Virus record (IMG/VR): IMGVR_UViG_3300044960_000037
Span: 1-47,420 of that record
Reading direction: 5' to 3' (one strand)
From: a virus
Length of the DNA: 47,420 nt
The notes under the pieces: model-generated
The model's input: only the letters and a program-made list of their open reading frames with translations
The model's database searches: none
What the model was told of the DNA's origin: nothing
In this document: positions 1 to 47,420 of the stretch, piece after piece
Numbering within the stretch: position 1 is the first letter of the stretch
Layout of the letters: each line of letters opens with the position of its first letter
Translations under genes and position numbers: made by a program

Positions 1-2
1 AG

Positions 3-326
3 AGTAGAGCTAGGATGTCTGCTTTAGACTATCAAAAATTGCTACCTTTACACTTTTCTCACCGTAAAAACATACCTGAATTAGTCAGAATTACTTTAGA
101 TATTTTGCCAACAATAGACAAGAGTATTCGAGAACTCGAAGATAATAATATCTATATATTTCCAAAATTTACCAAATCATTAGCAGATCATGAATTTATA
201 GCTGAGTGGGATATTGAGATCATTCCAGATACACTATGTATTTATCGTGAAAAGTCAACTGGAGCTTACAATGCAGAGCTACCTTCTATCAGATTAATTA
301 TAAGTACAGATGATACAAAATCCTAA
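3..326 (+). CDS. Unrecognised phage protein, probably cut at its 5' end by the window edge
   Basis: The frame is open to the left edge, so the ATG at 15 may be internal. The bases just before it (codons for S-R-A-R) resemble the codons before the matching internal Met of the next gene, which suggests that only the C-terminal domain is visible. The visible residues align along their whole length with residues 155-251 of the next gene: both have a DILP...SIRELE stretch, then YIFP[KR]F, then WDI.IIPDT.CI and a final IRL segment. I do not recognise the family. The same kind of C-terminal block (an EL-containing helix, then a hydrophobic strand ending in IP.T) recurs in the reverse-strand genes at the right end of the window. 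Confidence 0.6.
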   Translation, partial: SRARMSALDYQKLLPLHFSHRKNIPELVRITLDILPTIDKSIRELEDNNIYIFPKFTKSLADHEFIAEWDIEIIPDTLCIYREKSTGAYNAELPSIRLIISTDDTKS

Positions 327-348
327 GATATAGCGGAGGTAACATAAT

Positions 349-1104
349 ATGACAGACAAGCTTTATAAAGACTTATTTGATCTATATCACCGTGATCTAA
401 AATTAATGAGTAGACTCATCTACGATTGGTCTGGTATCACTATACCTATAAAAGTTGCTGAATATAATAACATAGTAGCTACGATATCAGTATTTCCTCA
501 GTTAGTGAGTTATTTATGTGGTCACTTATTACAGACTCATAATGTTCATCATGATCCTGGTTATGTTAAAATACAATTAGAAGCTCCGCTTGGATATAAA
601 ACAGAGATATATGACATATATCGAGATGAACATAGTGAAAATCATAACATATCTTTCAATCTATCTCTTAGAAGGTCATCATTATCATTTTCAAAATATA
701 TAAATTCTAGAGAAACCATTGATTTAGACAGAATTATTACGTGGAAAATAGTGGATCGAAAATATATAGATCATAATAAATATAGAGCTGATAGTAAGAA
801 GCAAATGTCTACGGTAGATTATGAAAAGTTAATACCTCTATACTTTTCTGCTAATAAAGATATACCCGAATTAGTTAGTTCTGTCATAGACATATTACCT
901 ATATTAGACAATAGTATCCGAGAGCTAGAAAGTAGTGATGTTTATATATTCCCGAGATTTGTTAAATACGATCTTGATCATGTATTTCGAGCTGTTTGGG
1001 ATATTTTTATTATTCCAGATACAGTATGTATTGTCTATGACAACTTAGCTATGTCTCATGAGATACAATCACCTTATATCAGATTGTCTATATTTCCATA
1101 TTGA
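349..1104 (+). CDS. Unrecognised phage protein, paralogue of the upstream gene
   Basis: A 251-residue protein with a good ribosome binding site (GGAGG, bases 334-338, about ten bases before the ATG). It has two parts. The N-terminal part (about 1-150) has a helical start (LYKDLFDLYHRDLKLMSRLI) and then beta-rich sequence. The C-terminal part (155-251) is a close copy of the whole visible part of the upstream gene. There is no signal peptide, membrane segment or catalytic motif. The C-terminal pattern WDIFIIPDT..IVY...IRL.I also resembles the ends of the reverse-strand proteins at 44.7-47.4 kb. Function unknown; a multi-copy phage-specific accessory family is the best description. Confidence 0.75.
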   Translation: MTDKLYKDLFDLYHRDLKLMSRLIYDWSGITIPIKVAEYNNIVATISVFPQLVSYLCGHLLQTHNVHHDPGYVKIQLEAPLGYKTEIYDIYRDEHSENHNISFNLSLRRSSLSFSKYINSRETIDLDRIITWKIVDRKYIDHNKYRADSKKQMSTVDYEKLIPLYFSANKDIPELVSSVIDILPILDNSIRELESSDVYIFPRFVKYDLDHVFRAVWDIFIIPDTVCIVYDNLAMSHEIQSPYIRLSIFPY

Positions 1105-1165
1105 TAAGTTTATAGCTCAGTATAAGCTTTTAATGTTTATAGATAGCAGGGATCTGAGGAGGGCT

Positions 1166-2119
1166 ATGATACATATATTTATAGATCATCTCTATAAAGG
1201 ATATAAAGCGATTAATCTCGCTGTGGAAGATTGGTTGGGATTCTCTCCTATAACAGAATTAACTATTCAGGATGGATCATTAACTGTCCAATATAGCGGA
1301 TTAGACCGGTTATGTAAAGTTTTGGATATAATCCCTAGGACTCGAGATCGTGTTATAGATGAGTCAGGGAAAGTTTACATAAATGAACCATACCATCCAC
1401 CTGAAATCCTCATATATGATGACGATGATCATTTTTATCCGGATCAAAGGATATATACTTGTAGAGGGAATAAACATGTCTATCAGATTGATCTAGAATA
1501 TTTCCGTCAAGATTTCCGTAACGCCAAAGAACAGTCTATAAATTCCCTGAGGTGGACTCTTAGATTGAGTTTTTTAGAAGCTAAACCAAAGCCAGTAAAT
1601 AACTGGTCTGATCCGATTTTATCTATCTTGATGGATACTAGGAAATCTCATGGGATCGGTTCTACTGATACTGTTTCTGTTCATATGACACAAAAATCAG
1701 GTCAATTATATGATAAATCGCTTTTATATAATCAAGTAGACCCAAAGCTCAGACATACTATATTACAGACAATACATAATAAGATCCGTTCAGCTCAAAA
1801 TACAACTTCAGAATATCATACTTGGCTAAAAAATATAGAAGAATATACCAGTGAACTAAATATCCCAAATCTCTATAATAAGTTAGGAGCTATTAATGAA
1901 TCTCTACAAGTATCACAAGAGTGGGCATGGTGGATGGGTAGTTCTAAATCAGTTAAAGGTGACTATAAATCTATAAGGATCTATCGAGATAGAGACGTTC
2001 ATGGTTCTTGGTTTTTTGTTTTACCTACTGATAGTATCTGGCTTTATAGATCGTTATCTGAGATCACACAGTGTTATCTCCCATTAGCTGAATTGCAGCT
2101 TAGTTTCTCTAGATTATAA
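1166..2119 (+). CDS. Unrecognised phage protein
   Basis: A 317-residue protein. The frame is open from 1058, but the ATG at 1166 follows a strong GAGGAGG (1156-1162), whereas 1058 lies inside the upstream gene and has no such site; I therefore choose 1166. The protein starts MIHIFIDHLYKGYKAINLAVEDW, which resembles the helical start of the preceding protein (LYKDLFDLYHRDLKLMSRLIYDW). It ends with W.FFVLPTDSIWLYRS, weakly like the hydrophobic IP.T ends of its neighbours. It has no signal peptide or catalytic motif. It is probably a diverged member of the same paralogous group, although the middle 200 residues are unlike the others. Confidence 0.7.
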   Translation: MIHIFIDHLYKGYKAINLAVEDWLGFSPITELTIQDGSLTVQYSGLDRLCKVLDIIPRTRDRVIDESGKVYINEPYHPPEILIYDDDDHFYPDQRIYTCRGNKHVYQIDLEYFRQDFRNAKEQSINSLRWTLRLSFLEAKPKPVNNWSDPILSILMDTRKSHGIGSTDTVSVHMTQKSGQLYDKSLLYNQVDPKLRHTILQTIHNKIRSAQNTTSEYHTWLKNIEEYTSELNIPNLYNKLGAINESLQVSQEWAWWMGSSKSVKGDYKSIRIYRDRDVHGSWFFVLPTDSIWLYRSLSEITQCYLPLAELQLSFSRL

Positions 2120-2131
2120 AGGAGTATACAT

Positions 2132-3589
2132 ATGCACTGGTTAATCGCTTTAGTGGTCATGAGTCTCGGGCTTTTCTCTTTTGCCCAACCAAAGTCTTCG
2201 AAATCGCCTCTTCCACACTTTATTGAAGAATTAAAAATCAGTTGTCCAGGGCCAACTGATCCATTTAAGATGAGGCAAGAATTATATACTGCACTAATGC
2301 AAACTCGAGCTATGTGGCCCCCTGATGTTGTTGATAGCGATGGAAATGTCCTCTCTGGTTGGATTAGCACTCCTAACATCGTTGGATCAGGTATATGGAG
2401 TTCCGTCATAGTCCATAAAAAAGAAGTTAAAGTCTATCTTAGGGATTATAGAGAAAAAGATGGTAAATACATCTACTATGATGCTCGAGGCCCAAAAGAA
2501 CTAACAGAGAAACAATTTAAGGATCTAATTAATTATATTCAGAATTACCTCAGCGAATCTACTACTTTCTTATATAATAATCTTAAACATCTAATACCAA
2601 AAGATCAGAAAGTAGATCCTAATATACAGAAATCGATTTCAGTTGCTCCTGGTATATCCGTTACATTAGATCGTGTATTGTCTCAACCTAAAATCTATGG
2701 TCCAGAATCATTTGTACCTGATGAACTATATATTGGGCCTATATCCCCTTGGGGTATGGTCTATCTCGGGTTATATGGAGATTATAATCGAAGAGTATTC
2801 ATGCATCCAGAAGCCATGGTCTATGACTGTCTGCAAGGTAAACCGTTGGTGTTAAGTCATGAGTTAGTTCATGCACAACCCACACTACAATGGCTTCCGC
2901 TATCGACTTATATCGAAATAGAGATGCTCACAGAGCTTAATTCAGGATTGTGGGAAGCTCATTTTTGGGAGCTCTTACATCCGTATCTAGCTGTATTGAA
3001 TGATCTAATTTGGGCCACATTTGGGTATTCTTATATAGAAGCTGGTGGAACTATCGATTTCAGAAGTTCTAGTGCAGGACTTATCTGGATGAATCCAGAT
3101 CGCGTTGTCAAGCATCAGAAGATATGGGAGAAGATAGCGCCAGAACTACGGAAATGGGTAACTGAAGATCTGATGCCACAACTCTATGAAGATCCGCTTT
3201 ATGCTATGGCTATAAATATGAAATATTGCTGGGATTCTGCTTTTACAGCTATCTCTTTCTTGTCAAGATTTGAATTAGCCGGTATGGGTGGGTATGAACA
3301 GACTCAACATTGGTTGCAAGAGCGTGATCAGACTTTGGAAGAAGTCTGGCAGACTGCTTTGATAAAAACTGGAGATGAAGTAAAGACTAAAGAGATCGAA
3401 GAATTCTCTAAATTTTTCCCTGGTAGGTCGTTTTGTCCTCAGCCATTCTCTTTCATGTTGTTACAAGATCCACGCATCAAAGCATTAAAACGCTCGATTC
3501 AAGAAGATTATAAACAATATGGAAGAACTTATATCATTACAAAAATGATGCGTGGTGGTTATCGTTTCTCTCTGAATCTTAGAAGGTAA
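2132..3589 (+). CDS. Secreted HExxH zinc metalloprotease
   Basis: A 485-residue protein starting twelve bases after the previous stop, with an AAAGGAG site. Residues 1-18 (MHWLIALVVMSLGLFSFA) form a Sec signal peptide with a likely cut after FA. The zinc-protease motif HELVH lies at residues 243-247 (LSHELVHAQP), and the Glu-rich helix after it (EIEMLTELNSGLWEAHFWE) could give the third zinc ligand. The family is not one I can name. The product should be exported to the periplasm or cell surface. It is followed by a lipoprotein gene and then the terminase, an unusual site for an exported protease in a T4-type genome. It could act in entry, in lysis or in altering the host surface; the sequence does not decide. 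Confidence 0.75.
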   Translation: MHWLIALVVMSLGLFSFAQPKSSKSPLPHFIEELKISCPGPTDPFKMRQELYTALMQTRAMWPPDVVDSDGNVLSGWISTPNIVGSGIWSSVIVHKKEVKVYLRDYREKDGKYIYYDARGPKELTEKQFKDLINYIQNYLSESTTFLYNNLKHLIPKDQKVDPNIQKSISVAPGISVTLDRVLSQPKIYGPESFVPDELYIGPISPWGMVYLGLYGDYNRRVFMHPEAMVYDCLQGKPLVLSHELVHAQPTLQWLPLSTYIEIEMLTELNSGLWEAHFWELLHPYLAVLNDLIWATFGYSYIEAGGTIDFRSSSAGLIWMNPDRVVKHQKIWEKIAPELRKWVTEDLMPQLYEDPLYAMAINMKYCWDSAFTAISFLSRFELAGMGGYEQTQHWLQERDQTLEEVWQTALIKTGDEVKTKEIEEFSKFFPGRSFCPQPFSFMLLQDPRIKALKRSIQEDYKQYGRTYIITKMMRGGYRFSLNLRR

Positions 3590-3633
3590 AAAATTTATCG
3601 TCTGATCTAGCTTTTCACTCTGGAGGAGCGAAT

Positions 3634-4980
3634 ATGTGGAAATATATCATCTTGGTTCTAGGACTCCTTTTATCTGCTTGTGCTATAACAACTCCACAAG
3701 CTTATTATGAAAATCTTCCTAAAGAATGGACTCATCAACAAAAGATCACTGCTTTCTTTTATAGTTTACAGAAAGAAACTACTTTAGTTACACCAACTGG
3801 CCGAAATCTTCGGAGGGATCTAGTACCAATCAATGAAGCGCTTTATATGGCTGAACGTATTCGTGCTGATATTGATTGGTTAATAAATGATGAAACTGAA
3901 GAGTATATCAAATATCTACTCTGGACTAAGTCTCAACACTCCATTAAAGAATCTAAGGGTGTCTGGGATTACTTAGCTAAATGTTTTAAAGCTTACCAGA
4001 TCCAAGGAGACCTTGCTCAGAAATTAGGCATAAAATTAGAAGATCCGCTCTTGAGAACTAAAAATTATCAACAGAATCTTATCATAGCTTGTCCTCAACT
4101 TGGTAATCGATTAAAACTGTTAGATCCCCGTGTGGAAGAAGCTATTAAGTCAGGAAGGTTGTTGCCAAGTCAGATTATTAAGCTCGATTTAGCAGATCCT
4201 TTGGGTACAGTCACATTGGAAGCTACTACCTATTTAATCGAACCAGATTCATCTCAGACTCCAGAAGAAGCATTAAAGAAGTTTTATGCTCCTGGCATCT
4301 ATGCTGAGATAAAACGAGAAGGAGAATCATCTCCCATTGTCAGGTTATATCGTTCTCCAGATTCCGATCGATTAAATCTCATAGTAATCGATCAAGATAT
4401 TCCAGAGCAATTTGGTTACGGTTTGCCAGATAAATTAGATAATGTCAGTGTGGCAAATGCGTTGGAATATATTGCTAGAGAAGCTCAGAATCTGATACCA
4501 AGAGAATTCCAAACAGTTAATATTGTTCGGAAAAAGACAGTTCCACAAGTGGAAGAAGTCTATATCGTCAGAAATCAAGGCGAAGTGTTCCAATCTTGGG
4601 AAGAAGGAGAATTTACAATTCCAATCGATTATCAGACCAAAGATTTTATAGCAGATGTAAAGTTGAAACGTACTAATCAAGAAAGAACAGATGGACTGAA
4701 AGAAGTGGAATTCTTTACTGCTAATTATTACGATGCAAAGGTAATCGAATATTATGAACCGCTTCCTAATTACAGATTAATCAAAGATTTTGCGACTATA
4801 GGTCAAAATATTGAACTTCAATTGAAAGGTAAGCCTAATGTCTCTGCTCCACCAGAAGCGCTTGGTAAATTGGTGTATGTCATGTATTTAGAAGGAAATA
4901 ATAAAGGTTGGATTTTGTGGGACTCTGATGGAGATGGCAAATTTGATAAGAAACGGTCTATAGTGTGGCAGAATCAATAA
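3634..4980 (+). CDS. Lipoprotein of unknown function with a calcium-loop-like end
   Basis: A 448-residue protein with a strong GGAGG site nine bases before the ATG. The N-terminus MWKYIILVLGLLLSAC is a type II signal peptide with lipobox LSAC, so Cys16 should be acylated and the protein anchored to a membrane. The body is soluble and mixed alpha/beta. The last 20 residues contain DSDGDGKFDKK, an EF-hand or dockerin-like Asp/Gly calcium loop. The closest neighbour is the secreted metalloprotease 44 bases upstream, and the two probably belong to one exported unit. Possible roles are superinfection exclusion or envelope remodelling, but no family was recognised. Confidence 0.75.
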   Translation: MWKYIILVLGLLLSACAITTPQAYYENLPKEWTHQQKITAFFYSLQKETTLVTPTGRNLRRDLVPINEALYMAERIRADIDWLINDETEEYIKYLLWTKSQHSIKESKGVWDYLAKCFKAYQIQGDLAQKLGIKLEDPLLRTKNYQQNLIIACPQLGNRLKLLDPRVEEAIKSGRLLPSQIIKLDLADPLGTVTLEATTYLIEPDSSQTPEEALKKFYAPGIYAEIKREGESSPIVRLYRSPDSDRLNLIVIDQDIPEQFGYGLPDKLDNVSVANALEYIAREAQNLIPREFQTVNIVRKKTVPQVEEVYIVRNQGEVFQSWEEGEFTIPIDYQTKDFIADVKLKRTNQERTDGLKEVEFFTANYYDAKVIEYYEPLPNYRLIKDFATIGQNIELQLKGKPNVSAPPEALGKLVYVMYLEGNNKGWILWDSDGDGKFDKKRSIVWQNQ

Positions 4981-4986
4981 TGGGTT

Positions 4987-6840
4987 ATGAGTGACTTTAG
5001 ATCTCAACTATTTGCATTGTCTCCTAAAGAAGCTAAAGAACTTCTTGCTCAAATGTTGGGTTATCGTGAAGTACCCCCGACTATAGATGAATTTATTGAA
5101 AGCGATTATTGGTTGGGGGGTGTGTTGGAGAATGGATCAGCCGTCTATCCATACTGGAGGAGAGCGCTGAATCAGGTGTTTCCCAATCCCTTTACGTCTC
5201 CTTATATTGAGGTGATTGCTACTGGAGCTATCGGGATCGGAAAAACTACTCTAGCCAAGATTGGAGCTTCTTATGATTTGGCTAAATTATTATTATTAGA
5301 AAACCCACAACAGACTTATCGCTTATTAAAAACGACCGCTATAGAATATCTCATCGTCAATGCTACGTTGAATCTCGCTAAATCTGTCATCTACGATGAA
5401 CTATTATCTTGGTACAGCCTTTCTCCATTCTTTGCGAGTATGGTCAGTAGATCTGACGGGAAAACGCTATTCCCAAATAAGATAAATCTATCTCAAGGTT
5501 CTCGAGCCTCTCATGCACTTGGTCGAGCTATATTTGGAGCTATATTAGATGAGTTGAATTTCCAGGATAAAGTTGCCAATCAAGCGATTGAGAATTATAC
5601 TAATATTTTAAGACGGATGCAGTCTCGGTTTGGAACTGGTGGAAAGTTACCAGGACACTTGTGGTTACTGTCTTCTAAACGGAGAGATACTGACCCGCTC
5701 CAAGTACATATAGAGAATTCTCGCGTAAATCCTTATACACTTATCTTTGATGCAGCGATCTGGGAAGTAAAACGTGAATCGCTTAATCTCTCTGGTAAAC
5801 ATATTCTAGTCTATGCTGGAGATCCAAGAAGAGATCCATTTGTCATCGGAGAAGAGCAGCAATATAAGAAAGAGTTTCATGCTAACTTAGATGAAGCTAG
5901 GATTGTAAAAGTACCTATAGAATTCCGGAGAGAATTTGAAATGAATCTGACCGAAGCGCTCCGAGATCTCGCGGGAGTCTCTGTACAAGGAGCTTGGCAA
6001 TTTTTCGGTTCTGTAGAAGCACTGGAAAGGGCCATGACTATGGTAAATCCAGTGGCAAAGGAAGTTATACAATTAGACTTCTATAATAGTTCAGATCAGA
6101 TAATCCGCTATTTCCAAGATCACATGTCTCGGTTGACTCAACCGCTATCTCCCAAATCTCCTAGATTTATTCATATAGACTTAGCTCTGTCTAAAGATAA
6201 AGTCGGTATAGCTTCTACTTTCTTATTCGGTTGGCAAGAAGTAGTCCGACATGATCCAGTTAGTGGTAAATCGATTACAAGAAAAGAACCAGTGACTGCA
6301 ACTGATTTTGTGATATGGATCCAAGCTGCTAGCGGTCAGGAAATACCACTATTTAAAATAAAAGAATTTATTTTAGATCTGAGTCGGCTAAAGTATCCTA
6401 TTCAACTCATTTCTACTGATGGATTTCAGTCTGCACTTTTAAGACAGGAATTACATCTGATGGGATTTCCGACTGAATTGATCTCAGTAGATCGAACACA
6501 AGATCCATATCTATACCTGAAAACAGCTATCTTAGAATCTCGTCATATATTGCCGAAGTCTGAACTGTTGAAACGAGAATTATTACAATTGATAGATGAC
6601 GGATCTAAAATTGATCACCCTGCACATGGTTCTAAAGATGGTACAGATGCTGTAGCTGGATCACTTTGGGCAGCTATTCAATCGCTATCTACAGGTTCTC
6701 ACCTCTGGAGTGATCTAGCTTCTAAACCAGAGTCTTATTGGGATACGTTGAAATGGATTCCAGAAGTACAAGAAAACGTATTAGGTGATATTCCACTTTT
6801 AGTCCCTGAGTCACTGTCACTGGAAGATGATAGTTTTTGA
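4987..6840 (+). CDS. Large terminase subunit (gp17-like packaging ATPase/nuclease)
   Basis: A 617-residue protein that pumps DNA into the prohead and cuts the concatemer. The ATPase half has a Walker A motif GAIGIGKTT at residues 80-88 and a Walker B motif ending in Asp188-Glu189 (AILDELNF), followed by LWLLSSKR, which fits the coupling motif. The nuclease half is RNase H-like, with acidic residues Asp398 (IHIDLA), Asp478 (STDGF) and Asp554 (KDGTDAVAG). The length is typical of T4-type large terminases. It starts six bases after the lipoprotein stop with only a weak ribosome binding site. The portal and prohead protease lie directly downstream. No small terminase was recognised in the window. 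Confidence 0.95.
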   Translation: MSDFRSQLFALSPKEAKELLAQMLGYREVPPTIDEFIESDYWLGGVLENGSAVYPYWRRALNQVFPNPFTSPYIEVIATGAIGIGKTTLAKIGASYDLAKLLLLENPQQTYRLLKTTAIEYLIVNATLNLAKSVIYDELLSWYSLSPFFASMVSRSDGKTLFPNKINLSQGSRASHALGRAIFGAILDELNFQDKVANQAIENYTNILRRMQSRFGTGGKLPGHLWLLSSKRRDTDPLQVHIENSRVNPYTLIFDAAIWEVKRESLNLSGKHILVYAGDPRRDPFVIGEEQQYKKEFHANLDEARIVKVPIEFRREFEMNLTEALRDLAGVSVQGAWQFFGSVEALERAMTMVNPVAKEVIQLDFYNSSDQIIRYFQDHMSRLTQPLSPKSPRFIHIDLALSKDKVGIASTFLFGWQEVVRHDPVSGKSITRKEPVTATDFVIWIQAASGQEIPLFKIKEFILDLSRLKYPIQLISTDGFQSALLRQELHLMGFPTELISVDRTQDPYLYLKTAILESRHILPKSELLKRELLQLIDDGSKIDHPAHGSKDGTDAVAGSLWAAIQSLSTGSHLWSDLASKPESYWDTLKWIPEVQENVLGDIPLLVPESLSLEDDSF

Positions 6841-6848
6841 TATAGTTT
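6841..6848 (+). promoter_or_regulatory. TATAGTTT start-associated element
   Basis: TATAGTTT directly follows the terminase stop, with its TAG 21 bases before the next ATG (6864). The same word or a close variant stands at similar distances before at least ten other genes, including one on the reverse strand. It could be the -10 element of a phage late promoter or a leader signal. Confidence 0.5.
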
Positions 6849-6863
6849 ACCGGAAGGAATAAT

Positions 6864-8105
6864 ATGAGTAAAATTTTATTGATTGACAATTTCGACGTAC
6901 CTTATCTACAGTTAACTAAATCTCAATCCAGCTCGAAGTCTGAACCAGTAGATGTATTGGATCGAGAGAAGATTTTAGAGTCAGTTGTAAAGAAATCCAG
7001 AGAAGGATTGAACAGAGTCTTAGCTGTATTAGAAGGGCCATATTTTGTTCCAGATGGATACAGCCAGAATAAGCGATTTTATCCTCGAAAACTATGGGAG
7101 AAAGTTGTCTCAGAAGTCCGAGATGATCTAAAACTCCGAGGGAGGTTAGGGACTTTAGAACATCCCAAATCAGAAGGAGAAGATCACCCCAAACATGTTT
7201 CACATATCTTGAAAGATCTCTGGATCAAAGGCAATGTGGGGTATGGTAAATCTTATATCTTGAATACCCCAATGGGTTCTCTCGTACACACGCTGGCAAC
7301 AGCCACTGACGAAGAGGGAGTCTCACTAATTAAATTGTTTGTATCATCTCGTGCATATGGTAATTTCATAGGTAAAGACGAACATGGAAATGACATCGTA
7401 GATCCTGATAATTATTTATTCCAGACTTTCGACATCGTATTTGATCCTGGATTTGTCGAAGCTGCTCCCGGATTTAAGCCTGTAGTAGAATCGCTTATTC
7501 AAGAGATCTTGGAGAGTCAATTAGATCAGCGGAGCTTTTCTTTAGCAGCCACTACACCTTATAAATCTGATGAAATAAGGAAACCTGTTAAAGAAGAAGA
7601 AGAAGCACCTATGATGGAGTCTGAGAGCTCACTGACGGAGTTAGTAAAAGAAGCTGCATCTACGCTAAGTAGACTGAACTCTTCTGTGGAGCTGGAGCCA
7701 GGTATCGAGGCTCCGGTACAACGTAATGATCTAGAATTAAAAAAGCTACAGGAAGATTACCAAAACCTATACGAAGAGAATCAGAAGCTAAAGAATGCAT
7801 TGTCTACACTAAAGAATCAATATCAACAATCGATTTTGGAGCTCTATAGCTACCGTTATGAACTCCCTATCAATGAAGTAAAGCGATTATTAGAAAAGTT
7901 CAAAACAATAGAGCTATTGAAAACTTTCTTGGAAGAATCTAAACGTTATAGCGATACACCCAAATCTAGGACTAAAACTGTACAACTAGGAGAAGATGCT
8001 CGCATAGAAGTTGAAACTAGTCGTGTCTCGGAATCTGATGGAAGTCATGACTGGTCTTATCAAACTATGGAAGAAATTCTCAAGAGATTTGGAGGGAATA
8101 AATAA
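6864..8105 (+). CDS. Prohead core protease with scaffold-like C-terminus (gp21-like)
   Basis: A 413-residue protein with a GGAAGGA site. Residues about 45-215 carry features of the T4 gp21 type of prohead protease: EGPYFVPDGYSQNKRFYP, RGRLGTLEHP (a candidate catalytic His in the EHP motif), VSHILKDLWIKGN and LFVSSRAYGNF (candidate catalytic Ser). About 235-360 is charged and strongly coiled-coil, with Glu/Leu/Lys heptads, which looks like an internal scaffold fused to the protease. The enzyme should cut the scaffold and capsid proteins during head maturation. Its place between terminase and portal fits. The protease call rests on motif similarity. Confidence 0.85.
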   Translation: MSKILLIDNFDVPYLQLTKSQSSSKSEPVDVLDREKILESVVKKSREGLNRVLAVLEGPYFVPDGYSQNKRFYPRKLWEKVVSEVRDDLKLRGRLGTLEHPKSEGEDHPKHVSHILKDLWIKGNVGYGKSYILNTPMGSLVHTLATATDEEGVSLIKLFVSSRAYGNFIGKDEHGNDIVDPDNYLFQTFDIVFDPGFVEAAPGFKPVVESLIQEILESQLDQRSFSLAATTPYKSDEIRKPVKEEEEAPMMESESSLTELVKEAASTLSRLNSSVELEPGIEAPVQRNDLELKKLQEDYQNLYEENQKLKNALSTLKNQYQQSILELYSYRYELPINEVKRLLEKFKTIELLKTFLEESKRYSDTPKSRTKTVQLGEDARIEVETSRVSESDGSHDWSYQTMEEILKRFGGNK

Positions 8106-9700
8106 TGGATCCTAGTACGCTTTTAGGTTCTAAAAGGATATCTAATCAACAGTTTGATCGTTTGATCCGGAAAAAGCTAGGTCTTCCGATGGAAAATTCG
8201 AAAACTACATTTCTACCTATAAATTATAACGCTACTTCTAGCAATTCAGAACAACAGATAAATCAAGCGCTTTCTCAAGCTGTCCAACCTCATATCCGGT
8301 CTAAACAAGACCTAGCTAATTTTTTCCGGTTATTGGAGAATCATTACCTTACTCGGATCATGCGTATCAGTTTAACTCATGACTTCTTTTATAGATCTGT
8401 AGACTACAGCCGATTACCTCTAGATGTACCGATAATGATCTCTGGTTCAAAAACTACTGTCAATAAAGCGATTAAGTATCTGAAAGACATGGATTATTCT
8501 AAGATAATCCGTGAGATATTAGATCAAGTTTATTATCTTGGAGAGTATTTAACTTTCGTAGATGCTAAAAATAGACAATTAGACGATCTTTTTGATCAAG
8601 AACGCTGGCGTGCTGTCTATCTACGAGGTAAACTCCAGAAAATCATAGTCCAATCAGATGATCCGCTCCCTGAAGATGCCATCCAGCGAGCAGTAATTCT
8701 CAGGATCCGACACCTTCCTTTCCGAACTAATATCCGAGATGTCTCAGAGATAAATTATACGGTTTATACAGGAATGCCTATTATAGGCTCTGAGATATTA
8801 AATCTTATAAATACTATCCGGATGTTAGAATCGCTTATGCCTGTATCACAGATTCTCTCTGTACAATCTTCTCAATTGATCTATCTCAGAGTTCCACCTG
8901 GAAATACTTCAGTAGAAGAGGCCTTCAAATTAGCGAGGCAATATGAATATTTCCTCAATGCTCCTCTAAACAGCTTAACTTCTCAAGATCCAAATGAAAT
9001 TATCTTTAATGCCGCTCGATATAAAGTCACTCCGCTCTTTGGAGATAAAGGAAATATAGAGCCCCGTTCATTAGATCGTCCCAATCCAGTGGATATTCAA
9101 TCGCTTACATATTTCAAACAAGCACTCTCCGATGCTATCCCGATGCCAGGAGTCTACCTTGGCATACAAGATCAGATACAAGATCGAACTAAATCGATCC
9201 AGTATGCTCAATTGATAGAAAGTATCCGGAAAGCGGTATCTGATTTCACTCACGATATATTGATTTTAACTTTCCCTGAGATCATAAAAGATCCAGAATT
9301 CTCAGTGGATCCTGTTCGAGTGATCGGGATGCAGGAAGCTCAGTTAGCAGATCATCTAGATCTATCTGCATCAGTTTTGAGCACTATGAGTCAAGTCTTA
9401 GGAAACTATTCCGAACTTACAAATAGCATGGGGAACTATCTAGATATAGATCTCTTGAGAGAAGTATTCAATACTGCCTTTTATCCTTTGACTGCTAACC
9501 GTGATCTCCTCTTGGCTGAACCTAGCCCAGATCCAAAATCGTCAAATATGAACTTTAATACTATGAGAGGTATGCAGTCCAGTGATCTGACCACTGATGA
9601 ACCAGAATCAGCGCTAGATGATACAGAGTTAAATACGGAGCAGGAGTCAGAAGATGAGGTCACTAATCTAGGTTTAGGAAATATGACATTTAATATTTAG
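8105..9700 (+). CDS. Portal protein (gp20-like)
   Basis: A 531-residue protein whose ATG overlaps the previous stop by one base (TAATG). It should form the dodecameric ring at the head vertex where the terminase docks and the neck later binds. Its length suits a T4-type portal, and it contains typical portal stretches: an early helix after an SGSKTTVNKAIKYL segment, and LTYFKQALSDAIPMPGVYLG followed by a long helix near residues 340-400. The C-terminal 60 residues are acidic and probably disordered. The order protease, portal, acidic core protein, capsid protein matches the T4 head gene order. Confidence 0.9.
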   Translation: MDPSTLLGSKRISNQQFDRLIRKKLGLPMENSKTTFLPINYNATSSNSEQQINQALSQAVQPHIRSKQDLANFFRLLENHYLTRIMRISLTHDFFYRSVDYSRLPLDVPIMISGSKTTVNKAIKYLKDMDYSKIIREILDQVYYLGEYLTFVDAKNRQLDDLFDQERWRAVYLRGKLQKIIVQSDDPLPEDAIQRAVILRIRHLPFRTNIRDVSEINYTVYTGMPIIGSEILNLINTIRMLESLMPVSQILSVQSSQLIYLRVPPGNTSVEEAFKLARQYEYFLNAPLNSLTSQDPNEIIFNAARYKVTPLFGDKGNIEPRSLDRPNPVDIQSLTYFKQALSDAIPMPGVYLGIQDQIQDRTKSIQYAQLIESIRKAVSDFTHDILILTFPEIIKDPEFSVDPVRVIGMQEAQLADHLDLSASVLSTMSQVLGNYSELTNSMGNYLDIDLLREVFNTAFYPLTANRDLLLAEPSPDPKSSNMNFNTMRGMQSSDLTTDEPESALDDTELNTEQESEDEVTNLGLGNMTFNI

Positions 9701-9708
9701 TTTATAGG
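9697..9708 (+). promoter_or_regulatory. TTAGTTTATAGG start-associated element
   Basis: This 12-base word includes the portal stop codon; its TAG lies 19 bases before the ATG at 9717. An identical 12-mer stands before the gene at 39239, and close variants stand before the genes at 10643, 15418 and 31182. Confidence 0.45.
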
Positions 9709-9716
9709 GATACATC

Positions 9717-10613
9717 ATGAACAGAAAGATATATGAATCGATTAAAGAACATGGGTATTATGCTGATCGGACGCAAGTAGTGGTACCGATTCCTGTCGTA
9801 TTAGTCTCAGATGAGTCAGAAGCATTGCTTTTGCAGGGCGAAAGTCTAGCTGATGCTCGTCTGGCACAGACTAGGTTAGTTTCGGAAATCACTTCTAATC
9901 TCAAAGAATTTTTTGAAGAATATGGTAGCTTGGGAGACATAGCAGAGCTGTTAGAAGAACTAGACGATTTCTTTGATGAGTTAGAAGAGGATCTAGAATG
10001 TGAATGCAATTGTAAAGACGAAGATCATGATGACAACGATGATGACGAAGATGATTTTGAATTACTAGATGACGAAGATGAATTTTCCATAGAAACTCTC
10101 GACGATGATGAAGAAGATGAATTAGAAGATCTAATCGATGATGTCTTGGATGATATAGACAATGATTTCGAAGAAGTTACTGATGATGATCTTGACAGCG
10201 ATCTAGATGACGACGTTAATCTCGATGATGATGATGATAATGAAGAAGATGATGATGAAGAAGACGAAGATGATCATAAAGTTAAAACCGTTTCTGAGAA
10301 GACACAGACTGAAAAACATGATGTAGCTGATAAAGTTGAGAAAGTCACAAAAGATATGGATAAAGATCTCTCTAGTCTCATAAAACAGATTAGATGGCAA
10401 ATGGAATCCAATGAAGAAGTGAATGAGGGAGAGAATATTGCTGAAAATGACTTTAATCTAGTAGGAGAAGCTAAAAAGACTTCTCTCCAAGATTTGGTAG
10501 ATGAGCTGCTGGAAGATATTATTGATCCAGATATAAAAACCAAATCTAATATAGAGACTCAAGAATCATATTATGTAAAGAGTCTCTTCGAAGAGTTATC
10601 TAAAAAGTTATAA
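9717..10613 (+). CDS. Very acidic prohead core/scaffold candidate
   Basis: A 298-residue protein between portal and capsid genes. Residues 75-190 are almost entirely Asp and Glu, encoded by GAT/GAA-rich low-complexity DNA, with a CECNC cluster at about 97-101. The ends are helical. The position matches the small core proteins and gp22 scaffold of T4, so I infer an internal core protein that helps capsid assembly and may be cut by the upstream protease. No sequence family was recognised. An alternative is a DNA-mimicking or ion-binding head protein. The ribosome binding site is weak. Confidence 0.65.
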   Translation: MNRKIYESIKEHGYYADRTQVVVPIPVVLVSDESEALLLQGESLADARLAQTRLVSEITSNLKEFFEEYGSLGDIAELLEELDDFFDELEEDLECECNCKDEDHDDNDDDEDDFELLDDEDEFSIETLDDDEEDELEDLIDDVLDDIDNDFEEVTDDDLDSDLDDDVNLDDDDDNEEDDDEEDEDDHKVKTVSEKTQTEKHDVADKVEKVTKDMDKDLSSLIKQIRWQMESNEEVNEGENIAENDFNLVGEAKKTSLQDLVDELLEDIIDPDIKTKSNIETQESYYVKSLFEELSKKL

Positions 10614-10622
10614 CCATTTATT

Positions 10623-10630
10623 TATAGTTT
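10623..10630 (+). promoter_or_regulatory. TATAGTTT element before the capsid gene
   Basis: TATAGTTT is followed at once by GAGG; its TAG lies 18 bases before the capsid ATG. If it is a -10 element, transcription would start about eight bases before the ATG, giving a nearly leaderless message that lacks the GAGG. If it is a leader signal, the GAGG serves as ribosome binding site. Confidence 0.5.
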
Positions 10631-10642
10631 GAGGTATTAGCC

Positions 10643-12019
10643 ATGACTAATCTTGATACTAAATTGCGTAATTATGAAAGAAAGTATAGCCAATATTTCG
10701 AGATGGTAGAAAAATTCCGTAAGGATCGATTCAAACTCTCTGATCTCACCATGCATGAGAAGTTAGCTCTCGGACAGTACATGGAGAATTGGGAAAATTA
10801 TCTTCCCATCTTGGAAAGTGATCCCACTTCTCGAAGTGTCTTGGGTGACATCGTCCAAGCTCGTATGGGTCTGGTTGCATTGCAGTATGCTACCCTTCCG
10901 ATTGCTGATCTAGCTTCGGTACAACCGCTCAATGAGCAATGGGGTGTTATCTACTACCGTCGTCTGGTTGCCACTACTACCCGTGCAGGTGTAACTCAGG
11001 GAACTACTGTAGCCAACCCTGCTGGTCTGATCTATCAGAACCCTGATTACTATTCGGAAGCTACTACTCAGAGCTTCCCCACGGTTGCTGCTCAGCAGAA
11101 CTACAACTTGACGCTGTCTGGTACTCCACTTCTTCCTCGTTATGTCCAGATTACTGTTGGGCCTGCTAAAGCGATTGACGATGGTCAGGGTAACATCTTG
11201 GGTACTGGTGTCAGTGGTACTATCAACTATGCCACGGGAGCTCTGGTCTTGAGCATTACCAACACTAGTGTAAACTTGGGTACGCACCAGATTGTAGTCA
11301 CCTATCACCAGAACCTGGTAGAGTCTAACTCCATCCCTGGTTTCCAATGGAAGTTGGATTCGAAAGTGGTCTATAGCCAATTCTTCACCATTAGCACTCA
11401 GTACTCCGCTGTCTCCGAATGGCTGGTCAAGCAGCGCTTTGATCGTGTGTTGTCTCAAGACTTGGTAGCTGATGCAGTAGCTCAGATCAACTCGACTGTA
11501 CTCTCGTTGGCTATTCGCAAGTTGCGTGAAGCTGCAGTCTCCAATGGTGCTCCGGTGGTTTGGGATGCTTCTACTCCTGCTGGTACTTCTCGTGCTGAAC
11601 ACCGTATCACCTTTAACGATGCTATCGAACAGTCGCTGACCAAGATCGGTGATCGTAGCGGATATGCGGGTCGTTCTTTCATCGTAGTAGGTGCTCAAGG
11701 CCGTGTCATCCTCGGTACGCTTGGTCTCAAGCCGCTGGTCAAGACCGTAACTGGCCCATACCTGCTTGGTTATTGGGATGGTACTCCTGTCTACTATGCT
11801 CCTCAACCCATCTTGGGTCAGGACGAAGTCCTGGTAGGTTATCGTGGTACTAACTGGTTTGAAAGCCCTGTGGTCTATGCACCATTCATGCCAGTTATGA
11901 CTGTTGAAGGCCCTGCTACTCCGAACCCCATGTTGAAGAACATGGCAGTTGCTCACGCTGCTGCTGTTGAAGTCGTTCTTCCGGAATTTGTCGAACGTAT
12001 CCAGATCACTAACTTCTAA
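10643..12019 (+). CDS. Major capsid protein (gp23-like)
   Basis: A 458-residue protein that builds the head shell. The N-terminal helical part (1-80) should be removed by the prohead protease. The segment ATLPIADLASVQPLNEQWGV is characteristic of T4-type capsid proteins, and a beta-rich insertion (about 150-230) followed by an HK97-type core agrees. The gene has clearly different codon use from its neighbours: more AAC, CTG, GGT, CGT and other fast codons, and higher G+C, as expected for the most abundant virion protein. A strong hairpin follows. The reverse strand is open for more than 1 kb here, which is a by-product of the codon bias. Confidence 0.95.
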   Translation: MTNLDTKLRNYERKYSQYFEMVEKFRKDRFKLSDLTMHEKLALGQYMENWENYLPILESDPTSRSVLGDIVQARMGLVALQYATLPIADLASVQPLNEQWGVIYYRRLVATTTRAGVTQGTTVANPAGLIYQNPDYYSEATTQSFPTVAAQQNYNLTLSGTPLLPRYVQITVGPAKAIDDGQGNILGTGVSGTINYATGALVLSITNTSVNLGTHQIVVTYHQNLVESNSIPGFQWKLDSKVVYSQFFTISTQYSAVSEWLVKQRFDRVLSQDLVADAVAQINSTVLSLAIRKLREAAVSNGAPVVWDASTPAGTSRAEHRITFNDAIEQSLTKIGDRSGYAGRSFIVVGAQGRVILGTLGLKPLVKTVTGPYLLGYWDGTPVYYAPQPILGQDEVLVGYRGTNWFESPVVYAPFMPVMTVEGPATPNPMLKNMAVAHAAAVEVVLPEFVERIQITNF

Positions 12020-12038
12020 TTTGTGATATTATGATAGA

Positions 12039-12069
12039 CTGGTGGGTGAGTTTATCGCTCACCTACCAG
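12039..12069 (+). terminator. Hairpin after the capsid gene
   Basis: A 12-pair stem (CTGGTGGGTGAG with CTCACCTACCAG, one G-T pair) encloses a seven-base loop. It starts 19 bases after the capsid stop. No T-run follows, so it may stabilise the capsid transcript's 3' end or stop only part of the transcription into the next gene. Confidence 0.65.
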
Positions 12070-12103
12070 CTTTATCATGGAATATAGATCAACAGGAGAG
12101 TCT

Positions 12104-12775
12104 ATGAAAGACAAATGGAAATACCTTGATAACTTGATTGAATCGTTGGATCAGGACTTTGAAGATACTGAAGAAGTACAGGAATCTATACTTCAACGTA
12201 TGATACAGAAATATAAAGCTAAAATGAAATCTCAAAAACCTAAGCAAGATGTAGAAGAAGAATCTGCATTGATGCGAGTTCTACGTAAACGTAAAAATAA
12301 GCCAAGTCTCAAAGAACGTGTTATTAAGGCTAATGTAGATGAGTTAGAAGGATTGGTGGAAGAGTCTGACGAAGCAAATATAGTCGAAGCTATGGATGAT
12401 AAGCTGGATGCTTATGCCCTCAGCCGTGCTAGTATGTGGCTTGGTGTTCTGTTAGGAGCTGCTACTCCCTATATTGGCAATACCAGCTTGTTGCTGGTAC
12501 CTTCTGTAAATACAGTAGGAGAATATTATATCTTTAGCCGGAATCGTCGGATTGAGATGGAAGTAAAATTCATGGAAGATGGTAGCGTAGCTGTAAATGT
12601 AGAACAAGCTCCTGCTGCATTCTATCGTACACTTCGACTTAACTTACAGAATCTCCGGAGGGTCAGAATTCTCTTGTCTCCTATCTCTACTCAGAGTGAA
12701 GATCTGAACAAAGTTCTCTCTACATTTAGCGATCTTAAAGTCCAGTACACTGAAGGAGAAGAAAGCGATTGGTAA
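12104..12775 (+). CDS. Unrecognised head-module protein
   Basis: A 223-residue protein. The frame is open from an ATG at 12077, but the ATG at 12104 follows CAGGAG (12091-12096) at the usual distance, so I choose it. Residues 1-90 are charged and helical (many Lys/Glu). Residues 105-223 look like a compact beta-rich domain beginning at ALSRASMWLGVLLGAATPYIG. There is no signal peptide and no recognised family. Its place right after the capsid gene suggests a head vertex, decoration or neck role, by position only. Confidence 0.65.
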   Translation: MKDKWKYLDNLIESLDQDFEDTEEVQESILQRMIQKYKAKMKSQKPKQDVEEESALMRVLRKRKNKPSLKERVIKANVDELEGLVEESDEANIVEAMDDKLDAYALSRASMWLGVLLGAATPYIGNTSLLLVPSVNTVGEYYIFSRNRRIEMEVKFMEDGSVAVNVEQAPAAFYRTLRLNLQNLRRVRILLSPISTQSEDLNKVLSTFSDLKVQYTEGEESDW

Positions 12776-12784
12776 TAATATCTT

Positions 12785-12799
12785 TATAGTTTATAGTTT
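12785..12799 (+). promoter_or_regulatory. Tandem TATAGTTT elements
   Basis: Two TATAGTTT words overlap by one base (12785-12792 and 12792-12799), directly before the ATG at 12805. There is no GAGG between them and the start codon, so the next gene has no visible Shine-Dalgarno sequence. This favours a promoter with a leaderless transcript over a leader signal. Confidence 0.45.
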
Positions 12800-12804
12800 T
12801 ATAT

Positions 12805-13281
12805 ATGGCTGACGTCGTTACTGTTCGTGATTTAATTTTAGCTTCTGTCAAACTTCCAGCTCAGCTGGTAAGTCATGCTGACGTAGAGCGAGCTGTAGAA
12901 CAAGCGCTTATTAAATTAAATCAACGAACTGGTGGGCAAATCATAAATACACAGTCGCCATTACCTGGTATGACTATTTTGAGAGATCCTGTCTTAGATC
13001 CGAGTCAGGTCTATCTTATAGCCACTGGACTCGGACTCTATGTAGGACAAGTACCTTGGACACTAGCTAATGTAGATCAACATCAAGGTGCTTGGAGATA
13101 TTTTATTGATTTAGCTGTAGAATACACTCATGTAGCAGTCTGTGGGAGACTTGCTATAGCTGATGGATTTAACGAGATGCCATTTAACCTGGAATTCAGA
13201 AGTATCTATGAACAGGCATTTCAACGGATAGCTGATATTGACCGGGATATTCAAGAGAATTGGTTGATTGGCGTCATATAA
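12805..13281 (+). CDS. Head completion/neck protein candidate
   Basis: A 158-residue soluble protein beginning MADVVTVRDLILASVKLPA. It is mainly helical at both ends (residues 20-40 and 95-150), with a Pro/Gly-rich middle. No known family was recognised with confidence; length, fold impression and position between capsid and sheath genes fit a head-tail adaptor or head completion protein. No ribosome binding site is visible, only the preceding tandem TATAGTTT elements. Confidence 0.6.
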   Translation: MADVVTVRDLILASVKLPAQLVSHADVERAVEQALIKLNQRTGGQIINTQSPLPGMTILRDPVLDPSQVYLIATGLGLYVGQVPWTLANVDQHQGAWRYFIDLAVEYTHVAVCGRLAIADGFNEMPFNLEFRSIYEQAFQRIADIDRDIQENWLIGVI

Positions 13282-13298
13282 TTATGAGGTAACAATTT

Positions 13299-13634
13299 AT
13301 GAAGAATCTTTATATCTATAAAGGTGTACATATTGAGTGGGAAACTGAAGAAGAGTTAGTAGCTGCTCGAAAGAAAATCGATTTAGCTGATCAAGATTAT
13401 CTAGATCTTATTACTAAAGGTCAAGCTAAATCTAAGACTAAGCCAGCTTCTGACGTTTTAGAGACTACCTCATTGGAGACCAAACCAACTGAAGAGTTGA
13501 CTCCAAGTGATGTTCCAGTTCCGGAAGAAGTCACACCTCCAGTGACAGAAGTTACTGATCCAACCGAGAAGACTAGTTCAACTGAAGAAGTAGTCAGTCC
13601 ACCTAAGACTACTAGGACTCGTCGGAATAGGTGA
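13299..13634 (+). CDS. Small Pro/Thr/Glu-rich protein
   Basis: A 111-residue protein with a GAGGT site before the ATG. Residues 1-45 look folded (MKNLYIYKGVHIEWETEEEL, then a helix); 46-111 are Thr/Pro/Glu/Val-rich and disordered, ending in the basic run KTTRTRRNR. This layout, a small domain with a long flexible tail, occurs in minor head and neck proteins, but no family was recognised. Confidence 0.6.
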   Translation: MKNLYIYKGVHIEWETEEELVAARKKIDLADQDYLDLITKGQAKSKTKPASDVLETTSLETKPTEELTPSDVPVPEEVTPPVTEVTDPTEKTSSTEEVVSPPKTTRTRRNR

Positions 13635-13662
13635 GATCTTTAGATATTTGAGATAATACTTT

Positions 13663-13965
13663 ATGAGTTTAGGTTCATTTCGTAGAGGAACTAAGATCCC
13701 TGGATCTCGAATAAGTGGTGGTGGTGCTTGGAAACCAGTTATTAGGAAAGGACGTAGGAAGTTAATTCCTAAATGTCCTCCTAATAAATATTTCGATAAG
13801 AAAACTGGTAGATGTCAAGTAAAGACAGCTACAATAAAATTGAAATTAAAACGAGCTGCTAGAAAACGTAAATATAAATTAAAACGAAATCTAGCTAAAA
13901 AACTTCTGCAACGTAAACGTTCACTTCTCCGGAGGAGATTATTTGTACCCAAGAAATTTAGATAA
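13663..13965 (+). CDS. Very basic, probably DNA-binding small protein
   Basis: A 100-residue protein with more than one third Lys and Arg and almost no acidic residues. It starts with a Gly/Arg-rich stretch (SLGSFRRGTKIPGSRISGGG). A two-cysteine motif follows (CPPNKYFDKKTGRC, about residues 38-51), and then a 45-residue run of Lys/Arg with Leu and Ala. The composition is like a protamine or histone-like protein, so binding of packaged DNA or of RNA is likely. Its place among head and neck genes suggests a virion protein injected with or condensing the DNA. The leader (TTGAGATAATAC) is nearly identical to that of the next gene. Confidence 0.65.
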   Translation: MSLGSFRRGTKIPGSRISGGGAWKPVIRKGRRKLIPKCPPNKYFDKKTGRCQVKTATIKLKLKRAARKRKYKLKRNLAKKLLQRKRSLLRRRLFVPKKFR

Positions 13966-13986
13966 TTATAAATTGAGATAATACAT

Positions 13987-14409
13987 ATGTCTACTTTATT
14001 AGAGATCGTAGATACTACGTTAGCTGAGATAGGTCAAGTCATCTTGGATGCATTACTTCCGATTCTGGGATTAAGAGTAAGACTCTATAATCCTATAATG
14101 GAAGATAATATATACTCTTCTGGACAATCTAAACCAAACTATGAAAGTACACCTTATGATGAGAGTCTATTAATCATCTCAGGTATCTTGTCTAAAGATC
14201 ACGCTAGAAATCATCAAGCTAACACTAGTTCTTCTGATAGTCCTACCACTGAAACTGAGAAAAGAGCTTGGGGACTTGATTATATACCACGTGGAACTAA
14301 AGTAGTAGCTCGACTCTATAATAAAGAAATACATATGAGAGTGCAATCAGTTTATCAAGATCCTACACGTCTTGGTAGTTATTATGAATTCATTTTAGAA
14401 CCTCTATGA
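13987..14409 (+). CDS. Neck/tail connector candidate
   Basis: A 140-residue protein. An N-terminal amphipathic or hydrophobic helix (LLEIVDTTLAEIGQVILDALLPILG) is followed by a beta-rich part with a Ser/Thr-rich loop at about 75-90. It ends with YYEFILEPL, four bases into the next gene (ATGA overlap). No family was recognised; position and coupling with the next gene suggest a neck or tail completion component. Confidence 0.6.
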   Translation: MSTLLEIVDTTLAEIGQVILDALLPILGLRVRLYNPIMEDNIYSSGQSKPNYESTPYDESLLIISGILSKDHARNHQANTSSSDSPTTETEKRAWGLDYIPRGTKVVARLYNKEIHMRVQSVYQDPTRLGSYYEFILEPL

Positions 14410-15056
14410 ATATTTCAGCTACTAGTCTGGCACTGCTTACAGATCTACAAAATCGATTAACAAATCTATATCCTACCCAAGTTAGATTTCTTCCACGTGT
14501 AGGTAATCATAACACAGAACTAGATGGACTTATAAATCAATTATCACGGAATAAATCTCAACAAGTGGATCAAGTTTGGTTAAGTTATTATTTCTCTAGA
14601 GGGAGTCTAGACTATATCGATAATAGGATCCGAGAAGTCTACTGGCCTGATCCCACAAATAGTGACAGATCTTTCCAAGTTCGAGCTATACCACTTGCCA
14701 CGTTGGATATAGCTATATCATTTGTCTCAAATCATGCACCATTATTAGAAGATCTAGAGCAGAAAATTTCTTTACGTCATTTCCCTTTACAACGAAGTTT
14801 TGTAGCTACTGCTCCTATCTTGACTGGTCTAGATCCTATAAAATTTTGGTATGACCTTGAATCTCCCAACCCTAATTACCGTGTAGAAGCTACCAGCCTC
14901 GGATCCGTATCAGAATTATCTATATCTCTTCGGATATATTTCCCTATATTCCAGATACCTGAAAATACAACATCTCAGAAGATAATAAAAGAGATTACTT
15001 TCGACATCTACAGTTTACCTGAAAATTTATTATTAACTAGGTATACACTTACCTAA
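14406..15056 (+). CDS. Neck/tail terminator candidate
   Basis: A 216-residue soluble protein, translationally coupled to the previous gene by an ATGA overlap. Residues 1-60 are helical; the rest is beta-rich. It sits two genes before the sheath, where T4-type phages keep neck and tail terminator genes (gp13-15 and gp3 functions). No diagnostic motif was seen, so the role is inferred from position only. Confidence 0.6.
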   Translation: MNISATSLALLTDLQNRLTNLYPTQVRFLPRVGNHNTELDGLINQLSRNKSQQVDQVWLSYYFSRGSLDYIDNRIREVYWPDPTNSDRSFQVRAIPLATLDIAISFVSNHAPLLEDLEQKISLRHFPLQRSFVATAPILTGLDPIKFWYDLESPNPNYRVEATSLGSVSELSISLRIYFPIFQIPENTTSQKIIKEITFDIYSLPENLLLTRYTLT

Positions 15057-15069
15057 GGTGGTGATATGA

Positions 15070-15351
15070 ATGAATAAATCTTACAAGATCTCTTCTTATT
15101 TAGCTTATCCAGTGTTTCTCAAAGTGGATATGCCTCCTGTAGAGACTATCATGATCCATCCTTATGCTGTTATAGATCTAGAAGCAAAAGCTCTCATAGA
15201 GCCAATACCTACAGGACTTCAAGTTTATGAACATCCGATGAATCGTGAAGAAGAGAGCAATCAGACACCACAAACTGATTTGAGGTTGAAGCGGAATCAA
15301 TCGCGACCATCTACAGGACAGCCTCAAGATCCTGATAACTCTTCATCCTAA
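15070..15351 (+). CDS. Small unrecognised protein before the sheath gene
   Basis: A 93-residue protein. Two ATGs lie close together at 15066 and 15070; the first runs into a stop after three codons, so 15070 is the start, with GGTGGTGA just upstream. Residues 1-55 look like a small beta domain; 58-93 are polar and disordered (Asn/Gln/Ser/Pro-rich). The function is unknown. Confidence 0.55.
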   Translation: MNKSYKISSYLAYPVFLKVDMPPVETIMIHPYAVIDLEAKALIEPIPTGLQVYEHPMNREEESNQTPQTDLRLKRNQSRPSTGQPQDPDNSSS

Positions 15352-15397
15352 ACTGTATATCTCAGGTTATACACTTTTAATCATTGAACATGATCTA

Positions 15398-15409
15398 TTA
15401 GTTTAGAGG
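15398..15409 (+). promoter_or_regulatory. TTAGTTTAGAGG element before the sheath gene
   Basis: A variant of the start-associated element, with its TAG 19 bases before the sheath ATG. Here the AGAGG part can also serve as the ribosome binding site. Confidence 0.45.
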
Positions 15410-15417
15410 TATATATC

Positions 15418-17034
15418 ATGGCTGCACCTGCAGTATATTTGAAAGAACAAGATAAATCTTTACGTGTACCTGAGTCTCCAGGTCTATATGCAGCTATCGT
15501 CGTAGACGCAGAGCGTGGACCATTGACTCCTACACTGATCACTAACATTGACCAGTTATTGAGAACTTATACCACAACAGGTAAGCTCCGGAGGGGTGGT
15601 TCGAACGCACTTCTCTCGGCTATGCAGTTTCTAACTGCTAGCAATAAACTTTGGGTCGCTCGTGCTATCGGAGCTGGATATTCTTATGCTGGTTTATTAG
15701 TATCTTTTGACACTGGTACTGATACAGTTAGTTTCTCTACTGCTTCTGCTACGAATCCTTCGACTTTTACTAGTTGGGGTGCTACTGGTAAATTATTGCT
15801 AGCAGCAGATTCTCCCGGTGGCTGGGCTAATAACCGTGTAGCTGTACAATTTAGTCGTTATACTCGACCTCTACCCGCTGGATCTAATAGTCAGGCATTC
15901 ATGCTTCATGTTTATTTCGACAATGTCAAAGTCGAAGAACACCTCGTCAGTCTCTGGCAAGATGAGTTAGATGGAAATGGTAAATCGATTTTTATCGAGA
16001 CTGTATTAAGATCCAGTGGTTATGTACAAGCTAAAGTTAATCCCACAGCTATAACTGGTGGTAGTGCTTCTCAATTGATTCCTACTGCTGGTACAGGCCC
16101 GTGGCCTGCTTCTCCTTCAGCACTTGGTAGTGGTGCAAATGGTGGGGTACCAGGTCAATCTGCTTATATCAATGCAGCTAATCGATTTGCTAATAAGTTA
16201 GATTATCCTGTTACGCTATTCTTGGATGGTGGTTATGCAGATCCTGCTTATGCAGTGACGCTGACTAATCTGGCTGAAAATAGGAGAGACGCTGTAGCGA
16301 TTCTATCAGTACCTTCTCAGTCAGAATCTTCTGCTAACTATCTAAACGATGTCATCTCATATTCTCAGTCAATAGGTACTGGTATTGGTGGTATAAATTC
16401 TTCATATGCAGCGTTATATAGTCCTGGTATCAAGCTCTACGTACCAGACTTTGACGACTATGTATATGTTTCTCCGGATGGTTTTGTAGCTTCTGCTATA
16501 GCTAAGACTGCTCAAAACTATGAGATCTGGATGCCAGTAGGTGGTTGGATCCGTGGTAAGCTGAATGTTGTAGACGTTCTCCGGAACTATACTGACGGTG
16601 AACTAGATGCACTCTATGATGCAAACATTAACCCTATACGGTTCAAACGTGGTAAAGGTATCTCCATTTGGGGTCAGAAGACGCTATACCGGATGCCTTC
16701 TGCTCTTGACCGGTTGAATGTGAGGTTATTGTTAATCACTATCGAGAATGCTATCGCTGAATCTCTGGAAGGATACCTCTTCGAACAAAATACTGCTGCT
16801 ACACGCTCTCTGATCCAAGCTATGATCGAAGGGTATATGTCCAATATTCAATCCAGAAATGGTGTCTATGATTTCTTAGTTGTTTGTGATGAGAGCAACA
16901 ATAGTGCAGTAGACATAGACAACTATCGCTTGAATGTAGATCTCTATGTCAAACCTGTGAAAGCGATCGAGTATATCCATTTCCGGACAGTTATTGCACC
17001 GACTGGAGTAAGTTTTGATCTAGTTAGAGGTTAA
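15418..17034 (+). CDS. Tail sheath protein (gp18-like)
   Basis: A 538-residue protein that forms the contractile sheath. The N-terminus (AAPAVYLKEQDKSLRVPESP, then AIVVDAERGP) is typical of sheath proteins, with a short arm followed by the first domain. The middle has the beta-rich variable domain, and the C-terminal domain (about 400-538, from WGQKTLYRMPSALDRLNVRL) has the helix and strands that join neighbouring rings. The tube genes follow within six bases, as expected. The gene uses somewhat richer codons than small neighbours, fitting high expression. Confidence 0.93.
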   Translation: MAAPAVYLKEQDKSLRVPESPGLYAAIVVDAERGPLTPTLITNIDQLLRTYTTTGKLRRGGSNALLSAMQFLTASNKLWVARAIGAGYSYAGLLVSFDTGTDTVSFSTASATNPSTFTSWGATGKLLLAADSPGGWANNRVAVQFSRYTRPLPAGSNSQAFMLHVYFDNVKVEEHLVSLWQDELDGNGKSIFIETVLRSSGYVQAKVNPTAITGGSASQLIPTAGTGPWPASPSALGSGANGGVPGQSAYINAANRFANKLDYPVTLFLDGGYADPAYAVTLTNLAENRRDAVAILSVPSQSESSANYLNDVISYSQSIGTGIGGINSSYAALYSPGIKLYVPDFDDYVYVSPDGFVASAIAKTAQNYEIWMPVGGWIRGKLNVVDVLRNYTDGELDALYDANINPIRFKRGKGISIWGQKTLYRMPSALDRLNVRLLLITIENAIAESLEGYLFEQNTAATRSLIQAMIEGYMSNIQSRNGVYDFLVVCDESNNSAVDIDNYRLNVDLYVKPVKAIEYIHFRTVIAPTGVSFDLVRG

Positions 17035-17039
17035 AGATT

Positions 17040-17576
17040 ATGCCTAAACCGTTACTTAATCAGTTAGTCCAGCTTGATAGTGTATTTCACCTAAACGATT
17101 GGAATATCAATTTCACTAGACTTCCTTCGGGATTTGCAACTGGATCTCTACCACAAAATCTGAATATCAGAGCTTATACCGTAGACTTGCCAAGGTGGAA
17201 TATTAATTCTATCCAAGTGGATATTCGTGGACATCGCTTCTATATTCCTGGAGATAAAGAGTTTGACTCGACGATTACACTTCAGCTCCACGAGACTACA
17301 GATGCTGTAGTCTTGGAGTTTTTCAGAGCATGGTCTGAAGCGATTTATGCTACAAATACTGGTTCTAAAGGTAATCCTGCTTGGACTCAGTTAAAAGGCG
17401 ACATTCAGATGCTGCTCTTAGATCGTCAATTAAATCCTAAATGGGAATATATGATCTACGGTGTTTGGGTACAGTCGGTAGATCTCGGTGGTCAGTTATC
17501 TGGAGATAAAGGAGCAGATATCGTAAGACCTTCTGCTACACTAAACTTTGACTGGTTCACCAATAAGAAACTCTAG
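17040..17576 (+). CDS. Tail tube protein (gp19-like)
   Basis: A 178-residue protein directly after the sheath gene, with an AGAGGT site. It has the pattern of gp19 tube proteins: an N-terminal helix (LLNQLVQLDSVFHLNDW), a beta sandwich with VDLPRW and GHRFYIPG, a helix (EFFRAWSEAI) and a closing WEYMIYGVWV..VDLG...GDKGAD...ATLNFDWF. It should stack in hexameric rings inside the sheath. It is the first of three tandem paralogues and, by position and length, the best candidate for the main tube subunit. Confidence 0.85.
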   Translation: MPKPLLNQLVQLDSVFHLNDWNINFTRLPSGFATGSLPQNLNIRAYTVDLPRWNINSIQVDIRGHRFYIPGDKEFDSTITLQLHETTDAVVLEFFRAWSEAIYATNTGSKGNPAWTQLKGDIQMLLLDRQLNPKWEYMIYGVWVQSVDLGGQLSGDKGADIVRPSATLNFDWFTNKKL

Positions 17577-17579
17577 CTC

Positions 17580-18140
17580 ATGGGGGTAGCATTGAAACCT
17601 AAGTTACAAGAGCTGACTCAAAATCTGGATCAAGTACTCCACACTAACGACTGGACTCTCGAAGTCATGCGTTGGCCCATCACACTTGACTCAGGATTGA
17701 GTCAGCTTAAACCTTTAGCAGATAAGAGTCTTATTAGATTGATCTCTGTAGACCTCCCCAAGTGGGAGGTATCTCCAGTGCAAGTCTTACATCGTGGCTA
17801 TATTTTCCAACTCCCAAGTATCTGGGATACCCCGAGATCATTAACCACTATATTCTTAGAAACTATAGATAAGCCAGTTTTTAAGTTATTAGAAGCTTGG
17901 AGAGAAGTAGTTGCTCAGACTTCTTGGGCTGGAAGCTCTAGTGATGATTACCAGACTTCTAGCATTAAAGCAGATCTGAGAATTATCATGTATAACAGAC
18001 AACAAAATCCTGTTTTAGAGTATAATATCTACGGTGTATTTCCCATTAATGTAGATTTTGGACAATTAGTCGGAGACAAAGGAGCTGATATATTTAGAAT
18101 AAATGTAACCTGGTCTTATGACTATTATTTTGCGAAATAG
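17580..18140 (+). CDS. Tail tube paralogue
   Basis: A 186-residue paralogue of the preceding tube protein, starting three bases after its stop. The shared features are NDW near residue 24, VDLPKWEVSPVQV.HRG, an EAWREVV helix, and LEYNIYGVFPINVDFGQLVGDKGADIF. The last block is the most conserved. Duplicated tube proteins can supply special rings at the baseplate end (T4 gp48 and gp54) or at the neck; I infer such a role. Which paralogue is the main tube subunit is not decided by sequence. Confidence 0.8.
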   Translation: MGVALKPKLQELTQNLDQVLHTNDWTLEVMRWPITLDSGLSQLKPLADKSLIRLISVDLPKWEVSPVQVLHRGYIFQLPSIWDTPRSLTTIFLETIDKPVFKLLEAWREVVAQTSWAGSSSDDYQTSSIKADLRIIMYNRQQNPVLEYNIYGVFPINVDFGQLVGDKGADIFRINVTWSYDYYFAK

Positions 18141-18148
18141 GACTAGCT

Positions 18149-18775
18149 ATGGCTAAGATAAAACCACTCTTAAGACAAGTAGGCCAAATACAAAACATAT
18201 TACAAACTACAGATTGGTTAATAGGTATCATAAAAGCTCCATACATATTGAAAGATCATCCATATTGGTCTGACAAGCCTCAAAATAGTCCATATATTTT
18301 TAGTTTCATGACTAATTCGATATCTCTTCCGAATTTACAGATCCAGACACAGGAGATAAACTTAAACGGATATAGAGTACGAATACCGTTAGAAGCACAA
18401 TATTCTGGAGAGTTATCTATCACACTCTTTGAGGATCAAAACGTAAGATCGATTATAGCAGTTCGTGAGTGGTTTCAAGCGATTCACGATTATCGTCGTC
18501 AACGACGAGTTTCTTCAGAATCAGCTAGACAGAATGCGTATAAAGCAGATATAGATATCTCATTACATACTCACGCTGCTAAGATCAGTCCAGTGAATAG
18601 AAGTCAACCAAATCCAGATGTAAACGTTAAAGTTCCGCTTACTTTCAAGATGTATGGAGTCTTTCCAACTGGTATGAATTTACCGGAATTGAACTCACAG
18701 AAGACTGGAGAGCCTTTTATGTTAAATATGACCTTCTCATATGATTATTTTGAGATCGAGACTGAAAAATTATGA
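18149..18775 (+). CDS. Tail tube-like paralogue, longer form
   Basis: A 208-residue third member of the tube-like series. It keeps the order TTDW near 22, SISLPNLQIQTQEINLNGYRV, a helix REWFQAIHDYRRQRR and KMYGVFPTGMNLPELNSQ...LNMTFSYDYFE. It has a longer and more charged helix-loop than the first two and lacks GDKGAD. This divergence fits a specialised ring such as the tube initiator. It has an AGGA site, and its last four bases overlap the next start (ATGA). Confidence 0.75.
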   Translation: MAKIKPLLRQVGQIQNILQTTDWLIGIIKAPYILKDHPYWSDKPQNSPYIFSFMTNSISLPNLQIQTQEINLNGYRVRIPLEAQYSGELSITLFEDQNVRSIIAVREWFQAIHDYRRQRRVSSESARQNAYKADIDISLHTHAAKISPVNRSQPNPDVNVKVPLTFKMYGVFPTGMNLPELNSQKTGEPFMLNMTFSYDYFEIETEKL

Positions 18776-19332
18776 AACTCACAGACTATCTCAGCTTTAT
18801 TGATGCACCTATTGATTGGGCTATTAGCACGCTCTGGACGCTACAATTAATTGATAGTAAGTTTCGTGATCCAGCTTTTGGTGGCGTAACAGATCTTGGA
18901 GCTCTGCTCGGAAATCCTAATAGTATGGAAGTCATAGTTCCTATAGAAACAATAGAAGAGCGGATAGCTGCTGCTACAGACAACCAGATAAACATGGGTC
19001 ATTTGTTTTACCGTTATCCATCGGAACGTGGGATGCAGAAAAGTCTAAATATTAGTTTCTATGATGATGCGAAATATAGATTTTCCAAGATGTTTCAACG
19101 ATGGATAGATTGGAGTATACCTCCATCACCTATGAGTGCTATGAAACCACTCTCAGCTATCCAACGGAAAGTGATCTTAACTCGATGGGATTATGATAAG
19201 AAAACTCCAGTTTGGCAAAGGAGCTATTTTGTATTTCCAAACGGAGAACTCTCTTATCAAGGAACTGGTACAGCTGATCTAGTGAGATATCAATTAGAAT
19301 TAGTGGTAGTTCGCGAGGTAGTACACAAATAA
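18772..19332 (+). CDS. Tube-related or baseplate cap protein
   Basis: A 186-residue protein coupled to the previous gene by an ATGA overlap. It resembles the tube series only in outline: a helical start, beta strands with MQKSLNISFYDD, a helix FQRWIDWS, and a closing WQRSYFVFPNGELSYQG.G..DLVRYQLELVV that parallels the conserved end of the paralogues. It may be a tube cap or initiator (gp54/gp48 type). The assignment is by fold impression and position. Confidence 0.6.
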   Translation: MKLTDYLSFIDAPIDWAISTLWTLQLIDSKFRDPAFGGVTDLGALLGNPNSMEVIVPIETIEERIAAATDNQINMGHLFYRYPSERGMQKSLNISFYDDAKYRFSKMFQRWIDWSIPPSPMSAMKPLSAIQRKVILTRWDYDKKTPVWQRSYFVFPNGELSYQGTGTADLVRYQLELVVVREVVHK

Positions 19333-19341
19333 GGAGGAAAT

Positions 19342-20112
19342 ATGAAAGAAGTATGGTATGAAATCGATACACTCCCAAGTAACGGCCACTGGTATAATGA
19401 GAATACTAAAATCTTCATCAGACCTTATACTGTTCGAGAGACGCTTCATCTGGCTAAAATGAAGCGAAGCAATGATATCTTGAGGTATAATCTACACGGT
19501 CTAAAAGCAGAAAATCTAGAATTAGAGGATATGATCTTATCTGATTATTATTTCTTAGTATTGATGAGAAATGGTATATCAGGTACCCTTGAAGGTCTAA
19601 TGATAAAAGATCATGTCTGTACTAATTGTAAAAAATCTTCAGATCATAAAGTCTCTGTAGAAGATCTAGAAGTAGTAGATCTACCACCTACAGAGGATTT
19701 CACTGTGACAGTAGACTCTTACCAGTTGACAATCACGCCTTTGAAAGTTAAACATATTTTAGATTCTCAGGATGTATCAGGATATGAAGAAGAATTACCT
19801 TTCTTCAAAGAATTGATCTTAGCTGTAGAGGCCATTACACAAGATGGAGAAGCATTAACTTGGAATTCTGTATCAGAAAAGGTAGATATCTTCTTGAATC
19901 TACCTGCACAAGTATTATCGGTTATCTATGAGAGTATCTTGCCTAAGATCTTCCCAACTTTCAAAGTAGAATTGATTTGTCCTCACTGTCAGAAAAGTGA
20001 TATCATCAATATCCCACTGACAGCTGAGGAGGTGAAACCCTTTTGTAGATCCGAAAAGTCTACAGGAATTGATCTTTCTACTATCAAAAGAAGGTCTAGG
20101 AAGTCTAGTTGA
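19342..20112 (+). CDS. Tail assembly chaperone / gp26-like protein, zero-frame product
   Basis: A 256-residue protein with a very strong AAGGAGG site. It resembles the T4-type baseplate family found just before the tape measure gene. It carries two pairs of cysteines: CTNC at about 94-97 and CPHC near 213-216, a possible zinc ribbon. In T4-like relatives the sequence after the second pair runs into a short hydrophobic end. Here the zero frame turns after Pro233-Phe234 into a basic, low-quality tail, while the +1 frame continues with good helical protein (see the extension entry). It is therefore probably the short form of a frameshifted chaperone pair, like lambda G and G-T. Confidence 0.75.
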   Translation: MKEVWYEIDTLPSNGHWYNENTKIFIRPYTVRETLHLAKMKRSNDILRYNLHGLKAENLELEDMILSDYYFLVLMRNGISGTLEGLMIKDHVCTNCKKSSDHKVSVEDLEVVDLPPTEDFTVTVDSYQLTITPLKVKHILDSQDVSGYEEELPFFKELILAVEAITQDGEALTWNSVSEKVDIFLNLPAQVLSVIYESILPKIFPTFKVELICPHCQKSDIINIPLTAEEVKPFCRSEKSTGIDLSTIKRRSRKSS

Positions 20113-20239
20113 ACTGCAAGAATTAGAATACATGGAGTTTCAATTTTATCTGAAACAACAAATCGATTATTACAGAGAACTAAAGAAAAAGCGATCCACT
20201 TCTAGTTCTCCTCATAAGTTTGGTCCAGATTTACCTTGA
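20045..20239 (+). CDS. +1 frameshift extension of the tail assembly chaperone
   Basis: The +1 frame is open from just after a TGA at 20033-20035 to a TGA at 20237-20239. At 20038-20044 the zero frame reads CCC TTT T. A one-base forward slip on TTT-T would join Phe234 to 64 further residues, starting VDPKSLQELIFLLSKEGLG and continuing with helical ELEYMEFQFYLKQQ and a basic Ser-rich end, giving a 298-residue fusion. There is no good internal start: the only ATG (20141) lacks a ribosome binding site. The stop overlaps the TTG start of the tape measure gene (TTGA), which argues that ribosomes do reach it. A -2 slip gives the same frame, and a sequencing error is the main alternative. Confidence 0.6.
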   Translation, partial: VDPKSLQELIFLLSKEGLGSLVELQELEYMEFQFYLKQQIDYYRELKKKRSTSSSPHKFGPDLP

Positions 20240-23151
20240 AAAAGATTACTCCTCTGAATTTCGATTGGGTAGCTAAGTTTAGAAAGATGCTACCTAAAAA
20301 GCCTGTCTCGTCAGAAGAAAAAGATACGTCTAATAAACCTGATATACCTGATATATCAGGTGAAACTGATCTCTTGAAAAAGATGGTCATACAAAATCAA
20401 CAGATGTTACAGGCTTTGAATAAGATTGTTAAACAAAACGAAGAATTACTTTATCAGATTAAAACTTTAAGGAAAGAGTCAGATCAGCGGTCTCTGACTC
20501 AAGGTGCTACTTCTATCTTTGGTACACTCGCTAAATCAATATTTTCACCATTTAGATCTCTATTTGGGATCTTCGGTAATATCTTAGAAACAGTCTTAGG
20601 TCTACGTCTCCTCAAAGGTGCTGGAGGATTATTAAAGAATAAAACTCCTAATTTAGGTAGATCTGTTTTAGGACCTTTCAGAGGATTAGGATCTGTTTTA
20701 GGTAAATTAGGACTCATAGGTGCATCAATTTTTACTGTACCAAAGATCATAGAAGGGTACCAGATGGCTCAAAATAAAGGTGTAGGTGGTATTGGTGCTG
20801 TAAGTCGTGGTATAGACTACGGTATCTTAAATACTCTTACACTTGGATTATTACCTCCAGAATTAAATTATATAATAGTAGATTTATTTAATCAGTTCAA
20901 AGGATGGCTAATATCTACTATCTGGAATGGACTATCTGCACTTTTTAAGAGCCTGGTAGGAAAAATCTCGGAAAGTCTATCTGGTATTTTAAAGGATATA
21001 ACCTCATTTATTACCACTTCTATCGATCAATTAACCAAACCTGTTAAAGCTAAATTAACTGAACTTACAAACACTATCGGTACACCTATTGTAAATTTCT
21101 TAGACAAAACAACTGACCCTCTGAAACCACTATTCAAAGAGTTATCTAATTGGTTCGAGAAACAGAATCAGGTAATCCCAAGACCTCCCAAGACTGTCAC
21201 ACCATCAACTAATCAAGTTATTAAATTAGATAAGTTTGTTCCTGGCGTAAAAGATACTTTCTCAGTACCAGACAAACTATATAATCGCTTGAAAGACGGT
21301 GGTGGTGAATCTGAGTCTCGACCTATATCGGTTCAGCTACCTGAGGGATTTAAAACATTATATCAAGAGTGGAAAAATACCACAGATCCTGTAAAGAAAG
21401 CTAATATCAAGAGTCAGCTGCAGAAGCAATATCCAGATATATATAAACAAGTATTTCCAAATACCGCTGCACCATCTAATATAGTGAATAGTACTGTACC
21501 TTCATTAATGAATATTAGACCAGCAGCACTTAATATATTAAATAAGATTTATTTGCATAAACCTTCACCTGATCCGATTGGTTATAGGTCAGAATTAGCT
21601 AGCTTAAATGAGTTTCAATCTTATCTAACGAAGATATTGCCAGCTTCTCAGAGGTATGACATCACGCAACTAACTCGAGATAATCCTGGTAGATTAGGAT
21701 ATGGTATTCATGGTCACCTCGGGACAGATATAGCTACTCCAGTCGGTACACTCCTCCGGTCGCCCATGAGCGGATATGTCATCTTGAGAGAGACTGCAGG
21801 AGGCTGGGGTAAACATGCCATTATTATAAATGGACAAGCAGGGATAATATTAGGTCATTTAAGTCAATTCGATCCATACCTTGTAAAGAAAATCCAATCT
21901 GGTTCAAATATTGTTCATCCAGGAGAAGCTATTGGTCTCACTGGAAATACTGGAAACTCTACTGGCCCACATTTAGATGTAACAGTCTTTAAGATGGTAC
22001 CTAAAGGTAACCAAGCTGGTGAGTATCAAGTAAAATATCTCCAATCTTATAAAGATATCGTAGATACCATGAGACAAGCTACCACCAGTGTAGACTATAA
22101 ATTAGCTCAAGAGATGGCTAAAAAGTTTAGCTTTAACTATGCCGCTGTGGCGAGCACGCCTGTCTCGGATCTGGTTACTCCGATGAAAACAGTTAGCAGT
22201 GCTACTAACTTTTCTAGCACTGATCCATTTGTATCTCTCCCATTTGATCCGTCTCAGACATCTATCGCAACTACGACAAATTTATTAACAGATCTCATAT
22301 TATCCTTAAATCGCGCTTATTCTTCGATGTTAATCCCTTCAGCTACAACTATGACATCGACATCGATACCAAAGACTCCGACTGCGACTACAGTGTCTAC
22401 TACTAATAATAAATCGATTACACCAAGTAAACCTGTAGTAGTTAATGCGATCCCGCTGAATAAGGATTTTAATAAGGACTCTCCTGCTACCGGTGTATTT
22501 CAAATAAATTATCAACGGATGATTGATCCGAGATCACCTAAAGGTGGTATCGATTGGGGTGCACTTTTCAGTCAGACTAAAGATCGTATTATACAAGGTT
22601 CATCAGATGCATTGTTTGGTGCATTAGATCAGATGAAATCAGGTGCCATAGATCAGCTTAAATCGGAGTTAAGATCTTTACCTATTATAAATCAACTACC
22701 AGAACCTATATTAAACCTTGCAGAACAGAAAATATCGTCAGCAATACAAACTGGTAATCTAGAGATAAGTCCAAATGAAATTGTTAATGTTGCTAAGTCT
22801 CTTTTCCCTCAAGTTGGAGAGTTTTTATCTAAACCAATAACCATACCTATATCACCAGGGTCTCAAGGAACTACTCCTTCTAATATTCCAGATACCAGTG
22901 CTGGTATATCTTATAATATGACGCCTCAGACAATCGAGAGTAATGAATTAAAATCGATTATGTTTGACGAACAGATATCGACTGCATCTAATCAGAGAGA
23001 TTCTACTATCCAAAGCTCACAATCTCCGGTAGCTACTCCTACAGTCACACCTATCCCCGTACCCTCTGCACCAGTAAATGTAATAGCACCTAGTAGTCAG
23101 AGTCCACTGGATGATATGTTGATATTACTTAATACAGTTTTTCGGATGTAA
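20236..23151 (+). CDS. Tail tape measure protein with an M23 peptidase-like domain
   Basis: A 971-residue protein, the longest in the window, lying after the tube and chaperone genes as tape measures do. Residues about 48-85 form a coiled coil (LLKKMVIQNQQMLQALNKIV...). About 120-260 are Gly/Leu-rich and hydrophobic, suited to membrane insertion. About 480-600 is an M23-type domain: HLGTD (His494, Asp498), GHL (His541) and PHLDV (His579, Asp581). The usual HxH is HxD here. The rest is Ser/Thr/Pro-rich. It sets tail length and may open peptidoglycan during entry. The start is TTG overlapping the frameshift ORF's stop; an ATG at 20287 is the alternative. Confidence 0.85.
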   Translation: MKKITPLNFDWVAKFRKMLPKKPVSSEEKDTSNKPDIPDISGETDLLKKMVIQNQQMLQALNKIVKQNEELLYQIKTLRKESDQRSLTQGATSIFGTLAKSIFSPFRSLFGIFGNILETVLGLRLLKGAGGLLKNKTPNLGRSVLGPFRGLGSVLGKLGLIGASIFTVPKIIEGYQMAQNKGVGGIGAVSRGIDYGILNTLTLGLLPPELNYIIVDLFNQFKGWLISTIWNGLSALFKSLVGKISESLSGILKDITSFITTSIDQLTKPVKAKLTELTNTIGTPIVNFLDKTTDPLKPLFKELSNWFEKQNQVIPRPPKTVTPSTNQVIKLDKFVPGVKDTFSVPDKLYNRLKDGGGESESRPISVQLPEGFKTLYQEWKNTTDPVKKANIKSQLQKQYPDIYKQVFPNTAAPSNIVNSTVPSLMNIRPAALNILNKIYLHKPSPDPIGYRSELASLNEFQSYLTKILPASQRYDITQLTRDNPGRLGYGIHGHLGTDIATPVGTLLRSPMSGYVILRETAGGWGKHAIIINGQAGIILGHLSQFDPYLVKKIQSGSNIVHPGEAIGLTGNTGNSTGPHLDVTVFKMVPKGNQAGEYQVKYLQSYKDIVDTMRQATTSVDYKLAQEMAKKFSFNYAAVASTPVSDLVTPMKTVSSATNFSSTDPFVSLPFDPSQTSIATTTNLLTDLILSLNRAYSSMLIPSATTMTSTSIPKTPTATTVSTTNNKSITPSKPVVVNAIPLNKDFNKDSPATGVFQINYQRMIDPRSPKGGIDWGALFSQTKDRIIQGSSDALFGALDQMKSGAIDQLKSELRSLPIINQLPEPILNLAEQKISSAIQTGNLEISPNEIVNVAKSLFPQVGEFLSKPITIPISPGSQGTTPSNIPDTSAGISYNMTPQTIESNELKSIMFDEQISTASNQRDSTIQSSQSPVATPTVTPIPVPSAPVNVIAPSSQSPLDDMLILLNTVFRM

Positions 23152-23153
23152 TT

Positions 23154-23948
23154 ATGTATGACTGGTCATTATTGACTGATCTTTGGCAAAAAGAACATCA
23201 TTATTCTCTTACTATGACTACGAGTGTATCTGATCAAGTCAAAGATAAATTGAAATATAATACTAATCAAATAATTGTACAAGGATTCTTAGCAGATCAG
23301 ATAGGATTTCGCTTTGGATCTAAATACATGGAGTTTGGTCTCGGACTCGGAAATCAGTTTGGTGGGTGGGCTCAAGCAGCAGAATCTATAGCATCAGCTA
23401 TACCAGGTGCAAAAGAAAAAATAGATCAGATAAAAAGCGCTTTAGGTGTAACAGGTGGCGTTAGTCTTTTGACTGTCTATAATACACTTAAATTTTGGAC
23501 TGGCTATGAGCCGTTCACTATGAGCTTAAATCTTATATCCATTATTCTAGATAAAAAAAGTTATCAGATCTATCAAAATAATTTTCGGTATCTGACTGAT
23601 GCAGTGTTGCCACTACCTTCTAAATCAAACAATCAAGGAATATTGATATCTTCTCCCATGGGTTATGTTATACCTTCTATAGATCAGACAAGGACAGCTG
23701 GGGTTCACCCTCAAGGTACTTGGACAATAGCGATTGGGAAATGGTTCGTAGCTAGTGGATTCTTGGTAAGTAATGTATCATTCAATTTCTCTAGACAAGT
23801 TGTTCAACTCTCTCCAGCCGAAGATGGTATTTCTGCTCCATTATTGATTGAAGCTACAGTAGAATTAGAGCCATGGCGAATTTTATTTGCAGATGAAGTT
23901 AGAAGTTTCTTTTTATTCGATAAGGCTAAATGGGGGTGGCCAGAATGA
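23154..23948 (+). CDS. Baseplate/tube cap protein candidate
   Basis: A 264-residue protein starting two bases after the tape measure stop. It has a long amphipathic middle (GNQFGGWAQAAESIASAIPGAKEKI), then TGYEPFTMSLNLISIILDK and a beta-rich end with FNFSRQVVQLSPAEDG..APLLIEATVELEPWR. The GYEPF-type segment and the closing strands recall baseplate proteins of the gp48 or LysM-associated type. I infer a role at the tube-baseplate junction; no firm family match. Confidence 0.6.
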   Translation: MYDWSLLTDLWQKEHHYSLTMTTSVSDQVKDKLKYNTNQIIVQGFLADQIGFRFGSKYMEFGLGLGNQFGGWAQAAESIASAIPGAKEKIDQIKSALGVTGGVSLLTVYNTLKFWTGYEPFTMSLNLISIILDKKSYQIYQNNFRYLTDAVLPLPSKSNNQGILISSPMGYVIPSIDQTRTAGVHPQGTWTIAIGKWFVASGFLVSNVSFNFSRQVVQLSPAEDGISAPLLIEATVELEPWRILFADEVRSFFLFDKAKWGWPE

Positions 23949-24322
23949 AAAGATTTTATTTAGATATAGAAGCTTTTCGTAAAGATCGATTTCAACCTAA
24001 TGTATATTTCGATACTATAGGGTCATCTAATGGAGTCATAGATTTTAGGAGTAATCCTATATTTATTAAAAGACTGTTAGCTCTTCCGAGTCAAGAAATA
24101 AGAGAAGTAGCTATGGATATTCGTCCAGATTATGAAGCTTACCTTATCTGGAATAAATCTTATTTATGGTGGGCTTTATTATTGTACAACAATTATAACC
24201 TGTTAGATTTCAAGAAAGGAATACCATATCGTTATTTCTCTCTTTTAGATTTTGAGAGTATGATATATGATCTCTATCTGAAAGAGCGAGAATACCGAAG
24301 GAGGATGAATAATGCCAGGTAA
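23945..24322 (+). CDS. Baseplate wedge protein (gp53-like)
   Basis: A 125-residue protein. Upstream in-frame starts exist at 23930, but the ATG at 23945 overlaps the previous stop (ATGA) and follows GGGGGTGG, so it is chosen. The segment YLIWNKSYLWWALLLYNNYNLLDFKKGIPYRY matches the gp53 pattern (W.W..LL.NN...D...G), and the size is near that of gp53-like proteins of other phages. It should help join wedges around the hub. Confidence 0.7.
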   Translation: MKRFYLDIEAFRKDRFQPNVYFDTIGSSNGVIDFRSNPIFIKRLLALPSQEIREVAMDIRPDYEAYLIWNKSYLWWALLLYNNYNLLDFKKGIPYRYFSLLDFESMIYDLYLKEREYRRRMNNAR

Positions 24323-25400
24323 AGTCGGACAGATTATATATGATTTAGAATTAGAGTCTGGTAAAGTATTAAATCTATCTAAACTTATCATCAATGAGAC
24401 AGTAGGTCTAACATTGCCGAGTCTAAAAGCAGAATTTTCTTATCCGAGTGATAAATTTTCAGATCTAGCTCTAGGTAAATCGCTTAAAATCCAAATAGGT
24501 GATGAAGATCTAGATTACAAGATGGAGTTTACTATAGTTGGTCATCAATTTCAATTAGCACAAAATAGTATTCAAGTTCAAATAGCCGCACTATATAAAC
24601 CAGAATTTAATATAAAGATGCGAGGTCGAGTTTTTAAGAAACAAACCTCTGTCAAAGCTCTACAGAATATATTATCAGAATATTTTGAGACAAATAATCA
24701 AGCAAAATCGACTGATGATAGCATGGATTGGGTGCAACTAGCATTAGAGTCTGACAGAGAAGCTGCTTTAAGGATCTGGAAACACTCTTATTATAATGAT
24801 CAGAATCATCTTTTACCTTTCATCCAAGCTGATGGGAGAGCTTTATTAATCGATTATAAATCAGTGAGTCAGAAAAAGGCTATAAAATTAGGAGATAACG
24901 AAGAGAGTGGGAGTGGCGCAACTACTGGATATTCAGTTTTTAACACTAAATCTTCTGTAATGGATTATCTCAGTACTTTCCGAGTTCTCTCAAAAGAACT
25001 CAAGACAGCTAAATCTGAACAATATGATCCAGACTATGAAGCGATTTTTGCTATAGGCGACGCTCCAGATCCATTGAAAGAGATGGCGGCTAGATATCAA
25101 GTTTATTTTCAAGATGTTACTCACTCGTCTTATCATCAAGCCATGGCAAAGAATGCACAAGCTTTCTCTAAACTTGATGCACTCCGTGTACAAGTCCAAA
25201 TAAAAGCAGATCAGACCAAAGATTTGATAGAATTAGCACAGCCTATACAATTGCAAGTAAGTCAACGAGATGAGCTTATAAAAACTGCATTATTGGAATT
25301 AGGTGGAAGATACATTGTTCTGGGAAGATCTTGGCTTGTAGTCCCTGGACAACCATTAACACAGATATTGGATTTAGCTAAAGATGCATTTGCGGTATGA
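24312..25400 (+). CDS. Baseplate hub protein (gp27/gpD-like)
   Basis: A 362-residue protein overlapping the previous gene by 11 bases. It begins with a beta-rich domain and contains a segment of the type F.I.GH.FQLAQNSIQVQI (about 75-90), then a helical middle and a second beta region ending in the compact ALLELGGRYIVLGRSWLVVPG. This arrangement matches hub proteins that hold the spike (T4 gp27, P2 gpD). The next gene encodes the spike, which supports the call. Confidence 0.7.
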   Translation: MPGKVGQIIYDLELESGKVLNLSKLIINETVGLTLPSLKAEFSYPSDKFSDLALGKSLKIQIGDEDLDYKMEFTIVGHQFQLAQNSIQVQIAALYKPEFNIKMRGRVFKKQTSVKALQNILSEYFETNNQAKSTDDSMDWVQLALESDREAALRIWKHSYYNDQNHLLPFIQADGRALLIDYKSVSQKKAIKLGDNEESGSGATTGYSVFNTKSSVMDYLSTFRVLSKELKTAKSEQYDPDYEAIFAIGDAPDPLKEMAARYQVYFQDVTHSSYHQAMAKNAQAFSKLDALRVQVQIKADQTKDLIELAQPIQLQVSQRDELIKTALLELGGRYIVLGRSWLVVPGQPLTQILDLAKDAFAV

Positions 25401-25408
25401 GGTAATAT

Positions 25409-26188
25409 ATGAGACTTGTAGAATGGTATCACGTTACATCTCCATTGAACGGTCATTATTGGGGTGAAGTAGTAGATGACCAAGATCCTGAAAAATTAGG
25501 TAGGATCAGAGTAAAATCTGAGATTTTCCAAGATATACCTGATAGTGATCTTCCTTGGTGTTTACCAGTTTTGCCAGGATTTCCTGGTAGTAAAAATACA
25601 GGCACTTTTTGGGTACCAGAAGTCGGTGCAGAGGTGATGATCTATTTCCCATTCCATGATCCTCATTTACCGGCTTATTATGGTAGACTCCATACCCAAG
25701 CTAAATGGATCGATAATCGATTTCGTCAAAATTATCCGAAGAGATATGGATGGCAAGATGAGAATGGAAATTTCTTTTTAGTAGATAAACAAGATAAATT
25801 TCTACGTATCTTCCATGAGAGTGGAGTAATCGTACACATTAACAAAGACGGAGACGTTAAATTATTACAGCCAGCTACTCGTAAACTCTATGTAACTAAT
25901 AAAGACGTACACTTTACGGGAAATCTATACGTTGATAAACATTTGGTGGTACAACATTGGGTATCCAGCCCGCTCTATACGTCGTTAGGAGTAGCAGATT
26001 TCAGCACTGAAGATGCTTACAATATAAATCAGGTAGTGAATAAACTTAACTCACATATAGCTCATTTTAATAGTCATACACATCCCGTTAGTGGTAATAC
26101 AACGGGTCTACCACCTGGAGATTCTCCTAAAGCTCCTGATGGATCGAGCGGAGGTATTCACGATCCAGGTGCAGAACCTACAGATTAG
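25409..26188 (+). CDS. Baseplate spike protein (gp5/gpV-like)
   Basis: A 259-residue protein with a GAGGT site. Residues about 10-100 are an OB-fold of the gp5/gpV type (GEVVDDQDPEKLGRIRVK, then WCLPVLPGFPG, then FWVPEVGAEVMIYFPFHDPHLP). About 130-200 is a short beta-helix (repeating VHINKDGDVKLLQPATRKLYV). The end contains HIAHFNSHTHPV, a His-rich motif like the metal-binding tip region of phage spikes, followed by Pro/Gly-rich sequence. No lysozyme domain is present, so it is gpV-like. It should pierce the outer membrane. Confidence 0.85.
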   Translation: MRLVEWYHVTSPLNGHYWGEVVDDQDPEKLGRIRVKSEIFQDIPDSDLPWCLPVLPGFPGSKNTGTFWVPEVGAEVMIYFPFHDPHLPAYYGRLHTQAKWIDNRFRQNYPKRYGWQDENGNFFLVDKQDKFLRIFHESGVIVHINKDGDVKLLQPATRKLYVTNKDVHFTGNLYVDKHLVVQHWVSSPLYTSLGVADFSTEDAYNINQVVNKLNSHIAHFNSHTHPVSGNTTGLPPGDSPKAPDGSSGGIHDPGAEPTD

Positions 26189-26197
26189 AGGGATCTT

Positions 26198-26509
26198 ATG
26201 GATTTCAATTTAGACTATCCTCAAATAACTACTGGTGTAAATGAACTCTTACAGATTATCAGATTGCAGGCTAGAACCTCTCGCGGAGAAGTACCTTTTG
26301 ATCCAGATATCGGAGCTGATTTAGAGGATATTTTATTTGAAAACTCTGGAAATATATTATTAGCAGTCGCTAAAGACGTATTAAATCGATTTAAAATAAT
26401 GGATGAACGTTTCATAGAATCTGATTTAACACTAGAAAGTGATCCTGATACCAATACCGCTTGGGCTTGGTTAATATTACCAGCTGGTAATTTTAGAACA
26501 CAAATATAA
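26198..26509 (+). CDS. Baseplate wedge protein (gp25-like)
   Basis: A 103-residue protein with an AGAGGGA site. It has the hallmark order of gp25/gpW family wedge proteins: NELLQIIRLQARTSRGEVPF, then PDIGADLEDILFE, then a helix and W.W..LP. It works with the gp6-like protein encoded 14 bases downstream as in T4 (gp25-gp6 next to each other), forming the inner wedge that triggers sheath contraction. Confidence 0.88.
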   Translation: MDFNLDYPQITTGVNELLQIIRLQARTSRGEVPFDPDIGADLEDILFENSGNILLAVAKDVLNRFKIMDERFIESDLTLESDPDTNTAWAWLILPAGNFRTQI

Positions 26510-26522
26510 CTAGAGGTGATAT

Positions 26523-27974
26523 ATGAATTTTGAAGAGATCCGTCAAAGAGTACTAGAGCGATTGCAATCAGATCTACCTCCAGATTGGGGTGAATTTTAT
26601 AGATCTTCGGTCGGTTATGCTCTTGTAAATACTATAGCAGCAGAATTCTCTTACCTATACGGAGAAGTATCTAAACTTTTTCAAGAATCATTCCTCTCTA
26701 CTGCTAAATCTATGACATCTATGATAGATTGGGCTCATGCTGTCGGTTATCCTATCATCCGAACAAGAGCAGCAGAGATATCTGTAGATTATACTCATAA
26801 CAGCAGCTTTCCTCCGATTATTTTTGAAACATTACCAAATTCTAATACCTTTCTACAATCTACATTAACTCCAAATGTTTTATATACAGGTACACCTGTA
26901 TTATATTTTGGAGATATTCCTGTTTCACTGGATACTTTCACTGCAGGTAGTCCTCCACAATTCAGTCTTTCATTATTGATACCGAAAGGATCTAGCAGCA
27001 CTATGAAGCTCATCACTGGAGTCTGGAAAGCAGTCATGCTACCTTTGAATCAATTTCTTGATGATCCAGAATACTTTATAGAAGGCCCTGTAGATGATAA
27101 AAGGATATTAATCATCGCAAGAAAACCTAATATCAGTAGTTATCAACTGAAATCGATATCTATACATAAAGAAATATTCCGTGTATTAGATTATGGCGGC
27201 CTCCATGAGTCAACTATTCAAGATGATGGAGTACTGCTCCGATATGAGTCAGATTTCCCTATCGAATGGTTAGCTGGAACGACAGAATTAGTAATCATCT
27301 GGTTTAGTCCGCATGCTACGAAGTTATATACTTCTGATGATTGGATTCAAAAGAATCTTCGTTGGAATCAGTCAAATGACGGCTTGACACTTACCAATAG
27401 TACTTGGACGCTGTATACAGATTGGATGCCAGGTGAAGACGTAGATTCGATTAGAAAGAATATTCGGAATTGGATGTTCTCTCGAAATGTCGTAGTAAAT
27501 GCTGAAGACATAAAAACTAGTTCAAAACGTTATTTCGGGAGTTCTCTCATAGATGTATCTACTAATGTCAGTACTACTGGATTAGTAAAGATAAGTTATC
27601 TGTATAGAGATACAGCTAATTATCGCACTTTAACGAATCAAGAAAAAACTTCTTGGTTACAATACCTTACTTCCAAAGCTGTACCGGGTATTACCTTCCA
27701 GGTAGAAGATCCAGTCTCAAAAAATTATCAATTGAATATAGCTATTACTGTACAATCTCTCCGTTATGTAGAAGCTCAGAATGGACTTTCAGAACTCTTT
27801 AATCGATTTCCATTGAGTCTTGGAAAGACTTTTGATATTGGTGGACTTTTGAAAGAAATAAATCAATTACCAGGTATTCTAGCAGTGTCTTATCAAGTTA
27901 CTGCTTCTGATAATATCACGACTTACCGTGATTATCATCAACCAAATTATACTGTTTCTTGGGATATAGTATGA
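26523..27974 (+). CDS. Baseplate wedge protein (gp6/gpJ-like)
   Basis: A 483-residue protein with a GAGGTGA site. The N-terminus (FEEIRQRVLERLQSDLPPDWGEFYRSSVG, then a helix SYLYGEVSKLFQESF) is typical of the gpJ/gp6 family. Later there are beta-rich domains and a segment DVDSIRKNIRNWMFSRNVVVNAEDIK, where gpJ members have a similar conserved helix. It should form the inner baseplate ring with the gp25-like protein. Its stop overlaps the next start (ATGA). Confidence 0.85.
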   Translation: MNFEEIRQRVLERLQSDLPPDWGEFYRSSVGYALVNTIAAEFSYLYGEVSKLFQESFLSTAKSMTSMIDWAHAVGYPIIRTRAAEISVDYTHNSSFPPIIFETLPNSNTFLQSTLTPNVLYTGTPVLYFGDIPVSLDTFTAGSPPQFSLSLLIPKGSSSTMKLITGVWKAVMLPLNQFLDDPEYFIEGPVDDKRILIIARKPNISSYQLKSISIHKEIFRVLDYGGLHESTIQDDGVLLRYESDFPIEWLAGTTELVIIWFSPHATKLYTSDDWIQKNLRWNQSNDGLTLTNSTWTLYTDWMPGEDVDSIRKNIRNWMFSRNVVVNAEDIKTSSKRYFGSSLIDVSTNVSTTGLVKISYLYRDTANYRTLTNQEKTSWLQYLTSKAVPGITFQVEDPVSKNYQLNIAITVQSLRYVEAQNGLSELFNRFPLSLGKTFDIGGLLKEINQLPGILAVSYQVTASDNITTYRDYHQPNYTVSWDIV

Positions 27975-28906
27975 AAGAATACTGGAAAGATCTCGTCGAA
28001 TATTTCTGGAGTGTACTTTCTCCAGTCTATGTAAAATCAAAACCTTTCTGGAACTATACTGGACAGATAATGCAGTGGTGTTACACTGCTGGAGACCGTT
28101 GGACTGCATCTATCCGTCAGATCTTGGCTAGTCTCTATATTATCAGATCTCCATATAAGAAGCGAACTACACTGTCTGAAGATTGGCAACCATTAGATGA
28201 AGCTGGAAATCATGAGACTAGATTTTCTCAAAGAGAGTACAGGGTGTATGCATATCTCCAAGAATATGATGAAATCGGTTTATGGAACTGGATGTATCCA
28301 CTAATGAGTAAAGAGGATTATATGATATTACCTTGGCAATCTGTACCTCTTAGTTCCATGATTAGTAACTTTATCAAGCCTTATCATCTACCACTTTTCT
28401 TTAACTTTATGAGGATATATCCTTCTGAAGAGTTTCTAAAGCGATTAGCGAAATTTCAGGGTTATAATCTCTGGATACTTTATCCTCGCTATACTATCCG
28501 ACAAGATCAATTACCTGATTATACACTTGGAAGTACTTATAATCCATCTGATCCACCAGATTATGGTATAAACGATAAAGTGTTATCTAGCAACAGCACT
28601 TCATTAAGAAATTTATATTATCTTGGAGATTATAATGCATGGTGGATCCCGAGATATGATGGTAGTAATTGGAAAACTTGGTTTGATATAGGAGAAGTCT
28701 TATGTCTACTGGAATCTGAATTAAATGATCAATTTTTAGATCCCGTAAACTTGATCCCTGCATTGTCTGATATATTGAGATCTATATTGCCTCCCTATCT
28801 AACCATTTATGTCTATCCACTTTTATCTTCTAGAGACAATATGTCATTTTCATCTGGAATAAGAATCTTGCAAAATAGTACAGTGATATTACAACAAGGA
28901 TGGTGA
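27971..28906 (+). CDS. Baseplate protein, possibly gpI-like
   Basis: A 311-residue protein. An upstream TTG at 27959 is in frame, but the ATG at 27971 forms an ATGA overlap with the previous stop and is chosen. It is rich in Trp and Tyr (WVLS, YWKDLVEYFWSVL, ILYPRYTI), mixed helical and beta. In P2-type and many other baseplate clusters the gene after gpJ encodes gpI, which links the baseplate to fibres; this position and size fit, but the sequence itself was not recognised. Confidence 0.6.
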   Translation: MKEYWKDLVEYFWSVLSPVYVKSKPFWNYTGQIMQWCYTAGDRWTASIRQILASLYIIRSPYKKRTTLSEDWQPLDEAGNHETRFSQREYRVYAYLQEYDEIGLWNWMYPLMSKEDYMILPWQSVPLSSMISNFIKPYHLPLFFNFMRIYPSEEFLKRLAKFQGYNLWILYPRYTIRQDQLPDYTLGSTYNPSDPPDYGINDKVLSSNSTSLRNLYYLGDYNAWWIPRYDGSNWKTWFDIGEVLCLLESELNDQFLDPVNLIPALSDILRSILPPYLTIYVYPLLSSRDNMSFSSGIRILQNSTVILQQGW

Positions 28907-28912
28907 TAATGA

Positions 28913-29341
28913 GTGAGAGGACAAGTAACCATTTATACTCCGACTGGTGAGATGATATTAAAAAATCAGGTCTTATATAGTGGTCATCCAGTATTTTATG
29001 CTGTATTGTCTGGATTAGATACACGAAATAAGATATACCTACTCCGATTAGGTACTTCAAATCAACCAACAAATCCTAATCAAACCGACTTGATAAGTCC
29101 ACTTCCTTATGATTTTTTAGTTTCTAATAGAGAATTTGACGCCACAGGCGTCCGATATAATTTCTTATTATCAAACTTACCAACTGGTCTCAAATTTTCA
29201 GAAGCTGCTATCTATGGAAGTTATTATGATATCATTACTTCTAACTTGATAACAGCCACAGTAGCAAGAATAACTTTTGCTACAGTTACAATTGCAAGTG
29301 GGTTTATCTATCAGTTAGATTGGAAATTTAACCTCGTATGA
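28913..29341 (+). CDS. Small baseplate or fibre-linked protein
   Basis: A 142-residue beta-rich protein starting with GTG, with a GGATGGTGATAATG stretch upstream. Repeated hydrophobic strands (ITVYTPTGEMILKNQVLYSG-like, then EFDATGVRYNFLLSNLPTGLKFSEAAIYG) recall collar-domain fibre attachment proteins. An ATGA overlap couples it to the next gene. No family was recognised. Confidence 0.55.
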   Translation: MRGQVTIYTPTGEMILKNQVLYSGHPVFYAVLSGLDTRNKIYLLRLGTSNQPTNPNQTDLISPLPYDFLVSNREFDATGVRYNFLLSNLPTGLKFSEAAIYGSYYDIITSNLITATVARITFATVTIASGFIYQLDWKFNLV

Positions 29342-29742
29342 CTCAGATATATCCTATTGAACTTACAGCTAACACTACATTATCTTTTACGACAGAGTTA
29401 CCGGATATACAAATCGATTTTCCTTACTTTCCAAGTCCTAACTGGCAACGATTGTCTCCCTATCATCCATTAGATATCACTATATCTCCAGGAAAACTTA
29501 TATTTAATCACCATACAGACAGTGGTATACTTTTTGACCTCAGCCCTTGGACATATATAAGAAATATAAGAGATTATCCCATATTCCTCTTTATAGATGG
29601 ACAAAAAGTACAGCTCTCTCCAGATGAAGCTCATTATATCCAAGGGAAAACTCTGTCATTATTTGCTCCAGCCGGATCATGGGCTGATCTTATTTTTATT
29701 ACAGAAGCAGAAGCTGGTGAAGATCAGTATACTAAATATTGA
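29338..29742 (+). CDS. Small unrecognised tail protein
   Basis: A 134-residue soluble protein, coupled by an ATGA overlap to the gene before. It is beta-rich with many aromatic residues (FPYFPSPNWQRLSPYHP) and no transmembrane segment. By position it is a tail or fibre component. It is the last gene before the IS200/IS605-type element. Confidence 0.55.
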   Translation: MTQIYPIELTANTTLSFTTELPDIQIDFPYFPSPNWQRLSPYHPLDITISPGKLIFNHHTDSGILFDLSPWTYIRNIRDYPIFLFIDGQKVQLSPDEAHYIQGKTLSLFAPAGSWADLIFITEAEAGEDQYTKY

Positions 29743-29770
29743 TAGTTATAATTTCTCATGTTGTCAACCA

Positions 29771-29790
29771 CCCCCGACTGAAGTCAGGGG
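29771..29790 (+). repeat. Left-end hairpin of the IS200/IS605-type element
   Basis: CCCCCGACTGAAGTCAGGGG forms an eight-pair hairpin with one mismatch and a small loop. Hairpins of this form mark IS200/IS605 ends and are recognised as single strands by the Y1 transposase TnpA. Confidence 0.75.
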
Positions 29791-29922
29791 CTTGTGAGGA
29801 GTAGGTATGCCAAACCGAAACGAACAGGTTAAACGGGAGACTAGGGTGGCCGAGGTCTGATGGAAAGCGGTTGTGCCAGAACGCTAAGCCGTCTGATTGC
29901 AAGTTTCTGGCTTTAAACTCTT

Positions 29923-29958
29923 GGAGGACGCGGCTCCTCCCCTGTCTAAAGACAGGGG
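29923..29958 (+). repeat. Right-end hairpins of the IS200/IS605-type element
   Basis: Two overlapping hairpins: GGAGGA/TCCTCC (29923-29928 with 29935-29940, six-base loop) and CCCCTGTC/GACAGGGG (29939-29946 with 29951-29958, loop TAAA). They share two bases, so they cannot both form fully. This double hairpin is typical of the 3' end of such elements. Confidence 0.75.
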
Positions 29959-29978
29959 TTTCCGCTGCGTGAATTTTT

Positions 29979-31166
29979 ATGATAACTTTTAAATTTTCAC
30001 GACCTTATAAAGATCAAATCCTCTTAGATTGGAAAAGTACCTCTGATTATCCGAGGTATACTATCAGTAGTAAGGGTCTAGATCTACAGGTAAGATTAGA
30101 ATATCTACCCAATCAATATGAAGAATACATAGTTCCTGATGTATTTGATACATTGGTATTAAAAGAAATGATCATCTCAGATAATGGTACTGTTACCGTA
30201 AATGGACAGACTGTAGTCGTATTATCCAGAAATGTACCAGATACAAATATTCAATTAGCACTTGGAGGAGATCTGACTGGTAAGGCTTGGACAGGGCCAA
30301 TAGGAAATTATCAAATATCTGGTATCCATAATGGAGCTAATATAGTCTTTCAACTAGATAATCTCATTGACTTACATCCGATCTATATCACGCTAGGTAA
30401 TTATTTCCGGAAACCATTTGCTCAAGTAATCCGTGGACCAAAAGATGATTTAATCAGCTATAGTACCTTCAACTCCGCTTATAATTATCCCTGGTATTGG
30501 GAAGTCGTGAGGACGTCTACACAGATACAATATCGATTATATAAAATAACCGATATTTCAAATGTTCACCAACCATTTGGAGTTACAAATTACACACCTA
30601 AAAGAAATTTAATCTTAGTGAGAGCATTTCCGATAGATTATAATCTCCAACAAGTATCTGCTACTTTTTCTTTTGACGGGATGATATATATCGCTTTCTT
30701 AAGTGAAAATAAAGTAACCATCATAGATGCTCTCGGAGAATATATACCTATTTATAGAGGTAACTATCTATTACCTCAAGTCAAGAGTATGTACCTTATA
30801 GATACTTCTCTGGTATATGGAGATCTCTCAGGTATAATATTTCTTTTTACTTTATCAGATGATCTTAAATTAAGAACTTATGATATCAGTATCTCGAGAG
30901 TAGATGCGACATCTGAAATCGATTTATCATCTGATTTTGCTCCAGATATTCTTTATCCAGCAGATTGGTATATCGATCAAATCGTACCAAAGGTAGGTCA
31001 GGAGATAGAAGTAGCACTCTGGTCTAGAGATTACAATTTTAAGTATCTCACTTTTTATGTAAGCGATACAGAACAATTTTACTGGTTATCTGATACAGCT
31101 ACTGATAATTATTTCTGGTCAGGTGATAATGCTCCTGATGAATATGAAATATATTGGCAACGATAG
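29979..31166 (+). CDS. Tail/fibre-associated protein with no visible ribosome binding site
   Basis: A 395-residue beta-rich protein. Its ATG lies nine bases after the end of the IS200/IS605-type element, and no Shine-Dalgarno sequence precedes it, as if the insertion took the place of the normal leader. The first 110 residues look like an N-terminal adhesion or anchoring domain; the rest may be a propeller or repeated beta sheet (DLSGIIFLFTLSDDLKLRTYDI). The end repeats YWLSDTATDNYFWSGDNAPDEYEIYW, a short W.SD.A.D.Y duplication. Probably a fibre or baseplate attachment protein; no family was recognised. Confidence 0.6.
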   Translation: MITFKFSRPYKDQILLDWKSTSDYPRYTISSKGLDLQVRLEYLPNQYEEYIVPDVFDTLVLKEMIISDNGTVTVNGQTVVVLSRNVPDTNIQLALGGDLTGKAWTGPIGNYQISGIHNGANIVFQLDNLIDLHPIYITLGNYFRKPFAQVIRGPKDDLISYSTFNSAYNYPWYWEVVRTSTQIQYRLYKITDISNVHQPFGVTNYTPKRNLILVRAFPIDYNLQQVSATFSFDGMIYIAFLSENKVTIIDALGEYIPIYRGNYLLPQVKSMYLIDTSLVYGDLSGIIFLFTLSDDLKLRTYDISISRVDATSEIDLSSDFAPDILYPADWYIDQIVPKVGQEIEVALWSRDYNFKYLTFYVSDTEQFYWLSDTATDNYFWSGDNAPDEYEIYWQR

Positions 31167-31181
31167 TTTATTCGAGGTATC

Positions 31182-33500
31182 ATGCCAGATACATATGATA
31201 CACTAATACCTGATGAAGTATGGGAACAATCCGGTTTCTTATTTCCAAGACCTGGTAGTCGTGTTAGAACTACACCTATAAAATCGCTTTTTCAAAAGCT
31301 ATTAAACCGAGATGAATACATAAAGAAAGTTGTCGGTAGATTAGCTGGAACAACCAATTGGGATGATATCCCACCTAGTAATATACAGAGCTTGTTTAAC
31401 CAGCTCGGATCTCTGAATACACAATTGAATGCCTTAAATACTAATCTGACTCAACACAAGACAGCAGCTGTTTTGGATCATCCTGATAGCTCAGTTACTG
31501 ATAGTAAGATAGGAAATAGAACTATAAATGATAACTTATTTCCGACTACAGATACTAACAATCTTACTACATTATTGTCTAATCTAGCTAACCGGATAAA
31601 ATCGATTACAGGATCTACAGGCTGGAAAGACAATCCACCGGATACCCTTATTAATCTAAATAACACGGTAGCTAGGAAAGGTGTAAATGAGACTATAACG
31701 GGAGCTTGGACATTTAATAATAATGTAGTCTCATCTCAGACTATTACAGCAAGCCGTTTCATCTCTACTGTAGCTTCTGGTACAGCACCTTTAGTAGTAA
31801 CGAGTAACACTCGTGTAGCCAATCTTAATGCTGACTTGTTAGATGGTTATGACTCTGTAGATTTCCCAAGGAAAGCTGAGGGCGCTACCATAACTGGAAA
31901 CTGGACTTTCAACGGTGATTTAACTATCCAACAAGGTAGATATATCAGATATAATTCGAATTTCAGAGTAATGTATCCTAGATGGGGATTTGCTACAAAC
32001 GCTGGTAGTTCTGCAAATAAATGGCAAAAAATAGGTACCTTTACGTTCACTGGTAACTACCAGAAATGCCATATTCATGCGATTATTTGGGCTGGACGTG
32101 ATGCAGATGATGCTTATGCTACCCAACATCTTGTCATGGAGATAGATACTGGTAACACACCTAGTATCGTCACAACTTCTTACATTCTTGGACTTTATTT
32201 GGAACATGCTGCTACCTCGGGTACTACTGACTTCGCTATCAAAGACGCCAGAATTGTCATCCCTGATCCTACCAACTATCCTAATGTAGCTGAGTTATGG
32301 GTACAATGGAATGTAAGTTGGGCTCTCATATCTCCAGAAGTTCGCTTAATAGGGCCTAATAGTGTTACTGTTAGTCTCAATACAGATTTGACAGACGATG
32401 CTAACTTAGCTTCCACATCACCTCCGAGTACTGGAACAGTACTTACGCCTAATCACACTAGTATTTCAGATCTGGCTAATAGACTTGCTACTGCACGTAC
32501 TATTAGCTTAGGTGGTAGTCTGTCAGGATCTACCTCATTTGATGGAAGTAGTAACGTTACTATCAACGCGTCTATCAATGCTGGAGCAGTCGGTACGACT
32601 CAGTTAGCAAACGGTTCAGTGACCGCTCCTAAGTTAGCTACTGGTGCAATTACAGGTAGCTTGGGCTACACCCCGCTGGATAGGGCGGGGGACATCATGA
32701 CGGGGATGCTGACGGTGGCCCCCAACATCGGCGAGGCGCTCTCCCTGAAGGGCGGTAGCAGCGACCACGTATACCTCGGCTTCTATGCCCGCAGTGCCAA
32801 CCAGAACGCCCGCTCCGGCTACATCGGCTACGGCGCGGCAGGAAGCGACGTGCTGAACATCGTCAACGAGCGGCCCGGCAGTCTGGTGGCGGTCAACGGC
32901 ACTATCCTGCCTATCGAGCGTGGGATCGTCAACTTCAACTCCAACTGGAACAGCTACACCACCCCCGGCTACTACCAGGTGATCGATGCGGGGTCCTCCG
33001 CTGCCAACACCCCCCCAGCTACCTACCCCTATGGGGTTCTGTCGGTTATAAAGGCAGGCACGGCCATTACCCAGTTCTACACCCAGCACATCGGATCCGG
33101 CACCTTCGTCCGTCAGATCTATGATAGCGGCTGGGGGCCGTGGGTGGAGCTGAGCAACAACTTCACCAACAGATTCGTGGTGAGCGCATTTGCAGGGCAG
33201 GATATTTCAATTCCTGCTAATAATAGCATTTTTCTTGTTAATTTGTTTATCAATATTCCATCGGGAAAATCTTTATACATTCGTCGAGTGCGTTCGTATA
33301 TAGGTGCGAATCTGAGATTTCGTATAAGTACCTTTAACACTTGGACTGCATCAGATCCAGTATTTGAAAGTGACGTAAACACGCTTATAGTTTCGGGTTC
33401 TTTTGCTGGTGCCGTCGCATTCGGATTTACTAATTTAGCGGCTTCACCAGAAACACTTAACCGGGGTTTTGGAGCTTGGGCTGAGATGGAAATCCGCTAG
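31182..33500 (+). CDS. Chimeric tail fibre protein
   Basis: A 772-residue protein with a GAGG site. The N-terminal part carries a repeated module (RLAGTTNWDDIPP near residue 53 and ITGSTGWKDNPP near 140) and coiled coils (LGSLNTQLNALNTNL). Fibre shaft motifs follow (GAWTFNNNVVSS, LNADLLDGYDS, GNWTFNGDL). From about residue 492 to 670 the DNA is abruptly G+C-rich (32655-33190) with the GYTPLDRAGDIMTG fibre motif and a WVELSN pyocin-knob-like end. The last 100 residues return to AT-rich DNA and form a separate C-terminal domain. It should bind the host receptor. The mosaic structure points to recent exchange. Confidence 0.8.
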   Translation: MPDTYDTLIPDEVWEQSGFLFPRPGSRVRTTPIKSLFQKLLNRDEYIKKVVGRLAGTTNWDDIPPSNIQSLFNQLGSLNTQLNALNTNLTQHKTAAVLDHPDSSVTDSKIGNRTINDNLFPTTDTNNLTTLLSNLANRIKSITGSTGWKDNPPDTLINLNNTVARKGVNETITGAWTFNNNVVSSQTITASRFISTVASGTAPLVVTSNTRVANLNADLLDGYDSVDFPRKAEGATITGNWTFNGDLTIQQGRYIRYNSNFRVMYPRWGFATNAGSSANKWQKIGTFTFTGNYQKCHIHAIIWAGRDADDAYATQHLVMEIDTGNTPSIVTTSYILGLYLEHAATSGTTDFAIKDARIVIPDPTNYPNVAELWVQWNVSWALISPEVRLIGPNSVTVSLNTDLTDDANLASTSPPSTGTVLTPNHTSISDLANRLATARTISLGGSLSGSTSFDGSSNVTINASINAGAVGTTQLANGSVTAPKLATGAITGSLGYTPLDRAGDIMTGMLTVAPNIGEALSLKGGSSDHVYLGFYARSANQNARSGYIGYGAAGSDVLNIVNERPGSLVAVNGTILPIERGIVNFNSNWNSYTTPGYYQVIDAGSSAANTPPATYPYGVLSVIKAGTAITQFYTQHIGSGTFVRQIYDSGWGPWVELSNNFTNRFVVSAFAGQDISIPANNSIFLVNLFINIPSGKSLYIRRVRSYIGANLRFRISTFNTWTASDPVFESDVNTLIVSGSFAGAVAFGFTNLAASPETLNRGFGAWAEMEIR
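32655..33190 (+). other. G+C-rich mosaic segment inside the fibre gene
   Basis: About 540 bases at about 60% G+C lie in frame within a gene otherwise near 40%. Codons change to GGC, GCC, AAC, CTG and CCC types and return to AAT, ATT and AGA after about 33190. It covers the GYTPLDRAG motif and the knob-like domain, the usual site of fibre exchange. Confidence 0.8.
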
Positions 33501-33509
33501 GAGGTTACT

Positions 33510-33983
33510 ATGAACAGCGTAATATTCAAACTGCTACCCTACTCTGAATCAGGCATCATCACAAGACGCGAGAACGACACACTCATCATCAGCGGATTCC
33601 GGAGCGATGTAGACCTCGAGGCGCTACAAGCCGAACTCGAGGCCGAATGGCTCGAGCTTGCCAAGGAAGAGGCGGCCATTCAAATCAAAAACGCCCTAAC
33701 TGCTGCCCAGGAATCCCGTCGCCCAGCAAATTTCTCTGATCTGACTGTCAAACTACAGCTCGGCAGAATCACCCCTGCCGAGCGTGAGCAGTTGACTGCC
33801 TACTACGACGCGCTGGACGCGCTAGAGCAGGAAGCTGCGACGCTGCAGACAGCAATAGCGCAGGCTGATAGCGTAGACGCGCTAAATCGTATCCCCTGGC
33901 CGGCGTGGGTGGGGTGGGAGGCGTTGCCGCTCCGGCTCAAGCTGGAGGTGGAGCAAACTTATCCTGAAGCTTCTAATAAATGA
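33510..33983 (+). CDS. Tail fibre assembly chaperone candidate, foreign base composition
   Basis: A 157-residue protein with a strong AGGAGG site, nine bases after the fibre gene. It has a small beta N-terminus (MNSVIFKLLPYSESGIITRR), then a strongly helical, coiled-coil Ala/Glu-rich part (LQAELEAEWLELAKEEAA, YYDALDALEQEAATLQTA), and a Trp/Pro end (RIPWPAWVGWEALPLRLKLEVE). Base composition and codons (GCC, GCG, CTG, GAG) match the G+C-rich patch in the fibre gene rather than the rest of the phage. Size, position and helical design fit a fibre-specific assembly chaperone acquired with the fibre segment. Confidence 0.6.
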   Translation: MNSVIFKLLPYSESGIITRRENDTLIISGFRSDVDLEALQAELEAEWLELAKEEAAIQIKNALTAAQESRRPANFSDLTVKLQLGRITPAEREQLTAYYDALDALEQEAATLQTAIAQADSVDALNRIPWPAWVGWEALPLRLKLEVEQTYPEASNK

Positions 33984-34307
33984 CTTATTTATCTCATGCG
34001 TATTTCACTGGTTGCTAATCCATTCAAAGCCAAAACTGGTGACATTTAGCGTGTTTCTCATCTTTCAAGTGGTGACATTTAGCGTGGCGCGTGACACACA
34101 GTTAGAGTTAGGATACAGTCTAATGCTAGCTCTTGGACAGGAAATGTCTGGGTAAAGGGATCTCTAATGGTACGAGTCTCATAATACAAAGCGTCATACA
34201 GATAACATAATTTTCACGATAACTAAACAATATATGACTTTTAATTTTTGGAGTCGCTATATCTACTCTAAATCGATTTATCACTAATTTATGGACTATG
34301 ATATCTT
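33984..34307 (+). other. Gene-free stretch between fibre genes
   Basis: 324 bases with no convincing gene. It contains two direct copies of a 17-base word (see the repeat entry), one AATCGATT motif (34271-34278), and AT-rich sequence before the next gene. There is no clear Shine-Dalgarno sequence before the ATG at 34308. Confidence 0.6.
34037..34086 (+). repeat. Direct 17-base repeats, possible insertion-sequence end
   Basis: TGGTGACATTTAGCGTG occurs at 34037-34053 and again at 34070-34086, 33 bases apart start to start. The second copy continues with GCGCGTGACAC, a second GTGACA. Repeated short transposase sites of this GTGACA kind are found at the ends of some IS families (IS21-like). No transposase is nearby, so this would be a relic. 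Confidence 0.45.
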
Positions 34308-34634
34308 ATGAATGAAGAAATTCTCATTAATGTAAAACGTGGTGAATCTATCGCCATCACATTGGAGTTTACAGACGAGAATGGTAATCCTATAGATCTT
34401 ACCAGCGCTACTTTGAGTTTGTCCATGCCGAGCATACCAGGGATATCGATTTCACCAATCGATTTAGTAAATGGTAAAGCTATGCTCTATGCATCTAAGA
34501 CTACTATTTCCAGTTTACAAACTGTTGATCATGAAGGAAGTATAACCTTAGATCTACCTATTGATGCAACTAGATCAGATGTTAGAATTATTCCTTTAGT
34601 TATTATGATCAAAGATGTTCAACACTCTATCTGA
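34308..34634 (+). CDS. Small Ig-like baseplate/fibre domain protein
   Basis: A 108-residue beta-sandwich protein. The N-terminus (ILINVKRGESIAITLEFTD, then GNPIDLTSATLSL) matches the small Ig-like domain found at the N-terminus of many phage receptor-binding and BppU-type proteins. It may anchor the following fibre parts to the baseplate. No ribosome binding site is visible. Confidence 0.55.
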   Translation: MNEEILINVKRGESIAITLEFTDENGNPIDLTSATLSLSMPSIPGISISPIDLVNGKAMLYASKTTISSLQTVDHEGSITLDLPIDATRSDVRIIPLVIMIKDVQHSI

Positions 34635-34710
34635 GAAATTTAGCATACCGTACCGTAAGTTCTACGGAAACCGGCCTTTGTGTAAGTTCTGAAGAACAGA
34701 GGTGTAAATT

Positions 34711-35022
34711 ATGGTAGATCGCCCAGTTAAAGTAATTGTCAAAACACGATCTATATCAGTTCGAGTTGGTACTCAAGGCCCACCTGGCCCGCCAGGGCCT
34801 CCTGGTCCACCAGGCTCTCCTGGCTCTCCGACTGCTTTTATACATCATCAGACTTCACCTTCAGATGTATGGATTATAAATCATAACCTTGGTTATTATC
34901 CAGACGTTACTGTACTATCTCCGGGATTAAGAGAAGTAGATGTAGAAGTAGTACATACAAATACAAATCAAGCTAGAGTTTATTTTGTAGTACCATATAC
35001 AGGAGTAGCTCGTTGTATATGA
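34711..35022 (+). CDS. Short fibre protein with a collagen-like stretch
   Basis: A 103-residue protein with an AGAGGTG site. After 20 residues of N-terminal beta strand comes GTQGPPGPPGPPGPPGSPG, six Gly-X-Y collagen triplets, then a C-terminal beta domain (HHQTSPSDVWIINHNLGYYPDVTV...). The C-terminal domain (WIINHNLGYYPDV) is the type seen at ends of short phage fibres. Trimerisation through the collagen helix is expected. The region encoding the repeat is locally rich in G+C. Confidence 0.75.
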   Translation: MVDRPVKVIVKTRSISVRVGTQGPPGPPGPPGPPGSPGSPTAFIHHQTSPSDVWIINHNLGYYPDVTVLSPGLREVDVEVVHTNTNQARVYFVVPYTGVARCI

Positions 35023-35030
35023 TATAGTTT
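35023..35030 (+). promoter_or_regulatory. TATAGTTT start-associated element
   Basis: TATAGTTT is followed by GAGGG; its TAG lies 17 bases before the ATG at 35042. It has the same layout as the element before the capsid gene. Confidence 0.5.
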
Positions 35031-35041
35031 GAGGGATTATT

Positions 35042-35833
35042 ATGCCAAAACAAGTATTGACTGATCTAGACTTTAATAATCAAGCAAGGATCATAAATTT
35101 ACCAGACCCACAACAATCTCACCATCCAGCTACAAAAGCTTACGTAGATAGTGCTATCGAAGGACTAGCATGGAAAGATTCTGTTCGAGTCGCTACACAA
35201 GGTAACATTAACTTAAGCAGTCCTGGAGCTACTATAGATGGAATCACTATGGTAGCTAATGATCGTGTATTGGTACGTGCTCAGACCAGTGCAGCAGAAA
35301 ACGGTATCTATATATGGAACGGAGCCTCTACAGCAATGACTCGCGCGTTAGACGCGAGCACTGCTGACGAGTTAGAACAAGCTATAGTGACCGTTGAAGA
35401 AGGAACTAGTGCAGGTGCTACTTTCAGACAGACTTCGGTAAATTTCACACTCGGTACTGGTGCAGTTAACTGGGTATCGTTTGGAACTACAGCTCCTGCA
35501 GCTACCGAGAGTACTGCGGGTATCGCTCGTATCGCCACTCAAACAGAGGTCAATGACGGAACGGATAACTCTACCATTGTCACCCCGCTCAAACTAGCGA
35601 ACTGGTCTGGACGCATCCGTAAATATGCTACTCTGATCGGAGATGGTAGTGCTACACAATTCACTGTGTCTCATAACTTTAATACTAGAGATGTCCATGT
35701 TGCAGTTTATAGAAATTCAGGAAGTTATGATGAAGTATTAGTAGATATAGAACATACCACTGTAAATGCTGTGACTGTCCGATTCGCTTCAGCACCTGCT
35801 GCAAGTGCATTCCGTGTAGTTGTCATAGGATAA
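35042..35833 (+). CDS. Tail fibre protein
   Basis: A 263-residue protein with a GAGGG site. Its N-terminal half has the usual fibre repeats: INLPDPQQSHHPATKAYVDSAI, then GLAWKDSVRVAT, then ENGIYIWNGASTAMTRALDA. The middle has the ATESTAGIARIATQTEVNDGTD module common to many phage fibres. The C-terminal beta domain (GDGSATQFTVSHNFNTRDVHV) is related in type to the end of the collagen-like protein before it (TVSHNFNTRDV beside IINHNLGYYPDV), so the two may share a tip fold. Confidence 0.8.
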   Translation: MPKQVLTDLDFNNQARIINLPDPQQSHHPATKAYVDSAIEGLAWKDSVRVATQGNINLSSPGATIDGITMVANDRVLVRAQTSAAENGIYIWNGASTAMTRALDASTADELEQAIVTVEEGTSAGATFRQTSVNFTLGTGAVNWVSFGTTAPAATESTAGIARIATQTEVNDGTDNSTIVTPLKLANWSGRIRKYATLIGDGSATQFTVSHNFNTRDVHVAVYRNSGSYDEVLVDIEHTTVNAVTVRFASAPAASAFRVVVIG

Positions 35834-35842
35834 GGATAAACT

Positions 35843-37675
35843 ATGCCTAAAAATCTAGGACATATAAATAATATACCAGTACTGAGTACGCTCCCAAGCA
35901 GTCCAGAAGTGGGAGATGAATGTATCGTTAATGGTACAGAGTATATTTGTCTGACTAATGGAGTCTGGACTGCTAGGAATTATGGCGGTCTACAGATTTA
36001 TCAAGGAAATACCAGAGCTGAGCGGTATAAACAATGGTTAAAATCGATTACAGATACTGCTACGGTAGTCCGCTATGCCTCTCCGACTGGAAGTAGTGGT
36101 AACAGTGGAACACGAAATTCTCCATGGCCACTCCAGTATGGAGCTAACCAGATAACCGCTGGTGGTGTATTAATATTATTAGATGGAGTCTATAGCTCTT
36201 CTGCTGGAGATGCTATCTTAGATTGCAACAATGCTGGTACTTCGACAGCTAAGATAACGATTGCCGCTGAAAATTTACATGGTGCAACACTGTCAAATAC
36301 ATCTAAACTATTTGGAGTACGTGTAAACTCTGCTGCAGTCTATGTCCGAATAGCAGGTCTAGAAATAACTGGCGTTAGTAATAGCGGGATCATAACTTAT
36401 GCTGATCACACAGATATACTCTATAATTATATTCATGATATGACTCCAGTAGAAGGGGTAGATGGTGGAGCTGGTATAAATTATATTGGAACTGCTAATC
36501 AAGTTGGAGGTCTATGCGAAGGAAATCATATCCATGATATAGGTAACTTTAATACTAATACATGGGGTAGTGGGTCGAGTCCTTCTACACGGGTGCACGG
36601 TATCTACATTACCCGCAACAATGCGACATTCAGGAATAACCTCATCTATCGCATAAAAGCAATGGGGATTACCACCTGGCGAAATCCCAAAAACAACATT
36701 ATCGCCTACAACACGGTGTACCTGTGCAAATATGGCGCTATCAGCATTGGCGCGGGCGACCATCCAACCCCTCTAGCCGAAAACAACGTGGTGGTGGGCA
36801 ATATAGCAGCACACTCGTATTTGGGCCTGGACGAATCGGAGAATACTGGCACGAACGTATTTGATAGAAATTTAGTATGGCAAAATACTGCTAACACATC
36901 GTTATTGACAAGTACACATACTAATACTATTACTGCAGATCCTCAATTACTGTATCCTGGTAGACGGGGAGATTTTCGACCTGCTTTAACTAGTCCAGTT
37001 CGTCGTGCAGGTGAAACTACTTATAGACCTACACTAGATTTTGATCTCCTTCCAAGAGAGACGAACGATCTTGGCTGTTATGCGATCAGAGAAGAAGTCG
37101 AAAGAGAACGTAAATTATTTGTACTAAATGATTTTGCTACACTTTGGGAGATACCTCTAGGGTTAGTACCCGGTGTGTTAACGACTACCAACCGTGCGGT
37201 AGTTAGTATGATAACCAATACGGCTACTACTACACTTGCTCTGACTGCTAACCGTGTACATTGGATTCCCTTCACTGTTCGTAGAACTCTCCGTGTTCGG
37301 TCTATAGTGGTAGAAGTAACTACAGCTGCAGCAGGAACTCATACACTCTACATCTATTCTGCAGATACTGCAGGACAACCTGGAAGTCGTATGGCAAGTG
37401 GTACTTTTGATGCTAGTACTACAGGAGCCAAGACGATTACGATAGAGCAGCCATTAGAGCCTGGACTATACTATATTGCTTGGTTAGCAGGATCAGCAGC
37501 CACAGTACGTGCCATAGCAGTCGGTAGTGCAGCTGCATTATTACATACGACAGGTGGTACTGCTGTAGTAAATCATTTCTTTACTACAGGTACACCATCC
37601 GACCCTGCTCCTACGAGTGGATATAGCTTAGGAACTGGTGCATTACCGATGGTCGGGTTAGAGTATGTAGTGTAA
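35843..37675 (+). CDS. Right-handed beta-helix tailspike/depolymerase candidate
   Basis: A 610-residue protein with an AGGA site. Residues about 70-400 form repeated short strands typical of pectate-lyase-like beta-helix spikes (GVLILLDGVYSSS, ITIAAENLHGATLS, YVRIAGLEITG, DILYNYIHDM, CEGNHIHDIGN, IYITRNNATFRNNLIYRI, NNIIAYNTVYLC, ENNVVVGNIAAH). About 440-610 is a separate beta-sandwich, possibly carbohydrate-binding (TTTLALTANRVHWIPFTVRR...). The DNA at about 36560-36860 is G+C-rich. Such spikes bind or cut surface polysaccharides; no catalytic residues could be fixed by reading. Confidence 0.75.
   Translation: MPKNLGHINNIPVLSTLPSSPEVGDECIVNGTEYICLTNGVWTARNYGGLQIYQGNTRAERYKQWLKSITDTATVVRYASPTGSSGNSGTRNSPWPLQYGANQITAGGVLILLDGVYSSSAGDAILDCNNAGTSTAKITIAAENLHGATLSNTSKLFGVRVNSAAVYVRIAGLEITGVSNSGIITYADHTDILYNYIHDMTPVEGVDGGAGINYIGTANQVGGLCEGNHIHDIGNFNTNTWGSGSSPSTRVHGIYITRNNATFRNNLIYRIKAMGITTWRNPKNNIIAYNTVYLCKYGAISIGAGDHPTPLAENNVVVGNIAAHSYLGLDESENTGTNVFDRNLVWQNTANTSLLTSTHTNTITADPQLLYPGRRGDFRPALTSPVRRAGETTYRPTLDFDLLPRETNDLGCYAIREEVERERKLFVLNDFATLWEIPLGLVPGVLTTTNRAVVSMITNTATTTLALTANRVHWIPFTVRRTLRVRSIVVEVTTAAAGTHTLYIYSADTAGQPGSRMASGTFDASTTGAKTITIEQPLEPGLYYIAWLAGSAATVRAIAVGSAAALLHTTGGTAVVNHFFTTGTPSDPAPTSGYSLGTGALPMVGLEYVV
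36560..36860 (+). other. G+C-rich mosaic patch in the beta-helix spike gene
   Basis: About 300 bases of clearly higher G+C (AAC, ATC, GGC, CCC codons) in frame inside the spike gene. The flanks use AAT, ATA and AGA type codons. It covers three to five beta-helix rungs, so rungs have been swapped without breaking the fold. Confidence 0.65.
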
Positions 37676-37691
37676 ATCGATTATAGATAAC

Positions 37692-37699
37692 TATAGTTT
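37692..37699 (+). promoter_or_regulatory. TATAGTTT element, promoter candidate
   Basis: This one lies in an 83-base gap, 60 bases before the ATG at 37759, unlike the other copies. A second near match, TATTATAGTTA, lies 23-30 bases before the ATG. The gap is AT-rich and could hold a conventional promoter. Confidence 0.4.
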
Positions 37700-37758
37700 A
37701 TTAAATATCCACTTTTATCTATTAAGATATATTATAGTTAAAATAACAGGAGATTTAT

Positions 37759-38112
37759 ATGATCTTTTGGGAATGGGTGGGTTATCTATTAGCTAAGATA
37801 TGTGGACTAAAAAGAGTAATAAAATCTGATGGTCTTAATTTTTTAGTAGTAAATCGATTAATACCATCATGGGCTGCAGCTCAAACCTGGGGTAGAAATA
37901 TACTTATCTTAGAAGAATATCTTGATCATGATCTATTAATAGAACATGAGAAAGTCCATGTAGCACAGTGGAAACAATATGGCATACTATTCCCGATCTA
38001 TTATCTCTCTAGCTCTATAAAAGCCTGGTTACGAGGTGAAGATCCTTATAAAAATAATATCTATGAAGAAGAAGCTCAATTACTATCCAGTTATCCTTCT
38101 GATAAGAGGTAA
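37759..38112 (+). CDS. Small HExxH metalloprotease-like protein
   Basis: A 117-residue protein with a CAGGAG site. HEKVH lies at residues 63-67 (IEHEKVHVAQWKQYG), followed by a hydrophobic helix (ILFPIYYLSSSI) and a Glu-rich helix (IYEEEAQLL, about 99-108) that could give the third zinc ligand. The pattern HE.VH..QW...G resembles small zinc-protease proteins of phages and bacteria. No signal peptide is clear, although the N-terminus is hydrophobic (MIFWEWVGYLLAKICGL). The substrate is unknown. Confidence 0.65.
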   Translation: MIFWEWVGYLLAKICGLKRVIKSDGLNFLVVNRLIPSWAAAQTWGRNILILEEYLDHDLLIEHEKVHVAQWKQYGILFPIYYLSSSIKAWLRGEDPYKNNIYEEEAQLLSSYPSDKR

Positions 38113-38115
38113 TAT

Positions 38116-38319
38116 ATGAAATATTGGTTTGAAGAAATCGAGTTACCAGACGGATCTACTGTATTAACATTGATGAGAGAAGATGGACGCTATATAGTCT
38201 TTGGAGATATAGAAAAATTATTTGATATAGCGAACCACTCTGAAGAGTTATTGGATGCATTTTTTGACCTGATAGATAAATTTTTGGAGAATACATATGG
38301 CTATGGTATCCCATCTTAA
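38116..38319 (+). CDS. Small acidic protein
   Basis: A 67-residue protein with a GAGGT site, three bases after the HExxH gene. A beta-hairpin (ELPDGSTVLTLMREDGRYIVFGD) precedes an acidic helix (IEKLFDIANHSEELLDAFFDLIDKFLE). It overlaps the start of the next gene by 23 bases. No family was recognised; it could be a partner or inhibitor of a neighbour. Confidence 0.55.
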   Translation: MKYWFEEIELPDGSTVLTLMREDGRYIVFGDIEKLFDIANHSEELLDAFFDLIDKFLENTYGYGIPS

Positions 38320-39220
38320 TCCTAAAATACCTATAAACGATAAAGAATCTCTTTTATATCAATTATTTTTAGAAACTTTTTTACAGACACAAGATTATCC
38401 TACGGCTTATAAACTTAAGAAATGGGCCAAAGAATATGGCTATACACTTGGTGGTGGTCATGCAGATCTTTTAAGAAAACGTTTTATCCAAAGAGTATCC
38501 TCAGAATATCCAGTAATCCCTGATAGTGAACTTCCTATATGGGACAATTACCCTCAGATCGATCCACCAGTGCTCGTTATATCTGATCTTCATATACCTT
38601 ATCATGAATCAAAGTGGTTGGATAGAGTTTTGATAGAAGCTAAAAAGCGAAATATTAAGAATATATTAATAGCAGGAGATCTAATCGATTCAAAAAGAGT
38701 TGCTCATTGGAGATCTGAAGATGGCATCAAACTCGATGAAGAATTAGATTATGCTCGAGAAATAATAGAGGAGATAAAGAAACATTTTTCTATTCAAGTT
38801 ATCTTAGGTAACCATGATGAACGGTTATCTAAATTAGTTGGTCGAGAAATCCGAACTGAACAACTCTTATCTAGATGGTTAGACGTTGAAGTTCACCGTT
38901 ATCATCAAGCTTATATCGGATCTACTTGGATGGTATCTCATCCTCAGAATTATTCCAGAGCACCTGCTCAACCAGCCTTGGCTTTAGCCACTAAATACGA
39001 GATGAATGTAGCAGTTGCTCATACCCATCAATTCTCAATCGCTAGGACGTTGAGTGGAAAGTGGTGGGCTGTAGAGATAGGTACTTGCATGAACTCAGAA
39101 TTAGTAGAATACCTCCATCGGAACCTCTCCACACATCCAAGACATCAAAACGGAGCGCTTATAATTGAGAAAGATGAGAGACCAGTGTTTCTACATCCAG
39201 ATATATATATTTCTGATTAG
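38297..39220 (+). CDS. Calcineurin-like metallophosphoesterase
   Basis: A 307-residue enzyme with a GGAG site. Residues 1-90 form a helical N-terminal part that may bind DNA or a protein. The phosphoesterase signatures are in order: ISDLHIPYH (metal-binding DxH), IAGDLID (GDxxD), VILGNHDERL (GNHDE), WMVSHPQN and AVAHTHQF (HxH). Its substrate could be DNA, RNA or a nucleotide. It sits among fibre and lysis genes, where a nucleic-acid enzyme is unexpected. It overlaps the preceding small gene. Confidence 0.85.
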   Translation: MAMVSHLNPKIPINDKESLLYQLFLETFLQTQDYPTAYKLKKWAKEYGYTLGGGHADLLRKRFIQRVSSEYPVIPDSELPIWDNYPQIDPPVLVISDLHIPYHESKWLDRVLIEAKKRNIKNILIAGDLIDSKRVAHWRSEDGIKLDEELDYAREIIEEIKKHFSIQVILGNHDERLSKLVGREIRTEQLLSRWLDVEVHRYHQAYIGSTWMVSHPQNYSRAPAQPALALATKYEMNVAVAHTHQFSIARTLSGKWWAVEIGTCMNSELVEYLHRNLSTHPRHQNGALIIEKDERPVFLHPDIYISD

Positions 39221-39228
39221 TTTATAGG
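39217..39228 (+). promoter_or_regulatory. TTAGTTTATAGG start-associated element
   Basis: This is an exact copy of the 12-base word at 9697-9708, again including the upstream TAG stop. The TAG lies 21 bases before the ATG at 39239. Confidence 0.5.
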
Positions 39229-39238
39229 ATATGATTTT

Positions 39239-40333
39239 ATGCCTTTTAATAATAGAGATCTAAAACGAGATGCTAGAGGGAATATAGTTCCACAATATTT
39301 TGATATCATTCAAGATGACTATCAGGTAGTCTCAGGTAACGAAGGTGCTATTAATATTAGTAACCAGACCATCAAATTGAGAGAAGATTTCTCAGGTAGT
39401 GCGCTGAATGCAAATTGGTCAGTCGTAGCGCTTGGAAGTGGGCATACCATTAATGTAACTAACTCTCAATTAGATATTTCTACAGGTATTGCTGCTAATA
39501 CAGAGACTATCATCAGATCTACAAAAACATTTAAAATTCCATTACAAATTGCATTTATTGCTAGACTAAGTCAGCGTATCGCTAATCAAGAATTTTATCT
39601 AGAGTTTATAGATAGTACTGGACAACACTATGTAAGGTGGATGTTTGATGGAACTAATAATCAATCAGCCAAGATTACATCGAGTAATGCTAATGTACTG
39701 AATGGGCCTAATACAGTATCGATTTATCCATCTGATACATTCCGGTCATTCTATATAAGAAATCTAGTGGATGAGACCCTATTTATAAACCGTGATCTAG
39801 ATCAGGTAGCTCAACAGAGATTGCAATATTATGTAAATCGATTATTACCAGATCCTAATCGAGACTATTACATCCAGATAAGAGCAAAAAATCTCACTAC
39901 AGCTCCTGGGAGTTCTACTACATTTAGTATAGATGCAATTATTGTCCACGATTGGTATAATCTGACGGCAGAGATATCTAGTGGTCAAATCTCATTAGAT
40001 CGATCTCAACATGGTATAAATTTATTACATTTCTTTACAGAAACAGAGACGGCTCTAGGAGCAAACGCCACTTTTACTGGACCAGCAAGAGATCTAGCAG
40101 GTCAATATGGATATTTCAGAGCTTTAGTTTTCGCAGATGTAGCTGGTACGCTCAATTTTGAACAATCTATGGATGGATCTGTATGGACAACTGTAAAAAC
40201 AACTTCAGTAACTGCTAGCCAGGGAATAGTTGATCAAGTTCAAGTAGCTGCTCGATATGTCAGAGTTCGTTATGTAAACGGTGGTACGGCTCAAAGCACT
40301 TTTAGACTTTATACATCTGCAGTAGCATTCTGA
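39239..40333 (+). CDS. Virion structural protein, probable adhesin
   Basis: A 364-residue beta-rich protein with an AGGA site. A lectin-like jelly-roll part (EDFSGSALNANWSVVALGSG..., about 48-160) is followed by a second sandwich domain ending in an Ig-like unit (GYFRALVFADVAGTLNFEQSMDGSVW, then VQVAARYVRVRYVNGG). Such domain pairs are common in phage decoration and fibre proteins that bind carbohydrate. The N-terminus (NNRDLKRDARGNIVPQYFD) is typical of phage structural proteins. Confidence 0.65.
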   Translation: MPFNNRDLKRDARGNIVPQYFDIIQDDYQVVSGNEGAINISNQTIKLREDFSGSALNANWSVVALGSGHTINVTNSQLDISTGIAANTETIIRSTKTFKIPLQIAFIARLSQRIANQEFYLEFIDSTGQHYVRWMFDGTNNQSAKITSSNANVLNGPNTVSIYPSDTFRSFYIRNLVDETLFINRDLDQVAQQRLQYYVNRLLPDPNRDYYIQIRAKNLTTAPGSSTTFSIDAIIVHDWYNLTAEISSGQISLDRSQHGINLLHFFTETETALGANATFTGPARDLAGQYGYFRALVFADVAGTLNFEQSMDGSVWTTVKTTSVTASQGIVDQVQVAARYVRVRYVNGGTAQSTFRLYTSAVAF

Positions 40334-40335
40334 TT

Positions 40336-40503
40336 ATGGGAAAAACTTGGAAAGATTCTAAATTTCATAAATCGGATAGGCATAAAAAATCTTTCAAAGA
40401 TAAAAAGAAGTATAAGGACAAAAAACACCTTTTAGTTTATGGTGATGATTATGAGGATACTCTGGCCCGTTCGTCCAGAGACAGCAGTGAGGATCGATGC
40501 TAA
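40336..40503 (+). CDS. Small lysine-rich protein (55 residues)
   Basis: A short reading frame beginning three bases after the adhesin stop and overlapping the first 53 bases of the endolysin gene. It starts MGKTWKDSKFHKSDRHKKSF, with about one quarter Lys in its first 35 residues, and has an acidic end (DTLARSSRDSSEDRC). It has no clear ribosome binding site, but tight coupling to the upstream stop could start it. The region before 40439 is otherwise empty, which favours a real gene. Confidence 0.4.
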   Translation: MGKTWKDSKFHKSDRHKKSFKDKKKYKDKKHLLVYGDDYEDTLARSSRDSSEDRC

Positions 40504-41086
40504 ATTTCTAGATCCACAATATGTCTCCTGGCGTAGAAAAGCTGGATTACCAGCAGCAGAACATACTGGTATAGATATAAATATAGCTGGCACTTATGGA
40601 GATGGAGACGAAGGTTATCCTGTAATCGCTTTTGCAGAAGGAAAAGTAGTCTCTGTTAGTAGACATCGTGTTTGGGGTTGGATAATCTTGATAGAACACG
40701 ATAAAGTACCAGGTTATTCTAAATTATGGAGTCAATATGCACACGTAAAATTTCCTTGTGTAGCTGTAGGAGATTACGTAATGGCTGGAGAAGCCATAGC
40801 TTCTATCGGGAAAGGAGATCCATTAGCTCCCTTTTTAGCTCATCTGCACTTTGAGATAAGAAAGCGACCTGTAGCACCAGACTATTGGCCAGGTATGAAT
40901 AAAGCTGAGATACTTGCAGATTACATAGACCCAGAAGCTTATATAAAGCAGTATAAAGATTCGAGTTGGAGATTCCTCAGAAAAAACTACCAACTTATCA
41001 CACCAAATCCAGATACACCTACTGGACAGTATATAGTTAATCTGGATCCAGCTGGTGACAAAGTTTGGATCAGGAAAACATCATAG
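40451..41086 (+). CDS. M23 family endolysin candidate
   Basis: A 211-residue zinc peptidase. The start at 40451 follows GGTGATG; an in-frame ATG at 40439 is the alternative. The M23 ligands are all present: HTGID (His38, Asp42), YAHV (His98) and HLHFE (His131, His133). There is no signal peptide, so release needs the holins downstream. It should cut peptide cross-links in peptidoglycan. The canonical HxH contrasts with the HxD in the tape measure's M23 domain. A TTAGTTTATGG variant of the start element lies at 40432-40442. Confidence 0.85.
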   Translation: MRILWPVRPETAVRIDAKFLDPQYVSWRRKAGLPAAEHTGIDINIAGTYGDGDEGYPVIAFAEGKVVSVSRHRVWGWIILIEHDKVPGYSKLWSQYAHVKFPCVAVGDYVMAGEAIASIGKGDPLAPFLAHLHFEIRKRPVAPDYWPGMNKAEILADYIDPEAYIKQYKDSSWRFLRKNYQLITPNPDTPTGQYIVNLDPAGDKVWIRKTS

Positions 41087-41103
41087 ATTTATATCGATTA
41101 CTT

Positions 41104-41484
41104 ATGCCCATAGAATCTAGCCAAATAGCGTTTCTTAGCTTTGTTACCTGGTCTCTAGTAAATCTTATCAGACTTCACTTATGGAAGTCGCTAGATGGAA
41201 CATTAGTTCTTTTTATAGCAGCTATTGTAGCGGTCATATTGAGTTATATATTAAGAATACCTTTAGAATCTTCTATTATTAGTACAATATTAGCTCATGG
41301 TATACAACAAGGATATAAAGCGATTAACATCTCTCAGAAAAATCAATCTGCTCCCATAGACATAGAAAAGGAAGATATTGAAGAAAAGATAGAGCAGATC
41401 CATGAACAGATAGATATCTATAAGAAAGAAGCTTCTGAACTACAAGAGAAACTCTCAGATCTTGAAAGGAGAATCCGTTTCTGA
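41104..41484 (+). CDS. Membrane protein with C-terminal coiled coil, holin candidate
   Basis: A 126-residue protein (ATG start; a TTG at 41065 overlapping the endolysin gene is the alternative). It has two hydrophobic helices (IAFLSFVTWSLVNLI and TLVLFIAAIVAVILSYIL) and a polar C-terminal part with a clear coiled coil (DIEEKIEQIHEQIDIYKKEA). The endolysin gene directly upstream and the holin-like genes downstream suggest a lysis role. The ribosome binding site is weak. Confidence 0.6.
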   Translation: MPIESSQIAFLSFVTWSLVNLIRLHLWKSLDGTLVLFIAAIVAVILSYILRIPLESSIISTILAHGIQQGYKAINISQKNQSAPIDIEKEDIEEKIEQIHEQIDIYKKEASELQEKLSDLERRIRF

Positions 41485-41512
41485 TCGACTTTAATATTTT
41501 GTAGGATCTTAT

Positions 41513-41845
41513 ATGAAATCGATTATCACACTTTTTATCTTTTCACTTCTGACCCTCGCATACAGTCAACCTACGAGTGATCAGAGATATATACCCAACG
41601 GTTTCTATGGTGTATCAGTCCAATGGAATGGACAATTAGAGCTAAAAACTCTGGTAGAGTATGACATTCTTTCTCTGAGAGATCTTAGATTATCAGTCGG
41701 AGCTGCTTATCGTTATCCACAACACTTAGCTTGGGTCTATACTCTAATCGCTTTACAATCAGAGCGTGATAGAACAAGTATCGAGATCGGATACTCTATC
41801 TACAGAAATATAGTTATAACATTTACACATATACGTCCATTCTAA
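41513..41845 (+). CDS. Small exported beta-rich protein
   Basis: A 110-residue protein with a TAGGA site. The N-terminus MKSIITLFIFSLLTLAYSQ is a Sec signal peptide. The mature part has alternating strands (FYGVSVQWNGQLELKTLVEYDI, LRLSVGAAYRYP, TSIEIGYSIYRNIVITFTHIRPF), and its final Phe is typical of outer-membrane beta-barrel proteins. It is too short for a full barrel. Within the lysis region it could act at the outer membrane during lysis. Confidence 0.55.
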   Translation: MKSIITLFIFSLLTLAYSQPTSDQRYIPNGFYGVSVQWNGQLELKTLVEYDILSLRDLRLSVGAAYRYPQHLAWVYTLIALQSERDRTSIEIGYSIYRNIVITFTHIRPF

Positions 41846-41875
41846 TATAATATAATTTAGAAAGGAATGATAAAT

Positions 41876-42154
41876 ATGGAACAGATGCCAGAAAACGAAG
41901 TACAATTCGATGTAAAGAAATTAGAACAGAACGTGCAAGACCTCTTGGTTAAATTGGCTAATGAGCGATACGGTAGGATCATGAGACAAGCCAGTGTTAA
42001 AGGTACTCAAGTCTTAGTGGATAGTATACGAGAATTAGTCTTAGAATATGCACAATTTCTCTATAATACGTTAATAGAAGATGCAAAGGTTACAGCAGAT
42101 TCAGCAAACCAGACGGCAGAACCTGAAACTACAGAAGTTACTTCTGTAAATTAG
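41876..42154 (+). CDS. Small helical protein
   Basis: A 92-residue protein. The ATG at 41876 is preferred over 41867 because AAAGGA lies ten bases before it but touches the earlier ATG. It is almost all helix (FDVKKLEQNVQDLLVKLANERY, then VDSIRELVLEYAQFLYNTL) with an acidic, Thr-rich tail. No family was recognised. Confidence 0.55.
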   Translation: MEQMPENEVQFDVKKLEQNVQDLLVKLANERYGRIMRQASVKGTQVLVDSIRELVLEYAQFLYNTLIEDAKVTADSANQTAEPETTEVTSVN

Positions 42155-42170
42155 TTTCTATGATATTATT

Positions 42171-42680
42171 ATGATGAATAGCTCAGAAAGAATATATTTA
42201 GGAAATTTTACTCTATCAGCCCAACTAATCAGGAGATATCATCCTCTGATGGCTGAGTATGCTCGTAATTATGATGCATATTTAGAAGATGATATGCTAA
42301 TACTCGTTCCAGATTACGGAGATGCACCAGACCCTGCTGTACAAAGCGATGTCCTCAAGAGTGAACGCATATCTCCTTCATTGTATGCTAAGTTAGCTTA
42401 TAGTAAAGAGAATAAGATATTAGTTCTTTATATTAAAGATGCTGAAAATCTAGATCCAGAATATCTTAAGAAACACTTAAAACAAGTTTCTCAAGCAAAT
42501 CCTGACTTTGAAAAATCTCTTAAGATCTTACGAGGTATGCTAAAATTAAATCCATCAGAATCTAGACAAGTCTCTAGACCACAATATGTCAAGCATGAAT
42601 CTATTAAGCGTAGAAAGCAAGTAAGTCGTATAAAACGGAAATTAGCTAAACTTCGTGACATCTTGATAAAGATGCAGTAA
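42171..42680 (+). CDS. Unrecognised protein with a basic C-terminus
   Basis: A 169-residue soluble protein. Residues 1-95 are mixed; the last 45 (PQYVKHESIKRRKQVSRIKRK, then a Lys/Leu helix) are very basic and may bind nucleic acid or membrane. Two start codons stand next to each other (42171, 42174). The function is unknown; it lies between a helical protein and a holin-like gene. Confidence 0.5.
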   Translation: MMNSSERIYLGNFTLSAQLIRRYHPLMAEYARNYDAYLEDDMLILVPDYGDAPDPAVQSDVLKSERISPSLYAKLAYSKENKILVLYIKDAENLDPEYLKKHLKQVSQANPDFEKSLKILRGMLKLNPSESRQVSRPQYVKHESIKRRKQVSRIKRKLAKLRDILIKMQ

Positions 42681-42688
42681 TATAGTTT
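42681..42688 (+). promoter_or_regulatory. TATAGTTT start-associated element
   Basis: TATAGTTT directly follows the previous stop, with its TAG 22 bases before the ATG at 42705. An AGAGG lies between. Confidence 0.5.
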
Positions 42689-42704
42689 CACTGAGAGGTA
42701 TAAT

Positions 42705-43034
42705 ATGGGACTTGATCTGACTAACATAGCTTCTTATTTTGTTGACCTATCGGCCACTGGACTACTAGTAAGTCTTCTCATGAAGACACTGACTTCTAAT
42801 TTTACTTTTCTAGCACAAGCTCATCGATTCTTAAAACTCGCTGTAGTAGTGGTCTTGGGTGTTGTTATTACCTTTGTTGGTAGTCTCATGGGTTATGTAA
42901 CTGGAGGTGTTACATATCTAGCTACATACGGAGTTCTAGCTGGTCTTACTGGAGCTGGACTCTATGATACAGCATTGCGGCCTTTTACAGATCTTTTGAT
43001 TCGACTGTTACAACAACTGATTCTAAAGAAATAA
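42705..43034 (+). CDS. Holin-like membrane protein
   Basis: A 109-residue protein with an AGAGGT site. It has three hydrophobic helices: about 18-33, 42-68 (LAVVVVLGVVITFVGSLMGYV) and 71-90, and a C-terminal helix ending in Lys-Lys. The length, number of helices and basic end are typical of phage holins. It lies 1.6 kb downstream of the endolysin gene in the same transcription direction. Confidence 0.7.
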   Translation: MGLDLTNIASYFVDLSATGLLVSLLMKTLTSNFTFLAQAHRFLKLAVVVVLGVVITFVGSLMGYVTGGVTYLATYGVLAGLTGAGLYDTALRPFTDLLIRLLQQLILKK

Positions 43035-43066
43035 CTCAATATCTATAGTTATCATGATACACTTAT

Positions 43067-43453
43067 ATGGATTATCAGTCGAGATTAGAAGAAAAAATAG
43101 ATCGTATGTTAACCGAAATGAATTCTATAAACGTCAAGATCGCTAACATAGAGTCTCGACTGAACTCTATGGAACAGAGTTATGACAAAAATACTGTATT
43201 TATAGATCGTATAAAGTCTGATACTCTGATCAGAGAGTATGAGATGAGAGAAAATACACTTCGATTAAAAAAGCTAGAAGAGACTACTAATCTACTTCTT
43301 GATGATCATAGAAAGCTCAGATGGTTAATCAGATTTAGCGAAGATGCTAGTTATCGATTTATATGGCTTTTATTTACACTTATTTTGCTTAGCATAATCG
43401 CATCTGTATCTAATGATGTTATAAATTCCTTGATATTAAAATTTTTCCGTTAA
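43067..43453 (+). CDS. XhlA-like coiled-coil membrane protein
   Basis: A 128-residue protein. The first 100 residues are a long coiled coil (RLEEKIDRMLTEMNSINVKIANI...), followed by one transmembrane helix near the C-terminus (FIWLLFTLILLSIIASV). This arrangement matches haemolysin XhlA-type proteins that act with holins in phage lysis. No good ribosome binding site is visible. It is the last gene of the + strand block. Confidence 0.65.
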   Translation: MDYQSRLEEKIDRMLTEMNSINVKIANIESRLNSMEQSYDKNTVFIDRIKSDTLIREYEMRENTLRLKKLEETTNLLLDDHRKLRWLIRFSEDASYRFIWLLFTLILLSIIASVSNDVINSLILKFFR

Positions 43454-43454
43454 A

Positions 43455-43511
43455 ATAAGATTAAAGATCTGGTGAGAAATACAAAATTTCTTACCATATC
43501 TTTAATCTTAT
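43455..43511. terminator. Long inverted repeat between convergent genes
   Basis: A stem of 26 pairs (one mismatch, one G-T pair) encloses a five-base loop (ACAAA). It begins directly after the last + strand gene and faces the convergent - strand genes to the right. The arms are symmetric and AT-rich at the base, so it could stop transcription from either side. Confidence 0.75.
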
Positions 43512-43808
43512 ATTTATGCTTATCTATATCTAAATATCGTGTAGGTAAGACCACTGCAATACCAATATGCCATCCCCAAATTATATCTGAAGATAACATA
43601 CGGTTTCTGGACTTGCAGTGTACCCGAAGTTGTCCTTCTATTGAATTCAATAATTTCCGATCTACTCTCAGATCATTCTGGTTGAGACTCACAGAAAAGC
43701 ACCCATATCTAACCAAGAATTTACGCTTTCTAGGTTAGACTGTAAGATGTTGTAAAACGTAGATAAAATTTCTGATCTAGACTAGTTCATAGGATTCTCG
43801 GAAAGAAA
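43512..43808. other. Gap between convergent gene blocks
   Basis: About 300 bases without a convincing gene. Reading frames of 88 residues exist on both strands (43472-43738 + and 43450-43716 -), but both start with GTG or TTG, lack a ribosome binding site, and overlap each other and the terminator. Confidence 0.55.
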
Positions 43809-44612
43809 CTAGGCAGGTTCTTTCATGGTCAAGTGAGTCTCTAAAGACCATGCCCAGGTGTATTTGGAAACTTTTGGACCATCTTCAAAAGAAATCCAGA
43901 TCGTATCTCTAGTAGAGAGTAAGATCCAGCGTTGATACCAATGCAAATAGCTACCCAACCTCCAATGAAAAGCGGGAGACAAACAGACCATTTCGGAGGA
44001 ATTTAACGCTTCAAAACTCTGATGCAATATATCATTTAACTGATTATGATATTCAAAGATAGCAGAAGATTCACGGTCAGCCAGTATTTTACTGAAAAAA
44101 GATTTTCTGTCCTCAGATCTCTTTTGATTCAGTTTAAGATTATCTTGTTGGATCTTTCGCAACATTTCCCGTTCACGGGCACTCAAGTCTACGAACTCAA
44201 ACTCTGGCCAATCCGGGTCAGGATTTGCCAACAATTGTTTCACCACGTATGCTGTATTTAACTCAGAGAGATAATGGAAGATATAATGCAGATCTACGAG
44301 ATGAAACCTCAGGCTCATGTTGAATGGATAGATACTTTTATGATAGATCTGATCTGCACCATAGTCCATCAAAAGTTTTCCAGGAGTGACCTGTCTAAAC
44401 CTAGATATACCCGATTGGGCGTGGTAAATCTCAAAAGGAAAGTCCAACAAGGTAGCTACCTGATTCAAAACGTTTATATCTACTAACATTTCTTGGCTGG
44501 ATGATTGAACATGAATCTGGTTTTCATCGAACCAAGACTGGATCATATCCACCGCAGCAGTCATAGAAGGATAGGTCGCCGGTATAAACTCTGAAAATTT
44601 ATACTTATTCAT
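43809..44612 (-). CDS. Unrecognised phage protein
   Basis: A 267-residue soluble protein. It is mainly helical in the middle (REREMLRKIQQDNLKLNQKRSEDRKSF). The C-terminal end, WILLSTRDTIWISFEDG..VSKYTWAWSLETHL, resembles the ends of the other - strand proteins (YTWA also occurs in the gene at 44753) in having a hydrophobic strand, an aromatic turn and a closing Trp strand. Its upstream region contains a reverse-strand TATAGTTT (44702-44709) at a longer distance, about 90 bases. Confidence 0.7.
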   Translation of the reverse strand: MNKYKFSEFIPATYPSMTAAVDMIQSWFDENQIHVQSSSQEMLVDINVLNQVATLLDFPFEIYHAQSGISRFRQVTPGKLLMDYGADQIYHKSIYPFNMSLRFHLVDLHYIFHYLSELNTAYVVKQLLANPDPDWPEFEFVDLSAREREMLRKIQQDNLKLNQKRSEDRKSFFSKILADRESSAIFEYHNQLNDILHQSFEALNSSEMVCLSPAFHWRLGSYLHWYQRWILLSTRDTIWISFEDGPKVSKYTWAWSLETHLTMKEPA

Positions 44613-44752
44613 AAAGACCTCTTAAATGATCCTTTAATCTAGATCGGACATTGGCTGGACTAGCTCTCTGTATTCTTTATATTCCATAAGATTTATCAAA
44701 TAAACTATATTTGATAATAACTCTGAATAAGATTCTAGATTATTTTAAAAGT

Positions 44753-45484
44753 TCACGCTACTATACGTATTGTCTGTGCCCATGTATACTTTTTACCGTA
44801 CCAGGTATATATAGCATCAGGTATCACAAGGAGAAAATAATTCTTATCCAGTCCTACTATAGTTCTTAATACCTGAAAATCTCCCCTTTCAATCAAATCA
44901 TATAGAGGTGTATGTTTTATATGATCTGATATATCTTTCTTATCATGAACAACATAGACTGCTGATGGTAGCATTGTAGTATCTTGATAAAATGATTTTA
45001 AATCCTTATCATGATCTTCTGTATAATACAAATTGAAAGTCGGAGTGGTATATTTTACTTCAACTGGATCATATAAAAGTAAATTCAGAGTAGTCTCTAA
45101 GGAAAAGATAGTATCTTTACTTGTAAATCTTAGATAGAATGGGTTAAAATCATATGAGAGAGTAGCTTTATAATTCGCTATCGCTATATCTTCTTCCCTC
45201 AGCTTTACAGACCAGTAGCCTAATTTTTCTATGTATGGATTCATGAAAGTTCTGAAAGATACCTCAAAGAGATCATTGTAGACTTTTATTAATTCATCAG
45301 TATTTACACTATACTGTATGATCATCTTTGAATAAATACCAAAAGCAGACTTGGTATAGATATCATAAGGTGGATTATTCAGATGAGCAGAAGGAAATAA
45401 CGTATCTTTTAATTGATTCAAATGATACTCTGTGAAAGGTTTTAACTTCTGTTCATATAATTCTATATACTGTTTAGATGTCAT
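44753..45484 (-). CDS. Unrecognised phage protein of the IP.T-ended family
   Basis: A 243-residue protein. The N-terminal half is helical (KQYIELYEQKLKPFTEYHLNQ); the C-terminal half has LYDLIERGD, then YFLLVIPDAIYTWYGKKYTW and QTIRIV. This order (an EL/DL helix, a hydrophobic strand ending IP, an aromatic turn and a last IRI/IRL strand) is shared with the leftmost genes of the window and the next two - strand genes. It has a GGAG site and a TATAGTTT element before its start. The function is unknown. Confidence 0.7.
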   Translation of the reverse strand: MTSKQYIELYEQKLKPFTEYHLNQLKDTLFPSAHLNNPPYDIYTKSAFGIYSKMIIQYSVNTDELIKVYNDLFEVSFRTFMNPYIEKLGYWSVKLREEDIAIANYKATLSYDFNPFYLRFTSKDTIFSLETTLNLLLYDPVEVKYTTPTFNLYYTEDHDKDLKSFYQDTTMLPSAVYVVHDKKDISDHIKHTPLYDLIERGDFQVLRTIVGLDKNYFLLVIPDAIYTWYGKKYTWAQTIRIVA

Positions 45485-45501
45485 AATATTCTCCAGTTTC
45501 T

Positions 45502-45509
45502 AAACTATA
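45502..45509 (-). promoter_or_regulatory. TATAGTTT start-associated element, reverse strand
   Basis: On the reverse strand TATAGTTTAG stands with its TAG 23 bases before the ATG at 45484. An ACTGGAG lies between. That the word occurs in the coding sense on both strands supports a role at gene starts. Confidence 0.5.
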
Positions 45510-45704
45510 GGATCGATAACTCGTAGATATTTTAAACTGATCTTGAGTAAATAATATATCCAGAGATAAAAGTCTTTGCTAGTTATCTATCCGTAGATAT
45601 GACTGGTGGTATTAAGAGCTCGAGTCTAGAGATCGAACGTCCTTGTAAATCGATTTAGAACATATCGAAAAGTTTATAAATCATGAACATCCAATCACAT
45701 CAGA

Positions 45705-46388
45705 TTATATTATGAATAATCGAATACCCCAGACAAAAGTTCTACCGAACATAGTCCATGCAGTTTGAGGTATGTAGAATGAAAATTCTCTCTTAGGGTC
45801 AGATAGATTGATTGAATATATCGATTGACAGATGTTATCTTTCAATAATTCAGAAACTGGTCTATCGCTTAATGCAGGATAGATTTTAGAGTCATAAATC
45901 ATAGTATGATACGTATCCATCATGTCTATACTGTATGGATCTCTTTTATACAAATCAATATTTATAAATTCACAGTTATGCCAAGTATCAACATCTTGGC
46001 CTTTTACCAAGAATAAAAAATTTATGTAACATTTAGTATTTTTAGTCCTCGAGAGGTAAAACTCATGAATAATTGTTTTAAAATTAATAGTTATCTGATG
46101 CTTATCAGTTGGGTCTTGATAGAGATACCATCGGAATAATGTGTTCTTAGTTACATGGTCTGTTATATAATCATCAACAGTTATATTAAATAGATTAGAT
46201 AAAAAATTCTCCCAAGAACTACCAGTTACATTAAGTTCTACAGTAACAAGGTCTGTTAATTTCTCAGACCAACGCTCAAGAGGATGAGAAAATATACTTG
46301 GATATCTGTAATAGATATCTTCAATAAATGTATTAGCAAAATTATTTATCATACTATCGAATATATTTCTAATCATAATTCCATTCAT
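45705..46388 (-). CDS. Unrecognised phage protein of the IP.T-ended family
   Basis: A 227-residue protein. Start choice is uncertain between 46388 and 46376; for 46388 the GGAAG just before it derives from sequence next to the truncated tnpB. The C-terminal part reads DRPVSELLKDN, then EFSFYIPQTAWTMFG and a last Trp strand (VWGIRLFII). It matches the pattern of the neighbouring - strand gene at 44753 and the leftmost proteins. It lies between that gene and the tnpB relic, with a 220-base gap downstream (45485-45704) that holds one AATCGATT motif. Confidence 0.65.
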   Translation of the reverse strand: MNGIMIRNIFDSMINNFANTFIEDIYYRYPSIFSHPLERWSEKLTDLVTVELNVTGSSWENFLSNLFNITVDDYITDHVTKNTLFRWYLYQDPTDKHQITINFKTIIHEFYLSRTKNTKCYINFLFLVKGQDVDTWHNCEFINIDLYKRDPYSIDMMDTYHTMIYDSKIYPALSDRPVSELLKDNICQSIYSINLSDPKREFSFYIPQTAWTMFGRTFVWGIRLFII

Positions 46389-46405
46389 AACTTCCGTTCC
46401 AGAAT

Positions 46406-46615
46406 CTATAATCCTTCCTGTTTCAGCGACCCATAACTCGTAGACCCAGCCAGAAGACCGGTTCCGCTGCCAGAGGAATCTCCACAGGCGTAACTTTCCG
46501 AGGAACTCTCGGTAGAACCCGTTAAATGGGTCAAACCATATGCTCTAAGATTCAGAGCTGTATTCAAGTCTCGATCTGATGTAGGACTAAGTCTGATCTT
46601 ATGTGTTCTTATCAT
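46406..46615 (-). pseudogene. tnpB: Internally deleted TnpB (IS200/IS605 relic)
   Basis: A 69-residue open frame. Residues 1-12 (MIRTHKIRLSPT) match the start of TnpB proteins. The next residues (SDRDLNTALNLRAYG) match the RuvC-III motif near the TnpB C-terminus, with a catalytic-type Asp, and the end (YGSLKQEGL) is the usual TnpB C-terminus. Some 300 residues between, with RuvC-I, RuvC-II and the zinc finger, are missing, yet the frame is intact with an AGAGGAAA site. No cleavage activity is possible. The 3' end of the gene, which in full elements is also the guide-RNA scaffold, is kept. Confidence 0.8.
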
Positions 46616-46713
46616 GAAAGGTTTCCTCTAGTTGATAAAAGTCGTATCTGATCTATCTCCTGTTTCTATATATATATGTTATAAATTATTGTCATTTCTT
46701 GAGTCTTTGAAAA

Positions 46714-47403
46714 TTACCTAGCATTTAACTTAAAAAGACTGATAAACCATTTGAATGGATAATTGAATAGAGGAGTCTGATCTACAGTTGTATTTAATCC
46801 AAGCATAAATAATCGATTATCTTGAATACATTTAAGACTTATTAATTCATCTTCTTGCAACAATTCTACTATCTTCATACCAGAAAAGTATTCATTGAAT
46901 ATTCTTTTATCTGTACGGATAAAATCTTTGCCATACATATCATCTGCATCATTTAAAAGACCTTGAATTGATTTAGGTATAAAATCTCCCGACTCCCCTT
47001 GAAAAAAGAAAGTAGTCCATCGAGTATTCTTTCGCTGAAATAATAATTCAAAGGAGACATACCAAATGTCCAGATTTTTATCGAGGATCATATATTGTGA
47101 TACAGTATCAAAATACACCAGAGATCTCCGGTATCTTTCATCATAAGATATTACCCAATCCCCGAGTTGAAATTTATGACTTGCTGTCTTTTTATGATTA
47201 TATTTGACGACATCTGGATAAAATAATTCTGACATGATATCATCATAAATTTGGCTTAATGTATAGACTTTTAAAACATATTTATATCTATGATATCTCC
47301 CTGTAGTATCTTGACTATATTTTCTTTCCATTATAATCTTGGGTATATATTCTAATTTAAGTTGATCTATATTATATTTTATGAAATATTCCAAATCACG
47401 CAT
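46714..47403 (-). CDS. Unrecognised phage protein of the same - strand family
   Basis: A 229-residue protein starting 17 bases from the right edge. It has a basic, Tyr-rich N-terminal half, then MKIVELLQEDEL, and then NRLFMLGLNTTV and a Trp strand (FKWFISLF). The ELLQED stretch followed by a hydrophobic strand repeats the layout of the other family members, but the IP is replaced by GLN. No ribosome binding site is visible before the start, so a start further out cannot be excluded. Confidence 0.65.
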   Translation of the reverse strand: MRDLEYFIKYNIDQLKLEYIPKIIMERKYSQDTTGRYHRYKYVLKVYTLSQIYDDIMSELFYPDVVKYNHKKTASHKFQLGDWVISYDERYRRSLVYFDTVSQYMILDKNLDIWYVSFELLFQRKNTRWTTFFFQGESGDFIPKSIQGLLNDADDMYGKDFIRTDKRIFNEYFSGMKIVELLQEDELISLKCIQDNRLFMLGLNTTVDQTPLFNYPFKWFISLFKLNAR

Positions 47404-47420
47404 ATATGGTATATTAAATT

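Follow-up and report, generated by a model that had tools for sequence, protein, structure and literature searches.

The window analysed here, by which we mean the whole 47,420-nucleotide stretch of viral DNA, very probably contains the right-end remnant of an IS607-type TnpB element, in which an in-frame internal deletion has left a nuclease-dead gene together with a nearly complete reRNA. The relic is a nuclease-less derivative of an IS607 TnpB element, and it is the most reduced nuclease-less IS607 unit that we have seen, with its third stem loop (SL3) nearly gone and no left end. That its RNA is still competent when TnpB is supplied in trans is the less probable of two outcomes; otherwise the locus would be an inert remnant. 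The features on which this view is based are as follows.

46406..46615, minus strand: 69-aa ORF, an internally deleted tnpB (pseudogene), uninterrupted from ATG to TAG
46580..46615, minus strand: TnpB N-terminal codons 1-12 (MIRTHKIRLSPT), from an N-terminal profile score of 22.8 bits
46522..46576, minus strand: TnpB C-terminal segment DRDLN...HLTG with the RuvC-III Asp, 5' of the scaffold, from homology
46394..46521, minus strand: reRNA scaffold of an IS607-type TnpB family, from covariance model R1 (119.4 bits)
46498..46512, minus strand: SL1 hairpin CCGAG(AGUUC)CUCGG, whose loop takes part in a pseudoknot, from the structure alignment
46469..46489, minus strand: invariant bulged motif GCCUGUGGAG...CUCUGGC, from the structure alignment
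46447..46460, minus strand: SL2 hairpin CGGUC(UUCU)GGCUG, from the structure alignment
46401..46414, minus strand: SL3 cut to 14 nt, with at most a weak 5-bp stem, from scaffold comparison
46394..46400, minus strand: right end GGAACGG, from a Thermus empty site
46374..46393, minus strand: predicted guide AAGTTATGAATGGAATTATG, lying over the start codon of the next gene, from its position just past the right end
45705..46388, minus strand: downstream phage gene whose 5' end supplies the guide, from the ORF call

A tnpB gene reduced to its two ends

Residues 14-44 of the 69-aa ORF resemble IS607-type TnpB proteins of Thermus and Rhodothermus plasmids (best E value 1e-6, 77% identity), and the best matches, which concern N- and C-termini only, are annotated as "IS607 family element RNA-guided endonuclease TnpB". 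A preliminary description of this DNA had proposed that the first 12 residues of TnpB are joined to its C-terminus without a frameshift, and had named a chance resemblance of those 12 residues as one finding that would speak against it. Against a profile of 63 TnpB N-termini, MIRTHKIRLSPT scored 22.8 bits and ranked first among 1951 start codons (the second scored 11.9), and none of 200,000 random peptides reached this score. The possibility that these residues are a decayed zinc ribbon, which was raised by an HMM alignment, was rejected, since 38% of random peptides score as well. Because the N-terminal profile score is high and the zinc-ribbon reading is no better than random, both ends of TnpB are real, and they are fused in frame between about codons 12 and 14. 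Searches of the 69 aa against Pfam, NCBIfam and PHROGs gave no significant match, and no serine recombinase gene tnpA was found beside the ORF.

Alignment to ISDra2 TnpB allowed the deletion to be placed and agrees with the earlier proposal that the catalytic core has been lost: the RuvC-I Asp191, the RuvC-II Glu278 and the zinc-ribbon cysteines are missing, and the sole RuvC acidic residue left, one of three, is Asp361, the second D of DRD. Judging from these residues, the relic is nuclease-dead. Of the roughly 420 codons of TnpB, the in-frame deletion would have taken out about 345. Over the 20 codons that separate the deletion from the scaffold, comparison with pVV8 revealed 13 synonymous and 2 nonsynonymous codon changes, a pattern suggesting that the parent tnpB was translated for most of the divergence, so that the internal deletion looks recent. 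A profile made from six TnpB sequences, when run against the whole 47,420-base record in search of a full copy, matched at one place only, the 69-aa ORF (E 5e-20); no second TnpB was found in this record, a linear viral contig that is possibly incomplete.

A nearly complete reRNA scaffold

The 3' ends of seven plasmid elements were aligned with the phage locus, and the conserved blocks extend through the stretch 3' of the DRDLN codons. Covariance model R1, which was built from 11 scaffolds with the phage locus excluded, finds the phage scaffold with 119.4 bits (E 4.1e-35) over model positions 1-167 of 167, and this full-length match substantiates the earlier claim that the 3' end of tnpB overlaps a reRNA scaffold. 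In alignment A3 (12 sequences) 95% of cells are paired, versus 35-53% if the structure is slid by 1-3 columns, and 11 pairs are changed on both sides. In alignment A4 (45 sequences), which was fitted to R1 and is hence biased towards the model, 92.7% of cells are paired, versus 38-48% for slid structures, and there are 27 two-sided pairs. A pseudoknot between the SL1 loop and the last bases before CGG, which is absent from R1, co-varies as GUUC:GAAC, GAUC:GAUC, GCUC:GAGC and GUUU:AAAC. In the phage scaffold, the GAAC of the right end pairs with the SL1 loop GUUC, and the pairs of SL1 (5/5), the pseudoknot (4/4), the motif (6/6) and SL2 (5/5) have all been kept.

The exception is SL3, which is 14 nt long in the phage scaffold versus 25-59 nt in the other complete scaffolds, a range that leaves out two loci: L053, which is not aligned reliably by the model, and L051, in which the SL3 stretch continues into a CRISPR array. 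The phage SL3 is about half the length of the shortest of these others and is AU-rich; because it is both short and AU-rich, it would not be stable in a thermophilic host.

It had also been suggested that the 3' end be folded and compared with known reRNAs. The R1 match and the covarying structure identify the scaffold. Minimum free energy folding was uninformative, with values no better than for shuffled sequence (z of -0.02 for the scaffold and +0.61 for a longer stretch), and an Rfam search, permissive thresholds included, gave no match at the phage element. RAGATH-18 in particular was matched neither at the phage element nor in its full relatives. The scaffold represents a reRNA family that is lacking from Rfam.

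The right end, the guide and the missing left end

The full Thermus-type elements all terminate in GGAACGG, which is followed by unrelated DNA. The right end of the family could be fixed because a site occupied in pVV8 is empty in Thermus thermophilus AA2-2: in AA2-2 the flanks GCGGGG and TCTTCC are joined directly, while in pVV8 they enclose an element that begins with TTGACAACTG and ends with ACGGAACGG. The phage element likewise ends at GGAACGG, and its guide is therefore predicted to run from position 46393 downward. With a length of 20 nt, a value inferred from other TnpBs, the guide covers the ATG at 46388. The preliminary description had placed the start of the gene at 45705-46388 in this flank, and the gene does begin 6 nt past the right end. 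The 47-kb record contains no other site that the guide would match with fewer than 3 mismatches.

The left flanks of the recognisable copies of the family all end in GGG, which is probably the target-adjacent motif of the family. A left end could not be recognised for the phage element by either of two approaches: the nearest GGG on the upstream side lies within another gene, at a distance of 375 nt, and alignment to known left ends scored no better than for shuffled sequence. As no left end with the flanking site of the family was found, the relic has probably lost its mobility. Neither IMG/VR nor the phage records yielded a close relative of the phage, or one of the downstream gene, in which an empty site could be read; the best phage match to the tail sheath was Thermus phage phiLo, with 54% identity. 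phiLo itself contains two tnpB loci near its tail module, of kinds other than the phage relic, and one tnpB is annotated there as two overlapping ORFs (phiLo_144/143), which may reflect a frameshift.

Nuclease-less units elsewhere

A motif scan of IMG/VR yielded 61 loci, 47 of which were confirmed by R1 at an E value of 0.01 or better. The status of tnpB was counted in the 37 viral scaffold loci for which 1240 nt or more of upstream DNA were available: TnpB is full in 24 and partial in three, and ten (eight distinct) retain at most 51 aa of it. Several of these ten have left-end sequence fused directly to the scaffold, and most nuclease-less units retain SL1, the motif and the pseudoknot. Retention of the scaffold may also serve transposition, because the scaffold sits at the right end of the element.

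On contig IMGVR_UViG_3300036768_001232 (G004), a full TnpB with its scaffold occurs alongside a separate copy that lacks the nuclease. Such a pair on one contig, together with the retention of SL1, the motif and the pseudoknot in most of the units, makes it plausible that one TnpB is used in trans by several guides. Two further IS607 units are likewise nuclease-less. Rhodothermus marinus pRMAR01 carries an unannotated one (L015:2369-2660) with a left end, the start of tnpA and a shortened SL3, and IMGVR_UViG_3300014796_000030 carries another (L103:15903-16234) with a left end and the start of tnpA. The L103 unit is inserted at GGGGG in the ARFAYNWG motif of a sibling tnpB, and because of this position its guide is tnpB itself. 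We found no published account of nuclease-less IS607 reRNA units in the literature searched.

The same scaffold type is also present, with 81 bits, next to a TnpB-like gene at L051:2501-4075 (IMGVR_UViG_3300010276_000129), where a CRISPR array of five 30-bp repeats (GTTTACATTCAACTATAGTTGGTACTAAAG) and roughly 36-nt spacers lies directly downstream of the scaffold. The repeat has CUAA at its 3' end, complementary to the SL1 loop GUUAG of this locus; it looks as though the guide half had become separate, and the locus is a candidate for a transposon-to-CRISPR intermediate on a viral contig. tnpB-CRISPR loci have been reported in Thermus Lalka phages (PMC11437467).

A second element in the phage

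A 214-bp element at 29762-29975 has two palindromic ends of the IS200/IS605 type and no ORF. Its 5' stem is HEARO-like (IscB omegaRNA) but stays below threshold, with 15.9 bits versus a cut-off of 83. Matches to its left end were found in unannotated plasmid DNA from Limosilactobacillus and Allochromatium, and matches to its right end in two faecal phages. It had been proposed that the phage holds two relics of RNA-guided systems and no intact nuclease. The latter part is in line with the absence of any other TnpB match in the record; as to the former, it is plausible but unproven that the 29.8-kb element is a second RNA-guided relic, of a different kind from the tnpB relic.

What the relic may still do

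The earlier idea that the element may still make a guide RNA gains from the finding that the scaffold is real and ends exactly where a guide is expected to start: since the scaffold overlaps the 3' end of tnpB and stops where the guide would begin, the relic may indeed still make such an RNA. The RNA lies within a run of genes on the same strand, and readthrough from the upstream gene would produce it. Its binding and trimming would require a TnpB provided in trans, either by the host or by another element, and the resulting complex would cut copies of the phage locus that lack the insertion and carry the GGG target-adjacent motif.

Two versions of the preferred explanation, a nuclease-dead right-end remnant, have to be weighed. 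According to the first, which we consider slightly more likely than not, both the RNA and the peptide are inert and the locus is heading for loss. The loss of the nuclease, the missing left end, the shortened SL3 and the absence of an intact TnpB from the record all agree with this. However, there is no flaw in the pseudoknot or in any other pair, and the terminal GGAACGG was kept exactly despite the adjoining deletion in SL3. According to the second version, which is possible but doubtful, the locus is a functional non-autonomous guide unit under selection that depends on TnpA and TnpB in trans, and the phage-borne reRNA promotes the spread, or prevents the loss, of its own locus. The integrity of the pseudoknot and of every helix except SL3 fits a working guide unit, as do the recurrence of nuclease-less units in viral contigs, nearly all with a scaffold, the joint presence of a full TnpB and a nuclease-less copy on one contig, and the insertion of the L103 unit at a GGG site within a sibling tnpB. 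On the other hand, the deletion looks recent, so the conservation may be mere inheritance; SL3 is very short and no left end was found; and elsewhere the scaffold could have been retained because transposition needs the right end, and not for its function as a guide.

A role as a decoy, in which a guide-like RNA protects the phage from being cut by a host IS607 TnpB by titrating or blocking that enzyme, is improbable, even though those parts of the scaffold to which TnpB is expected to bind are kept and SL3, which adjoins the guide, is shortened. It is hardly credible that the 69-aa product is the small RNA-binding peptide envisaged earlier, and we infer that it does nothing, since, although its frame is open and a plausible ribosome site (AGAGGAAA) precedes the ATG, it has neither the REC and RuvC-I/II regions nor the zinc ribbon, the RNA structure dictates the sequence of its C-terminal half, the N-termini fused in nuclease-less units elsewhere are unrelated, and the synonymous pattern reflects the parent tnpB and not the 69-aa product.

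Returning to the preferred explanation, the remnant indicates that, in this IS607-type TnpB family, loss of the nuclease can leave the guide-RNA half in place, phage genomes included. A covariance model is now available for a reRNA family that Rfam lacks, and the co-varying pseudoknot fixes the boundary of the guide. We only tentatively suggest that there is a recurrent phage class of nuclease-less IS607 units whose guide RNA is the sole working part and whose TnpB comes from elsewhere. If this is true, different elements, or phage and host, would share RNA-guided target cleavage in trans; RNA-guided spread would then be a shared resource, and cheater elements could arise. If the units are inert, the relic is an ordinary transposon remnant.

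Comparison with known systems

The closest counterparts are the IS607-type TnpB elements of Thermus and Rhodothermus plasmids (pVV8, WP_014677633; pRHOM17201), which resemble the relic in the TnpB C-terminus, the scaffold and the GGAACGG right end followed by the guide. Unlike the relic, they have tnpA, a full tnpB, a long SL3 and a left end, in which a flanking GG is followed by TTGACAAC, with a -35/-10 promoter. The units of pRMAR01 and IMGVR_UViG_3300014796_000030 have, like the phage relic, kept the scaffold and lost tnpB, and SL3 is also shortened in the former, to 30 nt. However, both of them keep a left end and the start of tnpA, whereas in the phage relic it is the start of tnpB that is present, and a left end cannot be recognised.

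Protein-less derivatives that keep the element ends or the RNA are familiar from the non-autonomous elements of the IS200/IS605 group, namely the PATEs and the orphan HEARO RNAs, which differ from the phage relic in transposase, ends and RNA family. ISDra2 TnpB (8BF8, 8EXA), the closest natural TnpB with a solved structure, likewise has a reRNA that overlaps the 3' end of tnpB, but ISDra2 is an IS200/IS605 element moved by a Y1 transposase, whereas the phage relic is of the IS607 type. The ISFba1-type IS607 TnpB with its RAGATH-18 reRNA shares with the relic the IS607 origin and a guide located 3' of the scaffold (PMC11061315). Its reRNA lies outside the tnpB reading frame, whereas the scaffold of the phage family overlaps tnpB (PMC11061315). 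The PK2 of ISFba1, which is formed by a hairpin loop and the last scaffold bases and whose mutation impaired complex formation, resembles the pseudoknot of the phage family (PMC11061315).
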